A stretch of 64,000 nucleotides of DNA from Tunturiibacter gelidiferens (GTDB lineage Bacteria; Acidobacteriota; Terriglobia; Terriglobales; Acidobacteriaceae): the NCBI RefSeq assembly GCF_014201335.1, contig NZ_JACHEB010000008.1:186001-250000 (forward strand), given 5' to 3'. This document shows positions 1 to 64,000 of this stretch, one piece after another; the stretch's first letter is position 1; the number at the start of each line of letters is the position of its first letter. The notes below the pieces were generated by a model. The model did no database searches and was not told where the DNA came from. It saw nothing but the letters and a program-made list of their open reading frames with translations. The translations under genes and the position numbers were made by a program.

Positions 1-126
1 GGTGCTGATACGTCCGCGTGCGGATGGCACTTTGGCAAATGCTTGCAATCAAGTTGCATAGTTTCAACCTAGCCCTCCCGCACAGCCTCGAATCTCACGA
101 CCGTTCGCGCTTTCTCCGGCCCATAT

Positions 127-1272
127 TCAACATGCGCCCCGGCCGGAGTACATAGCCGAGGGCGTTTGCAGGATAATTTTGAGATCGAACCAAAACGACT
201 GTTGGATTGCGTATCGAAGATCCATGCGCACCATCTCATCGAATGTAGTACGAGATCTTCCTTCGACCTGCCATAGTCCCGTCAATCCTGGCTTCAGTTC
301 CAGCACTCTCCGTTTATGCCATGTCTGGTACCGTTCAAACTCATAAGGGAGAGGCGGTCGCGGTCCGACGAGGGACATGTCGTTCTTCAGTACATTGAAA
401 AATTGTGGCAGTTCATCAAGACTAGTTTTTCGGAGAAATCTGCCCAGAGGAGTGATCCTGGGATCGTTGACAAGTTTATATATACCTGTCGACCCGGAAA
501 TATCGCCCGCTATAAGTTTCGCGACATATTCCTGATGAATCCGAGGGTCGTTATCCGTAGACATTGTTCGAAACTTATAAAACTGAAATTCTTTTCCATA
601 ACGGCCAACTCGTTTCTGACAAAACAGTACTGGTCCGTTTGATGTCAACTTCACAAGCAGGGCGATAATCGCGAACGCTGGAAGAAAGGCGAGAATCGCG
701 AACAAGCTACCGCAGATGTCGAGGACTCTCTTGACAATCTGGCCCTTCCTAGGCGAGGCTTGTCTCCTTGACAGATCGGGATAGAGTACAAAATCGCCAT
801 CTTTGTCAGATGGTTTAGACGAATCATGCGGGAAGACGCGATAAGTAAGAGTCAGTTGCCGATATTTCTCAGGACTTACAGTAGTTTGCGCCGCAACTGA
901 AATTTTCTCGATGATCGTGTTAATGGTCAAGGGATCAACCATACCGATCTCGGTCATAAGAAGTCCCAATGTTACGTCTCGTTCATACCATCCTAGAACA
1001 TCTGTCTCTCTTGTCGTGGACGATATTGCATTCACCAAATTGCTAATCAGCATGCCACTAGACTCACCACGAAAGTCTGCACCACTTATGAGAACAAGCA
1101 TGAATTGCTTACCAGAACGCTCAGTCCGTCGTCGTTCAAATCGAAGCATTTGCACAAAGGCCGCCTCCTGGATCAAGGCAAACTCGAGTCGCCTCTCAAA
1201 AGAGTTAGCAAAATCGTCTTCGTAAGGCTCATTCTTTATCCACGGTAACAATGCACGTTTCTGGGTAGCCAT
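127..1272 (-). CDS. Undecaprenyl-phosphate sugar phosphotransferase with GGDEF-like N-terminal domain
   Basis: The product (381 aa) should prime exopolysaccharide repeat-unit synthesis by moving a sugar-1-phosphate onto undecaprenyl phosphate in the inner membrane. The C-terminal ~200 residues are a bacterial sugar transferase (WcaJ/EpsL type): a hydrophobic helix after KRVLDICGS, then KFRTM, TSLDELPQFFNVLKNDMSLV, GPRPP and KPGLTGLWQV. The front ~135 residues (RFERRRTERSGKQF, RETDVLGWYE) resemble a degenerate GGDEF-like fold with no GGDEF signature, an arrangement common in Acidobacteria. The ATG at 1272 is preferred over the longer frame to 1395 because AAGGA lies 8 nt upstream and homology begins near there. 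It is the last gene of the minus-strand export cluster. Donor sugar specificity cannot be read from sequence. Confidence 0.9.
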   Translation of the reverse strand: MATQKRALLPWIKNEPYEDDFANSFERRLEFALIQEAAFVQMLRFERRRTERSGKQFMLVLISGADFRGESSGMLISNLVNAISSTTRETDVLGWYERDVTLGLLMTEIGMVDPLTINTIIEKISVAAQTTVSPEKYRQLTLTYRVFPHDSSKPSDKDGDFVLYPDLSRRQASPRKGQIVKRVLDICGSLFAILAFLPAFAIIALLVKLTSNGPVLFCQKRVGRYGKEFQFYKFRTMSTDNDPRIHQEYVAKLIAGDISGSTGIYKLVNDPRITPLGRFLRKTSLDELPQFFNVLKNDMSLVGPRPPLPYEFERYQTWHKRRVLELKPGLTGLWQVEGRSRTTFDEMVRMDLRYAIQQSFWFDLKIILQTPSAMYSGRGAC

Positions 1273-1388
1273 TCGACGAATCCTTAATTTCTCGGAATAT
1301 CTAGCAATAATGATTGATACCCTGCCAGTCGGCAATTTATTGTATCTACGGTGCCCTATGCGGCTGAAGAACGATCGGTTCCAGCAAC

Positions 1389-1426
1389 TGATCAATCAAT
1401 CTCAACTGAGTCAGATTGATTGATCA
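1389..1426. repeat. Perfect 14-bp inverted repeat (hairpin) between KOW remnant and sugar transferase
   Basis: Arms at 1389-1402 and 1413-1426 are perfectly complementary around a 10-nt loop. The hairpin covers the stop codon of the KOW remnant and lies about 115 nt upstream of the sugar transferase start. No T-run follows on the minus strand, so it is not a classical intrinsic terminator. It could be a transcript-stabilising or pausing hairpin, or an operator; the arms contain the ATTGATCA core also found in the palindrome at 9685-9698. Confidence 0.6.
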
Positions 1427-1709
1427 ACGAAATAGGAACGATAAATCTGCGCTCATTCTTGCAACGCAAAACGAATCCTTGCAGGCCCTCTAGCAAACCC
1501 GAACGCACCCTGATGCGATCTCCAACTTCGATGAAAGAGTAGGCTGGAGGGCGGCGCCTCCCTCCGGGCAGAGTTCGACTCCCTCTCTCTGAAGTGTCTA
1601 CCGGTGCGGGTGCAGTGTTAATTGATAGCATCCGGATTACACCTCGAATTGCAAATGCCCTATTTCGGCCACTCGAATAGGAACATATCCGGTGAATAGG
1701 GTGCTTCAA
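1392..1709 (-). pseudogene. C-terminal KOW-domain remnant of a NusG/UpxY-like antiterminator
   Basis: The last ~45 residues (VGDRIRVRSGLLEGLQGFVL ... ISLINQSDSVEID) read like the C-terminal KOW domain of specialised NusG paralogues (UpxY/LoaP/RfaH-like). These sit at the head of capsule and exopolysaccharide operons. The preceding GVIRMLSINTAPAPV resembles the end of the NGN domain and linker, but the NGN domain that binds RNA polymerase is absent, and no frame upstream to about 1890 restores it. At 105 aa it is well short of the usual ~170-190 aa. I therefore call it a truncated remnant, although expression of a KOW-only protein cannot be excluded. It lies directly ahead of the sugar transferase, the typical position of such a regulator. 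Confidence 0.6.
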
Positions 1710-2361
1710 CCGCAGGCAGCTAAATGCCTCTCCAAATCGAGCGGGCTAAGATTTAGGCGACGCTTCGCGATGGTGACTTACAGACAGTCACTGTTGAAAA
1801 TTCGGGATCCAACTGACACAACTTTATCTTTACTATCACTGCAAGCAATTGGAGTGCCAGCTAAAAATCATCTAGCCTTGTGTTTTTGATCCAGATTCGC
1901 ACAGTTTTCCGTGGTTCTCGGCAGACCATTACCGGAGACCAGACAAATGCCTGGATTTATTCGGGTTAGACCACTGCCCCTTTACTGGTTTCGCAGCCGA
2001 AAGGACGTCTTCTACGTGAGTTCCAGCTAAGCCTGATCAACGTGGTCTGAAGATTCGCGAAATCTTAGGGAAGTTTTTGGAAGGATCAATCCGTGGACCA
2101 CTTTCTGCATGAAAAAAGTGTGCAAAAGATTGTTCAATCTCTGCTCAGTTAGGAAAAGATGCCTTGAAAGATACGGCTAAAAGCTTCTTCAGTGCGAGTT
2201 GAGTTCGAACGTTTCAGGGAACTTTGGCCGAGTTGGCAAAAAGTATGGGGAAGAATCCGATGATGGGTAGGAAATATGCAGCGGACTTCACAATCCGTCA
2301 CAACTCGATTCACAATCAAACTCTCGAAAGACGATTGCCAACTCTGTGTGACAAGCTCCCA
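1710..2361. other. Gene-free interval of about 650 bp
   Basis: No credible reading frame is visible on either strand. The interval holds one copy of the GTGTGCA-N5-TTGT motif (2118) overlapping a perfect 14-bp inverted repeat at 2127-2140 (arms AGATTG/CAATCT). It may contain the promoter for the KOW remnant and sugar transferase. It may also be where the missing front part of the antiterminator gene was lost. Confidence 0.5.
2118..2133 (+). promoter_or_regulatory. Motif GTGTGCA-N5-TTGT, copy 1
   Basis: One of four copies of a shared bipartite motif in non-coding DNA of the exopolysaccharide locus. This one lies upstream (in minus-strand terms) of the KOW remnant and sugar transferase and overlaps a 14-bp palindrome. 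An activator-binding role is inference. Confidence 0.35.
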
Positions 2362-3555
2362 CTAAGGTAATACCTGATACAGCCCTACCATTCCATTCAC
2401 AAAGTGATCGTTGACGTGGCAGTGAAATAACCAGATTCCTTCACTATCCGGCACCATGTCCGCTGTGACCATCGCCATGGGCCCAAGCGAGAGTGAATCC
2501 ATCCTCATTTTGTTCCACACGACTGTATTTCCATGCCAGTGAGCCATGTGAATATCGTCTTCATTGCTGTTGGAGAGCAGGTACCAGCGAACATGTTCTC
2601 CTTTTCTCATTGTCATTAAAGGGATATTTGCTTCGATAAAGCCGTTAATTGAGTAAAGTGTATTTTGTTCGCGAAGCGCAGGATTGAGAGTTTTTGAACG
2701 GAGTGCCCTGATCTGCTTACCGGCGTTACCTTCGAAAAACCAGCTATCCGTTTCATCAAACAATGCGAAATCTGTTATGAACTCCCTGTCGACATCCTTT
2801 GGTGATCCGTCAGGTCGCGCCATACCCCGCCTCGTAATAATAATGGGGCCAATGAGACCAGTATTTATATCCGTAGACTCAACAAAGTGAGAATGATACA
2901 TCCACAGTACTGAACTTTCGTCCATTGCCGCAGGCCCGCTCCGCTCCGGAACGGTCCAAAGATAAGTATAGGTTCCACCAGGCACAACCTTGTCGTCGGC
3001 CTTCACCGGACCGGAAGTTCCATCGGTATACATGGCCCCCTCTGCATCTTTCTTGTACTCTAAGCCATGTGGATGCAAGGTTACCGAAAGATGAGTGTTG
3101 TTCTTAAAGACGACCCGGATCGAGTCACCGACCTCTGCACGTATAAGCGGGCCTAGTATACCCAAATGTTCCCATTGCTGAGGACGAATCTTTACTGTCG
3201 AGAAGCTCCCATCGACGTATTCGTGGTAAACCGCTTTGTGGAAGACACGATGCCGCGGCGCTCCGCCAGACTCGTCTTCTGCGGACTCAGCATGGGGTAA
3301 TCCAGCTAGATTCCGTCCGCGCGGCGTGTAGTCCCAGTCCACCTCGTCGGCCGCTATATAGTATGTGCGTACAATCCCAGGTCTTTCCTTCTCAGCTGTC
3401 AAGGCATCGTGTTTATTTTCAATTGGCGGTGACGGAACGGTCACATGCTTTTGCGCGTGAGACGGCATCTGCAGGGATTCCTGAGCCAGGCTCACAGCGG
3501 AAATAAATATTAAGGCCCAAACAAATGGGATTTCCCGATACTGACGTCTCAACAC
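2362..3555 (-). CDS. Secreted multicopper oxidase, ceruloplasmin/two-domain laccase-like
   Basis: This 397-aa protein has a signal peptide (hydrophobic core FVWALIFISAVSLA) and two cupredoxin domains. All copper-ligand motifs of a multicopper oxidase are present: HPHG (~161), HSH (~221), HMAHWHG (~336) and HCHVNDHFVNGM (~378), giving type 1, 2 and 3 sites. The family oxidises metals or phenolics while reducing O2 to water; the EVGDSIRVVFKN and HPHGLEYKKDAEGA stretches resemble ceruloplasmin and hephaestin units, so ferroxidase or Mn/Cu oxidation is plausible. The start is GTG with AGGA 8 nt upstream. It sits 130 bp downstream of the BY-kinase gene, inside a polysaccharide export cluster, which is an unexpected place. 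Substrate unknown. Confidence 0.88.
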   Translation of the reverse strand: MLRRQYREIPFVWALIFISAVSLAQESLQMPSHAQKHVTVPSPPIENKHDALTAEKERPGIVRTYYIAADEVDWDYTPRGRNLAGLPHAESAEDESGGAPRHRVFHKAVYHEYVDGSFSTVKIRPQQWEHLGILGPLIRAEVGDSIRVVFKNNTHLSVTLHPHGLEYKKDAEGAMYTDGTSGPVKADDKVVPGGTYTYLWTVPERSGPAAMDESSVLWMYHSHFVESTDINTGLIGPIIITRRGMARPDGSPKDVDREFITDFALFDETDSWFFEGNAGKQIRALRSKTLNPALREQNTLYSINGFIEANIPLMTMRKGEHVRWYLLSNSNEDDIHMAHWHGNTVVWNKMRMDSLSLGPMAMVTADMVPDSEGIWLFHCHVNDHFVNGMVGLYQVLP

Positions 3556-3685
3556 TCCATCTTTCCTTCCTGCCAGAGAAACTAAGGGATCGCTTCAAAA
3601 CATGCAAACGGAAGTATGCGAGATCACGAGACAGCCACCCCGATTGCCATCCCAATACGACAAAGTACAGGTTAAACGAGCAATC

Positions 3686-4450
3686 TCAATCTCTGTGATT
3701 GCCGTAATTGCCGTAGTAAGAACTCCCGCTGATGGGAGAATCATTCAAAACCACTCCCCACAATTTGGATCCAAGTGCCGCAACACCCGGTGTGATCATT
3801 GATTTGTCCGTTTTGCCGGATCGTATCACCATGAGTGCCCCGTCTACATTCGCAACCACTTCCGGAACGTCTGCCATTGGAATAATCGGTGCGAAGTCAA
3901 GGATTATCCATTGAAACATGGTGCGAAGATCAGCTAGCAGCGGGGTCAGAGAAGAAGACGACAAGAGGTCTCCAGGCGTGATCATACGTTTTCTGACGCC
4001 CAATACATAAAGCGGGCAATCCTCTAATTGGCGAATGGACTGAGGAATCGTCCGTCTACCAGTTAATACGTCCTCAATCCCATCTTCTTCTACCGGACAG
4101 CCCAGGGTGGGAGCAACTCCTGGAGCCCTAAAATCCAAATCGACCAAGCATGTACGATGCCCCGCTACAGCCAGACTCCAGGCGAGATTTATCGAGGTTA
4201 GAGTCTTGCCTTCGCCTGGACTCGGGCTTGTAATCAACACGGCACCGCCGTTTGGGTGAAGGTTGATGAGTCGCCGACGCAGTATCTTATACTGCTCCAC
4301 TGCAAGTCCTGTCGGGTCCGTCAAGAACACGAGGCGCGATTTTTCGCTCGGCCGAACCCTCACCGGTTGTCGGCTTGACGTCACCCGCACTGAAGCATTG
4401 TCAACCAAGCGAACGACGTTTGATGATTCTAGCCCCAAAATGACACTCAT
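3686..4450 (-). CDS. BY-kinase-like polysaccharide biosynthesis ATPase (CpsD/CapB family)
   Basis: This is a 254-aa cytoplasmic P-loop protein with Walker A SPSPGEGKTL and Walker A' LVDLDFRAPG, typical of bacterial tyrosine kinases. These pair with a Wzz-type membrane activator to control polysaccharide polymerisation and export. The C-terminus ends in a short tyrosine cluster (SSYYGNYGN), a possible autophosphorylation tail. The ATG at 4450 is chosen because it forms an ATGA overlap with the stop of the Wzz gene, implying translational coupling; a longer frame to 4495 exists. In Proteobacteria these two parts are one polypeptide, whereas here they are separate adjacent genes. Confidence 0.88.
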   Translation of the reverse strand: MSVILGLESSNVVRLVDNASVRVTSSRQPVRVRPSEKSRLVFLTDPTGLAVEQYKILRRRLINLHPNGGAVLITSPSPGEGKTLTSINLAWSLAVAGHRTCLVDLDFRAPGVAPTLGCPVEEDGIEDVLTGRRTIPQSIRQLEDCPLYVLGVRKRMITPGDLLSSSSLTPLLADLRTMFQWIILDFAPIIPMADVPEVVANVDGALMVIRSGKTDKSMITPGVAALGSKLWGVVLNDSPISGSSYYGNYGNHRD

Positions 4451-5985
4451 AGGATAGGCCTTACTTTCATCAAAAACATTACCAATACTGTGCATGCAAT
4501 CGCCGATACTATCAACGTCTGGGCTGCAATTATTCGACCACGTCTAAGGTCCGTTTTGCTCACGATCGGCGGAATCGTGCCAAGCACGGGGATCTCGAAC
4601 GGAAGCATTTCCCTCACTTCAACTTCCGACTTGATCGCGCCACTCAAAATATAGAGCCCTGTCGTTATTCCCGTTGGCAAAAGAACAGCTATTGCCAAAA
4701 CACCCAACATAAACTTAATGCGCTTCGGTTTGATGGGTTTCTCAGGGGTTTTTGCGGTGTCCAGAATCGTGAACCGTTGTCCTTGCTGTTGTCGTTCAAG
4801 CTCCTCCGACATTCCCGCGGAAAGTGACTTGTCGAGAAGTGACTGGTAGTTCTGCTTCGAAACTTCGTAGTTACGAGTGAGTTCGGTAACCTGAGTCTCA
4901 AGAACCGGCACGGAATCAACTTTTTGTTGATACGATTGGATCTGCTGCTCTAGAGCAGCTTGCTGCTGTTTGCGTCGTTGTAACTCTTTATCGATGAGAT
5001 TCAGACGGACTTGAGTGTTCGAGTCGTATGACTCGACGGAGTCTACAGGTGGTTCAGGGACGGTCGCCAAACGTGCATTTAAATTTTTAAGCTGTTCCGT
5101 GGCAACAATTACGTCGGGATAGGTATCTGTAAACTGCCGCCTCAGATTCCAAAGCTCGCTTTCGAGACGACGCTTCTCTTGCAGAAGGCGACCCCGCTCT
5201 GAAAGCGAAGATGCATCTCGTATGTCCGTCGGTCTCACTTGCGTTATCAAGATTCTCTCTTGGTCTAACCTGCTGATAGCGTCCGCATTGGTGAGGACAT
5301 CGGCTTGTAATCGTGAAAGTGCCTGCAAATTAGCATTTACTTGATCTGGAGTGGCCCCTGAATGCCTCATCCTAAAGTTCTCAAGCTGACCCTCTTGCTC
5401 TTCAAGGCTTTTTCTCGCTTGCTGCAACTCGGATGATAGAAACTGAGAGGTGCCGGTAGCCTGCTGCTCTCGTACTCCGAGGTTCCAGTCAATAAAGCTT
5501 GAGGCAAGCTGATTTGCTATATTCGCGACAAGGAATCGATCCTGATCTTCGTATGAGATGCTGAAGCTGCTGAGCCCCTGGTCTGACGGAGTCAGTTTTA
5601 GCTCTATAGTCGTCTTCTGACGCATATACTCGGTCAGTTCTTCTCTTGACCATTTCTTGCGAAGCTCCGGATAGAGATTGTTTTTGTCAATTATTTCTTG
5701 CATTCTGGATGCGCTTAGTACTTGCTGAGTCAAGGTGTTCATTTGAGCATTAGGATCGGATGTAACCGTCGAAGTTACATAACGCTCGGGGATTTTCTGT
5801 GGATCTACCAGAATTGTGGTCTTGGCGCGATAGACGTTTGGCAACAGAGAAACTCCCATGATTCCGAAAACAGCAATCAAAAGAGAGCTCAGAAATACGG
5901 CGTGGCCGTGTTTTCCCACAGCAACTAGACATTGCTTAACCGAGACAGATGAACTGACTGCTTCAACAACCTGTTCTTGATTCAT
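4447..5985 (-). CDS. Wzz/GNVR-type chain-length determinant and kinase activator
   Basis: This 512-aa inner-membrane protein has one transmembrane helix near residues 30-49, a long periplasmic coiled-coil region rich in Q/E/R/L (~170-400), and two hydrophobic segments near the C-terminus. This is the polysaccharide co-polymerase layout. PNVYRAKTTILVDP is the usual Wzz start, and the coiled coil ends in the conserved VPVLETQVTELTRNYEVSKQ (GNVR-type) region. It should set chain length and link the periplasmic exporter to the BY-kinase, whose gene overlaps its stop by 4 bp. It lies 29 bp after the outer-membrane barrel gene, in the same operon. Confidence 0.9.
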   Translation of the reverse strand: MNQEQVVEAVSSSVSVKQCLVAVGKHGHAVFLSSLLIAVFGIMGVSLLPNVYRAKTTILVDPQKIPERYVTSTVTSDPNAQMNTLTQQVLSASRMQEIIDKNNLYPELRKKWSREELTEYMRQKTTIELKLTPSDQGLSSFSISYEDQDRFLVANIANQLASSFIDWNLGVREQQATGTSQFLSSELQQARKSLEEQEGQLENFRMRHSGATPDQVNANLQALSRLQADVLTNADAISRLDQERILITQVRPTDIRDASSLSERGRLLQEKRRLESELWNLRRQFTDTYPDVIVATEQLKNLNARLATVPEPPVDSVESYDSNTQVRLNLIDKELQRRKQQQAALEQQIQSYQQKVDSVPVLETQVTELTRNYEVSKQNYQSLLDKSLSAGMSEELERQQQGQRFTILDTAKTPEKPIKPKRIKFMLGVLAIAVLLPTGITTGLYILSGAIKSEVEVREMLPFEIPVLGTIPPIVSKTDLRRGRIIAAQTLIVSAIACTVLVMFLMKVRPIL

Positions 5986-6014
5986 GGCTCCCCATAACGC
6001 AACGGCAGATATGT

Positions 6015-7331
6015 TTACTGGAAAATTTTGCCTGCACTAGGCGACCACGCTAGCGAAAACAGAGCTACGTTGCGATGGAAGCCGGCCTGTGCTGTGGCTC
6101 CTACATAACCGCGATAGCTGGAAGAAATGCTGAGCCCATGGTCCAAATTATAGCTATATACGCAGTCAAAATATTTGTTGTTGTAAGAATCTGTGACAGT
6201 CAGGCTGTTGCTACTAACGTAGCCAACATCAAAACTGAGGGTCCCTCTGGCCACGACTTGTCGCTGATATCCGCCGGATGCGCTGACCTGCCACAGTCCT
6301 GGGCCCAGATAGGATGTCGTTGGCTGACGGGCTCCCAATAGGTAGATCTGAGATTTTTCAGACAGCCTGGTACTAAAAGCCACGTCGTAAGAAAATCCTT
6401 GTTGGCTCCCACAGGATGAAGAACTGATTTGTGGGCCACCACTTATAGAAATAGATGTTTTCTCGCGAATTTGCCACCGAAGACCTACCCCCCCACCAAA
6501 GCTTGGACAATTGATGGCTCCGTAATAGTAGAAACCTCTCCCATAGACGAAGCCGGTAAGTATGGATGACAGGGCTCGATTGTATCTAAGGCTGGCTGAT
6601 GCGATGCTGTTATTTTCGTTTAGACCCGAGTACTGGCTGAATGAATTTGCCAGGGAAAATTCAACCGAATCGCGTTCCGACTCTGTGTAGTCAGCAGTCC
6701 ATCCGGCGTCGAAATATGTTACGGTCCCCGTATTCGGGATATACGAAGCGGTATTGGGACCGCTCCCAGGGACCCCACCCACGACGACTGTCTGCTGTGG
6801 TGCAAGGAAACGGGTAGAATCTTGTCCATAACTTCCTGCAGCCCTGAGATCCCATTTCCATCGTTCGTTTATATTTCTTAGAATCTCGATTGACCCAACG
6901 TGCAATGTCTGATTACTGTAAACGTTGGAACTGTAGCCGGTTATTGTAGGTTGATATTGGAGAATAAGCTGCGTTTTCGCTGAGTTTACCTGTATACCAA
7001 AATACGGGCTCAACGTATAAACTCCAGACGGCGTACCGTTCGCCAAGGAATTTGGATTGCTGTCCCACCCACCGGCGAGCGTCGTTCCAAGAAGTAGACG
7101 CGACCTTACAGTGCTATCCATTGAAATCAATCCTGAACCATTGAGTGCAGCGGCAAACTGGGTCGGTTGCTCTTCGCTATCTTTAGAACCCTGAAACGGA
7201 ACCGCAGTGATAGCAACCTGCGGTTCGGGAGAAGATTGAGTGCTTGCGTTCGATTGTTCTCCGCCTTGGGCAACAAGGGGCCCGGCACCGAGTCCGGTAA
7301 ACAGCGTCACTAGTAAGACAATGGGTCTCAT
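6015..7331 (-). CDS. Outer-membrane beta-barrel protein of the exopolysaccharide operon
   Basis: This 438-aa protein has a signal peptide (MRPIVLLVTLFTGLGAGPLVAQ). Most of its length is short alternating aromatic/polar strands ending in aromatic residues (LILQYQPTITGYSS, GFVYGRGFYYYG, and a C-terminal ALFSLAWSPSAGKIFQ), as expected for a beta-barrel. Its start overlaps the stop of the OPX gene by ATGA, so both are translated together. It probably forms or accompanies the outer-membrane passage for the polymer. No more specific family is recognised. Confidence 0.75.
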   Translation of the reverse strand: MRPIVLLVTLFTGLGAGPLVAQGGEQSNASTQSSPEPQVAITAVPFQGSKDSEEQPTQFAAALNGSGLISMDSTVRSRLLLGTTLAGGWDSNPNSLANGTPSGVYTLSPYFGIQVNSAKTQLILQYQPTITGYSSNVYSNQTLHVGSIEILRNINERWKWDLRAAGSYGQDSTRFLAPQQTVVVGGVPGSGPNTASYIPNTGTVTYFDAGWTADYTESERDSVEFSLANSFSQYSGLNENNSIASASLRYNRALSSILTGFVYGRGFYYYGAINCPSFGGGVGLRWQIREKTSISISGGPQISSSSCGSQQGFSYDVAFSTRLSEKSQIYLLGARQPTTSYLGPGLWQVSASGGYQRQVVARGTLSFDVGYVSSNSLTVTDSYNNKYFDCVYSYNLDHGLSISSSYRGYVGATAQAGFHRNVALFSLAWSPSAGKIFQ

Positions 7332-7981
7332 GGAACAACGACCGTGTCGCCGGGTTGAAGATCAACATTCTGATGTTCATCACCGCGTAAAGCATTGACA
7401 TAGTTGAATTTAATCCTCTGAACGTTTCCTTTCGCCCCGCGGAGAACAAATATTTCTTTGCGCTTTGCGAACGTGCTTAGTCCCCCAGCCTCTGCAATCA
7501 ATTGAAGAACTGTTATTGGCGCGACCAAAGAGTATTCCCCCGGCTTAGCAACCTGTCCCATCACGTACACATGCCTACTGCGAATCTCAACCACGCTCAC
7601 TGTTACTTCTGCACTCACAACGTAAGCGTTAAGCCTTGACGACAAACTCTGGGAAAGCTGATTCGCAGTCATGCCCGCGACATGGACGTCTCCTAACAAC
7701 GGCAAGGATACGAAACCATCCGGTCCAACTGTTACCGTTTGTGAAAGATCCGTATTTTTCCAAACATTCACTCGAATTACATCTGCCACGCCAAGAGCGA
7801 ATTGAGACGACTCCGCGGAAGCCCGCAAGTCGGCGGCCGTTACTACACCCGGATATCCTTCGCCCTGCGGCGTTATGGCCTTCGAATCAGAAGCGGCGAC
7901 CTTTTGCGCTCGACCAATAGCCGCCGAGATACCCAAGACCGCCAGGATTGCACAAAACCGAATTAAGCTGTAAGGACGCAT
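7328..7981 (-). CDS. Polysaccharide export protein (OPX/Wza-like, poly_export plus SLBB domain)
   Basis: The product (217 aa from ATG 7981) starts with a signal peptide (RFCAILAVLGISAAIGRAQ). A poly_export domain follows (YPGVVTAAD ... LGVADVIRVNVWKN ... GPDGFVSLPLLGDVHVAGMT), then an SLBB domain beginning VYVMGQVAKPGEYSLVAPITVLQLIAEAGG. It is the periplasmic and outer-membrane exporter of capsule-like polymers. No lipobox cysteine is visible, unlike classical Wza. The ATG at 7981 is preferred over 8047 because it places the signal peptide at the N-terminus. It is the first gene of the minus-strand operon, so the promoter lies within 7982-8518. Confidence 0.88.
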   Translation of the reverse strand: MRPYSLIRFCAILAVLGISAAIGRAQKVAASDSKAITPQGEGYPGVVTAADLRASAESSQFALGVADVIRVNVWKNTDLSQTVTVGPDGFVSLPLLGDVHVAGMTANQLSQSLSSRLNAYVVSAEVTVSVVEIRSRHVYVMGQVAKPGEYSLVAPITVLQLIAEAGGLSTFAKRKEIFVLRGAKGNVQRIKFNYVNALRGDEHQNVDLQPGDTVVVP

Positions 7982-8113
7982 CTGCCGTGATTTACCTTGT
8001 AGCCCTGTAAAGAGCAAATACGTGGCCAAAGTTGAAATTTTCAACAATTAGCCACCCGCAACCCCCAAAATCAGCGCACCAGCACCGTTGATAAATCTGC
8101 AACCGCCTGCGCA

Positions 8114-8129
8114 GTGTGCATTTCCTTGT
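8114..8129 (+). promoter_or_regulatory. Motif GTGTGCA-N5-TTGT, copy 2
   Basis: Second copy of the shared motif, in the divergent region about 130 bp upstream of the OPX start. Confidence 0.35.
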
Positions 8130-8283
8130 ATCGCAGAATCCGCGATACTGTGAAGTTAGTGTTTGCTGCTTTCATCCAACTCCACTCAAAGGATCTGGCT
8201 AGGCCATCTATAGTCCACCGCTGCCGATACGTGCGGCGGACGTTCTACCCTCAACTAAGAAACAATTGGATGGGGCACTAAAT

Positions 8284-8300
8284 GTGTGCAAAAAAGTTGT
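8284..8300 (+). promoter_or_regulatory. Motif GTGTGCA-N6-TTGT, copy 3
   Basis: Third copy, with a 6-nt rather than 5-nt spacer, running into TTGTGAACAATT. It lies about 235 bp upstream of the activator start and 300 bp upstream of the OPX gene. Confidence 0.35.
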
Positions 8301-8518
8301 GAACAATTCCAATAAATTGCATCCGTCTCAAACCGATAGGCCCTCCACCGTCTCTCACTCACGCACGACGAAACTATCACAAGAATTCTCTTTTGTTCGA
8401 GCACGCATAGGGCCGATGCGAAGTGGCTAGGGCACCAATTAGCAAAAATGGACTATGGAATACTCTTTGTTGCCTCACTTTGGTCATTCGCATGCACAGT
8501 CATGTCTGCCGAGGACAT

Positions 8519-9547
8519 ATGTTCGAGATGCAAGGGCATAGACCGGTTGAGGTCCTTATAGGCGCCTCGCCGGCCATCCATCGAATTAGCGTGCAACTGC
8601 AGAAAGCAGCCATGACCGAAGTTCCCGTTCTTATCACGGGTGAAAGCGGTACAGGCAAGGAGCTTGCTGCGAGGCTGTTGCATGACATGAGTTCACGGCG
8701 AGCGCATAACTTCCTCAAAGTAATCTGTCCAGCCATTCCGCAACAGCTCTTCGAGAGCGAATTCTTCGGGCACGAACCAGGAGCTTTTACCGGAGCGAAG
8801 GAATCAAGAGCCGGCAAATGTGAGCAGGCTGATAAAGGCACACTATTTCTCGATGAGATAGGTGAACTGGACCTCGCCCTACAACCTAAGCTTCTGCACG
8901 CACTGCAAGATTTCCGAGTGGCGAGGTTAGGTGCAGTCAATGAACGCGCTATCGATATTCGCTTAATCTGCGCTACCAATCGAGATATTGAAGCCGAAGT
9001 AGCTAAGGGCGCATTTCGCAAAGATTTGTTCTATCGAATTAATGTACTTCGGATTCAGATGCCTTCCCTGCGTGAGCGTCCCTCTGACGTGCCCATTTTA
9101 ATGAACCATTTCATACAGTTATACGCCGGAAAGTTCGGCGGAAGTCCAGCACCGTTGAGTGCTTCTTTGATGAAACTACTTGAGGAATACCAATGGCCGG
9201 GAAACATCCGAGAACTTGAGAACATAGCAAAGCGATATGTCGTGCTCGGCACGGAAGAACACATCTTGTCTTTAGTTAGGCAACCCGGAGAGCTCCGCCC
9301 TGAGGTGCCAGACATTATCGACCTTACGACTCCCCTGCGTGTCCAAACCAAACAGGCGGTTCGACATCTAGAGAAAAAAATCATATTGGGAGTGCTCGAA
9401 GCACATAAGTGGAACCGTAGAAAAACTGCCCGCTCGCTGGACATTAGTTACCGCACTTTGTTGTACAAAATTAAGGAAGCCGGTCTACCTGCGTCTCATT
9501 TGGCGAATTCCCACTGGACAAATCTTCCATTTCACGATCGCCACTAA
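8519..9547 (+). CDS. Sigma-54-dependent transcriptional activator without sensory domain
   Basis: This 342-aa protein is an AAA+ sigma-54 interaction domain plus a Fis-type helix-turn-helix. It has Walker A GESGTGKE, the sigma-54 contact loop GAFTGA, Walker B GTLFLDEIGE, the R-finger region FRKDLFYRINVLRIQMPSLRE, and the HTH NRRKTARSLDISYRTLLYKI. There is no receiver, PAS or GAF domain in front, so activity must be set by expression, ligand or partner. ATG 8519 is chosen because GAGG lies 4 nt upstream; the frame runs back to 8423 without homology. Between the export and sugar-nucleotide operons, it is probably their regulator (inference). Confidence 0.9.
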   Translation: MFEMQGHRPVEVLIGASPAIHRISVQLQKAAMTEVPVLITGESGTGKELAARLLHDMSSRRAHNFLKVICPAIPQQLFESEFFGHEPGAFTGAKESRAGKCEQADKGTLFLDEIGELDLALQPKLLHALQDFRVARLGAVNERAIDIRLICATNRDIEAEVAKGAFRKDLFYRINVLRIQMPSLRERPSDVPILMNHFIQLYAGKFGGSPAPLSASLMKLLEEYQWPGNIRELENIAKRYVVLGTEEHILSLVRQPGELRPEVPDIIDLTTPLRVQTKQAVRHLEKKIILGVLEAHKWNRRKTARSLDISYRTLLYKIKEAGLPASHLANSHWTNLPFHDRH

Positions 9548-9684
9548 GTTCTGAGAGCTACTGATTTCAGATAACCCTTTCAGGGAGGATTTGGAAGCCT
9601 ACATGCTTCTGGTTGTGGCGGCCTCCAAGCGAGATCAAGTGATCGTGAGGTATCAATTCTGAGTGCGTTGAAAAGTATAGCGGG

Positions 9685-9698
9685 ATATTGATCAATAT
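9685..9698. promoter_or_regulatory. Perfect 14-bp palindrome upstream of the sugar-nucleotide operon
   Basis: ATATTGATCAATAT is a perfect dyad 66 bp upstream of the GTG start of the dehydrogenase gene and 2 bp before the fourth GTGTGCA motif. Its core ATTGATCAAT is close to ATTGTTCAAT at 2129-2138. It is a candidate operator. Confidence 0.4.
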
Positions 9699-9700
9699 GA

Positions 9701-9716
9701 GTGTGCAGAATTTTGT
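9701..9716 (+). promoter_or_regulatory. Motif GTGTGCA-N5-TTGT, copy 4
   Basis: Fourth copy, 48 bp upstream of the first gene of the sugar-nucleotide operon and immediately after a perfect palindrome. The spacing suits an activator site or a promoter-overlapping operator. Confidence 0.4.
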
Positions 9717-9763
9717 AACAGTATGACGCCCATTGCTCAGTTTACGCAGTTATAGGAGGAATA

Positions 9764-10807
9764 GTGATAAATGTAGGAGTTATTGGTTACGGATATTGGG
9801 GACCGAATCTCGTACGCAATCTGTTCGAGGTTTCGGAGACGAATGTAGTTGCGGTCAGTGACATGCGCCAAGACCGACTTGAACAGGTGAAGAGCCGCTA
9901 CCCGTCAGTAGAAGTGTCCACGGATTTCCGTCATCTCCTTAATAATCCGAAGATTGATGCCATCGCGATCGCGACACCAGTTCACACGCACTATGATCTG
10001 GCATTACAGGCACTGCAACGTGGAAAGCACGTCATGGTGGAGAAACCGATGACATCCACTTCAGAGCAGGCTATACACCTCATAGACGAAGCCACCCGAC
10101 GCAACCTCACGCTACTGGTAGATCATACTTTCGTTTACACCGGTGCGGTTCGAAAGATAAAAACCATCGCGGACTCTGGAGTATTGGGTGACATTCTCTA
10201 CTACGACTCAACTCGAATTAACCTGGGGTTGTTCCAACGGGATGTCGATGTTATTTGGGACCTCGCTGTGCACGACCTGGCAATTATGGATTACATTCTT
10301 CCATCGGCCCCCACCGCGGTTGCGGCGACCGGGATCAACCACGTATTTGGTGGCACCGAAAATCTTGCGTATATTACGATGTTTTTTGATGAGAACGTCA
10401 TTGCACACGTCAACGTTAACTGGCTTTCGCCGGTAAAAGTTCGCCGCACATTGGTTGGGGGCAGCAAGCAGATGATTGTGTACGACGATATGGAACCGAG
10501 CGAAAAGGTCAAGGTCTATGATAAGGGCATCACGGTGAATGGATCGGCAGATTCGCTCTATAAGGCCTTAGTGGGCTATAGGTCCGGTGACATGTTTGCT
10601 CCCCAATTGGACGTGTCTGAAGCTCTGAAGGTAGAAATACAGCACTTTGCTGAGTGCATCCGTACCGGAGCAGAGCCGATCACCGGGGGGCAGGCAGGTC
10701 TGCGAGTCGTTCGAATTCTTGAAAGTGCTTCTCTCTCCATGAAGCAACGAGGGAAACTCGTCCATCTTGCGCCGTCGGCGCATGCGCTGAATCGTGGAGC
10801 CGCCTGA
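9764..10807 (+). CDS. Gfo/Idh/MocA-family sugar-nucleotide dehydrogenase (WlbA/WbpB-like)
   Basis: This 347-aa NAD-dependent oxidoreductase starts at GTG 9764 behind a strong AGGAGGA (9754-9760). The Rossmann motif GVIGYGYWGPN, the AIATPVHTHYDLA strand, the catalytic-region EKP of VMVEKPMTSTSEQA and WDLAVHDLAIMDYIL are all present. In the WlbA/WbpB subgroup the enzyme oxidises C3 of a UDP-HexNAc sugar, giving the 3-keto substrate for an aminotransferase. The next two genes, overlapping or nearly so, are an N-acyltransferase and a PLP aminotransferase, which matches the three-gene WlbA-B-C (WbpB-D-E) block. The UDP-GlcNAc 6-dehydrogenase of that pathway is not in the window, so the exact sugar is unproven. 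Confidence 0.85.
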   Translation: MINVGVIGYGYWGPNLVRNLFEVSETNVVAVSDMRQDRLEQVKSRYPSVEVSTDFRHLLNNPKIDAIAIATPVHTHYDLALQALQRGKHVMVEKPMTSTSEQAIHLIDEATRRNLTLLVDHTFVYTGAVRKIKTIADSGVLGDILYYDSTRINLGLFQRDVDVIWDLAVHDLAIMDYILPSAPTAVAATGINHVFGGTENLAYITMFFDENVIAHVNVNWLSPVKVRRTLVGGSKQMIVYDDMEPSEKVKVYDKGITVNGSADSLYKALVGYRSGDMFAPQLDVSEALKVEIQHFAECIRTGAEPITGGQAGLRVVRILESASLSMKQRGKLVHLAPSAHALNRGAA

Positions 10808-11373
10808 TGATGGGTGAAACTCAATCCAACTTAGGTGCATGGCCAGAGGGCGAAGGCCCTATTGTGACGGAGACAACGCCATTGTTGCGATTGCCCGAGT
10901 TCGGCCGAATTGCACCGGATGTCAGACTCGGAATAGGTGTACGGCTCTTCGGGTTCGTAAACCTTTATGGCTGTTCAATCGGTGACAACAGCAAAATTGG
11001 GACGTTCGTTGAGATTCAGAAGAATGCTGAGATAGGCAGGAACGTAAAAGTTTCGAGCCATACTTTTGTGTGTGAAGGGGTCAAGATTGAGGACGATGTC
11101 TTCATCGGCCACAATGTGTCATTCATAAACGACAAATATCCTCGCGCAACCAGCGAGAGCGGCGAGTTACAAACGGAAGCGGACTGGCAAGTTAGCAGAA
11201 CAATTGTAAAACGCGGCGCATCAATTGGCACGAGCTGCACAATTTTGTGCGGGGTTACGATTGGGGAATTTGCCATAGTTGGCGCCGGTAGTGTCGTTAC
11301 TCGCGACGTTCCCCCGAACACCGTGGTCGCAGGCAATCCCGCTCGTACTTTGAGGCAACTGGAGGGGAAATGA
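10807..11373 (+). CDS. Hexapeptide-repeat N-acyltransferase (WlbB/WbpD-like)
   Basis: This 188-aa left-handed beta-helix transferase has repeated [LIV]-G-x-x hexapeptides (IGDNSKIGTFVEIQKNAEIG, IEDDVFIGHNVSFIND) ending in the usual GAGSVVTRDVPPNTVVAGNP cap. It should acetylate the 3-amino group made by the following aminotransferase, using acetyl-CoA. Its start overlaps the dehydrogenase stop (TGATG), and its stop overlaps the next start (ATGA), so the three are one translationally coupled block. The acyl donor is assumed to be acetyl-CoA by family. Confidence 0.85.
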   Translation: MMGETQSNLGAWPEGEGPIVTETTPLLRLPEFGRIAPDVRLGIGVRLFGFVNLYGCSIGDNSKIGTFVEIQKNAEIGRNVKVSSHTFVCEGVKIEDDVFIGHNVSFINDKYPRATSESGELQTEADWQVSRTIVKRGASIGTSCTILCGVTIGEFAIVGAGSVVTRDVPPNTVVAGNPARTLRQLEGK

Positions 11374-12476
11374 AGGTTCCTTTTGTAGACCTGAAGTCGT
11401 TGCATTCTGACATCAAAGACGATCTCCGCGAGGTATTTGATCGCGTTCTAGATAATTCAACCTTCGTGTTAGGGCCAGAGGTCCAGAGATTTGAGCAGGA
11501 GTTCGCGACTTATTGCGGGACGGAGCACTGCGTTGCATTGAATACCGGAACCGCAGCAATTCACTTGGCTCTCGCGGCACTCAATATCGGACCCGAAGAT
11601 GAAGTCGTCACCGTCCCGCATACCTTTATCGCGACTGCCGAGGCCATCACAGCCGTTGGAGCCAAGCCCGTATTTATTGATATCGACCCGGTCTCTTTCA
11701 CAATGGATCCGGCTCTCCTTGAGGCAGCCATCACGCCTAAGACGCGTGCCATCATACCAGTAGATCTGTACGGTCAGATTGCCGATATGGATCCCATACT
11801 TGAGATTGCAAATCGCCATGGAATTCCGGTAGTTGAAGATGCGTGTCAAGCTCACGGAGCGGAATATAAGGGTCGTAAAGCGGGAGCATTTGGTATCGCA
11901 GGGTGTTTTAGTTTCTACCCAGGTAAGAATCTTGGCGCCTGTGGCGAAGGCGGTGCCGTAACTACCAACGATGCTGAACTCGCCCAACGCATTCGCCTGT
12001 GGAGAGATCATGGCTCGGCGAAGCGATACGAACATGTTTTCCCGGGACTCAACATGCGAATGGAAGGAATTCAAGGCGGAATTCTTTCCGTGAAGCTTAA
12101 GTATCTTGATCGTTGGAATGACCAACGGCGTGAAGCGGCAGTCAGATACAACAGTGCGCTCGCCCATACCGATATTGAGATTCCAACCGAGTTGGGTTAC
12201 GGACGGCACGTCTATCATCTTTACGTCATTCAGTCCGACAACCGCGACGCTCTCCGTCAACAGCTAACAGCAGCCGGAATCGAAACCGGATTGCACTACC
12301 CGACGCCATTACATCTCCAGGAAGCCTACCGGTTTCTTGGCTACAACAATGGTGATTTTCCGGTCACGGAGAAGGTGAAAGACCGTATTCTTTCGCTTCC
12401 GATATACCCCGGCATCCACTCCGAAGCGGTGGAATGGGTTGCCTCTGAACTTCGAGAGAGTTGCTATGTCGGTTGA
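11370..12476 (+). CDS. DegT/DnrJ/EryC1/StrS-family PLP aminotransferase (WlbC/WbpE-like)
   Basis: The product (368 aa) is a sugar-nucleotide aminotransferase. It shows the substrate/PLP region CVALNTGTAAIHLALAALNI, the PLP-binding D in PVVEDACQAHGA, and the Schiff-base lysine in FSFYPGKNLGACGEGGA. In the WlbC/WbpE role it transfers an amino group from glutamate to the 3-keto sugar made by the first gene of the block. The start is fixed by the 4-bp ATGA overlap with the acyltransferase gene. Confidence 0.88.
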   Translation: MKVPFVDLKSLHSDIKDDLREVFDRVLDNSTFVLGPEVQRFEQEFATYCGTEHCVALNTGTAAIHLALAALNIGPEDEVVTVPHTFIATAEAITAVGAKPVFIDIDPVSFTMDPALLEAAITPKTRAIIPVDLYGQIADMDPILEIANRHGIPVVEDACQAHGAEYKGRKAGAFGIAGCFSFYPGKNLGACGEGGAVTTNDAELAQRIRLWRDHGSAKRYEHVFPGLNMRMEGIQGGILSVKLKYLDRWNDQRREAAVRYNSALAHTDIEIPTELGYGRHVYHLYVIQSDNRDALRQQLTAAGIETGLHYPTPLHLQEAYRFLGYNNGDFPVTEKVKDRILSLPIYPGIHSEAVEWVASELRESCYVG

Positions 12477-13158
12477 CCATCCATCTGAAAGCGTTTCGAC
12501 AGTGAGGACGGTGCCCGCCGTATTTGGGAGCAAGAAGGTTGTGCCTGATTCGGCATGGGAGTGGGATTTTGCCGCGCATCTAAAGCAAACACACACTACA
12601 CTCGAGCTAGTTGCCCTGTATTCTCGATATCGCGACGAGGAAGGACCTTTTGAGTCCCAACTAAGACGAGTGATATTTCGCGCAATGTGCCGAACAGCTG
12701 GACATGCTCTCCAGATAGGCCCTGGAGTTGTCGTGAAACATCCAGAGACCATGGAACTGGGAGACGCGGTATTCATAGGTGCCCAATCGATGATTCAAGG
12801 ACGTTTTGACGGAACGTGCCGCATCGGCAACCATGTCTGGATTGGCCCTCAGTCTTATTTCGATGCCCGGAATCTGGTTCTGGAAGACTATGTAGGGTGG
12901 GGGCCTGGAGCAAAAGTGCTCGGCTCCTCTCATACGGGACATCCAATCGACGTACCAATCATCGCAACTGAGCTGAGCATAAAGCCTGTCGTGATAGGCT
13001 ACGGAGCAGACATTGGTACAAATGCAACAATTCTCCCGGGTGTTCATGTCGGAGCTCACTCCATGGTAGGCGCTGGGGCAGTTGTCAACTTAGATGTTCC
13101 GGAATATGCAGTCGCGGCCGGAGTGCCCGCGCGAGTAATCCGGCATCGAAAAACGTAG
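12466..13158 (+). CDS. Hexapeptide-repeat acetyltransferase (WcaF/serine-O-acetyltransferase-like)
   Basis: The product (230 aa) has a ~90-residue helical front part (FESQLRRVIFRAMCRTAG) and a left-handed beta-helix (LQIGPGVVVKHPETMELGDA ... IGTNATILPGVHVGAHSMVG) with the terminal VAAGVPARVIRH. Such enzymes O-acetylate sugar residues of exopolysaccharides in the cytoplasm. ATG 12466 is chosen because GAGAG precedes it and it overlaps the aminotransferase stop by 11 bp; the frame continues back to 12439. Which sugar it acetylates is unknown. Confidence 0.8.
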   Translation: MSVDHPSESVSTVRTVPAVFGSKKVVPDSAWEWDFAAHLKQTHTTLELVALYSRYRDEEGPFESQLRRVIFRAMCRTAGHALQIGPGVVVKHPETMELGDAVFIGAQSMIQGRFDGTCRIGNHVWIGPQSYFDARNLVLEDYVGWGPGAKVLGSSHTGHPIDVPIIATELSIKPVVIGYGADIGTNATILPGVHVGAHSMVGAGAVVNLDVPEYAVAAGVPARVIRHRKT

Positions 13159-13250
13159 TCCCACGGCAAGCATCGGATTAGAAACTAGTACGAAACGGTC
13201 AACAAATCAGGCCGCCGCCGTTCAGCCGCACAGTCGCAAGAAAGGATTGA

Positions 13251-14240
13251 ATGAATCCGATTCAAGGAACAAAGATACTAATCACCGGCGGTGCAGGATT
13301 TGTCGGGAGTACGACCGCAGACCAGCTGTTGGATGCTGGTGCAGCGGAAGTTCGCATCCTCGACAATCTTGTCCGCGGTAACATGAGGAATCTGGAAAGC
13401 GCTAAAAAAAAAGGTGATGTTGTCGTCATCGAAGGTGACATTCGTGACACTGATGCGGTGGATAACGCGGTAGAAGGCGTCGACTATGTTTTTCACCAGG
13501 CTGCACTGCGTATCACTCGCTGCGCCGAAGCGCCCCGCGAAGCTATTCAGGTTTTGATCGACGGCACCTCAAATGTTCTTGAAAGCGCGGTTCGCCACAA
13601 AGTCAAGAAGATCGTCGCAGCATCCTCCGCCTCTGTCTACGGTGATCCTTCGTATCTCCCAATGGACGAAAATCACCCATTTAATAACCGAACTCTATAT
13701 GGAGCCGGCAAGATCGCCAACGAGCAAATGCTGCGCGCGTATTACGAAATGTTCAAACTGCCGTACGTTGCTTTTCGCTATTTCAATATCTATGGACCTC
13801 GCATGGATATTGATGGCGTCTATACCGAAGTACTAATCCGTTGGATGGATGCTATAGAAGCTGGGCAGCCACCAAAGATCTTCGGGGACGGATTGCAGTC
13901 GATGGACTTCGTTTACGTGGAAGACGTAGCTCGCGCCAACGTCGCAGGTTTGGTTGCTGACGCAACTGACGAGGTTTTCAACGTAGGCATGGGCGTCGAA
14001 ACAACATTGAACACGCTCTGCCACATGTTGTTAAAGGTTTCTGGCTCGAACCTCAAGCCCGAATATCACGAGGCCAGAAAAGTAAATAACGTCCGGGCGC
14101 GACGTGCAACCACCGAGAAAGCTGAGAAAATGCTCGGCTTCAAAGCCAACGTTGACCTCGAAGCTGGTCTGAAATTGTTGATCGAATGGCGTGAGCAAAC
14201 TAGGTCAGAATTGGCCAGTGCAGTTGGAGGTACAAGATGA
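13251..14240 (+). CDS. Extended SDR sugar-nucleotide epimerase/dehydratase
   Basis: This 329-aa NAD(P)-dependent short-chain dehydrogenase has the glycine motif ITGGAGFVGS, the nucleotide-binding DNLVRGNMRNL, the catalytic SSASVYG and YGAGK (YxxxK), and the substrate-side RYFNIYGPRMD. It is closest in style to UDP-glucose/GlcNAc 4-epimerase relatives, but the tetrad alone does not separate epimerase from dehydratase. AAAGGA lies 4 nt before the ATG. Its stop overlaps the following aminotransferase by ATGA, suggesting the pair makes one amino sugar. Confidence 0.85.
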   Translation: MNPIQGTKILITGGAGFVGSTTADQLLDAGAAEVRILDNLVRGNMRNLESAKKKGDVVVIEGDIRDTDAVDNAVEGVDYVFHQAALRITRCAEAPREAIQVLIDGTSNVLESAVRHKVKKIVAASSASVYGDPSYLPMDENHPFNNRTLYGAGKIANEQMLRAYYEMFKLPYVAFRYFNIYGPRMDIDGVYTEVLIRWMDAIEAGQPPKIFGDGLQSMDFVYVEDVARANVAGLVADATDEVFNVGMGVETTLNTLCHMLLKVSGSNLKPEYHEARKVNNVRARRATTEKAEKMLGFKANVDLEAGLKLLIEWREQTRSELASAVGGTR

Positions 14241-15391
14241 GTGTTCTTTCAATTCCTGTCAGCGCAATGATTCCGGTCGCTCGTCCCTATATTGGCTCAG
14301 AGGAAGAGAAAGCCGTTATTGATGTGCTTCGGTCGGGGTGGGTGACACAGGGACCCCGTGTCGCCGAATTTGAAGAGAAATTTTCGAGTTATATCGGCTG
14401 TGATTATTCGGTAGCTGTCTCTTCCTGTACGACTGCACTCCACCTCGCATTTATGGCTATCGGCGTTGGTCCGGGGGACGAGGTCATTTGCCCCAGCCTT
14501 TCTTTTATCGCGACTGCTAACTCAATCACCTACACCGGCGCGACCCCCATTTTTGCCGATATCGATCTCTCGACTTATAACATCGACCCCGCCCGGCTTG
14601 AAGAAGTCATCTCGCCACGTACCAAAGCCATTCTGGTTGTCCACCAGATTGGACTTCCGGCAGAGATGAATGAGATTCTGGCTGTCGCGAACAAGCACGG
14701 ACTGGTTGTGATCGAAGACGCCGCCTGCGCAATCGGCTCCGAGTACGACGGAAAACTAATCGGCAAACCTTTGGGCACAATGGCCTGTTTTAGCTTTCAC
14801 CCCAGAAAAATCTTGACCACGGGCGAAGGGGGCATGATTACCACTAGTAATGCAAAGCTCGCTGAGCGACTTCGCCGTCTCAGACAGCATGCCATGAGCC
14901 TATCCGATGTCGTCCGCCACAATGCGACGCAAGTCAGTTCTGAGACATATGACGAGGTAGGCTACAACTTCCGCATGACAGACATGCAAGCGGCTATTGG
15001 CATAACACAACTCGGTCGTCTGGCCAGTTTCCTGGAGCGCAGGCGCTACTTTGCTGCGCGTTACACTAAAGCTTTGCAGAACCTCCCGTGGGTTCAAACA
15101 CCCGTCGTTCCAACGAATTGCCGCCCTAACTACCAATCCTACATGGTGCGTCTGACGGGAGACTCTGCTACCAAGCGTGACGCAATTATGCAGAATCTAC
15201 TGGAAAAGAAGATCTCCACCAGGCGGGCTATCATGGCGACACATCGCGAGCCCCCCTATCGCTCAGCGCACTGGGAGAGCCGCTTACTTCAGACAAACCT
15301 CGCCTGCGACACAGCACTCATCCTTCCCCTCTTCCATCAAATGACCGAGTCTGAGCAGGATTACATTATCGAGGCGCTCCGAACCTGCTAG
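14237..15391 (+). CDS. Second DegT/DnrJ/EryC1/StrS sugar aminotransferase
   Basis: The product (384 aa) has the family fold: IPVARPYIGSEEEKAVIDVL at the front, VSSCTTALHLAFMAIGVGPG, VIEDAACAIGSEYDG (PLP contact), and the Schiff-base lysine in FSFHPRKILTTGEGG. The style resembles perosamine synthetase/ArnB-type C4 aminotransferases. Coupled by ATGA to the epimerase/dehydratase, it may aminate the keto sugar that enzyme makes (inference). It is the last gene of the plus-strand operon and converges on the giant surface protein. Confidence 0.87.
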   Translation: MSVLSIPVSAMIPVARPYIGSEEEKAVIDVLRSGWVTQGPRVAEFEEKFSSYIGCDYSVAVSSCTTALHLAFMAIGVGPGDEVICPSLSFIATANSITYTGATPIFADIDLSTYNIDPARLEEVISPRTKAILVVHQIGLPAEMNEILAVANKHGLVVIEDAACAIGSEYDGKLIGKPLGTMACFSFHPRKILTTGEGGMITTSNAKLAERLRRLRQHAMSLSDVVRHNATQVSSETYDEVGYNFRMTDMQAAIGITQLGRLASFLERRRYFAARYTKALQNLPWVQTPVVPTNCRPNYQSYMVRLTGDSATKRDAIMQNLLEKKISTRRAIMATHREPPYRSAHWESRLLQTNLACDTALILPLFHQMTESEQDYIIEALRTC

Positions 15392-15394
15392 GCG

Positions 15395-15450
15395 TTGAAA
15401 GTTCAACTGAACAGAGGATGCCTCAATGGGCGGGGCGCCCTCAACTTTCA
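15395..15450. terminator. Nested inverted repeats between convergent genes
   Basis: Complementary arms TGAAAGTT (15396-15403) and AACTTTCA (15443-15450) enclose a second GC-rich hairpin, GGGCG/CGCCC (15428-15440). It sits just after the aminotransferase stop and before the convergent giant gene. No T-run follows, so a role in termination is only suggested by position. Confidence 0.35.
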
Positions 15451-15503
15451 CAGGCACCCTCTGTCGGCGGATTATTGCCGCTAAGCAACTGAACTCGTCA
15501 CCC

Positions 15504-18500
15504 TCATCTTGAAGTGAAATTCAGCCCAGTCACATTCGCCGATGTGACCGTGGCCGGTTTACTCGGTGGAGTATACACATGACCGGATTTAGTAGGAGTG
15601 ACGGTATATGACCCTGCTTTGACTCCAGTAAAGGTATAAACTCCGGAGGCGTTGGCTGTTACGGTAGCTGTCGCTGCTCCGGTTAGTTTTACAGTTGCTC
15701 CGGACCCGCCTGCTCCGGTGATCGTGCCGGAGATCGTAAAGGTTTGCGCGGAACTGAAGTTTGCAGTGATGTTCGCACCGCTGACTGTCACGGGTTGGGT
15801 TGCTGGCGAGAAGGCAAAACCAGTCTTGCTCGGTGTAACGGTATACGATCCGTTCGTGACAGTGAAACTATAGACCCCTGAGGCACTCGCAGTAGTCGTA
15901 GCCGTCGCCGCACCTGTAAGGCTAACCGTCGCTCCATTGCCGCCAGTGCCACTAATCTTGCCACTGATCGTAAACGTCTGCACCGAATTGGCAGCAAAGT
16001 TGATGGAAAGATTGTGCGCTCCGTTGAGTATAACCGGCAGACTTCCGGGATTGAAGACAAATCCTGATCTGCTAGGCGTAACCGTATAGCTTCCGTCGGT
16101 GAGTCCACTGAAGCTATAGTTCCCAAATGAGTCCGAAGTCGTGGTTGCCGTCTTCGCGCCACTTAAAGCGATAGTCGATCCCGCGGCAGCAGCGCCCGTG
16201 ATTACACCCCCGATACTGTGCGTTGTCGTGCTGTCATAGATCACATCGACCCAATAGTTAGTGGCATTATAACTACTACTCGGAAACACGCTGGTGGACG
16301 ACTGCGTGTAGACGCCATTCTGTCCATCCACTCCAGCAGCCAGCGCATGCAGAGGTGGGCTATCGATCCCCGCACTCACAAAAAACGAATTGTCATCCGA
16401 GTAGTGTCCAACTGGCGCAAAGTAGGAGGCGATGTACGTCGTACTCGCGCTAACCGGTACCGGATTCGCGAACATTACCTGCTGCCATCCGGAGGCACTC
16501 TCATTCACGAACGTAGCCGTGGAAAGAGGATTGCCAGTGCCTGCGTTAGCCCATAGATTTCCTACATGGGTGCCGGTGTTAGCGGCGCCCTTGTAGAAGC
16601 GAACACCAAGCACATATCCGTCCAAATCCGTCCGGAACTTCACGCCAAGTTCATAAGACTGTGCATCGCCTGAATCGATAGTGCCTGGCAACGTTGACGG
16701 CTGCCAGATCGTATTGCAAGGGCAGTTCAGCGGTACAGCAAAGTTGACGCCCGTTACACTGGACGAAGCTATCGTCACGTTTTGATTGCCTGGGACGAAG
16801 ACTGCGTTAGTAAGGCTTGGAGTAATTGTGTAGGAGCCTGCAGCTATTCCGTTGAGGGTATAGTTTCCAGAAGCGTCCGCCGTCGTGACTGCGTTGATTG
16901 CCCCATTCAGCGTGACGGTCGCCCCCGCACCATTGGCAATGGTTCCGCTGATGCTGACGCTGACAGCCTGAGCGGCTGCGTATACAACATCTACCCAGTA
17001 GTTGGTTGAAGAATAAGTACTGTTCGGAAAACCACCGCTTTGGCTGGAGGTGTAGAGATAGACCCCATTTGGCCCGTCAGCACCATTGACCAGCGCGTGA
17101 AGCGGCGGACTATCAGTCCCCGCAGTTGCAAAATAGTTCGTATCCGCGGAGTAGTGTCCGGAGGGGGCGTAATAAGACGCAATATAAGTGGTATTTGCCG
17201 ATATTTGGACAGGCGTTGAGAAAGCTACTTGCTGCCAACCCGAGCCGGTTTCATTGCTGAACGTCGCACTAGCCAACAGAGCACCAGAACTGCTCCACAG
17301 GTGCCCTATGTGAGTACCACCATTTGTGCTTGCCTTGTAGAATCTTAAAGCAATAATCGAGCCGGCTGCATCAGCTCTAAACTTAACACCCAGTTCGACT
17401 GGAGTTGTGTCATTGCTATCTATCAGGCCAGGCGCTACCGAAGGCTGCCAGATCGAACTGCAATTGCACAACTGTGCCGTAAAGTTCGCGCTGGTTACAC
17501 TCGTCCCCGATAGCGTAACTGACTGTGAGTTTGGACTAAAGATAAAACCGAGTTCAATAGGTGTGACACTATATGTCCCACTCAATAGGCCACCGAAGGA
17601 ATAGTTCCCTGACGAATCGGCCGTGGTTGTTGCTGAAGCAGCTCCCCCGAGAGTTACTATCGCACCAGCGCCTCCGGTAATCGTTCCAGAGATAATTAAT
17701 GGATTGGTTGGTGTGGCTGTAAAGTTCACACCAGTAACAACAGCGTTGTTGACTGTGACCGGTCGACTAGTCGGAGTAAAAGTGACACCTGTTCTGCTCA
17801 CAGAGACCGTATAAGTCCCGTTGACCACGTTACTAAAACTATAGTTGCCGGACAGATCTGCCGTTGTACCGATCGTTTCGGTGCCGGTTAGGTTGACCGA
17901 GGCTCCTGCGCCGCTGGAGCCGCCGATTGTCCCGCTTATGCTGTAAGTACTCGACGAGGTGAAAACAACGTCGACCCAATAGTTAGTCGAGTTAAAACTG
18001 GACGTCGGGAATCCTCCTGGTGTTCCAGAGGGAGGGTAGAAATAGACCCCATTTTGACCGTCGACTCCACTCTCCAAAGCGTGGAGTGGAGGATTGTCGA
18101 TGCCTGTCTGTGCGAAGAAATAAGAGTCCGCCGAATAGTGTCCTGCAGGAGCATAGTAGGAAACAACGTAGGTTGTATTCGCCGTTACTGGAATGGGGGA
18201 AGCGAAGTTAGCCTGCTGCCAGCCAGAAGCTCCCTCTCCGGTAAAGGTAGCTGTCCCCAGCAATGTGCCTGAGCTGGACCAGATGTGTCCGATATGGTTT
18301 CCTGTGTTCTTCGCTGCCTTATAAAACCGGACACCGATAATCGAACCGTTGCTGTCCGCACGAAATTTGACACCCACTTCCACTGCGTTAGAATCTCCGC
18401 TGTCGGCAGTCGTTGGAGTGCTCGGGGAACTCCAGATGTCGCAAGGACATGTCTGAGGCTGAACATTGACTGTGATTCCGTTACTAGGTATCTCCAGGTT

Positions 18501-20402
18501 TGCACTGTCGTCAACGGCACGGCTTAGGAGCGTCGTCGATGAGCCTATAACGGACGGGGTCCACGTGTAGCTCCAGGTACCCCGGCCCGTGGCTGGATGC
18601 CAAGTAGTACCGCCATCCGACGAAAACTCAACGCCCGCTACAACTCCTCCGGAGTCGCTTGCCGTTCCGGTTACCGTAACGCTGCTGCCTGTATTGATCG
18701 TCGAACCAGCCGTCGGAAAAGTGATCGTAGATGTGGGAGGGGTCGTGTCGGTTGAAGCGGTGGCTGGACCGATCCCGGGCTGCAAAGTCGTAGGTTGAAC
18801 TCCCATATCCGCAAACAGGTTTACCGTAGCCTGTTGCATATTCGGATCAGGGTTCGGATTTTGGTAATTAAACGCATTATCATGGTTGCTATTGAGTCCC
18901 CAGGACCAATTGATTGTTCCAGAGTTAAAAACGAGAGAACCGCTGGGAGCTCGATATAGCATCATGTGGTGCGTTGCCGATCCGGCGCCATAGGTTGCGC
19001 CGTAATCCAACAAAAGATCTGTGGTCAGCGTGTAGGTCGAAGTAGAAAGATGAAATGCGCCCGCGGGCCGAAACCCGTTGTCTACATCCTCATCCCATTC
19101 ATAGCCGAGAGATCCAGTTGGGAGAGTATAAGTTGCATTTGAAGCAAGGCTCGCAACGGCTGTATTACGCCAGAAGCGCATCTTTCCGTCGGCAGAAGGC
19201 ACCTTCATTGTGAGATTGCCTTCGTTATCTACCCCAGTGCCGTTGACCATGAACAGAGTTCCAGTAACAGCGTTTTCTGGCTCGTACCCGTCTGAAGGTG
19301 GACCAAACGTCGGATCTCTCCATGTGCCTGTCGAAGTCGGTGGATCGCTTGGATCTATCTTTGCGAACGCGAGCGTCTCCTTGTAACAGACCAAAGTTCG
19401 ATTGGGAGTATTCGTGCCGTCTATACTATTTTCCCAGCGCGTCTTCCAAAACATTCCATTACCCGTGAAGAAAGCAAGACTTACACCGGCATCCCGGGCA
19501 GCTTGGACGTTCGCGCGGCGAGCCGCGGACCAGTACTCGTCGTGCCCGGAGTCCATCCAAATCTTGTGGTTTTTGATAAGCGATCCACTTCGCGCACCGT
19601 CCACAGCAGTGAAATACGTCACGTCGTACCCGTTCTGCTCAAGCCATTGAATCATTGGAAACTCGGGACCGAACAACCAAGTGTCCGACTCCTGTTGGAA
19701 GCCCCTGGTCAAAAATGGACGGTTATAGCTTACTTTGAAGACACGACTCGTAAGATCAAACTGCGGTGCCGCCGCACCATAGAGACTGCCTGAGCCGTAG
19801 TAGTTGTAAGCCTGCCATGTTTCGTCGGAAGTTTGATACAGGATCGCTGAATGACTCGAATCATTTCGCACAACGAAGACTATATGGCTATCTCCGCCTG
19901 TATCGGTACGAGTGAGGTGCGCAAAGTAGACGCCCGAAGTGGCAGTTGCAGGCACCTGCCACGACGCGGATACTGCCCAGTTACCGCAGTCCGTTAGACC
20001 CGTGTTTGCATCGGTCAAGCAAGCTGGCTGAGTCTGTGGCAGAGTCGTGGACGGCGTAATCGAAGCGACCTTACGTGCGCCCAGACCGCCGTAGTAACCA
20101 ATCCGGTAAATATCTATCGTATACGCCCGGGCAGGAGTGTTTATCTTAAAGGAGACCGTGGATCCCTGATTGACACTTATATCGGTGGCGAAACCCTGAA
20201 TCGTCAGGTCTCCGGCCGATCCGGGGCCTGTGTCCCATTCACTTGCAGGATTTCCTGTCAAGCAGTTCTCGGCCACGATTGCATTCGCTGGATTAGTGCA
20301 TTGCGAGTGTGCATTTCCCACCACGCCGAAGAAGGCACATAATATCATTCCGAGGCGTATTGCCTTGGCGTTTCTTAACAGTGACCGCAATGAGTTGAAC
20401 AT
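15504..20402 (-). CDS. Giant secreted protein: dimethylformamidase-beta-like domain, Ig-like domain, three DUF4082 and six transthyretin-like repeats
   Basis: The product (1632 aa from ATG 20402) has a signal peptide (IRLGMILCAFFGVVGNAHSQ). The first ~550 residues resemble the large subunit of N,N-dimethylformamidase (IYRIGYYGGLGARKV, MIQWLEQNGYDVTYFTAVDG, KIWMDSGHDEYWSAARRANV). An Ig-like domain follows (from TPPTSTITFPTAGSTI). Three ~155-residue DUF4082 units come next (VEVGVKFRAD ... GVRFYKA ... ANTTYVVSYYAPAGHYS), interleaved with six ~78-residue carboxypeptidase-regulatory-like repeats (SGTITGAGGSGATVKLTGA). Unequal recombination among repeats is possible. GAGG lies 6 nt upstream of ATG 20402; the GTG at 20432 is less likely. 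It probably works outside the cell in carbohydrate or surface binding. Catalytic activity is unproven. Confidence 0.8.
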   Translation of the reverse strand: MFNSLRSLLRNAKAIRLGMILCAFFGVVGNAHSQCTNPANAIVAENCLTGNPASEWDTGPGSAGDLTIQGFATDISVNQGSTVSFKINTPARAYTIDIYRIGYYGGLGARKVASITPSTTLPQTQPACLTDANTGLTDCGNWAVSASWQVPATATSGVYFAHLTRTDTGGDSHIVFVVRNDSSHSAILYQTSDETWQAYNYYGSGSLYGAAAPQFDLTSRVFKVSYNRPFLTRGFQQESDTWLFGPEFPMIQWLEQNGYDVTYFTAVDGARSGSLIKNHKIWMDSGHDEYWSAARRANVQAARDAGVSLAFFTGNGMFWKTRWENSIDGTNTPNRTLVCYKETLAFAKIDPSDPPTSTGTWRDPTFGPPSDGYEPENAVTGTLFMVNGTGVDNEGNLTMKVPSADGKMRFWRNTAVASLASNATYTLPTGSLGYEWDEDVDNGFRPAGAFHLSTSTYTLTTDLLLDYGATYGAGSATHHMMLYRAPSGSLVFNSGTINWSWGLNSNHDNAFNYQNPNPDPNMQQATVNLFADMGVQPTTLQPGIGPATASTDTTPPTSTITFPTAGSTINTGSSVTVTGTASDSGGVVAGVEFSSDGGTTWHPATGRGTWSYTWTPSVIGSSTTLLSRAVDDSANLEIPSNGITVNVQPQTCPCDIWSSPSTPTTADSGDSNAVEVGVKFRADSNGSIIGVRFYKAAKNTGNHIGHIWSSSGTLLGTATFTGEGASGWQQANFASPIPVTANTTYVVSYYAPAGHYSADSYFFAQTGIDNPPLHALESGVDGQNGVYFYPPSGTPGGFPTSSFNSTNYWVDVVFTSSSTYSISGTIGGSSGAGASVNLTGTETIGTTADLSGNYSFSNVVNGTYTVSVSRTGVTFTPTSRPVTVNNAVVTGVNFTATPTNPLIISGTITGGAGAIVTLGGAASATTTADSSGNYSFGGLLSGTYSVTPIELGFIFSPNSQSVTLSGTSVTSANFTAQLCNCSSIWQPSVAPGLIDSNDTTPVELGVKFRADAAGSIIALRFYKASTNGGTHIGHLWSSSGALLASATFSNETGSGWQQVAFSTPVQISANTTYIASYYAPSGHYSADTNYFATAGTDSPPLHALVNGADGPNGVYLYTSSQSGGFPNSTYSSTNYWVDVVYAAAQAVSVSISGTIANGAGATVTLNGAINAVTTADASGNYTLNGIAAGSYTITPSLTNAVFVPGNQNVTIASSSVTGVNFAVPLNCPCNTIWQPSTLPGTIDSGDAQSYELGVKFRTDLDGYVLGVRFYKGAANTGTHVGNLWANAGTGNPLSTATFVNESASGWQQVMFANPVPVSASTTYIASYFAPVGHYSDDNSFFVSAGIDSPPLHALAAGVDGQNGVYTQSSTSVFPSSSYNATNYWVDVIYDSTTTHSIGGVITGAAAAGSTIALSGAKTATTTSDSFGNYSFSGLTDGSYTVTPSRSGFVFNPGSLPVILNGAHNLSINFAANSVQTFTISGKISGTGGNGATVSLTGAATATTTASASGVYSFTVTNGSYTVTPSKTGFAFSPATQPVTVSGANITANFSSAQTFTISGTITGAGGSGATVKLTGAATATVTANASGVYTFTGVKAGSYTVTPTKSGHVYTPPSKPATVTSANVTGLNFTSR

Positions 20403-21401
20403 GAATGCCTCACTTACCTGGGGGCTTGCCACCAGAATTCGACTTATAGATTCCTCTACTGTGTGCCTGAGCGAGAAACACCTTTGGCGAGCGCCCCTGG
20501 GCGGATGTTTTCATTCTGGAAAACTCAATCATTCGCATTGCTTTTCAAGCCTATTACCCATTCCGCACATCGCTAACCTAACGAATCGTTTTTAGACAAA
20601 CCTCTTCGCTCGCACATGACTCAGAGCGTGGCCGGCTCTGACGCAACTCGAGAAAGTCTCATCCTTCCGTGCACGTTGTGTGCCGAATTGCATTTAGCTA
20701 CTAACCTTTAGGCGAGTCGCTGTAGGGTGCGCACTATCCTGCACATTTCTTACAGTTTTTGAGCAATATTTGACACGACCCTGCACGTTAGAGTCATTGA
20801 TACCCATTAATCCAGCCTGCAATCGCTGCAAGATTTGGCGATGACATCGGGCGACAGTTGCTGGCTCTCCGTTGTTTTGGAAACCTTATTTTCATGCGAG
20901 CGCGACCCGATCATTGCATTTTCGGAATGGCCGCAAGTAGATAGATAGCAATAAGTAAGAGGGATAGTCTTCTGGCCGAATAGCCAAATTAGTTACACAG
21001 TCACATAGTCGATCATGAATCGACCTGCGCTACTTGTTTATCAACCTCAGGAGGGTTCAGCGGAAGGTAGACGAACAAGATCGCGGCTTTGCTCGAATTC
21101 TCCACGCTTTGGATCGGAGACCTGTTCATCTAAACGGTCACTCCCGACGAGTTGTCATTCGAAGTGTGCAGAGGACTGCTTTTTTGTGCACAACCCTGTC
21201 ACATCCGTCGAGGCAAAGTGTATTTTCTGGTGACGCAGGGCGTGTTCTGCGACTGGAAGGCGCGGAGAATTCAGCATCGGCCTAATAGCCAAAAAGCTTG
21301 TACAACTACGAAGATTCGCAGCGGACGTCTAGAAATTTGTCAGGTCCTTGGCGAAAAATCTTCTACAAAGCGTTTATAACCAAATAGCTAAAGGTAGTAG
21401 C
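20403..21401. other. Gene-poor kilobase
   Basis: Only short unrelated frames occur here and none has a good start or recognisable sequence. Promoter elements for the giant surface gene should lie near 20403-20800. A short dyad (GTCGAT/ATCGAC) lies at 21009-21023. Together with the decayed fragment that follows, this looks like eroded DNA. Confidence 0.5.
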
Positions 21402-21626
21402 TCAGATCGACTCATGCCCGACCGAAGTACCCGTAGCGGTCGGCGCCGCCTTAGCGGTGCTGACATTCAACGAATTGGTAATGATCGCAAGTTGCCCAGT
21501 TACAGCTCCAGCAGCGGTTGGATCTGACTGCAATTGCGACGCAAGTGTCTGATTAGGATCGAGCGTAACTGGGAAACTTTCACCAACCATCGTGAAGGCC
21601 GCTCCAGTGATCGCTACTGAGTCCAC
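21402..21626 (-). pseudogene. Fragment of a choice-of-anchor D (ASPM-SPD-2-Hydin-like) repeat protein
   Basis: The 74 residues read as one degenerate immunoglobulin-like repeat: VAITGAAFTMVGESFPVTL, then a DPTAAGAVTGQLAI segment and a TGTSVGHES end. This is the usual pattern of choice-of-anchor D repeats in large acidobacterial surface proteins. The repeat is isolated, has no signal peptide, and no matching sequence follows on either side, so it is a remnant of a lost gene. The apparent start is a GTG inside the domain. Confidence 0.55.
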
Positions 21627-21883
21627 GGGCTATCCGATCTGGGAGGGGCATTATTGGACGAAGTGGGTTGCTCTGTATTTGATCTGGCCACCAGCAGGCT
21701 ACTCATTTTCTCAACTCCAAAAGGGGCGCGCAGTAAACCAATTGACTATTAGTGGGCTGACTTTTTGGCTTTGGGAAACTGGCCATGCTTATGACAAAGT
21801 TAACGACCAAGGGAAGAACGAGATCTGAGTTGCACCAAAACGAGCACCTTCACAAAGCCTTGGGTACTAGTAGTCGGCCAGAT

Positions 21884-23251
21884 TCAGATGTTCAGAGATC
21901 GCTGCGGAGTGCTCAAGTTAGTTCCGTGATGCCGGACAACTCTGTCCACGATGTACTTGCCTATTGCGAGTGACGCTGTAGCCGCCGGCGACGGGACATT
22001 GCACACGTGAACCATGCCATCCGTGTCAGCAAAATAAAAATCATCGATGAGTTTTCCGCTGCTACTCAGTGCCTGGGCCCTAACACCTGACGGCCCCACA
22101 TGCAAGTCCGCCTCCTCGAGTTTAGGCATCAACCGTTGTAGCGACCGTACAAAGGCGGCTTTGCTCCAAGAACGGCGGTACTCCCCTAAAGAGGTTCTCC
22201 AGTGATTTGCAACCATGATCCAGAAACCTCCAAATCTGGCGTATTCAGACACATCAGTGAGATCAAATGAAGTCTTCAAGTAACCTTCACGTTTCATCGC
22301 CAATACAGCATTGGGGCCCGCTTCGATCCCTCCTCCGATGCGTCTGGTGAAGTGCACCCCGAGGAACGGAAACCTAGGATCTGGCACAGGATAGAGCAGT
22401 CCCCTAAGAAAGTGATGCTTATCAGGGGTCATCTCATAATATTCGCCACGAAATGGGACAATCGTCAGATCGAGCTTCGCTTGAACCATGCGACTGACAC
22501 GATCACTTTGGAGACCTGCGCAATTTATTACCAGTTTTGCCTCGATTACACCCTGTGTGGTCTCAATTACTGAAATACCAGATAAACGTTTTAGAGCAGT
22601 AACTTCGTGTGATAGATGAATCTCACCGCCACGGGACGTAATCAACTCTCCATACTTCTCAGCCACTTTGGCATAGTCGACTATGCCGGTGGTCGGCACA
22701 TGAATCCCGCGAACCCCCGCAGCGTACGGTTCAAATTCAATAATCTCGCTTGCGGTCAGCATCCGGAGGCCCTTTAAACCATTTTCGCTACCACGCCTGT
22801 ACAGTTCATCAAGCCGCGGCAGTTCGCTTTCTGTGGTAGCAACAATCACTTTGCCACATATCTCGTATGGAACTGCGTTTTCCTGGCAAAAGCGCTGAAG
22901 CGCTTCCCCACCCTCCACACACAGCTTTGCCTTCAGGCTTCCTGGCTTGTAGTAAATTCCAGAGTGGATGACTCCACTGTTGTGACTTGTTTGATGACCC
23001 GCAACTATAGGTTCTTTTTCAAGAACGGCCAAGGTAATGCCGGGAAACCGACTGGTGAGTTCAAGCCCTGTCGCCAAGCCGACGATACCGGCACCGATGA
23101 TTGCGACGTCAACTGAAGAAGCGATGGCGTTTTTCTCACTTTGATCAAAGCAATTCGAAAATGGATTCCGAGCGAGCCATCCATGAAGGGCGGACCGGAG
23201 ATTTTTACTGCCCAAGCCTAAATATTCTCGAGGGCTCGGGTCAACATCCAT
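21884..23251 (-). CDS. lhgO: L-2-hydroxyglutarate oxidase/dehydrogenase
   Basis: This FAD enzyme (455 aa from ATG 23251) oxidises L-2-hydroxyglutarate to 2-oxoglutarate. It shows the dinucleotide motif VAIIGAGIVGLATGLELTSR, the family-typical HQTSHNSGVIHSGIYYKPGS, and the C-terminal DLHVGPSGVRAQAL and VCNVPSPAATASLAIG. The product is longer than usual (~400 aa) because of a ~45-residue N-terminal extension before the FAD motif, with no convincing ribosome site at either GTG 23257 or ATG 23251, so the true start may be internal. It is flanked by non-coding DNA and looks monocistronic. Confidence 0.87.
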   Translation of the reverse strand: MDVDPSPREYLGLGSKNLRSALHGWLARNPFSNCFDQSEKNAIASSVDVAIIGAGIVGLATGLELTSRFPGITLAVLEKEPIVAGHQTSHNSGVIHSGIYYKPGSLKAKLCVEGGEALQRFCQENAVPYEICGKVIVATTESELPRLDELYRRGSENGLKGLRMLTASEIIEFEPYAAGVRGIHVPTTGIVDYAKVAEKYGELITSRGGEIHLSHEVTALKRLSGISVIETTQGVIEAKLVINCAGLQSDRVSRMVQAKLDLTIVPFRGEYYEMTPDKHHFLRGLLYPVPDPRFPFLGVHFTRRIGGGIEAGPNAVLAMKREGYLKTSFDLTDVSEYARFGGFWIMVANHWRTSLGEYRRSWSKAAFVRSLQRLMPKLEEADLHVGPSGVRAQALSSSGKLIDDFYFADTDGMVHVCNVPSPAATASLAIGKYIVDRVVRHHGTNLSTPQRSLNI

Positions 23252-23324
23252 TTTCACATGGGCCGAAATCAGGTGAGATCCATCTGTTCAATCTTCGGAC
23301 TAATAATCCTAATGGTTACCTAAG

Positions 23325-23356
23325 AGCAAGCTGTAACCAGCTTGCTTTTTGCCGTT
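23325..23356 (+). terminator. Orphan intrinsic terminator-like hairpin
   Basis: A 9-bp perfect stem (arms 23325-23333 and 23338-23346, loop TAAC) is followed by two T-runs (23346-23350 and 23355-23360). It points along the plus strand, yet no plus-strand gene precedes it; lhgO is transcribed the other way. It may end a short unannotated RNA or block antisense transcription into the activator region. Confidence 0.6.
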
Positions 23357-23500
23357 TTTTGATAAATTTCTGTCATTCTCATCCCGCTGTATGCAAATTA
23401 TTGACTGTACACTACATAGCTATCTGTTTAGCCTCAACAGCTTAGGCCAACCGACACCCGTAATGCAAAGAAGTGTGAAATTTCGTTCCTATTTTTTTGT

Positions 23501-23529
23501 TTGACAGTATGGTGGGATACCGATAAATT
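23501..23529 (+). promoter_or_regulatory. Sigma-70-type promoter candidate for the second activator gene
   Basis: TTGACA at 23501-23506 matches the -35 consensus perfectly. A 17-nt spacer leads to TAAATT at 23524-23529 as -10. It lies ~320 bp upstream of the activator start, leaving a long leader. Confidence 0.5.
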
Positions 23530-23531
23530 CT

Positions 23532-23547
23532 GGGCACTTCAGGAGCC
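23532..23547 (+). promoter_or_regulatory. Weak sigma-54 promoter candidate (-24/-12)
   Basis: GGGCAC at 23532-23537 matches the TGGCAC element in five of six positions, and GC at 23545-23546 has the required GG-N10-GC spacing. The rest of the -12 box is poor. Immediately downstream of the sigma-70 candidate and upstream of a sigma-54 activator, it could allow autoregulation. Confidence 0.25.
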
Positions 23548-23852
23548 TTGGGTTGGAATTTGAGCTTGATCTCTGATCAAGTCAGGTAACCACCCGGGAA
23601 TTACAGCCAGGAAGAAGCGAGATAATTTACTACCATTTTATTGCAATATTTTTCACTAGTTGAACTGTCAATCGCCAAATGGCCTTGTCCGCGAAATGTA
23701 GATTCTGCAAATGGTTCCCTCGGTACTCTAAAGGATTTGCTTTGCTCGCCGTGCATATGGAAGAGCGGATACTGGCTGTCATATCCTCACAGTCCATTTC
23801 TCGGCCAGTTCTGGGCCTGCCTACTGATTTCCATTCTGCGTTGAGGTTTCTC

Positions 23853-25274
23853 ATGATCGATACCGTGAACATTTTAGCAATTAGTAAAGACGATGGCGTT
23901 TGTCACCGGATTCACAGTTCGCTTGAATCTGAGGGGTATAAGGCTACCTGTGTGAGCTCTCCTTTGGAGGCGCTCCACCTCTTGGACAGAGGATTGGTTG
24001 CGAATTTCCTCCTGATTCACGCGGCGAAGAATGACCCAAAAGACAGCCTCTTTGCTCCGATGCTTCTGCAAAACGTCGACAGCGAGAGGCTCGGCATACT
24101 ATCCGAGGTGGGAGACACTTCGTGGACAAGCTATGCCACAAAATGGAACATACGCACTGTAATAAACATGCCTCTCATGAGGCATGACCTCGCAAAGCTA
24201 GTTGTCCGATCCCATAGCGAACCGGCAGTGCCAACCAGTTCCCTGATCAGTAGCTTCGGGAAGGCTGCCAAATACCATATGGAAGAACTGGACAACAATC
24301 GGTTCTTCTTAGCGGCGTCGCCAATCATGATGCAGCTTTACTCTGACGTCCGGGTGCTTGCACCGGTCGACATTCCCGTACTCATTCTTGGTGAAAGTGG
24401 GGTCGGCAAAGAAATCGTCGCTATGCTGCTGCATAAGTACCATGCGAACTCAGAAAAGAAACTGCTCAATATCAACTGCGCTGCGCTCCCCTCCGAGTTA
24501 TTGGAAAGTGAACTTTTCGGTTATGAAGCCGGCGCCTTTACGGGCGCAACAAAGTCCAAGCCAGGCATGTTCGAACTGGCGAACAAGGGAACTCTACTCT
24601 TGGACGAAATCGGCGAAATGAGCCCGCAAATGCAAGCCAAATTACTTCATGTCCTACAGGACGGGTCGTTTTGCCGCTTAGGAGCGCGCGCTTCCTCTCG
24701 GGTAGATGTCCGCGTCCTCGCAGCCACCAATATCGATATGCCGAGCGCAATCGCCGAGAAACGCTTTCGCGAAGATCTTTACTACCGCCTCAATACCCTA
24801 ACTATAACCGTTCCGTCACTCCGTGAACGCCGCGAAGAAATTCCTCTCCTTATGAAAGAGATGTTTAACAGAGGGGCAACGGAATTCGGGCAGCCGTTCA
24901 TAGTTTCCGATCGAATCATTGAAGCTGCCCAGGAATATCACTGGCCAGGGAATCTTCGTGAGCTACGCAACTTCGTCACTCGCACTCTCATTTTGCGAGA
25001 CGAGGAATCTGCCTACAATGATTTACGGACCAAGACTCGGTCCAAAGTACCCGCTTCTATAGAAGACACTCATGTGGAGGTTGCGATAAACAGACCGCCT
25101 GCTTCTTTGGGCATGAAAGGCGCAGTAAATGAAGTCAAAAATGAGACAGAGATCCGGATTCTCCAGGAAGCGTTGTCAGCGTCGGGATGGAATCGGAGAA
25201 GAGCTGCAGTGAACCTGAATATCAGCTACCGCACACTGCTCTACAAGATTCAGCAACATAGACTGACCGCATAG
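23853..25274 (+). CDS. Sigma-54-dependent activator with degenerate receiver domain
   Basis: This 473-aa protein has an N-terminal receiver-like domain (~1-125), a central AAA+ sigma-54 domain and a C-terminal Fis-type HTH. The AAA+ part is intact: GESGVGKE, GAFTGA, GTLLLDEIGEM, FREDLYYRLNTLTITVPSLRE. The receiver keeps the fold pattern, but the phosphoacceptor position reads FLLIHAAKND with no aspartate, and the usual lysine before proline is a methionine (INMPLMRHDL), so it is unlikely to be phosphorylated in the normal way. The HTH (NRRRAAVNLNISYRTLLYKI) is very close to that of the activator at 8519, so both may read related sites. ATG 23853 has GAGG 6 nt upstream; the frame extends back to 23679. 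Confidence 0.88.
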   Translation: MIDTVNILAISKDDGVCHRIHSSLESEGYKATCVSSPLEALHLLDRGLVANFLLIHAAKNDPKDSLFAPMLLQNVDSERLGILSEVGDTSWTSYATKWNIRTVINMPLMRHDLAKLVVRSHSEPAVPTSSLISSFGKAAKYHMEELDNNRFFLAASPIMMQLYSDVRVLAPVDIPVLILGESGVGKEIVAMLLHKYHANSEKKLLNINCAALPSELLESELFGYEAGAFTGATKSKPGMFELANKGTLLLDEIGEMSPQMQAKLLHVLQDGSFCRLGARASSRVDVRVLAATNIDMPSAIAEKRFREDLYYRLNTLTITVPSLRERREEIPLLMKEMFNRGATEFGQPFIVSDRIIEAAQEYHWPGNLRELRNFVTRTLILRDEESAYNDLRTKTRSKVPASIEDTHVEVAINRPPASLGMKGAVNEVKNETEIRILQEALSASGWNRRRAAVNLNISYRTLLYKIQQHRLTA

Positions 25275-25364
25275 TCATCACGCAGGTGGGAAATAACTTT
25301 TCTGGGAGAGATATTACCACTGATCTTCTTCTCGAACGATCCACTTACTTGCATAGTTTGCTAT

Positions 25365-25383
25365 AGCAGGACAATGTCCTGCT
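25365..25383. promoter_or_regulatory. 19-bp near-perfect palindrome
   Basis: Arms AGCAGGACA and TGTCCTGCT are perfectly complementary around a single A. It lies 90 bp after the activator gene and covers the ATG of a small open frame. The compact dyad is more typical of a protein-binding operator than of a terminator. Confidence 0.4.
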
Positions 25384-25583
25384 CGAATGAGCCGGGTGCA
25401 AACATCACGGTCCAACGCGATCCGATACGTCTCTCCGATGTTCCCGCTACTACCCTGATATACGGCAATGTAGAGCCTGATCCTTACCCGAGAAGCGAAT
25501 GGCTAGGTCATGAGCTTCAGCGTTTCATTCTCCTGCCCGGACGTTCAAATTCAGTTGAAACCCATTTAGAACAAAATATTTAG
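25374..25583 (+). CDS. Small open frame of uncertain reality next to the tRNA attachment site
   Basis: The 69-residue frame has no recognised domain and no clear ribosome site, and its ATG lies inside a palindrome. It ends exactly at the left attachment repeat. It is included only because the interval 25275-25583 is otherwise empty. Confidence 0.15.
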   Translation: MSCSNEPGANITVQRDPIRLSDVPATTLIYGNVEPDPYPRSEWLGHELQRFILLPGRSNSVETHLEQNI

Positions 25584-25615
25584 TGGTGCCCGGAGGGGGA
25601 CTTGAACCCCCACGA
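25584..25615. repeat. Left attachment repeat (displaced 3' end of tRNA-Leu)
   Basis: These 32 bp are identical to 35602-35633, covering the CCA end, acceptor 3' strand and most of the T arm of tRNA-Leu on the minus strand. Beyond 25615 the element side still resembles the tRNA anticodon arm (TTTTAAGT in both), with mismatches. The element's own attachment site is therefore a longer, diverged tRNA copy. Confidence 0.88.
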
Positions 25616-25665
25616 CCTGATAAGGGTCTGCGGATTTTAAGTTTGCTACTGAGCGAAAAAACGAT

Positions 25666-25699
25666 GAACTAGCGACTTCGGTTGCTAGTTCTTTTTTTT
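25666..25699. terminator. Intrinsic terminator with UUCG tetraloop just inside the left end
   Basis: An 11-bp stem (25666-25676 with 25681-25691, one wobble pair) is capped by C(UUCG)G and followed by eight Ts (25692-25699), a strong terminator for plus-strand transcription entering from the host. On the opposite strand six Ts follow the stem after about five bases (25655-25660), so it may work in both directions. Confidence 0.8.
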
Positions 25700-25814
25700 G
25701 TGTCACATATGCTGCAAATCACTCATTCATAGAGATTTGCACGTTGCGCGTCGTAAGGTTAATTAGCGCCTTCAGCTCGTGCAGATTTTCCGTTTTCTCC
25801 TTCTGTTCCGTCGT

Positions 25815-25836
25815 GACTGTAGCCCCAACTGTAGCC
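25815..25836. promoter_or_regulatory. Candidate integrase arm-type sites, left end
   Basis: Two tandem copies of (A/G)ACTGTAGCC spaced 12 bp apart (25815-25824 and 25827-25836). The same unit occurs three times at the other end of the element (35531-35573). Tandem ~10-bp repeats near both att sites are what arm-type integrase or Xis sites look like; binding is untested. Confidence 0.4.
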
Positions 25837-26000
25837 CGGTGTGTGCTCTCAGGACGCTCTCGCGACTCATTCCCACGTCGGGAAGCTCGGCGAGAGCACC
25901 TAGACGCTGCCAGACGAGTTGGCGAGCATCCCTGAGCCTTCGTCGATGAGGGTCCCCAACAACATAAAGAAATCTACTGAACTTCTTCGCTTTCAGGGAT

Positions 26001-27119
26001 TTGGTAAGATTCCGCCACGTGACAAATCTACCTAGCACGGACGACTCAGGAAAGACTTGCTTTCAGTGTGGGTGCTCTAACGCCCTCACTCAGACTTATT
26101 GCGGCCATTGCGGTTCGCCGCTGGGATTGAAGGAATTTATCGCCGGAACTGTCGGTGTGGAGGTCGCCAAGGTGGTTCGTGACCGCGACATCCTCGAAAC
26201 TGAGAGCGCAATCAAGGTGTTCGAACGCGCGTGGGGATGGGTCAAAATTGCTGGAGGCATAGCCGCGGTGCTCCTCGCCATTGTGGGCGGTGGAATTTTC
26301 TGGCAAGTTTCTGATTGGCGCTCCGGCGTAGAGAAAGCAAAAGAATCCGTAGCAGACAGCGCAAGCACAGCAAGCAAACAGATCAGCGCTACCTCGACAG
26401 AGTCGATTAGTGAGATAAGAAGGACGTCGAAAAATGCAACCGAGGCGAGCCAGAGCGCTGCGCAAAATGCGTCGCAGCTGTCCGGTGAATTACAAGCGAC
26501 TGCAACTCACACAAAATCGGAGCTTGCTAGTGAAGCTCTCGCAGTCAAGAAGGAGGTTGCAAGCTCGCGAGCGGAGTTGGCCGCGGCGGAACAACTACAG
26601 CCTGAGTTCCAGACAATGCGCACCCAACTGAGTAATGCCACTGAAGCGATCGCCGCTCAACAGAAGGTTCTTTCTAACTCCGAGGAATTTGCGAAGCAGA
26701 TTTTCAGCTCTCATACGACCGAGCTTTTCTATTTCGATCAATTCATTAAAACGAAGTCGGTTGTTTTGCCTCCTGCGGAGGGTAAGGGTCTGACCCTCGT
26801 GTACTTACTGCTTCCGAGTGCCCCGATTCCCGGGACAGTGCAGTTGCAGTGGAATATATTCCTTCAGTTACCAGACACATACAACATCATTCACAATCTC
26901 ATAATTTTTCGGTGGGGAGATCCGCCAGACACCCTAAAACAAAAACCCGTCAGCGTATCTTATTTCCCGGATGGCAGCGACAAAGAGATCATTACGTCTC
27001 TTTCAGAGCACGATGGCAGGGCTTTCGCAGACGACCAGCCCCTACCCAAATTCGGACAGTTCGATCCAGAATTTAAAGGCAATAAGTGGATACCTATACT
27101 GACTCCGAAACCTCAGTGA
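26001..27119 (+). CDS. Zinc-ribbon, single-pass membrane, coiled-coil protein (element cargo)
   Basis: This 372-aa protein begins with a zinc ribbon (CFQCGC ... CGHCG, ~residues 20-38). It has one hydrophobic helix (~81-102, IAGGIAAVLLAIVGGGIFW), an alanine/serine-rich coiled-coil stretch (~105-235, with KESVADSASTASKQISATS), and a C-terminal ~120-residue domain I do not recognise. The frame opens with TTG 26001; GTG 26019 is an alternative and there is no early ATG. It is the only clear plus-strand gene in the left part of the element and is placed beside the attachment site, where satellites often keep accessory or defence genes. Membrane signalling or superinfection exclusion is speculation from layout only. 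Confidence 0.7.
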   Translation: MVRFRHVTNLPSTDDSGKTCFQCGCSNALTQTYCGHCGSPLGLKEFIAGTVGVEVAKVVRDRDILETESAIKVFERAWGWVKIAGGIAAVLLAIVGGGIFWQVSDWRSGVEKAKESVADSASTASKQISATSTESISEIRRTSKNATEASQSAAQNASQLSGELQATATHTKSELASEALAVKKEVASSRAELAAAEQLQPEFQTMRTQLSNATEAIAAQQKVLSNSEEFAKQIFSSHTTELFYFDQFIKTKSVVLPPAEGKGLTLVYLLLPSAPIPGTVQLQWNIFLQLPDTYNIIHNLIIFRWGDPPDTLKQKPVSVSYFPDGSDKEIITSLSEHDGRAFADDQPLPKFGQFDPEFKGNKWIPILTPKPQ

Positions 27120-27188
27120 TAGCTGCTTTGATAATTCAAACGGTAGCAATTGTCGAGCGAGGCGATTATTGCAGTTTATCGAGGTGAT

Positions 27189-27428
27189 TTACATCGACTG
27201 AAGCCGAATTGACTTTACGTGTTTGCGCAGCAGAGTGGATAGCGCATCAGCATCGGCGACGGATGTCGAAGGATGAAGATCGAGCATCAACAAAATGTTG
27301 TGGCAGTTTCCGAGGCTTAGTTTTTTTCCCGTGGGATCGTGGGCCCATATCGAAAACGTGCCATCTTCGTGGTCGGAGGTCTGAAAGTAAGCTTCTGTCG
27401 TGCAGTGTGTGTCACTCATTCGAGCCAT
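27189..27428 (-). CDS. Small hypothetical protein
   Basis: The 79-aa frame from ATG 27428 (alternative ATG 27419) has no recognised domain and no strong ribosome site. It contains a plausible compact fold (EDGTFSIWAHDPTGKKLSLG, then a helical NCHNILLMLDL and ADALSTLLRKHVKSI). It lies on the same strand as the capsid array but after a hairpin, so it may be transcribed separately or be the last gene of that operon. Confidence 0.35.
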   Translation of the reverse strand: MARMSDTHCTTEAYFQTSDHEDGTFSIWAHDPTGKKLSLGNCHNILLMLDLHPSTSVADADALSTLLRKHVKSIRLQSM

Positions 27429-27491
27429 TAAACCATAACGACTGTGGTTGGCGAGGTTGCAGACAGGGCGATCAGGTCGCAAACATAGAAA

Positions 27492-27522
27492 AGCGGCCTA
27501 CGGTGTCAGTCCGTAAACCGCT
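27492..27522 (-). terminator. Hairpin after the HNH gene
   Basis: The outer stem AGCGG/CCGCT (27492-27496, 27518-27522) and inner stem TACGG/CCGTA (27499-27503, 27511-27515) form an interrupted 10-bp hairpin. On the minus strand a short TTTT run follows. It is a likely terminator of the capsid-protease-HNH transcript. Confidence 0.5.
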
Positions 27523-27577
27523 CTGCCCTCTCGCACTCTCACTCTCGCCGTGAGTATGCGCCTAGACGCTCAGCTTT

Positions 27578-28006
27578 TCAATGTAGGTTTTCGCGCATCG
27601 TTTTCTTCGAGTGACATCGATTGCAGCGGGTTCGATAGTTGTCGAGGTCGTGTCTCAGATCAGGCCGCTCTTCAATCGGAGCGTCGTGGTCGCCGTGCAG
27701 GTGCGTCTCTCCGCGTTGATGGTTGCGCCGCAGCTCATCGAGGATAACGGCGACCGGTGGTTCGTCGAGACCGTACTCGCGACTGTCCTTCACGATTGCT
27801 GGCTCCCAGCCACAGTCGACGCAGCGCCAGCCGTCACGCTGAAAGCACTGAACGCGAAGACTGTTGTGAACCTTGTCGTAACCACGACGATGCGCTGACT
27901 GTCTCTCCGGTCGTTGCTTGCGCTCCGTCTGACACTGACTGCAACGCGAGCCACTCACAGCGACGCGACCGCATCCGGTGGAACAAGAGCGTGACGGTAG
28001 ACGCAT
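27578..28006 (-). CDS. HNH endonuclease
   Basis: This 142-aa protein has a beta-beta-alpha-metal HNH core: CFQRDGWRCVDCGW, then LHGDHDAPIEERPDL, then NYRTRCNRCHSKKT, with two CxxC pairs for structural zinc. An extra CxxC-type ribbon (CSTGCG ... CSQCQ) lies at the N-terminus. HNH proteins next to capsid genes in phages and satellites assist terminase in DNA cleavage and packaging. Here no terminase is present, so it may act with the terminase of a helper phage. It begins 10 bp after the protease stop. Confidence 0.87.
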   Translation of the reverse strand: MRLPSRSCSTGCGRVAVSGSRCSQCQTERKQRPERQSAHRRGYDKVHNSLRVQCFQRDGWRCVDCGWEPAIVKDSREYGLDEPPVAVILDELRRNHQRGETHLHGDHDAPIEERPDLRHDLDNYRTRCNRCHSKKTMRENLH

Positions 28007-28015
28007 CGGCTCACC

Positions 28016-28765
28016 CTAGACGACGACTAGCTTTTTCAACTCCATCGCGAAAGTTTTTAAATCATTCAGGTCGGCGGCGTCGGATCTCGCCGCGACACAT
28101 CCTTCGCAGTCGACACACTCGGCGCACTCATCGGAGCAGTCTTCGCAGTTGCCAGCGACGCAATCATCGCAAGAGCAAGCGCAATCGGCGTCTTTCTTCA
28201 GAAGCCGTTTCAACTCGATATCGATACCGTGTAAGGCTGAGGCCACTTCCGGTTCCGTCGCATCATGGATGGTCCTCAATACATGCTGCACGTCGCCGAG
28301 TGTCTTAATGGAAGTGATCTGTGCTCTCGGCGCGGCGGGCACCGGGACACAGGATAGCTCTAACAGGTGAACTTCCTTGAGCACCCTCACTCCGTCGTTG
28401 CGATATTCAACCTTGTCGCCCTTGGGTTGAAGGAAGCCGATTGAAATGCCACGACAAGCGCCGCCCTTAATTAGAACCAGAGCGTCCCTAGCAGCCTCCA
28501 CTTCTAAGAACAGTTGCCCCTTCACAGCAAGGCCAGGACCGCTATCTTCAATATGAGCGACTCCGAGGGGTGATCGGGAATCGTGGCACCAAAGTAACGG
28601 ATATCCCTGCGGCGGCTGCTGCCGGATCGACTGAGCGAAGGCACCTTTTTGGACCACGTCATTTTGATAATCTGGCGGATCACCATATGGAGACGCGATG
28701 CCGACAAAACTGCCTTCGTCAGATACGCCGCCCTTGATGCGCCAAGAGAAGTCGAGAGTGTCCAT
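28016..28765 (-). CDS. HK97-family prohead protease with cysteine-rich tail
   Basis: The product (249 aa) carries the U35 protease domain (~1-155): GIASPYGDPPDYQNDVVQKG, the catalytic histidine in LLWCHDSRSPLGV, the nucleophile serine in RGISIGF, and the terminal strand ELSCVPVPA. It trims the delta domain of the capsid protein during head maturation. The last ~95 residues are unusual: ten cysteines interleaved with Asp/Glu (DCACSCDDC, NCEDCSDECAECVDC), suggesting a metal-binding or disulphide module. AGGAG lies 5 nt before the ATG. The gene lies 10 bp after the capsid gene. Confidence 0.9.
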   Translation of the reverse strand: MDTLDFSWRIKGGVSDEGSFVGIASPYGDPPDYQNDVVQKGAFAQSIRQQPPQGYPLLWCHDSRSPLGVAHIEDSGPGLAVKGQLFLEVEAARDALVLIKGGACRGISIGFLQPKGDKVEYRNDGVRVLKEVHLLELSCVPVPAAPRAQITSIKTLGDVQHVLRTIHDATEPEVASALHGIDIELKRLLKKDADCACSCDDCVAGNCEDCSDECAECVDCEGCVAARSDAADLNDLKTFAMELKKLVVV

Positions 28766-28775
28766 CGGTTCTCCT

Positions 28776-29945
28776 TTACGAAATCGGACTCGATGTTAGA
28801 GAACCCGTGACAAACGCATTCGGCCTGTAGGTGCACAGCACGGTTCTTTCTTCGCAAAGCAGAGTGACGGCGTTGCGCACGAAGTTGTCGCGATCCTCGA
28901 AACTCAATTCGACTGTAGCGTCGAGACGATCGATCAACTCAGCCGACTCACTACTACCTGCAAGGAAGGTTCCCGCTACCATCGCCGTTGTGCTGATGAC
29001 TGGCTTGCCCCAGAGCGTCAACGCGGATGCGGTGCCCCCCGGGGAACCGACGATGTACTCGCCTAGTGTGGACTTAATGAGTTCAATATTTGCCACGTCG
29101 CTAGGGTTGAGACAGAAGAAGCCAGCGGGAGTCTCATCGGCGAGTTCAACCTGCTCCAGAGCACGGCGCAAAATATCCAGTCGAGTCCATGAGCTGGTGA
29201 GCAGTCCGGTGTTGAACACTGCCGCCTGCGGAATAAGGCCGAAGAGGTTGTTGCCTGTAGAGTCCCCGGCCAAAATCTGCAACTCCTCACGATAACGTAG
29301 CCCAAACAGAAGCTTCGCCTTAATAAAATCTGCAAGTGCTGGAGCATCGTCTAGCGCCTGACGAGACATTCCAAGCCAGTGCGAGAGGGTCTGTACTGGA
29401 AGACTCACGGTCGTGTAGGTGGCGGTCGTCTCAGCCTTCAGCGAACCTTCACCAGCTTGCGGACTCGCGGCGTTCACGAAGGTCGCTTCCTTGATGAAGT
29501 ACACCTGATTGGTCGTGGTCTTGTTGCCCCGATAGAGAAGGTCACGAAGGAACAATCGCCGCTGCGCAATCGGCACGATCCCGCCGACGAGCTGCGGCTG
29601 GAGAACTCCCGGCGTGCCGGTCATGCCGACGGTCGTAAGAAGTTTGCGCTGCATCGGGATCTGATTCAGGTCGCCCAGGCGAATGACGGCGCGACCCTTG
29701 CCGTTCGATACAACTCTCTTCAGCTCGTCGGACTCATCGAGAGCCTTTTGCAGAAGGTCTTCACTGCTGAAGTCGGAGCCGATCCGGGGGGTCAGGCTGA
29801 GGTCGATGGCGTCGAGCTGGACCTGCTGCTGGCGTTGCTGCGCGCTCATTGATTTCTGCTGCTCGCTCAATGTTTTCTGCTGCGAGACGATGGATTCGAC
29901 GGATCCTTTGATGCCGTCGAGGACACTTTTCATTTCAATTTCCAT
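28776..29945 (-). CDS. HK97-fold major capsid protein
   Basis: This 389-aa protein has an N-terminal glutamine-rich coiled coil (VSQQKTLSEQQKSMSAQQRQ), the expected delta/scaffold domain, followed by the HK97 fold. GVLQPQLVGGIVPIAQRRLF, the E-loop-region TNQVYFIKEATFVNAASPQA and GDSTGNNLFGL are characteristic. It would assemble the icosahedral head after cleavage by the neighbouring protease. ATG 29945 has AGGAG 8 nt upstream; ATG 29933 would instead form an ATGA overlap with the upstream small frame. Confidence 0.92.
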   Translation of the reverse strand: MEIEMKSVLDGIKGSVESIVSQQKTLSEQQKSMSAQQRQQQVQLDAIDLSLTPRIGSDFSSEDLLQKALDESDELKRVVSNGKGRAVIRLGDLNQIPMQRKLLTTVGMTGTPGVLQPQLVGGIVPIAQRRLFLRDLLYRGNKTTTNQVYFIKEATFVNAASPQAGEGSLKAETTATYTTVSLPVQTLSHWLGMSRQALDDAPALADFIKAKLLFGLRYREELQILAGDSTGNNLFGLIPQAAVFNTGLLTSSWTRLDILRRALEQVELADETPAGFFCLNPSDVANIELIKSTLGEYIVGSPGGTASALTLWGKPVISTTAMVAGTFLAGSSESAELIDRLDATVELSFEDRDNFVRNAVTLLCEERTVLCTYRPNAFVTGSLTSSPIS

Positions 29946-30094
29946 TTGGAGACACTCCTATCAGGGGCCGTTGGCCTCTGGCTGTTCGGTTTTTTGCAAG
30001 CGCCAATGGCTGCCTGCGTAGCCTGCTCCGTGCCGGTGGAATCCCGAGTGCCGTGCTGCGCTGCTCGAATCCGAGCGGGAGTGTCTAAGGCCAT
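29930..30094 (-). CDS. Tiny protein (54 aa) overlapping the capsid gene start
   Basis: The frame opens at an ATG overlapping the stop of the preceding 57-aa frame (TAATG) and closes overlapping the capsid start region. It encodes a basic, polar peptide (MALDTPARIRAAQHGTRDST). No family is recognised. Reality is argued only from the chain of start/stop overlaps running from 30521 to the capsid gene. Confidence 0.4.
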   Translation of the reverse strand: MALDTPARIRAAQHGTRDSTGTEQATQAAIGACKKPNSQRPTAPDRSVSKWKLK

Positions 30095-30267
30095 TATGCA
30101 CTTACTTCGGGAGCAGCAGGAACAATATCGTCCCGCTGCCCGTCGTCGGTTGCTGGTGAGGTCTCGCGCTGCTGTGCTGCGTCGAGCCGGATGAGGGTTT
30201 GAACATCGACCTTCAGAGCGGCGGCGCGTCGCTTCAGCCGGTTCCATCGCAGAACGTTTGTTCTCAT
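30094..30267 (-). CDS. Tiny protein (57 aa) in the capsid operon
   Basis: The frame starts with an ATGA overlap with the stop of the coiled-coil gene and ends with TAATG overlap to the next frame. The peptide has a basic helix (VLRWNRLKRRAAALKVDVQT) followed by an acidic tail (DDGQRDDIVPAAPEVSA), a layout seen in small phage head or DNA-binding accessory proteins. No homologue can be named. Confidence 0.55.
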   Translation of the reverse strand: MRTNVLRWNRLKRRAAALKVDVQTLIRLDAAQQRETSPATDDGQRDDIVPAAPEVSA

Positions 30268-30521
30268 TGCACGATGCCGCCGCCTTGCTGGCGCATTCTC
30301 AAAATCTCAAGTTCCGCTTGGTGGCTTTCGACCAACTTCGTCAGCACGGCAATCCTGACGTTTTGCTCTGCGATGGTCACGTCCTGCTGCGCGATCTTGG
30401 CGTCGGCGAGTGCGAAGAGCCGTTGCAACTTCGCTTGGCCGGTAATTAAGCTTGAGAGTGTGTCGCCAAGTTCAATTTTCATTTCGTCGGTTAGTTCGAT
30501 GCTCACTGTTTCGTCGGCCAT
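30264..30521 (-). CDS. Small coiled-coil protein
   Basis: This 85-aa protein is almost entirely helical with heptad-like spacing (FALADAKIAQQDVTIAEQNV, LTKLVESHQAELEILRMRQQ). GGAG lies 9 nt upstream of the ATG, and the stop overlaps the next frame by ATGA. Upstream of a capsid gene a scaffold-like role is conceivable but not shown. Confidence 0.65.
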   Translation of the reverse strand: MADETVSIELTDEMKIELGDTLSSLITGQAKLQRLFALADAKIAQQDVTIAEQNVRIAVLTKLVESHQAELEILRMRQQGGGIVQ

Positions 30522-30724
30522 GATGGTTTTCTCCTCTGGTAAAAAGTCGTTAGGGTTGCCGCATGTTCACAAAAAACTTCAAAACCTGCGAAATCGTATG
30601 GACGACTTACGCGTGGTCTCGGGTCGGAGGCTGTAGAGATTCGTCTATACGCTACCCCCTCCAGCGTTGCGAGCTGTGCGTATCGCTTTCCTCGTGGCGT
30701 ACGCAGTGGCAACGCTCAGTGGCT

Positions 30725-30940
30725 CTAGGTGCGGTCGACATCGTTGTCAGCATAGAGACGCCTCGCTTCAGCCAGCATCATCTCTCTCAGCTCTTGGGCG
30801 ACGATCATCGCTCGTGCCTTCGCCCACGACTCGCGCAGTTCTGCGACGCGGACCTTGCCTTCCTCTGTGAAGTCACCTTCGCAGAGTAGGTCGATCATCT
30901 TGTCGATCTGCACTTCAAACGGTTCCGCTTGTCGTTTCAT
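30725..30940 (-). CDS. Small helical hypothetical protein
   Basis: This 71-aa, charged, predicted all-helical protein (KMIDLLCEGDFTEEGKVRVA, RAMIVAQELREMMLAEARRL) has a good AGGAG 8 nt before its ATG. It lies between two other small genes of the element on the same strand. No domain is recognised. Confidence 0.6.
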   Translation of the reverse strand: MKRQAEPFEVQIDKMIDLLCEGDFTEEGKVRVAELRESWAKARAMIVAQELREMMLAEARRLYADNDVDRT

Positions 30941-30970
30941 TGAGTGCGCTCCTTGCGTGTTGCTACCCAG

Positions 30971-31186
30971 TCAAGCCAAGTCGTCGAACTCGATGGCGAA
31001 CTTCTCATCCTCGACACGCAACTCCTCTTGCAACATCAAGATCTTCAACTGAAGCCGCTCACGACGCTCGCGCACGACGTCCCAACATCTCTGCATGGTC
31101 ACGAGTCGCTCCAAGTTTTCTGGTGATCGCGCATCCTGTCTCAACTCATCGAACAGGCTTGCCATGATCTGTTCTGCGGTCTTCAT
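30971..31186 (-). CDS. Small coiled-coil hypothetical protein
   Basis: This 71-aa charged helical protein (RERRERLQLKILMLQEELRV) has GGAGG 9 nt before its ATG. It follows the ParB-DUF5131 gene by 26 bp in the same direction. No family is recognised. Confidence 0.6.
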   Translation of the reverse strand: MKTAEQIMASLFDELRQDARSPENLERLVTMQRCWDVVRERRERLQLKILMLQEELRVEDEKFAIEFDDLA

Positions 31187-31212
31187 CGCAGTCCACCTCC
31201 GTCGCGTCTTCG

Positions 31213-32958
31213 TTATGGCTGTGTTGATGCTACCTCTACGACTCTGGCTTTCAGGTAGTGGAACGGGGATGGAGCTACGGCTGGCTCAGACTCTGCGAAG
31301 CCCGGATAATCTCGAAGTCGCGCCAGATTCAAATTGTCTTTGTGATAGACAGCACAGCCAGCAGTCATCGCCTGACTCGTCATGTCGAGCACCCACTTAC
31401 GCGGCGGCTTCCACTCTGGCGTCTGTGACGAAGAGCTGGCACCGCCGATCACGACCCACTGAAAGATGCTGAAGTCGAGCGTTATCGGCTCGATGAACGG
31501 TTCTATCGAAACCCACTTCACTGTGGCATCGGCCTCGCGCATGGCTTTCTCGGCTGCTGGTACACGAGCCTGCAAGTCGATACTCGTTCCCGGCCAAGCG
31601 TTCTCAGGAAACGTGAACTCTTTAAGTCGCTGCGGAAACTTTGTGAGTAGCAGAAAGTTCCACTCAGGAGTCTCACGCATGATCGAGAACACAGTCTCAA
31701 TCCACTCAGACGGAACCCAATTGCCGAACAGGTCTGCCATCGAGCAGGTGAAGATGTTTTTCCAACCGAGATCGATTGCGGCTTCTTTCGGTGGCACTCC
31801 GTTCAAAGGCGCAGACAACGCAGTCGGCACGATGGACGGCTCAAACTTCTGCGTGTAGAAGCGTTCAGCGATGTCTCGCGCATAACAGTACGGGCAATTG
31901 TGAAGACACCCGGTAATCGGGTTCCAACTCCACCGCGCCCACTCTATCGAAGTGCCGTCCTGCTTATTCAACTTCGCTTTATCGTTGCGCGTGTTGAGCA
32001 GAAGCTTCTGCTCTGACTTGCTCAGAGAGTTCCACTCGGCGAGAGTGACGGCTCGCTTCAACTTGCTGGCCTTATGCTCTGCCTCCTGTTGCGCCTTCGT
32101 CTGAGCGCTGAGCAACTCCTCACGATGAGCGTAGACAGCGACCGAATCCCACGGCCCATGCTCAGCGAGCCAGCTCTCGAACTGTGCGAGGTAGTCTTTA
32201 CCTGCGAAGCCGTCACGCAGATCGGCGCGGCATCGTTCGATGGTGCGAATCAGCTTCGTCGTTATCTCGTCGATGTTTTCACCTTCCGCCAGCATCGTCT
32301 GAAGCGTCGCCAGCGGGAACAACTTTTCGTAGCCTCGTGGTGCCTTCAGGCTGCGGACGGCGGCGACAGCTTCAGAGGTCTGCGCAACTGTCCACGATTC
32401 TCCGATCATTCGTTTCACCAGCGGTGGCCAGCATGTTTCAGGTGCAGCGTGAATCGTTGACAGATGAGTGCATTTATCCGTCAACTCAGCTAACTTCGCC
32501 ATCAATGGCGAACTTGCGACACGAGCTGCCAGCACCTCATTGTTGACTGACTTCTCTGGCCTGCCGACCTGTTCCGCGTAAGCCGAGATGCTGCGACCGT
32601 TGTGCTTTCCTTTCTCTGTCGCGCCAAGTGCATGAATGCCACGTTCTAACGGTGACAACTCGCCTTGCGCGTTCGAGAGAATCAACTCCATAAACGCGGC
32701 TTCATCATCCATATCTCTGACCCATGCAGGTATCGATTGAAACCCAGCCAGACCAGCCGCTTCCGTTCTGTTGTGACCGCTCACGATCTGGTAGTGACCA
32801 TTCACGGGACGCACTGTGATCGCATGACGAGTATCGAAACCGCCAGCCTGAAGCTGTTTAGCAATGGCGTCAATCACGTCATCACGCTTGACCACGCGGG
32901 GATTGTTTGGGTGAGGCTTCAGCTCGGTGAGCGCAAGTAAGACGGGTTGATCAGTCAT
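31213..32958 (-). CDS. ParB-like nuclease domain fused to DUF5131 (phage Gp37/Gp68-like radical-SAM-type) domain
   Basis: The product (581 aa) has an N-terminal ParB/Srx-type domain (LKPHPNNPRVVKRDDVIDAI, SGHNRTEAAGLAG) with a helix-turn-helix-like region after it. The C-terminal half is a DUF5131/Gp37-Gp68 domain with a cysteine cluster CLHNCPYCYARDIAERF. Its CX3CX2C spacing is that of a radical-SAM 4Fe-4S site. GTSIEWARWSWNPITGC leads into it, and KWVSIEPFIEPI is typical of the family. ParB-type domains use CTP and bind DNA; the chemistry of DUF5131 is not established. It is the largest gene of the element, so probably central to its biology. AAGGA lies 9 nt upstream of the ATG. Confidence 0.85.
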   Translation of the reverse strand: MTDQPVLLALTELKPHPNNPRVVKRDDVIDAIAKQLQAGGFDTRHAITVRPVNGHYQIVSGHNRTEAAGLAGFQSIPAWVRDMDDEAAFMELILSNAQGELSPLERGIHALGATEKGKHNGRSISAYAEQVGRPEKSVNNEVLAARVASSPLMAKLAELTDKCTHLSTIHAAPETCWPPLVKRMIGESWTVAQTSEAVAAVRSLKAPRGYEKLFPLATLQTMLAEGENIDEITTKLIRTIERCRADLRDGFAGKDYLAQFESWLAEHGPWDSVAVYAHREELLSAQTKAQQEAEHKASKLKRAVTLAEWNSLSKSEQKLLLNTRNDKAKLNKQDGTSIEWARWSWNPITGCLHNCPYCYARDIAERFYTQKFEPSIVPTALSAPLNGVPPKEAAIDLGWKNIFTCSMADLFGNWVPSEWIETVFSIMRETPEWNFLLLTKFPQRLKEFTFPENAWPGTSIDLQARVPAAEKAMREADATVKWVSIEPFIEPITLDFSIFQWVVIGGASSSSQTPEWKPPRKWVLDMTSQAMTAGCAVYHKDNLNLARLRDYPGFAESEPAVAPSPFHYLKARVVEVASTQP

Positions 32959-32989
32959 TGTTAGTTATCCTTGTCTTCGAGTTGCAGAT

Positions 32990-33862
<873 letters not shown>

Positions 33863-33912
33863 GAGAAGGCACCGTGTGGTACGGTAATCGCATCCATTGG
33901 TTTCTCCGTGCT

Positions 33913-33941
33913 AAAAAAGGGGTCGAGCGTCGAGCCGCTCG
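33913..33941 (-). terminator. Hairpin plus T-run after the excisionase gene
   Basis: Arms CGAGCG (33924-33929) and CGCTCG (33936-33941) form a stem, with six Ts on the minus strand at 33918-33913. It sits 6 bp after the Xis stop and before the replication gene, so it may limit read-through from the excisionase transcript into the replication-capsid array. Confidence 0.45.
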
Positions 33942-33946
33942 GCCTC

Positions 33947-34141
33947 TTACTTTTTGTTGCCGAGCACGGTCGACACCCAGCTCCTCAAAATCAGGATTCG
34001 ACCTCCCAATCGGACGTGCGGAATCTCCCCGCGCTTGATGGCTTCGTAGATGGCACCGCGAGAAATAGCTTGGACGCCGAGCTTCTCGTGAAGCTCTCGA
34101 ATGGTGACGGTCTCTGCCTCAGTCTGTGCTTTTGCATTCAT
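33947..34141 (-). CDS. AlpA/MerR-type excisionase-like DNA-binding protein
   Basis: This 64-aa protein is a single winged helix-turn-helix of the HTH_17/excisionase type (TIRELHEKLGVQAISRGAIY, GEIPHVRLGGRILILRSW). Such proteins switch satellites and prophages from integration to excision and often activate the operon. GAGG lies 6 nt before the ATG. It is divergent from the integrase across a 166-bp region and heads the minus-strand array. Confidence 0.85.
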   Translation of the reverse strand: MNAKAQTEAETVTIRELHEKLGVQAISRGAIYEAIKRGEIPHVRLGGRILILRSWVSTVLGNKK

Positions 34142-34307
34142 TGCGTACCTCGCTATTCACGTGATAGCCTTCTCGTCATTGCGTGTCAAGTCGTTTGTAA
34201 TCAACAACTTATTACACGTTGCGCGTTGTGCAGATTTGCGAGTTGAAAAGAGAGCACTTACGCGGAGCAATATAATTCGCGTCGTAGCAGCGGAGGAAAC
34301 AACAAAA

Positions 34308-35579
34308 ATGAGCAAGCGACGAGGGAACAGAGAGGGAAGTATCCGTAAACGAGCCGATGGTAAGGGCTGGATTGGCGCAGTCATGCTCGGTCACGACCCG
34401 AGCGGCAAGGCGATCAGAGTGTTCTTCAAGCGACAACGACGCGACGAGGTTGTCGAAGCGATCAAAGACGCGGTGAAGAATATCTCGCTCGGCACGTCGA
34501 GCAATTCAAAACGATTGACCGTTAGTCAACACATAGCGCGATGGCTCGACGTTCAGGTGAAGCCCAACAAGTCGCCCAACTCTTATCGCGGGTATGAGCA
34601 GACGAGTCGCATGTATATCGTCCCGATGCTCGGCGCGATGCAGCTCGATCAGTTGAATGTTCCAACGATTCAAGAGTGGATGAAAAAAATGAGCGAGCTG
34701 TCGCCGACGAAGCGACACGCGCAGAGTGGTCACGGCAGAGAGAAGCCGACGATTGAGCGTCTCAGTCCGACATCGATCAAGCGTGCTCACGCGACGCTGA
34801 GAACAGCGCTCTCGACGGCAGTGAAGTGGGGTCTCATCTCGACCAATCCAGCGAGAGGTGCGACGCCGCCAAAGCAGATCAAATATGACGCGTCTCCTCT
34901 GACAGCTCAAGAGGCGATTGACTACATGAAGACGCGAGTCGGAGACCGCTATGAGGCGACTGCTGTGCTCGCTCTTGGTGTCGGTCTGCGCAAGGGCGAA
35001 GTCATCGCTCTCAAGTGGGATGAGAATGTCACGTGGCTCAATGAAGAGCACACCGCAGCTCAGCTCAACGTCACGCAGAGTCGATCACGCGTGAAAGGAG
35101 AGGGCGTCAAGCTCCTCGACGTCAAGACGAAAAGCTCACGTCGAAAGATTGCGCTGCCATCGTTCTGCGTCGCAGCGCTCGAACGTCGTCGAGTGATTCA
35201 AGAGCAAGAGCGACTCAACGCTGGAAAGAAATGGCAAGACACCGGCTTCGTCTTCACGTCTCGCGACGGTGCTGCGGTTGCGCCTGAAAGAATCAACACA
35301 GATCACGACGAAGCTCTTCGCGTTGCGAAGATTCGCCACGTTCGCTTTCACGATCTGCGTCACACTGCTGCGACGCTGCTGCACGCGAACGGAGTCAATC
35401 TCTCGATGATTCAAGAGATGCTCGGGCATTCGAGCGCTCAGATCACTGCTGAGTTCTATGCTCACGTCGTCGCGGGGCAGCGTAACGAGGCGAGCAACGT
35501 CATGCAGCGACTCTTGGGTGCAGAGTCGCCAACTGTAGTCCCAACTGTAGCCCCACGAGCTTCGACTACAGTTCACTGA
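34308..35579 (+). CDS. Tyrosine-family site-specific integrase
   Basis: This 423-aa recombinase has an N-terminal arm-binding domain (REGSIRKRADGKGWIGAVML), a SAM-like core-binding domain (PNSYRGYEQTSRMYIVPMLG) and a catalytic domain. Its Arg (ALGVGLRKGE), HxxR (RFHDLRHTAA), second His (EMLGHSSAQ) and nucleophile Tyr (AEFYAHV) are all present. It integrates the element into the tRNA-Leu 3' end, 22 bp from its stop codon. ATG 34308 has GGAGG 11 nt upstream; the frame runs back to 34101 through the excisionase promoter and is not credible there. Its 3' end contains the candidate arm-type repeats. Confidence 0.93.
   Translation: MSKRRGNREGSIRKRADGKGWIGAVMLGHDPSGKAIRVFFKRQRRDEVVEAIKDAVKNISLGTSSNSKRLTVSQHIARWLDVQVKPNKSPNSYRGYEQTSRMYIVPMLGAMQLDQLNVPTIQEWMKKMSELSPTKRHAQSGHGREKPTIERLSPTSIKRAHATLRTALSTAVKWGLISTNPARGATPPKQIKYDASPLTAQEAIDYMKTRVGDRYEATAVLALGVGLRKGEVIALKWDENVTWLNEEHTAAQLNVTQSRSRVKGEGVKLLDVKTKSSRRKIALPSFCVAALERRRVIQEQERLNAGKKWQDTGFVFTSRDGAAVAPERINTDHDEALRVAKIRHVRFHDLRHTAATLLHANGVNLSMIQEMLGHSSAQITAEFYAHVVAGQRNEASNVMQRLLGAESPTVVPTVAPRASTTVH
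35531..35573. promoter_or_regulatory. Candidate integrase arm-type sites, right end
   Basis: AACTGTAGYC occurs at 35531-35540 and 35543-35552 in tandem and again inverted at 35564-35573, all inside the last 50 bp of the integrase gene and 30-70 bp from the attachment repeat. The same unit is present twice near the left end. The repeats also encode the odd C-terminal TVVPTVAP tail of the integrase. Confidence 0.4.
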
Positions 35580-35601
35580 TGCCGTAAGTTACTGATTTGA
35601 T

Positions 35602-35633
35602 TGGTGCCCGGAGGGGGACTTGAACCCCCACGA
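35602..35633. repeat. Right attachment repeat within tRNA-Leu
   Basis: These 32 bp are identical to 25584-25615. Crossover within this core restores a working tRNA after integration. The host tRNA sequence continues unbroken to 35688. Confidence 0.88.
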
Positions 35634-35688
35634 GATTGCTCTCTGCGAATTTTAAGTCCGCTGTGTCTGCCGATTTCACCATCCGGGC
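35602..35688 (-). tRNA. tRNA-Leu, anticodon UAA
   Basis: This 87-nt gene folds with a 7-bp acceptor stem (GCCCGGA/TCCGGGC), discriminator A and encoded CCA. It has a D arm, an anticodon stem-loop with CTTAAAA giving UAA, a short variable arm and a GGGGG/CCCCC T stem with TTCAAGT. It is intact and serves as the integration target; its 3' end comes from, or is shared with, the element. Confidence 0.95.
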
Positions 35689-35821
35689 TCGCGCGAGATT
35701 ACACCCGCCTGCACCATCTTAACGCATTCTTCAAAACTCCCCCTGCAAAGGAACATCTGCGAGCATTTCTACGTATCTTCCGAACGAAGCTCGCATTTTA
35801 TTCCGGGGTCGATCTCCAGCT

Positions 35822-37078
35822 ATGCCTCTCCAGGAAATTCTGATACAAACGCTGTCTGCCCTCTGGGACACTAAACTCCGCAGCTTCCTGACGATGTTCG
35901 GCATCGCCTGGGGAATCACTTCGGTGATCCTTCTCGTCGGCCTCGGCATCGGGTTTAACGTCGATCAGAAAGAGCACCTCCGGACCATCGGGACCGACAT
36001 CGCCATCATCTTCGGAGGAAAGACTGGAGCCCAGGCCGGAGGATACGCGGCCGGCCGCGACATCTACCTCACCATCGATGACGCCATCGCCATCCAGCAA
36101 CAGGCCTCGCTGGTCAAAACGGTAAGCCCCGAACTGCGCCGCAGCGTCTCCGAAGTCAGCCAGTGGAACGCAGCTAACCGTGCAGTTCGCGGAGTATGGC
36201 CGCAGTATCAGCAATTCCGTTCGCTCGCCGTCGAGCAGGGACGCCTCATGACCGATCAGGACGAAGCCGAAGGAGCGCGCGTCATCCTCCTCGGCGCTGA
36301 AGCAAACCGGCAGCTCTTCCCCGGTAAAGCAGTCATCGGACAACCACTGATGGTAAGCGGCTACCAGTACACCGTCGTCGGAGTCCTCGCGAAAAAGAAA
36401 CAAAATGGCAGTTACGGCAGCGGTCCCGACAACACGCAACTCTTCACCACGTACTCCGCCATGGCCCGCGACTTCCCACCCACCGAAGGTCCCGGAGTCA
36501 TCCGAGGATACGTCAACAACATCGTAGTCCAACCTATATCGCCCGAGCTGCACGAAAAAGCACTAGCCCAAGTCTCCAGAATCATAGCCGAGCGCCATCA
36601 CTATAATCCCGATGACAAAGAAGCCCTCTGGGTTTGGGATACCCTTGAAGGCTCGAAGTTCACCGAGCGCATCTTCAGCGTCATGACCTTCTTCTTCGGA
36701 GCAGTAGCTCTCCTCACCCTCGCTCTCGGAGGCATCGGCGTCATGAACATCATGTTGGTCGCAGTCACCGAACGCACCCGCGAAATCGGCGTTCGAAAAG
36801 CGCTCGGTGCCACCGCTATCGATATAAAACGCCAATTCCTTGTCGAGTCCTCAATCATCACACTGGTAAGCGGGTTCGCGGGCTTGGCGCTAGGAGTTGG
36901 CGTCTGCATCGTGATGCGGTACATCCCACTGCCTGACTTCGTTCCGCACCCAGTAATCTCTCCGTTGGCCATTGCTGCATCGCTCACCACTCTTGCAGCC
37001 ATCACCGTCTTCGCAGGAATGTATCCCGCATTGCGTGCCGCCAACCTTAGTCCTATGGAATGCCTGAGGACAGAGTAG
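35822..37078 (+). CDS. FtsX/MacB-type ABC transporter permease
   Basis: This 418-aa inner-membrane protein has one N-terminal transmembrane helix (FLTMFGIAWGITSVILLVGL), a large periplasmic MacB core domain (~45-270), and three C-terminal helices with the FtsX signature GGIGVMNIMLVAVTERTREI and GVRKALGA. Such permeases carry out mechanotransmission or efflux of peptides, lipids or drugs powered by a separate ATPase. It forms a pair with the next permease (2-bp gap). No ATP-binding subunit is encoded beside them. Confidence 0.9.
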   Translation: MPLQEILIQTLSALWDTKLRSFLTMFGIAWGITSVILLVGLGIGFNVDQKEHLRTIGTDIAIIFGGKTGAQAGGYAAGRDIYLTIDDAIAIQQQASLVKTVSPELRRSVSEVSQWNAANRAVRGVWPQYQQFRSLAVEQGRLMTDQDEAEGARVILLGAEANRQLFPGKAVIGQPLMVSGYQYTVVGVLAKKKQNGSYGSGPDNTQLFTTYSAMARDFPPTEGPGVIRGYVNNIVVQPISPELHEKALAQVSRIIAERHHYNPDDKEALWVWDTLEGSKFTERIFSVMTFFFGAVALLTLALGGIGVMNIMLVAVTERTREIGVRKALGATAIDIKRQFLVESSIITLVSGFAGLALGVGVCIVMRYIPLPDFVPHPVISPLAIAASLTTLAAITVFAGMYPALRAANLSPMECLRTE

Positions 37079-37080
37079 AG

Positions 37081-38337
37081 ATGAACCTGCGTGAAATCAT
37101 TCGCCAAAGCTTCGACTCACTCCTCCGCAATCGCCTCCGCTCGGGTCTCACCATGCTCGGCATCATCTGGGGACTCGTAACGGTAGTCCTTCTGCTCAGC
37201 TACGGCAAGAGCCTCGGCGAAGGCGTGCTCAACGGCTTCATGGGCCTTGGTGACAACGTCATCATGATATGGGGAGGCCAAACCAGCATGCAGGCCGGCG
37301 GCGAGCGATCCGGCAAAAAAGTAAAGTTCCTCGACGGCGATACAGAAGCCGTACGCGAAGCAGTTCCCTTCCTCAAAGCCGTCAGCTCCGAGACCGACGA
37401 CGGCTTCAGCTTCAAATACGGCCCGAAAGTCGTCAACATCCAGAGCAAAGCCATCGACTTCCCGTACGGCGGCATGCGCAGACTCAACATCGATCAAGGC
37501 CGCTACTTCGAAGCTGCCGACTTCACCGATCATCGCCAGGTCGTCATCTTCGGGCCACACGCCGCCCAAAAACTCTTCAACGGTTACCCCCCCGTCGGCG
37601 AGTCCGTCGAGATTGAAGGCCACGTCTTTCAAGTCATAGGCGTCCTCAAAAATAAAATTCAGGACTCCTCCAACAACGGCCCCGACAACGAGAACGCCTT
37701 CGTGCCATTCGACATGATGCGCCTTCTCCGCAACGAACGCGACCCAGGAAGCATCGTCTTCCAACCCAGCGCGCCTGAACTCCACCTCAAGGCCCTGCAA
37801 GCCGTACGCGCCGTTCTTGCCCAGCGACACCACTTCGATCCCAAGGACGACAAAGCCGTCCCCACCTGGGATACAGTAGCCGACTCGGCCGAGATCATGC
37901 AGTTCAGCACCGCGCTCGATCTTCTTCTCGGCATCATCGGTGCCATGACGCTCGGCGTCGGCGGTGTCGGCGTCATGAACATCATGCTTGTCTCAGTCAC
38001 CGAGCGCACACGCGAGATCGGCCTCCTGAAAGCACTCGGGGCCCGCCGCAAAGACATCCTCACGCAGTTTCTACTCGAGAGCCTGACCCTGACCTTTCTC
38101 GCAGGCATCATCGGGATGGTTGTAGCCGTTATCGTCGCGTATCTCATCCCACCGATGCCGCTTTACTCCGACATCTACAAGACCGCCAACCACGAAGGCG
38201 ACATCATCCTTCGCGCATCACCCACCATCATGCTCGTCTCGTTCGCCATCCTCGCTGCAGTCGGCGTCATCTCCGGGCTTCTCCCCGCAGTGCGCGCCTC
38301 ACGCATGGACCCCGTCGTAGCTCTGAGACACGAATGA
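37081..38337 (+). CDS. Second FtsX/MacB-type ABC transporter permease
   Basis: This 418-aa protein has the same architecture as its neighbour: N-terminal helix (SGLTMLGIIWGLVTVVLLLS), periplasmic core, and C-terminal FtsX domain (GGVGVMNIMLVSVTERTREI). The two are clear paralogues and probably form a heterodimer. ATG 37081 is used because homology starts at NLREIIRQSFDSLLRNRLRS; the frame opens at 37060 inside the previous gene. Confidence 0.9.
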   Translation: MNLREIIRQSFDSLLRNRLRSGLTMLGIIWGLVTVVLLLSYGKSLGEGVLNGFMGLGDNVIMIWGGQTSMQAGGERSGKKVKFLDGDTEAVREAVPFLKAVSSETDDGFSFKYGPKVVNIQSKAIDFPYGGMRRLNIDQGRYFEAADFTDHRQVVIFGPHAAQKLFNGYPPVGESVEIEGHVFQVIGVLKNKIQDSSNNGPDNENAFVPFDMMRLLRNERDPGSIVFQPSAPELHLKALQAVRAVLAQRHHFDPKDDKAVPTWDTVADSAEIMQFSTALDLLLGIIGAMTLGVGGVGVMNIMLVSVTERTREIGLLKALGARRKDILTQFLLESLTLTFLAGIIGMVVAVIVAYLIPPMPLYSDIYKTANHEGDIILRASPTIMLVSFAILAAVGVISGLLPAVRASRMDPVVALRHE

Positions 38338-38377
38338 CCTCAACGATCACTGCACAATCACGATCGCTGCCAAAACG

Positions 38378-38641
38378 TCAGTTCGCCAGTCGATACCGAA
38401 TTGTCTGATCTTCAAGAAAATACTCTGCTGAGCAATCCGAAGCCCCGCAGATCATAGCCTCGAGCCCAGCACACTGTTGTCTCGTAATCAATCCCAGCGA
38501 GCCGCACGACGGGCACGCAAGCACCGCCCAGTAAGGGTTATCCGCCTTCCCCAAGTCACCCGCCTGCTCCAGCAGAAACAACGTACCCGGCTGCATCTGC
38601 TCCGGGATCCACACTTCAAGAAGATTTAGTTCCGCTACCAT
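38378..38641 (-). CDS. Small putative zinc-binding hypothetical protein
   Basis: The 87 residues include CPSCGSLGLITRQQCAGLEAM and a later CGASDC, possibly a rubredoxin- or ribbon-like metal site. ATG 38641 has AGAGG 5 nt upstream, better than the frame start at 38680. It lies convergent to the permeases. Function unknown. Confidence 0.6.
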   Translation of the reverse strand: MVAELNLLEVWIPEQMQPGTLFLLEQAGDLGKADNPYWAVLACPSCGSLGLITRQQCAGLEAMICGASDCSAEYFLEDQTIRYRLAN

Positions 38642-38839
38642 GCTTGCCTCTTCTTCCAACGGTTGTCTGCATTCACTCACGTTCTAGCGCCAATGCTGAT
38701 CACTTAGGCTGCGGAAGAGACCTCCTGGATGACTTTGTGCCTGGTCGCCCATGCACTACTTCTGGTGCAAAGAATAACGGATTTCCCGTCTCTGTCAATC
38801 CCACATTTTGCACACACAAGATGCGAGCAAGGTTCTCTT

Positions 38840-41236
38840 CTAAGGCGTCGCATACAAAGCATGATAGATCTCACGGTTCCGCAGAATCGCCTGCACATAC
38901 TCCCTTGTCTCGGTGTATGGAATCGACTCTACAAACTCCGGAATATCTTTGTAATCCCCAATTGCCTGCCACTGCCGCACCGGCACATCTCCTGCGTTGT
39001 AAGCCGCCAGAGCATACTCAGCCTGCCCTCCAAATCTATCCAGTACCTGCCGCAGATTCGCTGTTCCCAGCTCCAGATTCACCGAAGGATTTAACAGCTC
39101 ATTCGCATTGAAGCCCTTCATCTTCTGCCTCTTCGCCTGAGCCTTCCCCACCGAAGGCAGCAGCTGCATCAACCCCCACGCATTCGCATGACTCACAACT
39201 CCGGCATTGAACTCCGACTCCTGCCGAATCAGTGACGCCACTAGATAAGGATCCAGTCCGTTCTGCTGCGCATTCGCTGTCAAATCCGCCCAATACGGCT
39301 GCGGAAACAAGAGTTTCCAATACACCGTCGGAACCTGGTCGAGCGGAATCGAAAAAAAGGAGATCCCGCTATGCTTCATCGACTGAATCGCCCTTGTCGT
39401 CTCACCATAGGACGAGTAGATCTCAGCCTGCGCCAGCGCCCCCCACTCACTCGAAGTGGAGCTTGCCTGAATCTCCGGCCCGATGTACTCATTAAGCGCC
39501 GCATTCGCCAACAGCCTCGCCTTGATCAGATGAGGCTCGTTCTCCGGCAACTCCCCAGTCAACTCCGGAATCACCGGCACACGCACCGAGCTCAAAGCCG
39601 CCGCAGGAGCAACATCCGTCGCCTGCGTCTTCAGCACACTGAGCCGTTGCCTCGCCAGTCCCGCATAGTACGAGTTCACATAAGAGGCCGTCAGCGCGTG
39701 ATAGTAGTTCACCGCCTGCCCAAAGTTCTTCTCCTCGTCCTCGAAGATTCGCCCCCGCCAATAGAGAGCTCCCGGAGCCTCAATCCCCGCCGGAAACATC
39801 TCAATCTGCTCATCCATTAACCGCGCCGCTTCCGGATAGTTATGCAGCCGATAGTTCATCCATGCCGCGCGCCAGTGTGCCGAAGCCGCATAGGTACTCT
39901 TCGGAAACAACTTCACCAGCAAAGCGTAGTGGTAGGTAGCCTGTTGCGGATCGTGCTTCAACAGGTACATGTTTCCGCCCGAATACAACGCCTCTTCCAG
40001 CCATCTGCTAGTTGGAAAATCCCTCACCATATGCGCAATCAGCGCATCATGCGCAGTCTGATCATTCTCGGTGCGTGACAACTCCGCAAGCAGGTACAAC
40101 TTCAATGCCGCGCTGTCATCTTTCGTGTCCGGTAGCTTCTCCACCTCTCGCCTGCTGATATGCTTCATCCTCATATCGCAGGCCGCCGCATAGATCAGCA
40201 GAGCATCATGGTCCGCCGCACTCAGCGAACCATCCCGTTCAATCGAGTGATACTCCTCCCCCGCCTCGGCGTATCGCTTGGCATTGAACAGTTGATCGGC
40301 ATGAACCTTACGTTCTCCAGCCGTCAGCGGCATATTCATCGCCTGCAACTGCGACGATGCCTGCCCCGCCTCCACACTCAGAGGAAACCCGACATATAAA
40401 TTCCGATAAATGGAAGCCGCATGCGTTGTATCTCCGGACATCTGATAAGCCCGGGCCAGCGCATAACGAAAATCCACATGCGATGCCTGCGCCGAATCAG
40501 CCAGCGGCACCAGAACCTTCAACGCCCCCGGAGGGTCGTTCTGTTGCAGATGAGCGTTCGCCAACAGAACCGGAGCATTCGCGTCGAAGATGCTCTCCGG
40601 ATGCCGTACTGCGAAGTTGTCCAGCAGCCCATACGCATCCGCGCCATGCCCCGCCTGCACCGCCGCCTGCGCTCCCAGATAATCCGCATAGTCGTCCAAC
40701 GCCGTGCCACTCGTATTCGCCAGCAGGAAGCTGTGCACCGCATCGTCGTACCGGTGGTCGAGCGTCGCCGCGTGCCCCAGTGCCAGGTACGCCGCAGCGG
40801 CCCCCTCCCCCGGATGCTGCCGCGCATACGCCTGCACGCCACTATAAGCCGCCGGCGATCGCGTCGACGCCAATTGCTGGGCCATCGGACGAAGCTGCTC
40901 CGAAGCCTTGAACGCGCTGGTCAAATGAATCGTCTGCGCCGTCGGCTTCCGCGAAACGATATGTTTCTTCCGAGTCGCAGCGCCCTTCTTTGTCGTCGTC
41001 TTACTTGACGCCCCGCTCTTTGCCTTCGCACTCGAAGCCTTCGACTTAGTGCCCGCAGCCTTCCCAGCATCCGCAGACGTTGTCCCAGTTTTGGACACCG
41101 GTTTTTTGGCATGCGTCGCAGGCGCTGTCGTCGTCGACGTCTGCGCGAACAGGCCGTCCCCCGCGGGCGACATGCTGATCCCAATCAAAATGGCGACAAC
41201 CATCGCCCGCCTAACATTACCCACGATGGTTACCAT
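38840..41236 (-). CDS. Soluble lytic murein transglycosylase (Slt70-like)
   Basis: This 798-aa periplasmic enzyme has a signal peptide (MVVAILIGISMSPAGDGLFA), then a very Lys/Ala/Ser/Thr-rich linker (~30-105) and a long alpha-solenoid of TPR-like helices. The C-terminal SLT domain carries catalytic Glu in LIRQESEFNAGVVS, then GLMQLLPSVG, NLELGTANLRQVLDRFGG and ALAAYNAG. It cleaves the MurNAc-GlcNAc bond of peptidoglycan with 1,6-anhydro formation. The basic linker is longer than in classical Slt70 and may tether it to the wall or to anionic polymer. Confidence 0.9.
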   Translation of the reverse strand: MVTIVGNVRRAMVVAILIGISMSPAGDGLFAQTSTTTAPATHAKKPVSKTGTTSADAGKAAGTKSKASSAKAKSGASSKTTTKKGAATRKKHIVSRKPTAQTIHLTSAFKASEQLRPMAQQLASTRSPAAYSGVQAYARQHPGEGAAAAYLALGHAATLDHRYDDAVHSFLLANTSGTALDDYADYLGAQAAVQAGHGADAYGLLDNFAVRHPESIFDANAPVLLANAHLQQNDPPGALKVLVPLADSAQASHVDFRYALARAYQMSGDTTHAASIYRNLYVGFPLSVEAGQASSQLQAMNMPLTAGERKVHADQLFNAKRYAEAGEEYHSIERDGSLSAADHDALLIYAAACDMRMKHISRREVEKLPDTKDDSAALKLYLLAELSRTENDQTAHDALIAHMVRDFPTSRWLEEALYSGGNMYLLKHDPQQATYHYALLVKLFPKSTYAASAHWRAAWMNYRLHNYPEAARLMDEQIEMFPAGIEAPGALYWRGRIFEDEEKNFGQAVNYYHALTASYVNSYYAGLARQRLSVLKTQATDVAPAAALSSVRVPVIPELTGELPENEPHLIKARLLANAALNEYIGPEIQASSTSSEWGALAQAEIYSSYGETTRAIQSMKHSGISFFSIPLDQVPTVYWKLLFPQPYWADLTANAQQNGLDPYLVASLIRQESEFNAGVVSHANAWGLMQLLPSVGKAQAKRQKMKGFNANELLNPSVNLELGTANLRQVLDRFGGQAEYALAAYNAGDVPVRQWQAIGDYKDIPEFVESIPYTETREYVQAILRNREIYHALYATP

Positions 41237-41559
41237 TGTTCCCTTATTCTCTCCAACTCACATCTTCCACTCTAAGCTGCCCGGCTGCGCGTTTGCAGCA
41301 CCAATCGAACCCGAACCACTACAGATACTTCGGATATCCCATGAGATGCGCCCGGCTCGACCTCATGATTGTCCTATCGACCACATCCCTCCCACGATGA
41401 CGAGTTGAAAGTTATTTTCCACCGTAGCGGTAAACAATTTCCATTTTCAGCCGAATAGATGCAGGTAAGTGCAGATATGCAACCAGATGCATCTTTGGTC
41501 TCGCGATTGCTTTCTCTTCCCCCAGAAAGCCGTCACCAGATTTACCCAGAGGAACTCTC
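41237..41559. other. Divergent intergenic region
   Basis: About 320 bp between the lytic transglycosylase (minus) and the PEP-CTERM gene (plus). No gene is credible. It must hold both promoters, but no consensus boxes stand out. Confidence 0.5.
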
Positions 41560-42198
41560 ATGCGCCTAACCTCACTTCTTTTCACTGCTGTTCTCGCCTT
41601 CGGTTCATCTCATCTATTTGCCGACGCAATCCCCTACGGAAACATCGGCCAACTTGCCCCGGACAACGTCTTCACCGCCACAGCAACCGGCAAGGTAACA
41701 GCCTACTTCTACGCCTCCGACGCGAGCAACGACGACAAGATCATCCTCTGGGACAAGACCTCCGGCGCAATGACCGCGCCCTCCCTCGACAACCACAGCT
41801 CCGCCGTCGGCTCGTCCGTCTCACTCTCGGTCAAAGCCGGCGACTCGCTCGTCTTCATCCTGGACGACGTCTCGACTGGCCAGTACTTCAGCTCCGTCGA
41901 CTACTTCGGCGTCGCCTCACCGGCCAACTACAATGACGACGGCTACAACCACGCCTACGCGGCCACCTACTCCGGCGGTTTCAATGGAATTCCTGCTGGT
42001 ACCTACATCGGCATGGAAGATCTTCCAGTCACCGGCCTGAAACCCCTCTCGGGCTCCGACCTCGACTACAACGACGACAACTTCGTCTTCACCAATGTCA
42101 CGGCGGCCGCGACCCCCGAGCCAAGCAGCTTCATCCTCTTCGGCACAGGTCTCGTCGGAGCGGCCGGCGCACTCCGCCGCAAGTTTGCCCGCGGCTAA
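41560..42198 (+). CDS. PEP-CTERM-anchored secreted protein with DUF4114-like domain
   Basis: This 212-aa protein has a signal peptide (MRLTSLLFTAVLAFGSSHLF) and an acidic Asp/Asn-rich domain (LSGSDLDYNDDNFVFTNVT, the DUF4114 ending). The PEP-CTERM sorting tail is ATPEPSSFILFGTGLVGAAG, then ALRRKFARG. Exosortase (EpsH) recognises this tail, cuts it and releases the protein to the surface, often with exopolysaccharide. No exosortase gene is in the window. AGAGGA lies 6 nt upstream of the ATG. Confidence 0.9.
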   Translation: MRLTSLLFTAVLAFGSSHLFADAIPYGNIGQLAPDNVFTATATGKVTAYFYASDASNDDKIILWDKTSGAMTAPSLDNHSSAVGSSVSLSVKAGDSLVFILDDVSTGQYFSSVDYFGVASPANYNDDGYNHAYAATYSGGFNGIPAGTYIGMEDLPVTGLKPLSGSDLDYNDDNFVFTNVTAAATPEPSSFILFGTGLVGAAGALRRKFARG

Positions 42199-42226
42199 CC
42201 CCCTGCGCCATCAACGTCCGGCAACG

Positions 42227-42262
42227 CCGGAGAACATAAACCTCCCAGGTTTTGTTCTCCGG
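42227..42262. terminator. Long hairpin after the PEP-CTERM gene
   Basis: The outer 10-bp stem (42227-42236 with 42253-42262) and inner 6-bp stem (42238-42243 with 42247-42252) are separated by one bulged base. No T-run follows, so it may be a Rho-independent-like pause or an mRNA 3'-end stabiliser. Confidence 0.55.
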
Positions 42263-42408
42263 CAACCGCTTTAAGTAGCTACGGAACCAAGACCCGCAAA
42301 CACTACAACTTTGCTCTCTGACCCACCGACATTTACTATGTTGTAGATACTGATCTGCGCGCTCCTGTAACGAGGCGATTTCAGCGTTGTTTCCGCACCT
42401 TTTCACTC

Positions 42409-43035
42409 ATGCCCGCCATCCAATCCCCAGCCACGGAAGAGGTACACCCCGACGTAGCGCTCGTAGCGCGCGCAAAAGAAGGGGATACCGCAGCATTTGA
42501 GCAACTGGTCCGTCAGTACGAGCGCCAGATCTTCCGGGTCGCGCAGCATATTACTCAAAACCGTGAAGACGCCGAAGACATTACGCAGGATGCATTCCTC
42601 AAGGCCTACGAGAAGCTGGAGCAGTTCCAGGGAAACTCCAAGTTCTCGACCTGGCTCGTCCGCATTGCGGTCAACGAGAGTCTTATGCGGCTGCGCAAGC
42701 GGAAGACCAGCAAAACCGTTTCCATGGACGAAGACGTCCAAACCGACGAAGGCTCTATCCCTCGTGACTTTGCCGAGTGGAGGCCAAATCCCGAGCAGCA
42801 ATACAACCAGGCAGAACTCGCCGAGATCCTCCGCAAAACCATCCAGGGTCTTCCTCCAGGCTTTCGCACCGTCTTCACTCTTCGAGACGTTGAAAATCTC
42901 TCCACGGAAGAGACTGCGGAGGCACTCGGCTTGAGCGTCCCCGCGGTGAAATCCAGATTGTTGCGTGCGCGCCTTCAACTGCGCGAGCGCCTCAGCAGAT
43001 ACTTCCGGCAGAAGCAGGAGGGCCAGCCAGCATGA
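42409..43035 (+). CDS. ECF-subfamily RNA polymerase sigma factor
   Basis: This 208-aa sigma-70 relative has region 2 (YERQIFRVAQHITQNREDAE, DAFLKAYEKL, FSTWLVRIAVNESLMRLRKR) and region 4 (LPPGFRTVFTLRDVENLSTE, LGLSVPAVKSRLLRARLQLR), with no regions 1 or 3. It resembles the RpoE-like ECF groups. It overlaps the anti-sigma gene by ATGA, the standard arrangement in which the downstream protein holds the sigma factor inactive until an envelope or redox signal. Confidence 0.92.
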   Translation: MPAIQSPATEEVHPDVALVARAKEGDTAAFEQLVRQYERQIFRVAQHITQNREDAEDITQDAFLKAYEKLEQFQGNSKFSTWLVRIAVNESLMRLRKRKTSKTVSMDEDVQTDEGSIPRDFAEWRPNPEQQYNQAELAEILRKTIQGLPPGFRTVFTLRDVENLSTEETAEALGLSVPAVKSRLLRARLQLRERLSRYFRQKQEGQPA

Positions 43036-43277
43036 ACTGCACGGACCTATTGAGCCATCTTTCCGACTACTTCGACGACCAACTCACGATCGAACTTCGC
43101 GAAGAGATCAGCGAACACACTGCTGGCTGCCAACACTGCCGCGTCGTCCTCAACACGACCCACCAGACCATCGAGGTCTACAAGGGCAACGAGATCTACG
43201 AAGTCTCACCCGGACTTCGCGAGCGCCTCCACTCCGCCATCATGGCCAAGTGTCTAGCAGTAAAAAAACAAGCTTAG
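43032..43277 (+). CDS. Zinc-finger anti-sigma factor
   Basis: This 81-aa cytoplasmic protein carries the zf-HC2 (ZAS) motif EHTAGCQHC with His-x3-Cys-x2-Cys, which binds zinc and wraps the sigma factor. It has no transmembrane helix, so it is a soluble anti-sigma (ChrR/RsrA style) rather than a membrane-spanning one, pointing to a cytoplasmic, possibly redox, signal. The start is fixed by the ATGA overlap. Confidence 0.85.
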   Translation: MNCTDLLSHLSDYFDDQLTIELREEISEHTAGCQHCRVVLNTTHQTIEVYKGNEIYEVSPGLRERLHSAIMAKCLAVKKQA

Positions 43278-43300
43278 AACATCGCCGGGCTTTCCCTTTA

Positions 43301-43678
43301 TCAGATCCGCCCGGCTAACCTGAGTGCACCTATCTCCGCGTCCGTGAAAACCCTGGACCGGATCAGGAACCGCACACCTTCCCCATTCTCTAGCGAAAAC
43401 ATCCCCCCACGTCCAGGCACCACATCCAGTATCAGTTGCGTATGCTTCCAATACTCAAACTGGCTCCCGCTCATATAAAACGGAGTCTCCCCCAGAGTCG
43501 CCAGCAGCACGTCGCCATCCCCCACCAAAAACTCCCCTCGCGGATAGCACATGGGGGAGCTGCCGTCACAGCAACCTCCCGACTGATGAAACATCAGCTC
43601 CCCATGTTTGTTCGACAACCTGCTCATCAACTCCACAGCAGCAGGCGTCGTCACAACCTGTTCCGGTACCTCTGTCAT
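43301..43678 (-). CDS. DUF779-family protein
   Basis: The product (125 aa) shows the family pattern FHQSGGCCDGSSPMCYPRGEF, then LGETPFYMSGSQFEYWKHTQ. DUF779 proteins are almost always encoded beside an aldehyde dehydrogenase, as here; the cysteine pair and SGSQFE may bind metal or protect the partner, but the role is unknown. ATG 43678 is chosen over 43711 because the longer N-terminus would be encoded by a dispersed palindromic repeat. Confidence 0.82.
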   Translation of the reverse strand: MTEVPEQVVTTPAAVELMSRLSNKHGELMFHQSGGCCDGSSPMCYPRGEFLVGDGDVLLATLGETPFYMSGSQFEYWKHTQLILDVVPGRGGMFSLENGEGVRFLIRSRVFTDAEIGALRLAGRI

Positions 43679-43704
43679 CGCCAGACCTGCACTTGCCTTT
43701 CTAG

Positions 43705-43736
43705 TTGTCATCCCCGAAGGGGATCTGCTGTTGTCG
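43705..43736. repeat. Short dispersed palindromic (REP-like) repeat, copy 1
   Basis: TTGTCATCCCCGAAGGGGAT with core hairpin ATCCCC-GAA-GGGGAT, preceded by TTGCCTTT. A closely similar unit with the arms changed together (TTCCC/GGGAA) lies at 62513. Compensatory change of both arms supports selection for the hairpin. Confidence 0.55.
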
Positions 43737-43737
43737 T

Positions 43738-45267
43738 CTAGAAAAATCCCATCGCATTCGGGCTATAGCTCACCAGCTGATTCTTCGTCTGCTGATAGTG
43801 TTCGAGCATCATCTTGTGATTCTCTCGTCCCACACCCGACTGCTTATATCCTCCAAACGCAGCGTGAGCAGGATACAGGTGATAGCAGTTCGTCCACACC
43901 CGTCCCGCCTCAATACCCCTACCGAAGTGATACGCCCGGTTCATATCCCTTGTCCAGACACCCGCACCCAATCCATACAAAGTATCGTTCGCCAACGCCA
44001 ACGCTTCCTCCTCATCATGGAACGTCGTCACCGAAACCACCGGTCCGAAGATCTCCTCCTGGAAGATGCGCATCTTGTTGTTGCCTTTAAAAACGGTCGG
44101 TTCAATATAAAACCCCTCCGCTAGATCGCCTGTCTGAGCAGCACGCTTCCCACCCGCCAGCACCTCCGCACCCTCCTGCTTCCCGATGTCGAAGTAAGAC
44201 AGAATCTTCTCCAGCTGCTCGCTTGAGGCCTGCGCGCCAATCATGGTCGTCTTATCCAACGGATTGCCCTGCTTGATCGCGCCAACGCGCTTCAGGGCAC
44301 GCTCCATGAACTCGTCATAGAGCGTGTCCTGAATCAGTGCGCGTGAAGGGCAAGTACACACCTCGCCCTGATTCAGCGCAAACATCGTAAAGCCTTCGAG
44401 CGCCTTATCAAAGAAAGCATCATCCGCACTCGCTACATCCTTGAAGAAGATATTCGGGCTCTTCCCACCAAGCTCGAGCGTCACCGGAATAATATTCTGC
44501 GAGGCGTACTGCATGATCAGTCGCCCTGTCGTCGTCTCCCCCGTAAACGCAATCTTGTTGATGCGTTTGCTCGAAGCCAGCGGCTTACCCGCCTCCAACC
44601 CAAAGCCATTGACGATATTCACCACGCCCGGCGGCAGAATATCCTGGATCAACTCCATCAAAACCAGAATCGACATCGGCGTCTGCTCTGCAGGTTTCAA
44701 CACCACGCAGTTCCCTGCCGCCAACGCCGGCGCCAGCTTCCATGTCGCCATCAAAATCGGAAAGTTCCAGGGAATAATCAGCCCAATTACGCCCAGCGGC
44801 TCATGGTAGTGATACGCAATCGTGTCCTTATCGATCTCCGAGATCGATCCCTCCTGCGCCCTGATCACGCCCGCAAAATAACGGAAGTGATCGGCAGCCA
44901 AAGGCATATCCGCAGCCATCGTCTCGCGAATCGGCTTACCGTTATCCCAAGTCTCGACCGTCGCCAGCATCTCCAGATTGTCTTCAATCCGCTGCGCAAT
45001 CTTCTCCAGCATGCGGCCGCGTTCCGTCGTCGAGGTCTTGCCCCAAGCCTTCTTCGCTGCATGCGCCGCATCGAGCGCCCGGTCCACATCCGCCGCATTC
45101 GAACGCGCAATCTCACACAGCACCTGCCCCGTCACCGGCGTCACATTCTCAAAGTACTGTCCCGACAGAGGCGCCACCCACTCCCCGCCAATGTAGTTCT
45201 CATACCGTTTCTTGATCGACACAGGAAACCCAAAAGTCCCCGGCTGAACCGCAGTCATCGTAGCCAT
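43738..45267 (-). CDS. NAD-dependent aldehyde dehydrogenase (acetaldehyde/ExaC-like)
   Basis: This 509-aa enzyme of the ALDH superfamily has the NAD-site [20 protein letters not shown], the glutamate in [13 protein letters not shown] and the catalytic cysteine in [18 protein letters not shown], all intact. It oxidises aldehydes, by its DUF779 partner probably acetaldehyde or similar short-chain or aromatic aldehydes. ATG 45267 has GGGAG 8 nt upstream; the frame to 45339 lacks homology. The DUF779 gene lies downstream in the same direction, so they are likely co-transcribed. Confidence 0.92.
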
Positions 45268-45344
45268 AGAATCCACTCCCTCGAGATCGTTACCTACACC
45301 GCGCTCGAAATTGTAGTCCTCCGCACCGAAATCTGTCACAGCAC

Positions 45345-45977
45345 TCAGCAGACAGCCTCAACCACTCTTCCTTTTTCGCTGAACACGTGAATAAAGGCAT
45401 ACTGCAGCAGCATGATCGTCTTGCCGTCCGCAATCTCCCCCAGTTCAATCGCCGCCATCGCGTCCTCGATCGAAAACTCCAGAACCTCAATATCTTCACC
45501 CTCAACGAAGTTGCCGCCCCCAGCCGTCACCCTGCTCCCGCTGTCGTACTCAGCCACAAAGAAATAAAGCTTCTCAGTCACCGACCCCGGACTCATAAAT
45601 GCCTCAAAGATCATCCGAACATGCTCGACACGATATCCAGTCTCCTCCTCCACCTCCGCCTTGATCCGCTCCTCCGGACTGGCCTCATCCAAAAGCCCTG
45701 CAGCCGTCTCGATCAACAAACCCGGATGCCCATTCACAAAAGCTGGAAACCGAAACTGCCGCGTCAGCACAACCGAACGCCGCTCCAGGTTATACAGCAA
45801 AATCGTAGCGCCATTGCCGCGATCATAAGTCTCCCTGCTCTGCTGCTGCCATGTTCCATCGCTCCGCTGCAGATCAAACGTCGTCTTCTTCAACACGTAC
45901 CAGTCATCCGACAGCGTCTCAACTTTCTTGATCCGCACACGATCTTTTATTAAAGGCGCCTGCACGAAATTCATCAT
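45345..45977 (-). CDS. Nudix hydrolase, NudK/ADP-sugar pyrophosphatase-like
   Basis: The product (210 aa) contains the Nudix box in the form [20 protein letters not shown] followed by GY, which binds Mg2+ for cleavage of nucleoside diphosphate linkages. The layout ([20 protein letters not shown] before the box, [20 protein letters not shown] after) is that of GDP-mannose/ADP-sugar pyrophosphatases. It is divergent from a DeoR-type regulator, across 57 bp with candidate operators, so it is probably controlled by it. Substrate uncertain. Confidence 0.85.
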
Positions 45978-46024
45978 GCCGTAACCTTATCGTGTAGTTT
46001 CGTGCAAAGTCAAGTATTATCGTG
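45961..46024. promoter_or_regulatory. Candidate DeoR-family operator cluster
   Basis: TGCACGAAA at 45961-45969 and TTTCGTGCA at 45998-46006 form a perfect 9-bp inverted repeat, and TTATCGTG occurs twice (45987-45994 and 46017-46024). These CGTG-centred repeats fill the divergent promoter between the Nudix and DeoR genes. The left arm lies in the first codons of the Nudix gene. Confidence 0.4.
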
Positions 46025-46034
46025 AGCAACGAAG

Positions 46035-46790
46035 ATGCTAACCACTCACAGAAAACAGCAGATCCTCGCCATCCTCAAGCGCCAAGGCCAGGTCATCGCA
46101 AAAGAAGTAAGCGCCGCAATGGGCGTCTCAGAAGACACCATCCGTCGCGACCTCCGAGAGATGGCCCAAGAGGGTCTTCTCCAACGCGTCCACGGCGGAG
46201 CCCTCCCCGCCTCCCCCGCGGTCGCAGATTTCGCAGTGCGCCAGCACATCACCCCCGAAGACAAAGTAGCCATCGGCCGAGCAGCAGCAAAGATGATTCA
46301 ACCCGGCCAGGTCGTAATCCTCGACGGCGGCACCACTGCCCGACAAGTCGCGCGGCACATCCCACTCGACCTGAAAGCCACCGTCGTCACCCACAGCCCG
46401 GCCATCGCCATTGAGCTCATCGACCACCAGAACATCGAAGTCATTCTCATCGGAGGACGCCTCTTCCGCCACTCCGTCGTCGCCGTCGGAGCCTCAGCAA
46501 TCGAGGCGATCGCTCAAATCCACGCAGACACCTACTTCATGGGAGTAACCGGCATCCATCCAAAAACCGGCCTCACCACAGGCGACTACGAAGAAGCCGC
46601 CATCAAGCGAGCTCTGAGCAACGCAGCAGCGGAGACCATCGTTCTCGCCTCCTCCGAAAAGCTCAACGCAGCCTCGCCCTACGTCGTAGTTCCCCTCTCG
46701 GAGATCAGCGGCATCATCACAGAACGCTCTGCGCAAAAAGCTCTCTTACGCCCTTACGAAAAACTTGGAATAACCGTCACACGAGCCTGA
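46035..46790 (+). CDS. DeoR/GlpR-family transcriptional repressor
   Basis: This 251-aa protein has an N-terminal winged HTH of DeoR type (RKQQILAILKRQGQVIAKEV, GVSEDTIRRDLREM, LLQRVHGGAL). The sugar-phosphate-sensing C-terminal domain follows (KMIQPGQVVILDGGTTARQV, IGGRLFRHSVVAVG, KTGLTTGDYEEAAIKRAL). Such repressors release DNA on binding a phosphorylated sugar. It is divergent from the Nudix gene and convergent with zwf, so a link to sugar metabolism is plausible. Confidence 0.9.
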   Translation: MLTTHRKQQILAILKRQGQVIAKEVSAAMGVSEDTIRRDLREMAQEGLLQRVHGGALPASPAVADFAVRQHITPEDKVAIGRAAAKMIQPGQVVILDGGTTARQVARHIPLDLKATVVTHSPAIAIELIDHQNIEVILIGGRLFRHSVVAVGASAIEAIAQIHADTYFMGVTGIHPKTGLTTGDYEEAAIKRALSNAAAETIVLASSEKLNAASPYVVVPLSEISGIITERSAQKALLRPYEKLGITVTRA

Positions 46791-46815
46791 AAAAGCCTCG
46801 GCCACCGCCGAGGCT
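46790..46815. terminator. Bidirectional intrinsic terminator between the DeoR gene and zwf
   Basis: A perfect 9-bp stem AGCCTCGGC/GCCGAGGCT (46794-46802 with 46807-46815, loop CACC) carries five Ts on the minus strand and a pyrimidine-rich tail on the plus strand. It should end zwf transcription efficiently and the DeoR gene less so. Confidence 0.8.
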
Positions 46816-46821
46816 CTTCCT

Positions 46822-48228
46822 CTATCCTCTCGCGACAACTCTGAAGTCGTCCGGCTCCTGCGCAAGCGGCGTATCCCATCCGCAGCAAGGAACAATATTT
46901 CTCCCTGCCTCTGGCGGACCCCACGTGTGAGGTTCGTAAACATACACCGGCGTATCTTCTTTCAGAACAGGATCGACAATCCGCCAGGCCTCTTCAACGT
47001 AATCCTGTCGCGCAAACAGCGTAGCGTCACCGGCAATCGCGTCCGTCAACACCCGCTCATACGCCTCCATCTCCTCCGGACTCGGATGACGGCTCGCAAT
47101 CAACTCCACCGCCTCGCGACCACCCCCAAGCTCGTCAGCGACAGAAACCGACATCGCCACCGTCATCTCGGGACTGATCCGGAAGCGCATATAGTTTTGC
47201 GCAGTATTCGGCTCCGTGATGTTCGTGTGCGGCGGTTTGCGGAACCGCGCCATCACCTCCATGCATGTCACAGGGAGATTCTTTCCCGCACGAATGTAAA
47301 AAGGAACGCCATCCCACCGCCACGACTTGATCTCAAGCTTCAGACAAGCAAACGTCTCGACCTTCGAGTTCGGCGCAACGCCCTTCTCATCCAAATATCC
47401 ACGAAACTGCCCACGAACCAGATCCTTCGCTTCAATCGGAGGAATGGCTTTGAGCACCTTCACCTTCTCATCACGCATCGACTCAGCATCGCCTCGCGCC
47501 GGACACTCCATCGCGAGATTACACATCACCTGGAAGATATGGTTTTGAATCACATCCCGAATCGCGCCAGTCTGGTCGTAAAAAGCCCCACGGCCCTGAA
47601 CCCCGAAGTCTTCCGCCATCGTGATCTGAACGGTCTCAACATAATCACGATTCCAGATCGGCTCCAGAAACGTATTTGAAAAGCGGAAGGAGACCATGTT
47701 ATGAACCGGCCCCTTCGCCAGGTAGTGATCGATGCGAAAGATCGACGACTCTGGAAACGCAGACAGCAGAATCCGGTTCAGCTCCTGCGCCGAAGCCAGA
47801 TCATGCCCGAACGGCTTCTCCACAATCATCCGCGCGCCTTTGGCCGAACCCGACTTCACCAGCTGTTCGACAACCTCCTCGAACAGCGAGGGAGGAATCG
47901 CCAGATAGTGAGCCGGCCGCTCTGACGAACCCAGCGCCTTCCGTACCGCGACAAAAGTCGCAGGGTCCACATAGTCGCCGTCGACATACTGCAACAGCGC
48001 CTTCAGCTTCTCCCACGCTGCAGGATCGAGCCCACCATGTTTCTCGAGACTATCCTGAGCACGCGCCTTGAACTGATCGAGATTCCAACCAGCCTTCGCC
48101 ACTCCGATTACCGGAACGTTCAGCGTACCCCGCTTGACCATCGACTGTAGCGCGGGAAAAATCTTCTTATAGGCAAGGTCGCCAGTCGCTCCAAAGAAGA
48201 CCAGAGCATCGGAATGAGATTGACTCAC
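46822..48228 (-). CDS. zwf: Glucose-6-phosphate 1-dehydrogenase
   Basis: This 468-aa enzyme catalyses the first step of the oxidative pentose phosphate pathway, making 6-phosphogluconolactone and NAD(P)H. The coenzyme loop [17 protein letters not shown] and the active-site [13 protein letters not shown] (a variant of RIDHYLGK) are present, followed by [20 protein letters not shown]. The start is GTG with AGGAG 7 nt upstream. It follows gnd by 26 bp, and an intrinsic terminator lies just after its stop. It is slightly shorter than the usual ~490-510 aa. Confidence 0.95.
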
Positions 48229-48254
48229 GAGTTTTCTCCTTCAATTCCCAAAAA

Positions 48255-49277
48255 TTACTTCGCTTCTGGCTTTTCGAGATGCCCGCCAAAGGCAAATCGC
48301 ATCGCAGACAACAGCTTGTTCGAGAAGTCAGCCTCGCCTCGCGAGCTGAACCGTGTATAAAGCGCCGTCGTCAGCACAGGTGTCGGAACGCCCTCATCGA
48401 TCGCAGCTTTGATCGTCCAGCGTCCTTCGCCCGAATCCGAAACCCGACCACCATATTTCGTCAGCTCCGGATCCCCAATCAACGCAGACGCAGTCAGGTC
48501 CAGCAGCCACGACGCAATCACGCTCCCGCGACGCCAGACCTCGGCAACATCCGGCAGGTTGAAGTCATACAGATAGTGTTCGGGATCACGCAGCGGTGTT
48601 GTCTCGGCATCGATCTCAGCCGTGTGCTTGCCGATATTGGCTGCCTTCAGCACACCAAGGCCCTCAGCATAAGCCGCCATCATTCCATACTCGATTCCGT
48701 TATGCACCATCTTCACGAAGTGACCGCCGCCGCTCTCTCCACAGTGCAGGTAGCCCTCCTCCGCGGTACCGCCAGCCTTCTCGCGCCCCGGAGTCTTAGC
48801 AATGTCCCCGATCCCGGGAGCAATCGTCTTGAAGATCGGATCCAGATGATCGACAACCGACTTCGGTCCACCAATCATCATGCAATACCCCCGCTCCAGG
48901 CCCCATACGCCGCCGCTCGTGCCCACATCCACATAGCGAATCCCCTTAGGCGCAAGCTCCTTCGATCGCCGAATATCGTCGATGTAGTACGAGTTCCCGC
49001 CATCTATCAGAATATCGTCCGACTCCAGATGAGGAAGCAGTTCGGCGATCGTCTGATCCACAACTCCAGCAGGAATCATCAACCAGATAGCGCGCGGTTT
49101 GGACAGCTTGCTCACGAAGTCCCCGATCGAGGACCCTCCGGTAACCCCCTTCTCCTTCGAAAGGTCGTTGACCACCTGCTGTGATCTGTCGAATACGACG
49201 CATTCATGCCCATTCTTCGCCAACCGCTTAACCATGTTGGCACCCATCCTACCCAGGCCTACCATTCCAAGTTGCAT
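48255..49277 (-). CDS. gnd: 6-phosphogluconate dehydrogenase, decarboxylating (short GntZ/YqeC type)
   Basis: The product (340 aa) begins [20 protein letters not shown] (Rossmann motif) and carries the substrate loop [19 protein letters not shown] and catalytic lysine region [20 protein letters not shown]. It oxidises 6-phosphogluconate to ribulose 5-phosphate and CO2. It is the ~300-340 aa short class, often NAD-preferring, not the 470-aa class. GGGAGAG lies 5 nt before the ATG. It lies between pgi and zwf on the same strand. Confidence 0.93.
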
Positions 49278-49359
49278 TTGAACTCTCCCTTTCAGTAGTT
49301 ATGATTCACTGGACATCGAAAGCCGGCGCAGAGTCTTCTCGCGTCCGCTGCCGCCTGGC

Positions 49360-50994
49360 TTATTTATTCTTCCTGTATCTCCGAATCAGGTTCGTCGTAG
49401 AAGTATCGTGCGAAAGCGCAGGTTCTGTCGCGGCTTCAAGCTCACCGATAATCTTTTGCGCCAGCACCTTGCCGAGTTCAACGCCCCATTGATCGAACGA
49501 GTCGATGCTCCAGATCGTACCTTGCGTAAAGACCGCGTGCTCGTAGAGAGCAATCAACTTGCCCAGCACCTCCGGAGTCAGATGATCCGCAAGAATCGTA
49601 TTCGACGGTCGATTCCCTTCGAATACCCGATGCGGAACCAGCCAATCCGGCGTCCCTTCTGCCTTTACCTGCTCTGCAGTCTTGCCGAACGCTAGCGCCT
49701 CAGCCTGCGCAAACACATTCGCCATCAGCGTGTCATGATGTTTCCCCAGCGGATTGAGCGTCTTGTAAAACCCAATGAAGTCGCAAGGAATCAGCCGCGT
49801 CCCCTGATGAATCAGCTGATAAAACGAGTGTTGCCCATTCGTCCCCGGCTCGCCCCAGTAGATGGGTCCCGTTTCCGTTGCAACATGTGTTCCATCAAGA
49901 GTTACATGCTTGCCGTTGCTCTCCATCGTCAACTGCTGCAGATATGCTGGAAAACGCTTCAGATACTGCTCATACGGCAGAACCGCAACCGTTTGCGCAT
50001 CGAAGAAATCGGTATACCAGACCGTGAGCAGACCCAATAGGACCGGCAGATTGCTCGCGAATGGCGCCGTCCGAAAGTGCTCATCCATCTCATGAAAGCC
50101 GCCGAGCATAGCGCGAAAATTATCAGGCCCAATCGCCAGCATCGTCGACAGCCCAATCGCCGAGTCCATGGAATACCGCCCGCCGACCCAGTCCCAGAAC
50201 TCGAACATATTCGCCGTATCGATACCGAACTTTGTAACTTCCTTCTCATTGGTAGAGATCGCGACAAAGTGCTTCGCAACGGCCTTCTCGTCACCGCCCA
50301 ACCCAGCCAGCGACCAGTCGCGAGCCGTGTGAGCATTTGTCATCGTCTCCAGCGTCGTGAACGTCTTCGAAGCGACGAGAAAGAGCGTCTCATCCGCCTT
50401 CAGGTCCTGCACCGCCTCGGCAAAGTCGGTCCCATCGACATTCGATACAAAGCGGAACGTGATATCGCGCTGGCTATAGTGCTTCAACGCCTCATAAGCC
50501 ATCACCGGCCCAAGGTCGGACCCGCCAATACCAATATTGATGACGTTCTTAATCCGCTTGCCGGTGTGTCCCTTCCACGCCCCGCTCCGAACGCGATCCG
50601 CAAATCCCGCCATCTTGTCCAGCACAGCATGCACCGCCGGCACAACGTCCTCGCCATCGACGACGATCTTCTCACCCTTCGGCGCGCGCAAAGCCACATG
50701 CAGCACAGCACGATTCTCGGTGATATTGATCTTTTCTCCGCTGAACATCGCATCGATCCGCGCCTTCAGCCCCGACTCCTCCGCCAGCTGAACCAGCAGC
50801 TTCAGCGTCTCGTTTGTAATCCGATTCTTCGAATAGTCGAGAAAGATCCCCGCAGCTTCAAGGGTGAACCGCTCCCCGCGCGCCGGATCATCCGCAAACA
50901 GCTGGCGGAGCGTCGTATCTTGGACCTGCTGATGGTGCGCTCCCAGTGCCTTCCATGCCGAACGCTCGCCGAGCGGCGTCAATTTCGTCGTCAT
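49360..50994 (-). CDS. pgi: Glucose-6-phosphate isomerase
   Basis: This 544-aa enzyme interconverts glucose 6-phosphate and fructose 6-phosphate. Signature segments are [74 protein letters not shown] and [26 protein letters not shown] lies 7 nt before the ATG. It leads a minus-strand cluster with gnd and zwf, joining glycolysis to the pentose phosphate route. Confidence 0.95.
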
Positions 50995-51319
50995 CTGCTT
51001 ACTCCTCGCATCTCTGTTTGTACCCGCCAGACAAGACTACTATCCATTTCTGTTACAAGTACGACCTTGCAGGTTCAAGCCGAAAAAACCTAAAAACATT
51101 CCCGAAATTTTAATGAAAGCTCTTCAGCAGCCGCACTCAAATTCGCGAACCCGGCCTAACCTCTTTGCTATTGATGATTTAAAGTCGAATTCGTATTCCA
51201 CAAAATGCAATCCCCTTCCATGGCTATAAGAGACGGCAGGCAGCGGAAAAGTTCCCTCTTTTTCCAAAGAGGACGAATAAATTCTCGCCGGCAGAACTGT
51301 GCACTTAGATTGCACCATC
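50995..51319. other. Intergenic region between pgi and glmM
   Basis: About 325 bp with no supported gene. A 64-residue frame at 51124-51318 on the minus strand has no recognisable sequence or ribosome site. The promoter of pgi should lie here. Confidence 0.5.
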
Positions 51320-52669
51320 TCAAATTCCGATTTCAGTCCGAATAGCGGCAGCGATCGTATTCGCGTGATGCCGCATGAGCGGCTCTGATTCAGCTTCGAT
51401 CATCACCCGAGCCAGCGCTTCCGTGCCGCTGTAACGAATGACGACCCGGCCTGAATCCGCAAGCTCTACCTCGGCAGCACGAATCGCAGCAGCCACCGTC
51501 GGAATCCCTTCCAGCGGCTTTTTCTCTCGCACCTTCACATTCAAAATCACCTGCGGAAAGACCTTAAGATCCGCAATCAATTCAGCCAAAGACTTCCCGC
51601 TCCTGTGCACGACATCCAACAACAGCAACGCGGTCAACAGACCATCCCCCGTCGTGCTGCGCCCACTGAAGATAATGTGGCCAGACTGTTCTCCGCCTAG
51701 CGCCGCGCCCGTCGCAATCATCTGCTCGAGGACATACTTGTCGCCCACCGCCGCACGAAGCATCCCGATCCCGCTGCGTTTCAGCGCCGCCTCCAGCCCC
51801 ATGTTCGACATCGTCGTCGCAACCACCGTCGAGTTCGTCAAAAGCCCGCGGTTCTGCAGATCTCGCGCCGCAAGCAGCAACACCGCATCTCCATTGACGA
51901 CTTGACCATGCTCATCTGCAAACAACGCACGATCGGCATCACCATCAAACGTGATCCCCATCGAAGCCTTGCGACTCTTCACCTCGGCTGCAACGATCTC
52001 CGGATGCAATGCCCCACAAACCTCGTTGATATTGCGTCCGTCGGGACTTGCATGGGTAATCAGGACCTCTCCGCCCATATCAGAAAACAGTTGAGGCGCA
52101 ACCGAAGAAGCAGCGCCATTTGCACAGTCAATCACAATGCGTTTCCCATCGAGCGAGAGACCCGGAACAGCCGCAAGCAGAAAGCGAACATACTCCGCAC
52201 GATCGGCATCGTTCACGGTAGGCGCAACCGTTTGTCGAGACACCGGCGTCGAACTCGCCAGTTTGCGGAAGATCTCCTCTTCAATCGCAAGCTCAACGGC
52301 GTCCGGAAGCTTATAGCCATCAGGTCCAAATAACTTAATCCCATTGTCCTGCCATGGGTTGTGCGAGGCCGAGATAACAACACCCGTAGCAAAACCGTGA
52401 GTGTGCGTCAGGAACGCAACCGCCGGAGTCGTAATCACACCCGCGTTTTCGACAGAAGCTCCGCCCGCATCAAGCCCAGCCGTCAGCGTCGCAGCAATCC
52501 ATTCGCTCGATTCGCGAGTATCCATGCCCAGCAAAACACGCGGCTTCTGTGTCTTCGCTCCGAGGATCTGTGCGAGCGCAAGTCCAATGGCGTACACCGT
52601 CGTTGAATCCAGCGGCGCCTGCCCCGCGACAGCGCGAATGCCATCGGTTCCAAAGAGCTTCTTCATCAC
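51320..52669 (-). CDS. glmM: Phosphoglucosamine mutase
   Basis: This 449-aa enzyme converts glucosamine 6-phosphate to glucosamine 1-phosphate for UDP-GlcNAc, peptidoglycan and polysaccharide synthesis. The phosphoserine loop GVVISASHNPWQDNGIKLFG, the metal site ITFDGDADRALFADEHG and the phosphate-binding VVIRYSGTEALARVMIEAE are intact. The start is GTG 52669 (GTGA overlap with the xseA stop) or ATG 52666 (TGATG overlap). It supplies hexosamine phosphate relevant to the acetamido-sugar genes upstream in the window. Confidence 0.95.
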   Translation of the reverse strand: MMKKLFGTDGIRAVAGQAPLDSTTVYAIGLALAQILGAKTQKPRVLLGMDTRESSEWIAATLTAGLDAGGASVENAGVITTPAVAFLTHTHGFATGVVISASHNPWQDNGIKLFGPDGYKLPDAVELAIEEEIFRKLASSTPVSRQTVAPTVNDADRAEYVRFLLAAVPGLSLDGKRIVIDCANGAASSVAPQLFSDMGGEVLITHASPDGRNINEVCGALHPEIVAAEVKSRKASMGITFDGDADRALFADEHGQVVNGDAVLLLAARDLQNRGLLTNSTVVATTMSNMGLEAALKRSGIGMLRAAVGDKYVLEQMIATGAALGGEQSGHIIFSGRSTTGDGLLTALLLLDVVHRSGKSLAELIADLKVFPQVILNVKVREKKPLEGIPTVAAAIRAAEVELADSGRVVIRYSGTEALARVMIEAESEPLMRHHANTIAAAIRTEIGI

Positions 52670-54303
52670 TTACTGGTCTCCATTATTTTTACTTCGTCCA
52701 AATGAGCGCCTGTTATCTCTGCTTCAATCGTTCCCTGCGCAAGACGCGCTAATATCGTCTGCCCCGCAACTGCATCTACGGAAGACCGCAGCAACGTGCC
52801 GTCCGCAGCTCCTCCTCCTTGCAGATAAACCAGGGCATAACCTCGCGACAAAACCGCTAGCGGTGACAGCGCGTTCAACCTCGCTGACGTCCTCTCGAGA
52901 CGCGTACGCCGGCTCGCAACGGTCTCACCTGCGGCGCGCTCCAATCGTTGCGTCGAAGCCTGCAACCGATGATGCGTAGCCGCGATGCGAACCGCAGTGT
53001 CTTGCCGGCGGAGACTCTCCCTCACCAGATTCAACCGCTGGCTCGGCATACGAACGCTACGCTGCACCGCCGCATCAAGACGAAGCCGAAGCTCATCAAG
53101 CCGTTGGTCCCTGCGATTAACAGCGTCTCGCAGACGGTTCAACACAGCCTCTGCAGAAAGCCGTGCGTAGCGCTGTCTCGCATGCATCAGGTGAAATCTT
53201 CCAGCCCGCTGCACTCTTGCACTCAACGCACTCACGCGCTCCTCAATGCGATGCTGTGCTGCGGTAACCAGCTCAGCAGCAGCCGAAGGCGTCGGCGCGC
53301 GAAGATCCGCGACGAAGTCGGCAATCGTAAAGTCAGTCTCGTGCCCAATCGCCGAGACCACAGGAATTGCAGAAGCCGCAATCGTTCGCGCCAGCGTCTC
53401 GTCATTGAAACCGGCGAGATCTTCCATCGACCCGCCGCCTCTCGCAATCACAATCACGTCCACCAACGAAGGATTCGCATTGAACCAGCGAACTCCTGCA
53501 GCAACAGATCCCGGGCTCGACACCCCCTGCATCGTCGCCGGATACACCAGCAGACTGAGCCGCGCATGACGACGACGCACAACGTTTACGATGTCGCGAA
53601 TCACAGCGCCGGTCGGCGAAGTAACAATCCCAATGCACTTCGGAAAGGACGGCAACTGCCGTTTACGATCCGCATCGAAGAGCCCTTCAGCGAGCAGCAG
53701 CGCCTTGAGCTGTTCAAACGCAAGCTGCAGCGCACCAGCCCCACGAGGCTCCATCGTCTCTGCGATCAGCTGGAGCTGACCCCGGCTCTCGTACACCGAA
53801 ATGCGCCCCCGCACCAGAACCGCAAGGCCATCCGCGGGCCTGAAGCGCAGCAAAACAGCCTGACGCCGAAACAGCACAACCGGAAGCTGTGCCTCGCCAT
53901 CTTTCAGCGTGAAGTAGATGTGACCGGAAGGCGCTGGGCGACAGTTCGAAATCTCGCCCTCAACCCAAAGATCCGAGTAGGTCGTCTCGATCTGCTGACG
54001 AACATTGATGACCAGCGCACGAACACTCCAGATTCGGCGCTCCGACGTCAGGTCGTGTCTATCTGCATCTTTTCTCGGCGCAGGTCCCTCCGCAGTCTCA
54101 CTCACTTCGTCGCGAACAACATCTTCAAACGAAGCCGCGACAGACGACCCAGCATCCCCTTCAGAAACAGAAAAAAGCCCCGCTTGAAAGACCGACCCAG
54201 GCGACGACGTTTTCAGGATTGTCGGCCGCCTTCCCGTCCGGATCTTCCCTCGCCGCGCTCGCAGGCTGGCCAGTGTCGGCGGATTGTCTTCTCTTTCGGA
54301 CAT
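52666..54303 (-). CDS. xseA: Exodeoxyribonuclease VII large subunit
   Basis: The product (545 aa) has an OB-fold (SVRALVINVRQQIETTYSDL, WVEGEISNCRPAPSGHIYFT LKD) and the ExoVII catalytic region (GIVTSPTGAVIRDIVNVVRR, DVIVIARGGGSMEDLAGFND, FTIADFVADLRAPTPSAAAE), followed by a long coiled-coil stretch. With XseB it degrades single-stranded DNA. It is ~80-100 residues longer than usual because of an N-terminal extension before the OB-fold. No xseB is adjacent. It overlaps glmM by 4 bp. Confidence 0.93.
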   Translation of the reverse strand: MSEREDNPPTLASLRARRGKIRTGRRPTILKTSSPGSVFQAGLFSVSEGDAGSSVAASFEDVVRDEVSETAEGPAPRKDADRHDLTSERRIWSVRALVINVRQQIETTYSDLWVEGEISNCRPAPSGHIYFTLKDGEAQLPVVLFRRQAVLLRFRPADGLAVLVRGRISVYESRGQLQLIAETMEPRGAGALQLAFEQLKALLLAEGLFDADRKRQLPSFPKCIGIVTSPTGAVIRDIVNVVRRRHARLSLLVYPATMQGVSSPGSVAAGVRWFNANPSLVDVIVIARGGGSMEDLAGFNDETLARTIAASAIPVVSAIGHETDFTIADFVADLRAPTPSAAAELVTAAQHRIEERVSALSARVQRAGRFHLMHARQRYARLSAEAVLNRLRDAVNRRDQRLDELRLRLDAAVQRSVRMPSQRLNLVRESLRRQDTAVRIAATHHRLQASTQRLERAAGETVASRRTRLERTSARLNALSPLAVLSRGYALVYLQGGGAADGTLLRSSVDAVAGQTILARLAQGTIEAEITGAHLDEVKIMETSK

Positions 54304-54344
54304 TCTTGCCTGAGTCTAGCACCGCAACGCGGCTCCTCAGACGA

Positions 54345-54569
54345 TCAACGGCGCAGTCTTCCCACAGCCCATAGAATCAAGCTAAGCACCACGCTAATCA
54401 CAATCGAAGTGGCAATGGGAAACGACACCGACCATCCCCGTCCACGCCAATTGAGGTCGCCAGGAAGCCGGCCAACCGGCAGATTCAGTCGATTCAGCCC
54501 GAGAACGATTCCACCAACCACAACCAGCAGCAAACCGAGAAAGATGAGGGTACGGCCCAGATCAGGCAT
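54345..54569 (-). CDS. DUF2905 small membrane protein
   Basis: This 74-aa protein has two transmembrane helices (TLIFLGLLLVVVGGIVLGLN and ATSIVISVVLSLILWAVGRL). The conserved linker GRLPGDLNWRGRGWSVSFPI is diagnostic of DUF2905. Function is unknown. It lies between a stand-alone receiver and xseA on the same strand. Confidence 0.85.
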   Translation of the reverse strand: MPDLGRTLIFLGLLLVVVGGIVLGLNRLNLPVGRLPGDLNWRGRGWSVSFPIATSIVISVVLSLILWAVGRLRR

Positions 54570-54583
54570 GCGGCACCACTTCT

Positions 54584-54955
54584 CTAAGCAGTTGCCAGCA
54601 GCGCCGCAGCCTCACGTAAGAGCTCCGACGGCTGGCACGGCTTTGTAAGAATGCCAACAGGCCGCGACAACTTGCCCGTCTGCTCCCGCACGTTTTTTAG
54701 GTTGGAATAAAACCCCGTCAGAACAAGAATCTGGCACGCCGGCAACTCACGCGTCACATCGCTCACCAGTGAAAGTCCATCGCGTCCCGGCATCGTCACA
54801 TCGCATAGAAGCAGATTTGGCACAAACTCCCGCGAACACTCTAACCCCTGATCTGCCGAATAAGCGGCCTTCGCCGTGAAGCCACTCTTCTCGAAGATGA
54901 GAGTGAGCGTGTCAGCCACAAGACGATCATCATCAACCACCAGAACTCGCTTCAT
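54584..54955 (-). CDS. Single-domain response regulator
   Basis: This 123-aa protein is a receiver domain only: acidic pocket VLVVDDD, phosphoacceptor Asp in LLLCDVTMPGRDG, Thr in ILVLTGF and Lys in GILTKPCQP. With no output domain it must signal through a protein partner, like CheY or Spo0F. No histidine kinase is nearby. It lies 14 bp before the DUF2905 gene. Confidence 0.9.
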   Translation of the reverse strand: MKRVLVVDDDRLVADTLTLIFEKSGFTAKAAYSADQGLECSREFVPNLLLCDVTMPGRDGLSLVSDVTRELPACQILVLTGFYSNLKNVREQTGKLSRPVGILTKPCQPSELLREAAALLATA

Positions 54956-55222
54956 GGTTGCCCTCCGTGCGGGTCGTTCGGGTTGTGCGCGTCAACACTT
55001 ATCTGATGAGTCCAGACTAGGCCTCAAAATACATTTTTGTCGAATCAAAATTCGATGATTCTTTGTCTGACATTTTAGACTCGACACGTCATGCAAAGTC
55101 ACAAAGCAGCTTGTACACAGAAAATTTGCACAAGGCCCGCTGCAACTCCACCCACGGGGAATTCGCAACTTCATCTCTGGTAAGGTTTACCTCATAACCC
55201 GACTTCAACTAAGGATCCCCCT

Positions 55223-56413
55223 TTGCGCATCGTCGCATTCATCGCCGGTTTCTTCTTCTGCTGGGGAGTCGCACTCGACGCCTTCCAGACCATCATCCTT
55301 CCCAGGCGTCCGACCGGTCGATTTCGAATCACCCGCATCTTCTTCATCATCACCTGGGCGCCCTGGGTCTTCATGGCGGAGCGCGCCTCCAACAAAAAAA
55401 TACGCGACCAGATCTACAGCATCTACGGCCCCCTCTCCCTTCTTTTGCTTCTTCTTTGTTGGGCAGTTCTTCTCATCTTCGGCTTTGGATTGTTCTACTT
55501 TTCAATGCGTTCCCCCTTCGGCGACGTCATGGTGGGCCACACCAACAGTGCATGGACACAGTTCGGCACTGACCTCTACGTCAGCGGAACGACCCTCTTC
55601 ACGTTGGGTCTCGGCGACGTCGTTCCCCACAGCCCCTTCGCTCGAGCCTTCATCATCTTCGAGTCAGGCGTAGGCCTCGGATTCGTCGCCCTCGTCATCG
55701 GCTATCTTCCCGTTTTGTATCAGGCGTTTTCGCACCGCGAGATCAGCGTCGCCTTACTTGACGCACGAGCCGGCTCCCCGCCAAACGCCGCCGAACTCAT
55801 CCGACGGCACTCCTTCACGGGCAGCGAGGAGGCAGTCATCGCGCTACTCGAAGAGTGGGAGCGCTGGTCGGCGGAGATTCTCGAATCGCACATCTCCTAC
55901 CCCATTCTCTGCTTCTACCGTTCGCAGCACGACACCCAGGGTTGGCTGGCTGCCCTAGTCTCAATCCTCGACACCTGCGCGCTACTGATCTCGGTCATCG
56001 AGGGCACCCACTCGCGACAGGCCCAGCTCACCTTCGTCATGTCTCGACACGCACTTACCGACATCAGCGAGGTCTTTGGCCTCATGAAACTGAAACCCGC
56101 ACAGCATCAGGCCGCTATCGACCGCCTCCCGTCCAAAGACTTTTACCACCTATGCGAGGCCCTGGGAGAAAATCAGGTCCGGCTCTGTGGCGACCCCGCC
56201 GCAGCTAAGCGCCTCAACACCCTCCGTGCTCTGTACGAACCCCAGGCCTTCGCTCTCTCCGAATACCTCCGTCTATCACTCCCCGTCTGGGTAGCGCCCC
56301 CGAAAGTAAACGACCAGTGGAGCATTCTGACGAGAATGCGAACCGACGCAGCAACAGAGGTGAAAGCCAGCGGCGATCCCGCTCCGTTGTTTCACGACGA
56401 AGACCACGGTTGA
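55223..56413 (+). CDS. Potassium-channel-like membrane protein
   Basis: This 396-aa protein has several N-terminal hydrophobic helices and a pore loop with the selectivity-filter-like TLFTLGLGDVVPHSPF (TxGxGD), as in two-transmembrane ion channels. The remaining ~200 residues form a soluble helical domain (EEAVIALLEEWERWSAEILE, FVMSRHALTDISEVFGLMKL) I cannot assign. The start is TTG with AAGGA 7 nt upstream. Ion selectivity is inferred from the filter only. Confidence 0.8.
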   Translation: MRIVAFIAGFFFCWGVALDAFQTIILPRRPTGRFRITRIFFIITWAPWVFMAERASNKKIRDQIYSIYGPLSLLLLLLCWAVLLIFGFGLFYFSMRSPFGDVMVGHTNSAWTQFGTDLYVSGTTLFTLGLGDVVPHSPFARAFIIFESGVGLGFVALVIGYLPVLYQAFSHREISVALLDARAGSPPNAAELIRRHSFTGSEEAVIALLEEWERWSAEILESHISYPILCFYRSQHDTQGWLAALVSILDTCALLISVIEGTHSRQAQLTFVMSRHALTDISEVFGLMKLKPAQHQAAIDRLPSKDFYHLCEALGENQVRLCGDPAAAKRLNTLRALYEPQAFALSEYLRLSLPVWVAPPKVNDQWSILTRMRTDAATEVKASGDPAPLFHDEDHG

Positions 56414-56500
56414 TCTTCCCACCAACGCAGATTCGGGATGCAAGGATTGAAAACCCCGCATCCCGAACTCACTCGACACCCACTTCCAACAAAAAAACGA

Positions 56501-57364
56501 CTACTGGCCGCCAGGACCACCAGGACCAGTCTGCGCAGGATTCAGCTTCTGAGCAGCCAACGTCCCCGCTGGCCCCTTGGCATCTTTATCCTTCAGCTGC
56601 GCATAAATCTTCTTCGCCAACTCAGGCTTGCCCTGCGCCTCATACAGCTCAGCAAGCTGCAGTTGCGCCAGCCCTGCAGGCACCGTCGTCGTCGGCTTGG
56701 CAGTCAGTTCGTTGTAAAGATCCACAGCCTGCGAATCCCGTCCCGTCTGCCGATAAAGCTGCGCCAGCGAAATCTTCGCAAGTGCCGCAAGGTCACCATT
56801 CCATCCGCTCGCGACCTGCTTCAGCGTGCTCTCGGCTGGGCCGTTCTGGCCCTCTTCCATATACGTCAGCCCAGCGAAATAACGGGCCACCCGCCCATCC
56901 GGAGTCATACCGTACTTGTCCGCCACACCGTTGAACAGATCATTCGCGGCCTTGGCGCGCTCCGTCGCCGACGCATAGGTCTTCACACCCGGAGGCACCT
57001 GCTGCCCCGGCGAGGCCAACGGCGTCTGGTAAGCCTGCATCGCTGCGCCAAAGGCCACTGAAGCCTGATTCGCGCGGCTGTTATAAATCAGCGCACCGGC
57101 TACCACCGCCAGAATCGCCGCAACCACAATGGCGCTGGTCACTATCAAAGAACGGCGGTTTTCGCTGGCCCACTCCAGCCCATGCTGGGTGGTATCGACG
57201 AACTGGTCATGCTTAAGAGCTTGCTTGGTCTGCTGGTCCACTTTGTCTTGTTCTTCCTTTTTGCTCGTTGCGGTTTGCCGCTTCAAGAGAACTAGTTGCG
57301 CGAAGTCACGGCGCAGAACTTTAAGTCTATCAGCGCCCGCAATCGGAGTGTGCGTGAAACTCAT
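56501..57364 (-). CDS. Membrane-anchored TPR protein (YfgM-like)
   Basis: This 287-aa protein has one transmembrane helix (~76-96, LIVTSAIVVAAILAVVAGAL) following a charged cytoplasmic part, then periplasmic tetratricopeptide-like helices (ARYFAGLTYMEEGQNGPAES, LAQLYRQTGRDSQAVDLYNE, LAELYEAQGKPELAKKIYAQ) and a Pro/Gly-rich tail. The topology matches YfgM-type ancillary SecYEG chaperones. The N-terminal ~35 residues are atypical, so the start could be internal. Confidence 0.75.
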   Translation of the reverse strand: MSFTHTPIAGADRLKVLRRDFAQLVLLKRQTATSKKEEQDKVDQQTKQALKHDQFVDTTQHGLEWASENRRSLIVTSAIVVAAILAVVAGALIYNSRANQASVAFGAAMQAYQTPLASPGQQVPPGVKTYASATERAKAANDLFNGVADKYGMTPDGRVARYFAGLTYMEEGQNGPAESTLKQVASGWNGDLAALAKISLAQLYRQTGRDSQAVDLYNELTAKPTTTVPAGLAQLQLAELYEAQGKPELAKKIYAQLKDKDAKGPAGTLAAQKLNPAQTGPGGPGGQ

Positions 57365-57543
57365 CCCAACTTAGCCAGAGAGTAACAAACCTCATAAAAA
57401 TGAATGAATTGGCAAAGAACTCCCAAGCTTAAATCCCTTCAAAACCGCAGCTACGCGGCTCGCCCTCATCGACCGCGACTCCTAGGGTTGACAGCCCCTC
57501 CTCCAAGGCGAAGACTTGTACCCGAAGGAATTTGCCCTAACCT

Positions 57544-59403
57544 ATGAAGACCGTAGCCGTTGAAACAGCAATCGCAACCCCACCCACCACCAACAAACAC
57601 CTCATCCGCTGGGTCGAAAAGATGGCCGACCTCTGCCAGCCCGACCGCATCCACTGGATCGACGGCTCGCAAGCCGAGTACGAATTCCTCTGCAGCCAGC
57701 TCGTCCAAGCCGGAACCTTCACCAAGCTCAACGAAAAACTCTGGCCCGGCTGCTTCCTCGCCCGCTCCGCACCCAACGACGTCGCCCGCGTCGAAGACCG
57801 CACCTTCATCTGCTCCCTCTCCAAGGACACCGCCGGCCCCACCAACAACTGGGAAGATCCCTTCGTCATGCGCAAAAAACTCAAGGCCCTCTTCAAAGGA
57901 GCCATGCGCGGCCGCACCATGTACGTCCTTCCTTACTCCATGGGCCCCATCGGTTCCCCCATGTCGCAGATCGGCGTCCAGCTCACCGACTCCGCCTACG
58001 CCGTCGTCAACATGCGCATCATGGCCCGCATCGGCGCCCCAGTCTTCGCCGAAATCGACAAGGACGAAAAGCGTGTCGTCCCCTGCATGCACACCGTCGG
58101 CGCGCCCCTCGCCCCCGGCCAGCAGGACGTCCCCTGGCCCTGCAACGACGAAAAATACATCGTCCACTTCCCTGAAACCCGCGAAATCTGGTCATACGGC
58201 AGCGGCTACGGCGGCAACGCGCTCCTCGGCAAAAAATGCTTCGCCCTTCGCATCGCCTCCAACATCGCTCGCGACGAAGGCTGGATGGCCGAGCACATGC
58301 TCATCGTCGGCGTCGAATCCCCCAAGCGCCCCGACGGCACCACCGAAAAAACCTACGTAGCCGCCGCCTTCCCCAGCGCATGCGGCAAAACCAACTTCGC
58401 CATGATGATCCCCCCCGCCGGCTTCGAGGGCTGGAAGGTTTGGACCGTCGGCGACGACATCGCATGGATCAAGCCCGACGCCAGCGGCCAGCTTCGCGCC
58501 ATCAATCCCGAGTACGGCTTCTTCGGCGTAGCCCCCGGCACCAGCTCCAAAACCAACCCCAACGCCATGGCCACCCTCGCCAAAAACACCATCTTCACCA
58601 ACGTCGCCCTCACCCCCGAGGGCGGCGTCTGGTGGGAGGGCATGACCGACACCCCACCCGTCGAACTCACCGACTGGCGCGGCAACCGCTGGACCCCGGC
58701 CATCGCAAAAGAAACCGGCCAACCCGCAGCCCATCCCAACGGCCGCTTCACCGCCCCCGCCGCCCAGTGCCCCACCATCGACCCCGACTGGGAGAACCCC
58801 AACGGCGTCCCCATCTCCGCCTTCATCTTCGGCGGCCGTCGCCCCACCACCATGCCGCTCGTCTATCAGGCCTTCAACTGGTCCGCCGGTGTCTATATCG
58901 GCGCAACCATGGGCTCCGAGACCACCGCAGCAGCCGGCGGCGCCATCGGCAAAGTCCGCCGCGACCCCATGGCCATGCTTCCCTTCTGCGGCTACCACAT
59001 GGGCGACTACTTCCGTCACTGGCTCAAAATGCAGCGCAACCTCTCCGCCACGCCTCGCGTCTTCCACGTCAACTGGTTCCGCAAAGGCCCAGACGGCCAA
59101 TTCCTCTGGCCCGGCTACAGCGAAAACATGCGTGTCCTCAAGTGGATCGTCGACCGTGTCCGCGGCCGAGCCCTCGGCAAAGAAACACCCATCGGCTGGA
59201 CTCCTCACTTCGACGACATCAACTGGAAGGGCTTAGACATTCCCCGCGAACAGATGAAGGCCACCTTCGACACCCTCCAGACCGTCGACCGCGCCCAATG
59301 GAAACAAGAGGTCATGGGCCACGAAGAGCTCTTCCTAGCCCTCCACGACCATCTCCCGCCCGAGATGATCTACGAGCGCGAACTCCTCATCTGCCGCCTC
59401 TAA
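57544..59403 (+). CDS. pckG: Phosphoenolpyruvate carboxykinase (GTP)
   Basis: This 619-aa enzyme makes phosphoenolpyruvate from oxaloacetate with GTP, the first committed step of gluconeogenesis. Key segments are [40 protein letters not shown], the P-loop kinase-1 [15 protein letters not shown], kinase-2 [11 protein letters not shown] and [20 protein letters not shown]. Codons end in C/G almost throughout, so long antisense frames appear by chance. Its last ~45 codons are duplicated 1.38 kb downstream. Confidence 0.96.
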
Positions 59404-59420
59404 CAAATTAACAGCACAGA
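59275..59420 (+). repeat. Direct repeat A: 3' end of pckG
   Basis: This stretch, including the stop codon and ~18 bp after it, recurs at 60658-60802 at roughly 90% identity, with one 3-nt and one 1-nt deletion. A block of over 40 bases within is identical. The repeats bracket the 2-hydroxyacid dehydrogenase gene. Confidence 0.85.
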
Positions 59421-59446
59421 TACGTTGCTCGTCATAAAAGACATGC

Positions 59447-60421
59447 TCAATTCGAAAGAGACACTCGTCGAGGCACAGGATTATTCAGCTGCGAATCGAT
59501 AGGTTGGTTCGCCTTGATATTCGCAAGAACACTTAAGGCGTACTCGACAGTCCCACGCACATTCAAGTCCGTAAGACCAGCCTCGTGTGGTGTGATGAAG
59601 ACTTGAGGCAGAGTCAGGAGAGGATCATCTAAAGGAACTGGCTCGTGCTCCTCAACATCAAGACCAGCACCTCCCAGATGGCCGCTCTTGATGGCATGAC
59701 AAAGCGCCTCTTCGTCAACCAGGGAGCCCCGAGCGATGTTAATCAAGATCGCTCCTTTCTTCATAGAACTCATGACGTCCGCATCGATCATGTGGGTGTT
59801 TTCTTTCGTAGCGCGCACACTCAGCACAACGAAATCCGCATCGGCTACAGCCTTCTTCAGGTCGTCGAGCGGGGACGTCGGAATATACTTTGGTGCGCGC
59901 GTCGGAGAACGATCCACAGCAGTTACGTGCGCACCAAAAGCAAGCAGCCGATGGGCGATCTTAGCGCCAATGCTGCCAATGCCAACGATGCAGACTTTTG
60001 CCCCCATCAGTGAGCCACCGTGTCCAGGCTTCACGATCGACGGATCATGAACCGAAGCAAGTGCGACGGACAAGTGACGTGCAGTGGCGAGCATCAGAAG
60101 GACCGTATATTCCGCGACCGAATCTGCATTCTGGGTAATGTCTCCTGGCGAATTTGAAACCCGAATTCCGAGCTCCGTAGCAGCATCCATATCGACACCT
60201 TCATAGCCGTCGGACAAGACTTGAATGAACATTAGGTTGGGCAATGCCTCCATCAGTGATCGGCTCACAGGCCCGAGTGCGAGCAATACTTCTATATCTG
60301 GAGCAGGCGGACCGCTCCCTGGTTGCCATTGGATTAGGGTGTCCTCGACGAGTCTTTGTTTCAAGCTGTCTAGGATCGCGTTAGGAAATTCGCCTTCAGG
60401 CGAGAAAAATCCTATTTTCAT
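59447..60421 (-). CDS. D-isomer-specific 2-hydroxyacid dehydrogenase
   Basis: This 324-aa NAD(P)-dependent enzyme has a Rossmann motif CIVGIGSIGAKIAHRL, the arginine in ILINIARGSLVDEEAL, the glutamate in GLDVEEHEPVPLDD and the catalytic histidine in VFITPHEAGLTDLN, all conserved. It reduces 2-keto acids or oxidises D-2-hydroxyacids such as glyoxylate/hydroxypyruvate or phosphonate; substrate not predictable. GGAGG lies 7 nt before the ATG. Its codon use is less GC-rich than pckG, and it is bracketed by copies of the pckG 3' end, suggesting acquisition. Confidence 0.88.
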   Translation of the reverse strand: MKIGFFSPEGEFPNAILDSLKQRLVEDTLIQWQPGSGPPAPDIEVLLALGPVSRSLMEALPNLMFIQVLSDGYEGVDMDAATELGIRVSNSPGDITQNADSVAEYTVLLMLATARHLSVALASVHDPSIVKPGHGGSLMGAKVCIVGIGSIGAKIAHRLLAFGAHVTAVDRSPTRAPKYIPTSPLDDLKKAVADADFVVLSVRATKENTHMIDADVMSSMKKGAILINIARGSLVDEEALCHAIKSGHLGGAGLDVEEHEPVPLDDPLLTLPQVFITPHEAGLTDLNVRGTVEYALSVLANIKANQPIDSQLNNPVPRRVSLSN

Positions 60422-60657
60422 TTAGTTACCTCCGGCGGCCGAACGCCGCGCACATGTGGGGTGCCTAGGATGATCTCATTGTTGTTGCGAAACATTGCAA
60501 TCAGTCGATCACTGCTCGTACGTGGGTCAACCAAGAACCGTTCGCGTTTGCATGTCGTTGATTGGAGATTAGAACTTTACGATCGCCCAAGCTATACGTC
60601 TTGCTACACAGAACCTATGTGTTACCACACGAGGTCCATCGACTTCACCCGCGCCAC

Positions 60658-60802
60658 TCTCCAGACGGTGGACCGCGCCCAATGGAAACAAGAGGTCATG
60701 GGCCACGAAGAGCTCTTTCTCGCCCGCCATGACTATCTCCCCGAGATGATCTACAAGCGCGAACTCCTCATCTGCCGCCTCTAACAATTAACGACACAGA
60801 GG
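60658..60802 (+). repeat. Direct repeat B: duplicated pckG 3' end (gene fragment)
   Basis: The sequence encodes the last ~42 residues of PEPCK in frame ([20 protein letters not shown] ... [13 protein letters not shown]) with its stop codon, but has no start or upstream gene body. Changes include ALHD to ARHD, loss of one proline codon, and Glu to Lys in YERE. It is a pckG pseudogene fragment or the donor end of an insertion. Confidence 0.85.
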
Positions 60803-60898
60803 AGGCAAATCCTTTGCGTCAGCAGCGTGAACTTGCCGACCCGACTTTGACGGAGATGCAGTATTCGCGAGGTCAAGGACAGATCCTCATAGAAACGA

Positions 60899-61669
60899 CT
60901 ATCGTTGGTCGTCCATGTCGGCTTTTAGTCGTAGCATCGCTCGTTGATCCATTCGGATAAATCCGCTGCTCGGCGTATCAAGGTCGGCGATTAAGGTCAC
61001 CATAATTGCGATAGTCAACGGCGCAACTAATACCGTCAACCAGAACCGGCGTGCCAGCGTTAAACCACGCGTAAACACCGCGATCGTTGATACAGAAAAG
61101 ATCAGCAGCCAAACAGGGATCGGGATGCGATTCTCAAAACTGGCAATGCGTTTTTCGTAAAGATCAATGACCTGATTGAGCGAGCTAAGGTATGCCGCGG
61201 CGACAGCCGAACGATCGGTTTTTGTGGTTTCAACCAGATCCTTCCAGAGTCGCTCTTGTATTTGCTTTGCACGATGATTGGCCTCTACTGCGCGAGAAGA
61301 GTCCAACCCTGCGTTGTCCGCATCAAGGCGAGCATCAACGTATTGTCTCAGCAACTGTTGCGCTTCGCTGCTGTTAGACGCGGTCAAGGTCGCCGCGCGG
61401 AGGTACGTAGCTCCGATAGCATTGGCCTCGTCTATGAATAACGTCCGACGCTCGGAATATCTGGCAGCAGACAGCGCCAGAGTGAAGCCCACTAGTAAGC
61501 TGACCAGAACGAACAACCCGTCCCGAAGCGCCGCCATTTGGTCTTTTCGGTGTGAATCTTCTTGAATGTGCGAACGATCGGCTGTGTATCGCCCGGCTTC
61601 GATGACAAGTGCCAGGAAGATCGCCGTGATTACGCCTAGTGGCCACGGGTGGTCGAGGAAGAATTGCAT
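60899..61669 (-). CDS. DUF4239 (bestrophin-like) membrane protein
   Basis: This 256-aa protein has four transmembrane helices in two pairs: GVITAIFLALVIEAGRY and LFVLVSLLVGFTLALSA at the N-terminus, VWLLIFSVSTIAVFTRGL and FWLTVLVAPLTIAIMVTLIA near the C-terminus. A cytoplasmic helical region between them contains YSERRTLFIDEANAIGATYL and LRQYVDARLD, typical of DUF4239. Function in bacteria is unknown; ion channel activity is only suggested by the bestrophin resemblance. Confidence 0.8.
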   Translation of the reverse strand: MQFFLDHPWPLGVITAIFLALVIEAGRYTADRSHIQEDSHRKDQMAALRDGLFVLVSLLVGFTLALSAARYSERRTLFIDEANAIGATYLRAATLTASNSSEAQQLLRQYVDARLDADNAGLDSSRAVEANHRAKQIQERLWKDLVETTKTDRSAVAAAYLSSLNQVIDLYEKRIASFENRIPIPVWLLIFSVSTIAVFTRGLTLARRFWLTVLVAPLTIAIMVTLIADLDTPSSGFIRMDQRAMLRLKADMDDQR

Positions 61670-61907
61670 CCCACTAAACTACTCTCACTACAGGTTTGCT
61701 TAACAAACAAAAGAGCATTTCGAAATTTCTTTGCGCCTAAGTTTCTTGGTCAAAACTAAACTAGCTTGAAAAGGATGCGCGATGATGGTCTTCAAAGCAA
61801 AGAGTGTGTGAGGACGGTTACGTCCGAAAAACGAGCGTCTGTAATTGCAGCTTTGACGAGGCTTCACCAAACTATCCGCACAAGACAATGCGCCCGAAAA
61901 CTGATCC

Positions 61908-62459
61908 ATGACCCGACCAAAGCCTGACCCAAACATCGACCGCTGCAAGGTGTTAGTGGAAAGCTATGCCGTAAACGAGCGAATGAATCAACTCATCCTC
62001 GAACACCTCGACCCAGCAGCATGGCGCGCCAAACTCGCAGACAACAAGGGCCGCACCATCGCCGCCATCTTCACCCACGTCCACAACATCCGCCGCAAGT
62101 GGCTAAGACTCTCCGCCCCGCACCTCAAGCTCCCTGCCACGCTCAACCGCTCCACATCCACGCAAAAGCAAACCCAGACCGCTCTCCTCGAGAGCGCCGC
62201 CCGCTGCTCCGAGATGCTTGAAGGCGCACTATTGGAATCCCCCAACCGCATCGAAACCTTCCACCGCGACGGCTGGGCCAAACCCTGGCCCGCAGGTCCC
62301 GCCATGCTCGCCTACATGATCACCCACGACGCCCACCACCGAGGCCAGGTCAGCATGTTAGCCCACCAGCTCGGATACCCTCTCCCACCTAAAGCCGCCG
62401 AGCAAATCTGGAACTGGGAAAAACTATGGAAGGACTGCGGCTTCACCCACCCCCGCTAA
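61908..62459 (+). CDS. DinB-family protein
   Basis: This 183-aa four-helix-bundle protein has the histidine ligands expected of the DinB superfamily (IFTHVHNIRRKWL and the C-terminal THDAHHRGQVSML), which bind a divalent metal. The family includes thiol-dependent transferases (mycothiol/bacillithiol S-transferases) and proteins induced by DNA damage, so the reaction cannot be fixed. Confidence 0.85.
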   Translation: MTRPKPDPNIDRCKVLVESYAVNERMNQLILEHLDPAAWRAKLADNKGRTIAAIFTHVHNIRRKWLRLSAPHLKLPATLNRSTSTQKQTQTALLESAARCSEMLEGALLESPNRIETFHRDGWAKPWPAGPAMLAYMITHDAHHRGQVSMLAHQLGYPLPPKAAEQIWNWEKLWKDCGFTHPR

Positions 62460-62512
62460 ACAGAGGCCCGGCATATCCGCGTCCCGCATACCGTTGCCTT
62501 TGTTTTTTCTTG

Positions 62513-62532
62513 TTGTCATTCCCGAAGGGAAT
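62513..62532. repeat. Short dispersed palindromic (REP-like) repeat, copy 2
   Basis: TTGTCATTCCCGAAGGGAAT differs from copy 1 at 43705 by paired changes in both hairpin arms, with the same GAA loop. TTGCCTTT again precedes it. Confidence 0.55.
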
Positions 62533-62680
62533 CTTCTTCACCCTACACCGTCAACCTTCTCACCCTAAAATCGTCAGTTAAAAAATCTGTCAAGCCCCCA
62601 AACACCCAAAACCCGCGCCAATCCTGCACAAACGCGTTGCGCATGAGTTTCCCTCAATCCTGTAAACTAGAACCAGAGAA

Positions 62681-62706
62681 GAAGCTCCGGGCGAAACCGG
62701 GGCTTC
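62681..62706. repeat. Stable hairpin in the leader of the HugZ-like gene
   Basis: Arms 62681-62690 and 62697-62706 pair over ten positions (one wobble) around GCGAAA. No T-run follows. It may be a leader structure or the 3' end of a small RNA. Confidence 0.4.
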
Positions 62707-62887
62707 TACGGCTTAACCGCACCGCTAACTCCTTTGGCTGGACGAATTTGGCCGTAACCCGTTTGTTATGACGATTTTGCAGCTATCGGCCTCGCCAAAG
62801 TCATTCATTCTAAATAACTTACACGCGGGCAAGGGGGGGGGTACCCCCAAGGCAGTGGCACCCAGAAACCGGAATCGAGCAAACGAA

Positions 62888-63694
62888 ATGTCGAACCAGC
62901 ACGCAGCACCGTTCAACCCCAACCCGCAGCCACCCATCCCCGAGCCCACCCACGCGGAGCGTGCCCGCACCCTTCTCCATCTCGCCAGTGTCGCAACCCT
63001 CTCCACCGTCTCCCGCAAGCAGCCCGGCTTCCCCTTCGGCTCCCTGATGCCCTATGCTCTCGACAACACCGGCCGCCCCCTGTTCCTCATCAGCACCATG
63101 GCCATGCACACCCAGAACCTCAAAGCGGATCCACGAGCCAGCCTCTTCATCACCCAGCCGGCCGCAGGCGGCGACGTTCTCGGCGCGGCCCGCGTCACCC
63201 TGGTCGGAAACGTCCACCAGATCGCAGACGAAGAAAAACCAGAAGCACGCGAACTCTACCTCAGAGCCCACCCCAACAGCCACTACTGGGTAGACTTCAA
63301 CGATTTCGCCTTCTTCCGCCTCGAACCCGTAGACGTCTACTACGTCGGCGGCTTCGGCGTCATGGGCTGGGTCACTGCCTCCGACTACTCCGCAGCCTCT
63401 CCTGACCCCCTTGCCGGCGCCGCACAGGGCATTTTGGACCACATGAACGCCGACCATAGCGACGCCCTCATCATCCTCACCAGAACCCACGCAAAACTCG
63501 AGGCCGAGTCCGCCACCATGACCTCAGTCGACCGCTTAGGCTTCCACGTTCGCGCCGTAACACCCGCCGGAATCAAGGGTGCCCGCATCGCCTTCCCACG
63601 CGAAGCCACCACCCCCGGAGAGACCCGTTCCGTTCTGGTCGAAATGGTCAAACACGCGCGGAACAACGCTGCACTCCCCTCAAATGCCTATTGA
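62888..63694 (+). CDS. HugZ-like flavin/heme-binding protein (PNPOx-like fold plus DUF2470)
   Basis: The product (268 aa) has a split-barrel FMN-binding domain (VATLSTVSRKQPGFPFGSLM, PLFLISTMAMHTQNLKADPR ASLF, VTLVGNVHQIADEE) and a C-terminal DUF2470 domain (ILDHMNADHSDALIILTRTH, DRLGFHVRAVTPAGIKGARI AFP). This pairing is found in HugZ heme oxygenases and related proteins. Whether it degrades heme or binds flavin is open. ATG 62888 is used because the upstream frame has a low-complexity G-tract and no homology. Confidence 0.85.
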   Translation: MSNQHAAPFNPNPQPPIPEPTHAERARTLLHLASVATLSTVSRKQPGFPFGSLMPYALDNTGRPLFLISTMAMHTQNLKADPRASLFITQPAAGGDVLGAARVTLVGNVHQIADEEKPEARELYLRAHPNSHYWVDFNDFAFFRLEPVDVYYVGGFGVMGWVTASDYSAASPDPLAGAAQGILDHMNADHSDALIILTRTHAKLEAESATMTSVDRLGFHVRAVTPAGIKGARIAFPREATTPGETRSVLVEMVKHARNNAALPSNAY

Positions 63695-63793
63695 CTCCTA
63701 TCTCCTTTGCCTTTATGTTTAATGAGTGGCAAGACTCCCTTCGGGTTGAGTCAGTCATAACGAAGTCCACCCACTTCGTTGCTTTACTGGAAT

Positions 63794-63835
63794 ACCCACG
63801 CAACAGCCCCCACCGCGCTGCGTGGGTTTCCTTTT
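63794..63835 (+). terminator. Intrinsic terminator after the HugZ-like gene
   Basis: Stem ACCCACGCA/TGCGTGGGT (63794-63802 with 63819-63827) with a 16-nt loop is followed by TTCCTTTTT. It lies ~100 bp after the stop codon on the same strand. Confidence 0.7.
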
Positions 63836-63912
63836 TAACCCACCTGTCATCTTTGAGTATCCTTCTTTGACATCCTCGAGCCATCGCGCAACACCGTAAA
63901 CTAACCGCAGCG

Positions 63913-64000
63913 ATGCCTCTCGAATCCCCAAACATCGGCCCAGTCGATCACACAGAGATAAAATCCAGCGGCTTCACTCCCCTGACCATCCCCTTATTCC
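63913..64000 (+). CDS. 5' end of a gene cut by the window edge
   Basis: An open frame starts at ATG 63913 (MPLESPNIGPVDHTEIKSSG) and runs off the right edge with no stop. The 29 residues are too few to assign a family. No strong ribosome site is visible, but the frame is the only one continuing out of the window after the terminator. Confidence 0.4.
   Translation, partial: MPLESPNIGPVDHTEIKSSGFTPLTIPLF

Follow-up and report, generated by a model that had tools for sequence, protein, structure and literature searches.

How did the 3' end of pckG come to lie on both sides of a dehydrogenase gene in Tunturiibacter gelidiferens, with pckG itself intact? The locus lies in the window, the whole stretch of 64,000 nucleotides that was analysed from this genome (G000). 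We suggest that a foreign fragment with the dehydrogenase gene entered at the end of pckG and that the event also duplicated the final ~165 bp of the cell's own gene, and we give this reading of the sequence about an even chance of being right.

A repeated gene end around a dehydrogenase gene

The repeat and its surroundings comprise the following features, in window coordinates.

57544-59403, plus strand: pckG, GTP-type phosphoenolpyruvate carboxykinase, intact, 619 aa (NCBIfam equivalog NF003253, 959.6 bits against a cut-off of 504)
59262-59420, plus strand: copy 1, the 3' end of the intact pckG with ~17 nt of trailer; the shared sequence ends at CACAGA
59421-60631: inserted segment, with no DNA match in the pckG regions of the relatives compared and no protein match there for its gene
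59447-60421, minus strand: gene of the D-2-hydroxyacid dehydrogenase family, 324 aa (Pfam PF02826, 1.6e-50, and PF00389)
60632-60800, plus strand: copy 2, the pckG 3' end and its trailer, apparently decayed to a stump (60646-60800 for the repeat proper)
60781-60860, plus strand: right flank of copy 2, with a match to what follows the single pckG end in the sister genome G380 (local alignment score 19)

The repeat consists of the last ~140 bp of pckG and ~17 bp of trailer on the same strand. Both copies are 88.7% identical over 159 columns with gaps counted (E 2e-53, far above chance), which confirms the bracketing of the dehydrogenase gene by pckG ends that the initial annotation had described. 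It needs correction in detail: the dehydrogenase gene is on the minus strand, the shared trailer covers ~17 nt and the insert spans ~59421-60631. The copies are spaced by 1384 nucleotides and, past a 3-nt deletion in copy 2, by 1381, and the repeat holds long identical cores. Homology of copy 2 extends left to ~60632 against G380 and G352, not against copy 1, and the join at ~60632 falls within pckG.

The open frame persists through copy 2, in agreement with the in-frame changes noted previously. Of the 12 substitutions that separate copy 2 from copy 1, 6 are private and hit positions without variation among 19 relatives. Two of the three bases deleted in copy 2 are likewise at positions that do not vary in these genomes. 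Because substitutions and deletions strike such sites, copy 2 looks like a decaying relic without evident function rather than a selected coding end.

The inserted gene

The dehydrogenase gene is convergent with pckG. Its PF02826 NAD-binding domain scores 171.4 bits against a cut-off of 25.1, and among 25 of 34 NCBIfam models no score attains the model's cut-off, so that the gene is assigned at family level. The nearest relatives are 42-44% identical and found in four other genomes among 200 of the family (E<=1e-60), and a search of 297 genomes of the phylum (E<=1e-70) retrieved relatives of 44-45% in two other genomes. No close relative was thus found in either group, and the earlier view of the dehydrogenase as the inserted gene is retained. 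A further scan of genome contigs recovered two loci at 31%. Low G+C content was considered as a sign of foreignness and discarded, as the dehydrogenase gene has a value of 0.527 against 0.635 for pckG, but the window mean is 0.54.

Origin of the two copies

Copy 2 is nearest to copy 1, by a small margin. Among copy 1 and 30 other tails, copy 1 has the fewest differences to copy 2 (12 of 139 sites), G013 follows with 17, and every other tail has 22 or more. With nine relatives added, the distances are 12 of 138 sites to copy 1, 15 to G352, 17 to G013, 18 to G380 and 19 to G328. Copy 1 in turn is nearer to G352 (6 of 141), G013 (8) and G380 (9) than to copy 2 (12 of 138). The initial annotation had named a clustering of both copies apart from all other pckG sequences as the mark of a simple local duplication. 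By distance, copy 2 does side with copy 1, at the narrow margin of 12 against 15 sites, but the tree gives no such grouping: a phylogeny of 21 tails is a comb in which the copies are joined in 0% of 200 bootstrap trees.

In the flanks, none of 300 and none of 1000 shuffles matched G380 as well as the right flank of copy 2 does, and for the part behind the stop codon alone a single shuffle of 1000 was as good. The right flank of copy 1 has no match there (369 of 1000 shuffles as good). The ~17-nt trailer is common to copies 1 and 2; G380 has just its first bases in place, and 7-8 nt of the shared trailer are seemingly absent from G380. The trailer match between the copies is weak on its own (5 of 300 shuffles as good). 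Because its right flank fits the single pckG end of G380 and half of its substitutions are at invariant sites, copy 2 looks like the stump of a pckG end that belongs to this lineage and has stayed in place; the complete end ahead of the insert would then be the second one. The distances with added relatives, which narrow the margin, and the stronger flank data pull in opposite ways and leave our overall assessment unchanged.

These data bear on the original proposal that one of the two pckG ends derives from a different species and arrived with the dehydrogenase gene. The copies are indeed not the product of a fresh tandem duplication. The divergence of 11% would be consistent with two species, and at 6 of the 12 differing sites the state of copy 2 also occurs in relatives, with G352 (15 of 138) almost as near as copy 1 (12 of 138). 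The proximity of copy 2 to copy 1 and its G380-like right flank nevertheless argue against an origin in a different species. Furthermore, the expected donor with the same dehydrogenase adjoining pckG did not emerge: relatives of the dehydrogenase reach 42-45% at best, and pckG is absent from the stretches around seven relatives other than the best one (in G030), five of these stretches spanning only ~4 kb. We consider a different-species copy improbable.

Stray pckG ends across the family

Second pckG genes and their fragments occur in the family and could provide another source of copy 2. A model of the 47-residue tail matched 33 of 120 family genomes, with two tails only in G000. A query with full pckG matched 42 of 61 genomes, and two genomes had stray 3' ends beyond contig-end artefacts: G000, and G014, where the stray end follows an ORF resembling an acyl-CoA dehydrogenase by eye. 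G005 and G008 carry full pckG pairs. In a selection of 12 genomes, one (G187) carries the relic of a second pckG, with residues 7-44 fused directly to 581-619 (L078 5538-5765), and another (G226) has a stray 5' end ~300 bp before pckG. A wider search of 398 genomes, 252 of which had a match, returned best matches only and so gives no count of stumps.

Given such pairs and relics, a second full pckG, either a tandem or an acquired copy, might once have stood here; the dehydrogenase gene would have taken the place of its deleted body, and copy 2 would be the remnant. No further pckG sequence was detected upstream of copy 2, however, where three pckG bodies scored no better than shuffles, and the right flank fits the end of the original gene better. 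This origin appears slightly less probable still than a copy from a different species.

Allele-like left edge and apparent exchange of pckG between species

The left edge of the repeat complicates a duplication of the cell's own sequence. Copy 1 has TTAGACATT where copy 2 has TCGACTTC, and in addition contains a 12-nt insertion. The insertion and nearby states of copy 1 are shared only, or nearly only, with G013, and copy 2 has the common states without insertion. These differences resemble two alleles and not one duplicated sequence. The two copies may still be alleles of one lineage, such as would result if a close strain had been the source of a one-sided homologous insertion. For a donor of a different species, the states common to copy 1 and G013 are the strongest hint.

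pckG appears to have been exchanged between species here. Upstream of pckG, the DNA of the pairs G000/G380 and G013/G328 differs by ~18.5%, but pckG is 93-95% identical among all four genomes. G000 and G013 are 81.5% identical upstream but 94.7% in pckG; G013 and G328 are 97.9% identical upstream but 94.9% in pckG. G013 probably received its allele from the lineage of the window, because G328 is without the 12-nt insertion and G013 retains its own clade's pckG end. Site patterns had suggested copy 1 as a mosaic imported from G013, a reading rejected for the same reasons, as they fit the reverse direction. A search for remains of the G013-type spacer in the window returned a single 13-nt chance match.

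A one-sided homologous insertion from a close relative would have brought in a complete pckG with its end and the dehydrogenase gene, leaving the resident's last ~165 bp as copy 2. The left join would stem from recombination through pckG and the right join from an illegitimate event within the resident pckG end. The two-allele left edge fits this scenario, with copy 2 carrying the common states and copy 1 those shared with G013, as does the exchange of pckG across species (~18.5% divergence upstream, only 5-7% in pckG). Displaced 3' ends at T6SS loci, as treated in parts of PMC5361080, provide a precedent. Donor and resident would both need the same trailer, though, and the donor should therefore have belonged to the same lineage with the dehydrogenase gene already behind pckG. 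A base shared by both copies of a second duplicated end in this genome (nfo, see below), and absent from six relatives, also speaks against such an insertion. We regard the scenario as rather unlikely, if clearly worth retaining.

Duplicated ends of other genes

Same-strand repeats within 8 kb were surveyed in 1.664 of the 6.179 Mb of G000 and in 0.4 Mb of G380, and sorted by eye. The G000 sample contains three 3'-end brackets, at pckG, nfo and mutL, the mutL case being older and weaker. The scan for further duplicated core-gene ends suggested previously thus yielded two more in about 1.66 Mb. The G380 sample contained no bracket, but its repeats were dominated by one long repetitive stretch.

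L095 2777-3903 (G000 C1:22777-23903): 3' end of nfo (deoxyribonuclease IV), duplicated at 93% around one cupin-like gene
L092 9994-11426 (G000 C8:259994-261426): 3' end of mutL, duplicated over 59 nt at 83% around a pstS gene

At nfo, the repeat comprises the last 127-129 bp of the gene, and the bracketed gene encodes 229 aa that match the cupin family below threshold. Both flanks of the nfo case fall on one nfo tail in G328 and G013, where they overlap by 127-128 bp; this single tail is the uninterrupted state. G380 has the nfo end, with no match to the neighbour there, and G024 has ~880 bp behind nfo without a match to the nfo insert. The nfo stump is nearest to the nfo of its own genome (9 of 127 sites, next 13 of 127), and the intact G000 nfo is nearer to G328 (6) and G013 (7) than to its stump (9 of 127).

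The mutL case is the weaker one and an old arrangement: G380 has the whole of it at 92% identity and five more of the eight genomes searched have the pstS-mutL pair (G028 and G352 are without it). The stump was found at the loci of at least four of eight relatives, some of these loci being clipped, and no uninterrupted state was seen among the loci compared.

The other local repeats sampled were mostly short intergenic repeats, tandem repeats or paralogues, as judged by eye from part of the listed pairs. A possible mirror-image case is an OsmC-like gene whose 5' end is found again, at 82% identity, at a distance of 4 kb (L095 9763-9904 and 13889-14029). In G380, C1:109751-134000 (L162-L163) holds ~20 kb of near-identical tandem units spaced by ~483 bp.

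Insert ends and the question of an integrative element

Gene-restoring duplicated 3' ends are a known integrase signature, as for e14 at icd, and the two pckG copies could be the attachment sites of a site-specific integrative element. The likeness consists of a duplicated gene end with the gene kept intact, and the long identical cores of the repeat are in agreement. Yet the 1.2-kb insert contains no integrase-sized ORF besides the dehydrogenase gene. The latter is the sole ORF above 130 aa, and of the shorter overlapping ORFs, the one at 60461-60784 was run against Pfam and fell into no family. The flank of the stump also looks native, and the three genes affected are unrelated and have different repeats: the pckG, nfo and mutL ends differ, and no common target or repeat was found in the independent insertions. 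Four comparisons of insert ends between the pckG and nfo cases gave a 13-nt match at best, with 4 of 200 shuffles as high. An integrative element is hence the least credible of the origins considered, and very improbable.

Transposon ends were likewise considered for the pckG and nfo inserts, and judged not convincing against shuffled sequences. With respect to terminal inverted repeats, the inverted-end score of the pckG insert lies within shuffles (34 of 300 as high), and the nfo insert has one inverted-end match of 17-18 nt (1 of 300 as high). Neither insert recurred in the 1.264 Mb compared.

A possible course of events

Under the own-end duplication that we prefer, a foreign DNA fragment with the dehydrogenase gene would have entered at the 3' end of pckG, and we infer that the same event duplicated the host's last ~165 bp. 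The left copy would leave pckG complete, and the right copy would remain as a stump in the original downstream context and decay. The foreign DNA may have been captured by illegitimate recombination, and the duplication made either at a staggered break that was then filled in or by replication that switched template and resumed ~165 bp upstream. Insertions within a gene would survive only if the duplicated part reaches the gene end. The surviving cases would thus be found at gene ends without special targeting, because other outcomes would break the gene. The recurrence at pckG, nfo and mutL agrees with the earlier suggestion that gene ends are favoured landing sites, but a preference need not be invoked to explain it.

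Several observations speak for an own-end duplication: copy 2 is nearest to copy 1, the trailer is shared, the flank matches G380, changes strike invariant sites, and the nfo case and the older mutL case show the same layout. Against it stand the comb-like tree, the small margin, the closer proximity of copy 1 to G352, G013 and G380, the weak trailer match and the two-allele left edge. In addition, no empty site with identical flanks was found, G380 having other genes behind pckG. Judged on sequence comparison, own-end duplication would be the simplest account, and displacement by a close strain would explain the pckG case nearly as well.

The cases have in common a whole host gene, a duplication of the last 60-165 bp, one passenger gene, no integrase seen and no clear common ends. 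The lineage might have a recurrent process that places single foreign genes immediately after the stop codon of core genes, with the final 60-165 bp of the host gene duplicated and the gene restored at once. We hold such a process to be doubtful, less probable than the one-sided insertion at pckG alone. If it exists, stumps would be countable fossils of single-gene acquisition, and both the rate and the targets could be read from genomes.

Relation to known systems

Works by Jackson (2009) and Koskiniemi (2014) reportedly deal with 3' ends displaced at T6SS effector and Rhs loci, and homology-facilitated illegitimate recombination in natural transformation is said to have been treated by de Vries and Wackernagel (2002). 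For the T6SS effector and Rhs loci, parts of one account describe orphaned 3' ends and tentatively explain them by homology-facilitated illegitimate recombination; the new 3' end differs from the old and is thought to be under selection for toxin and immunity functions (PMC5361080). As far as these parts go, the likeness to pckG is that a new gene has come to follow the gene body and has displaced the older 3' end, which is left orphaned further downstream. In contrast, the gene here is a housekeeping enzyme, both ends look to be of the same lineage, and the stump appears to be decaying. Homology-facilitated illegitimate recombination in natural transformation, in the portion of PMC3240628 used here, similarly involves the insertion of foreign DNA aided by one homologous anchor. 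That anchor comes from the foreign donor; at pckG, copy 2 is nearest to copy 1, if by a small margin, and the trailer is shared, but the left edge has a two-allele pattern.

Small insertions between strains by illegitimate recombination are common and mostly unexplained by known mobile elements, and 10-18% of small variable segments are flanked by direct repeats, mostly below 30 bp, according to sections of PMC2884548. The pckG and related cases are likewise small insertions between direct repeats, but differ from what those sections report in that 60-165 bp of a gene end are duplicated. A limited search of open-licence papers retrieved no description of the duplicated-end pattern at housekeeping genes.

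By these comparisons, we would class the pckG case as a housekeeping-gene member of the known orphaned-3'-end kind, its interest being the recurrence within one genome. It looks like a repeated but unspectacular route to the gain of single genes. At the pckG locus alone the effect is ordinary, with pckG intact and a stump without visible function. Single-gene gains in bacteria often leave little trace of the route of arrival. Where a duplicated, decaying gene end adjoins a gained gene, it records the event and its side, and the extent of decay gives an approximate age. The three stumps found in roughly one quarter of this genome, with mutL as the weak case, suggest scans for stumps as a possible test of how these bacteria acquire single genes.

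The variable stretch behind pckG

Beyond copy 2, the window contains three further genes up to the next conserved neighbour of pckG.

60899-61669, minus strand: bestrophin-like membrane protein gene (PF14023, 9.3e-20), in the variable stretch before the next conserved gene
61908-62459, plus strand: DinB-family gene (PF05163), at the same place in G380 (90% DNA identity)
62888-63694, plus strand: CREG/DUF2470 gene (PF13883, PF10615), in many close relatives the next conserved gene beside pckG

In seven genomes (G013, G024, G031, G208, G275, G328 and G422), pckG is followed by ~280-310 bp and then the CREG/DUF2470 gene. In the window's genome, ~3.5 kb separate pckG from CREG and hold the dehydrogenase gene, copy 2, the bestrophin-like gene, the DinB gene and dispersed repeats. 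For the bestrophin-like gene, the pckG regions compared in relatives gave neither a DNA nor a protein match. The nearest genome found is G380, with 88.9% identity upstream of pckG, 90% at DinB and 92.2% at CREG. Its single pckG end is followed immediately by two other ORFs, one of which contains a CxxCH motif by eye, and the stretch behind pckG therefore appears to carry different cargo in different species.

The dispersed repeats before the CREG gene comprise a ~270-bp intergenic repeat at 62582-62860 and a shorter one at 62490-62540. Together they have at least 45 matching places in G000, their own included, with 40 of 97 candidates scored. An intergenic element of ~110 nt at 63691-63835 occurs behind pckG or the CREG gene, and its main matches are 89-99% identical in the relatives having it. 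It matches no Rfam family at gathering score. The predicted hairpins have 33 pairs on 23 sequences, and five of these pairs are kept with changes on both sides. The element has a terminator-like end and a promoter-like start, promoter-like sites being no commoner here than in shuffles, and is possibly an undescribed small RNA of the group.
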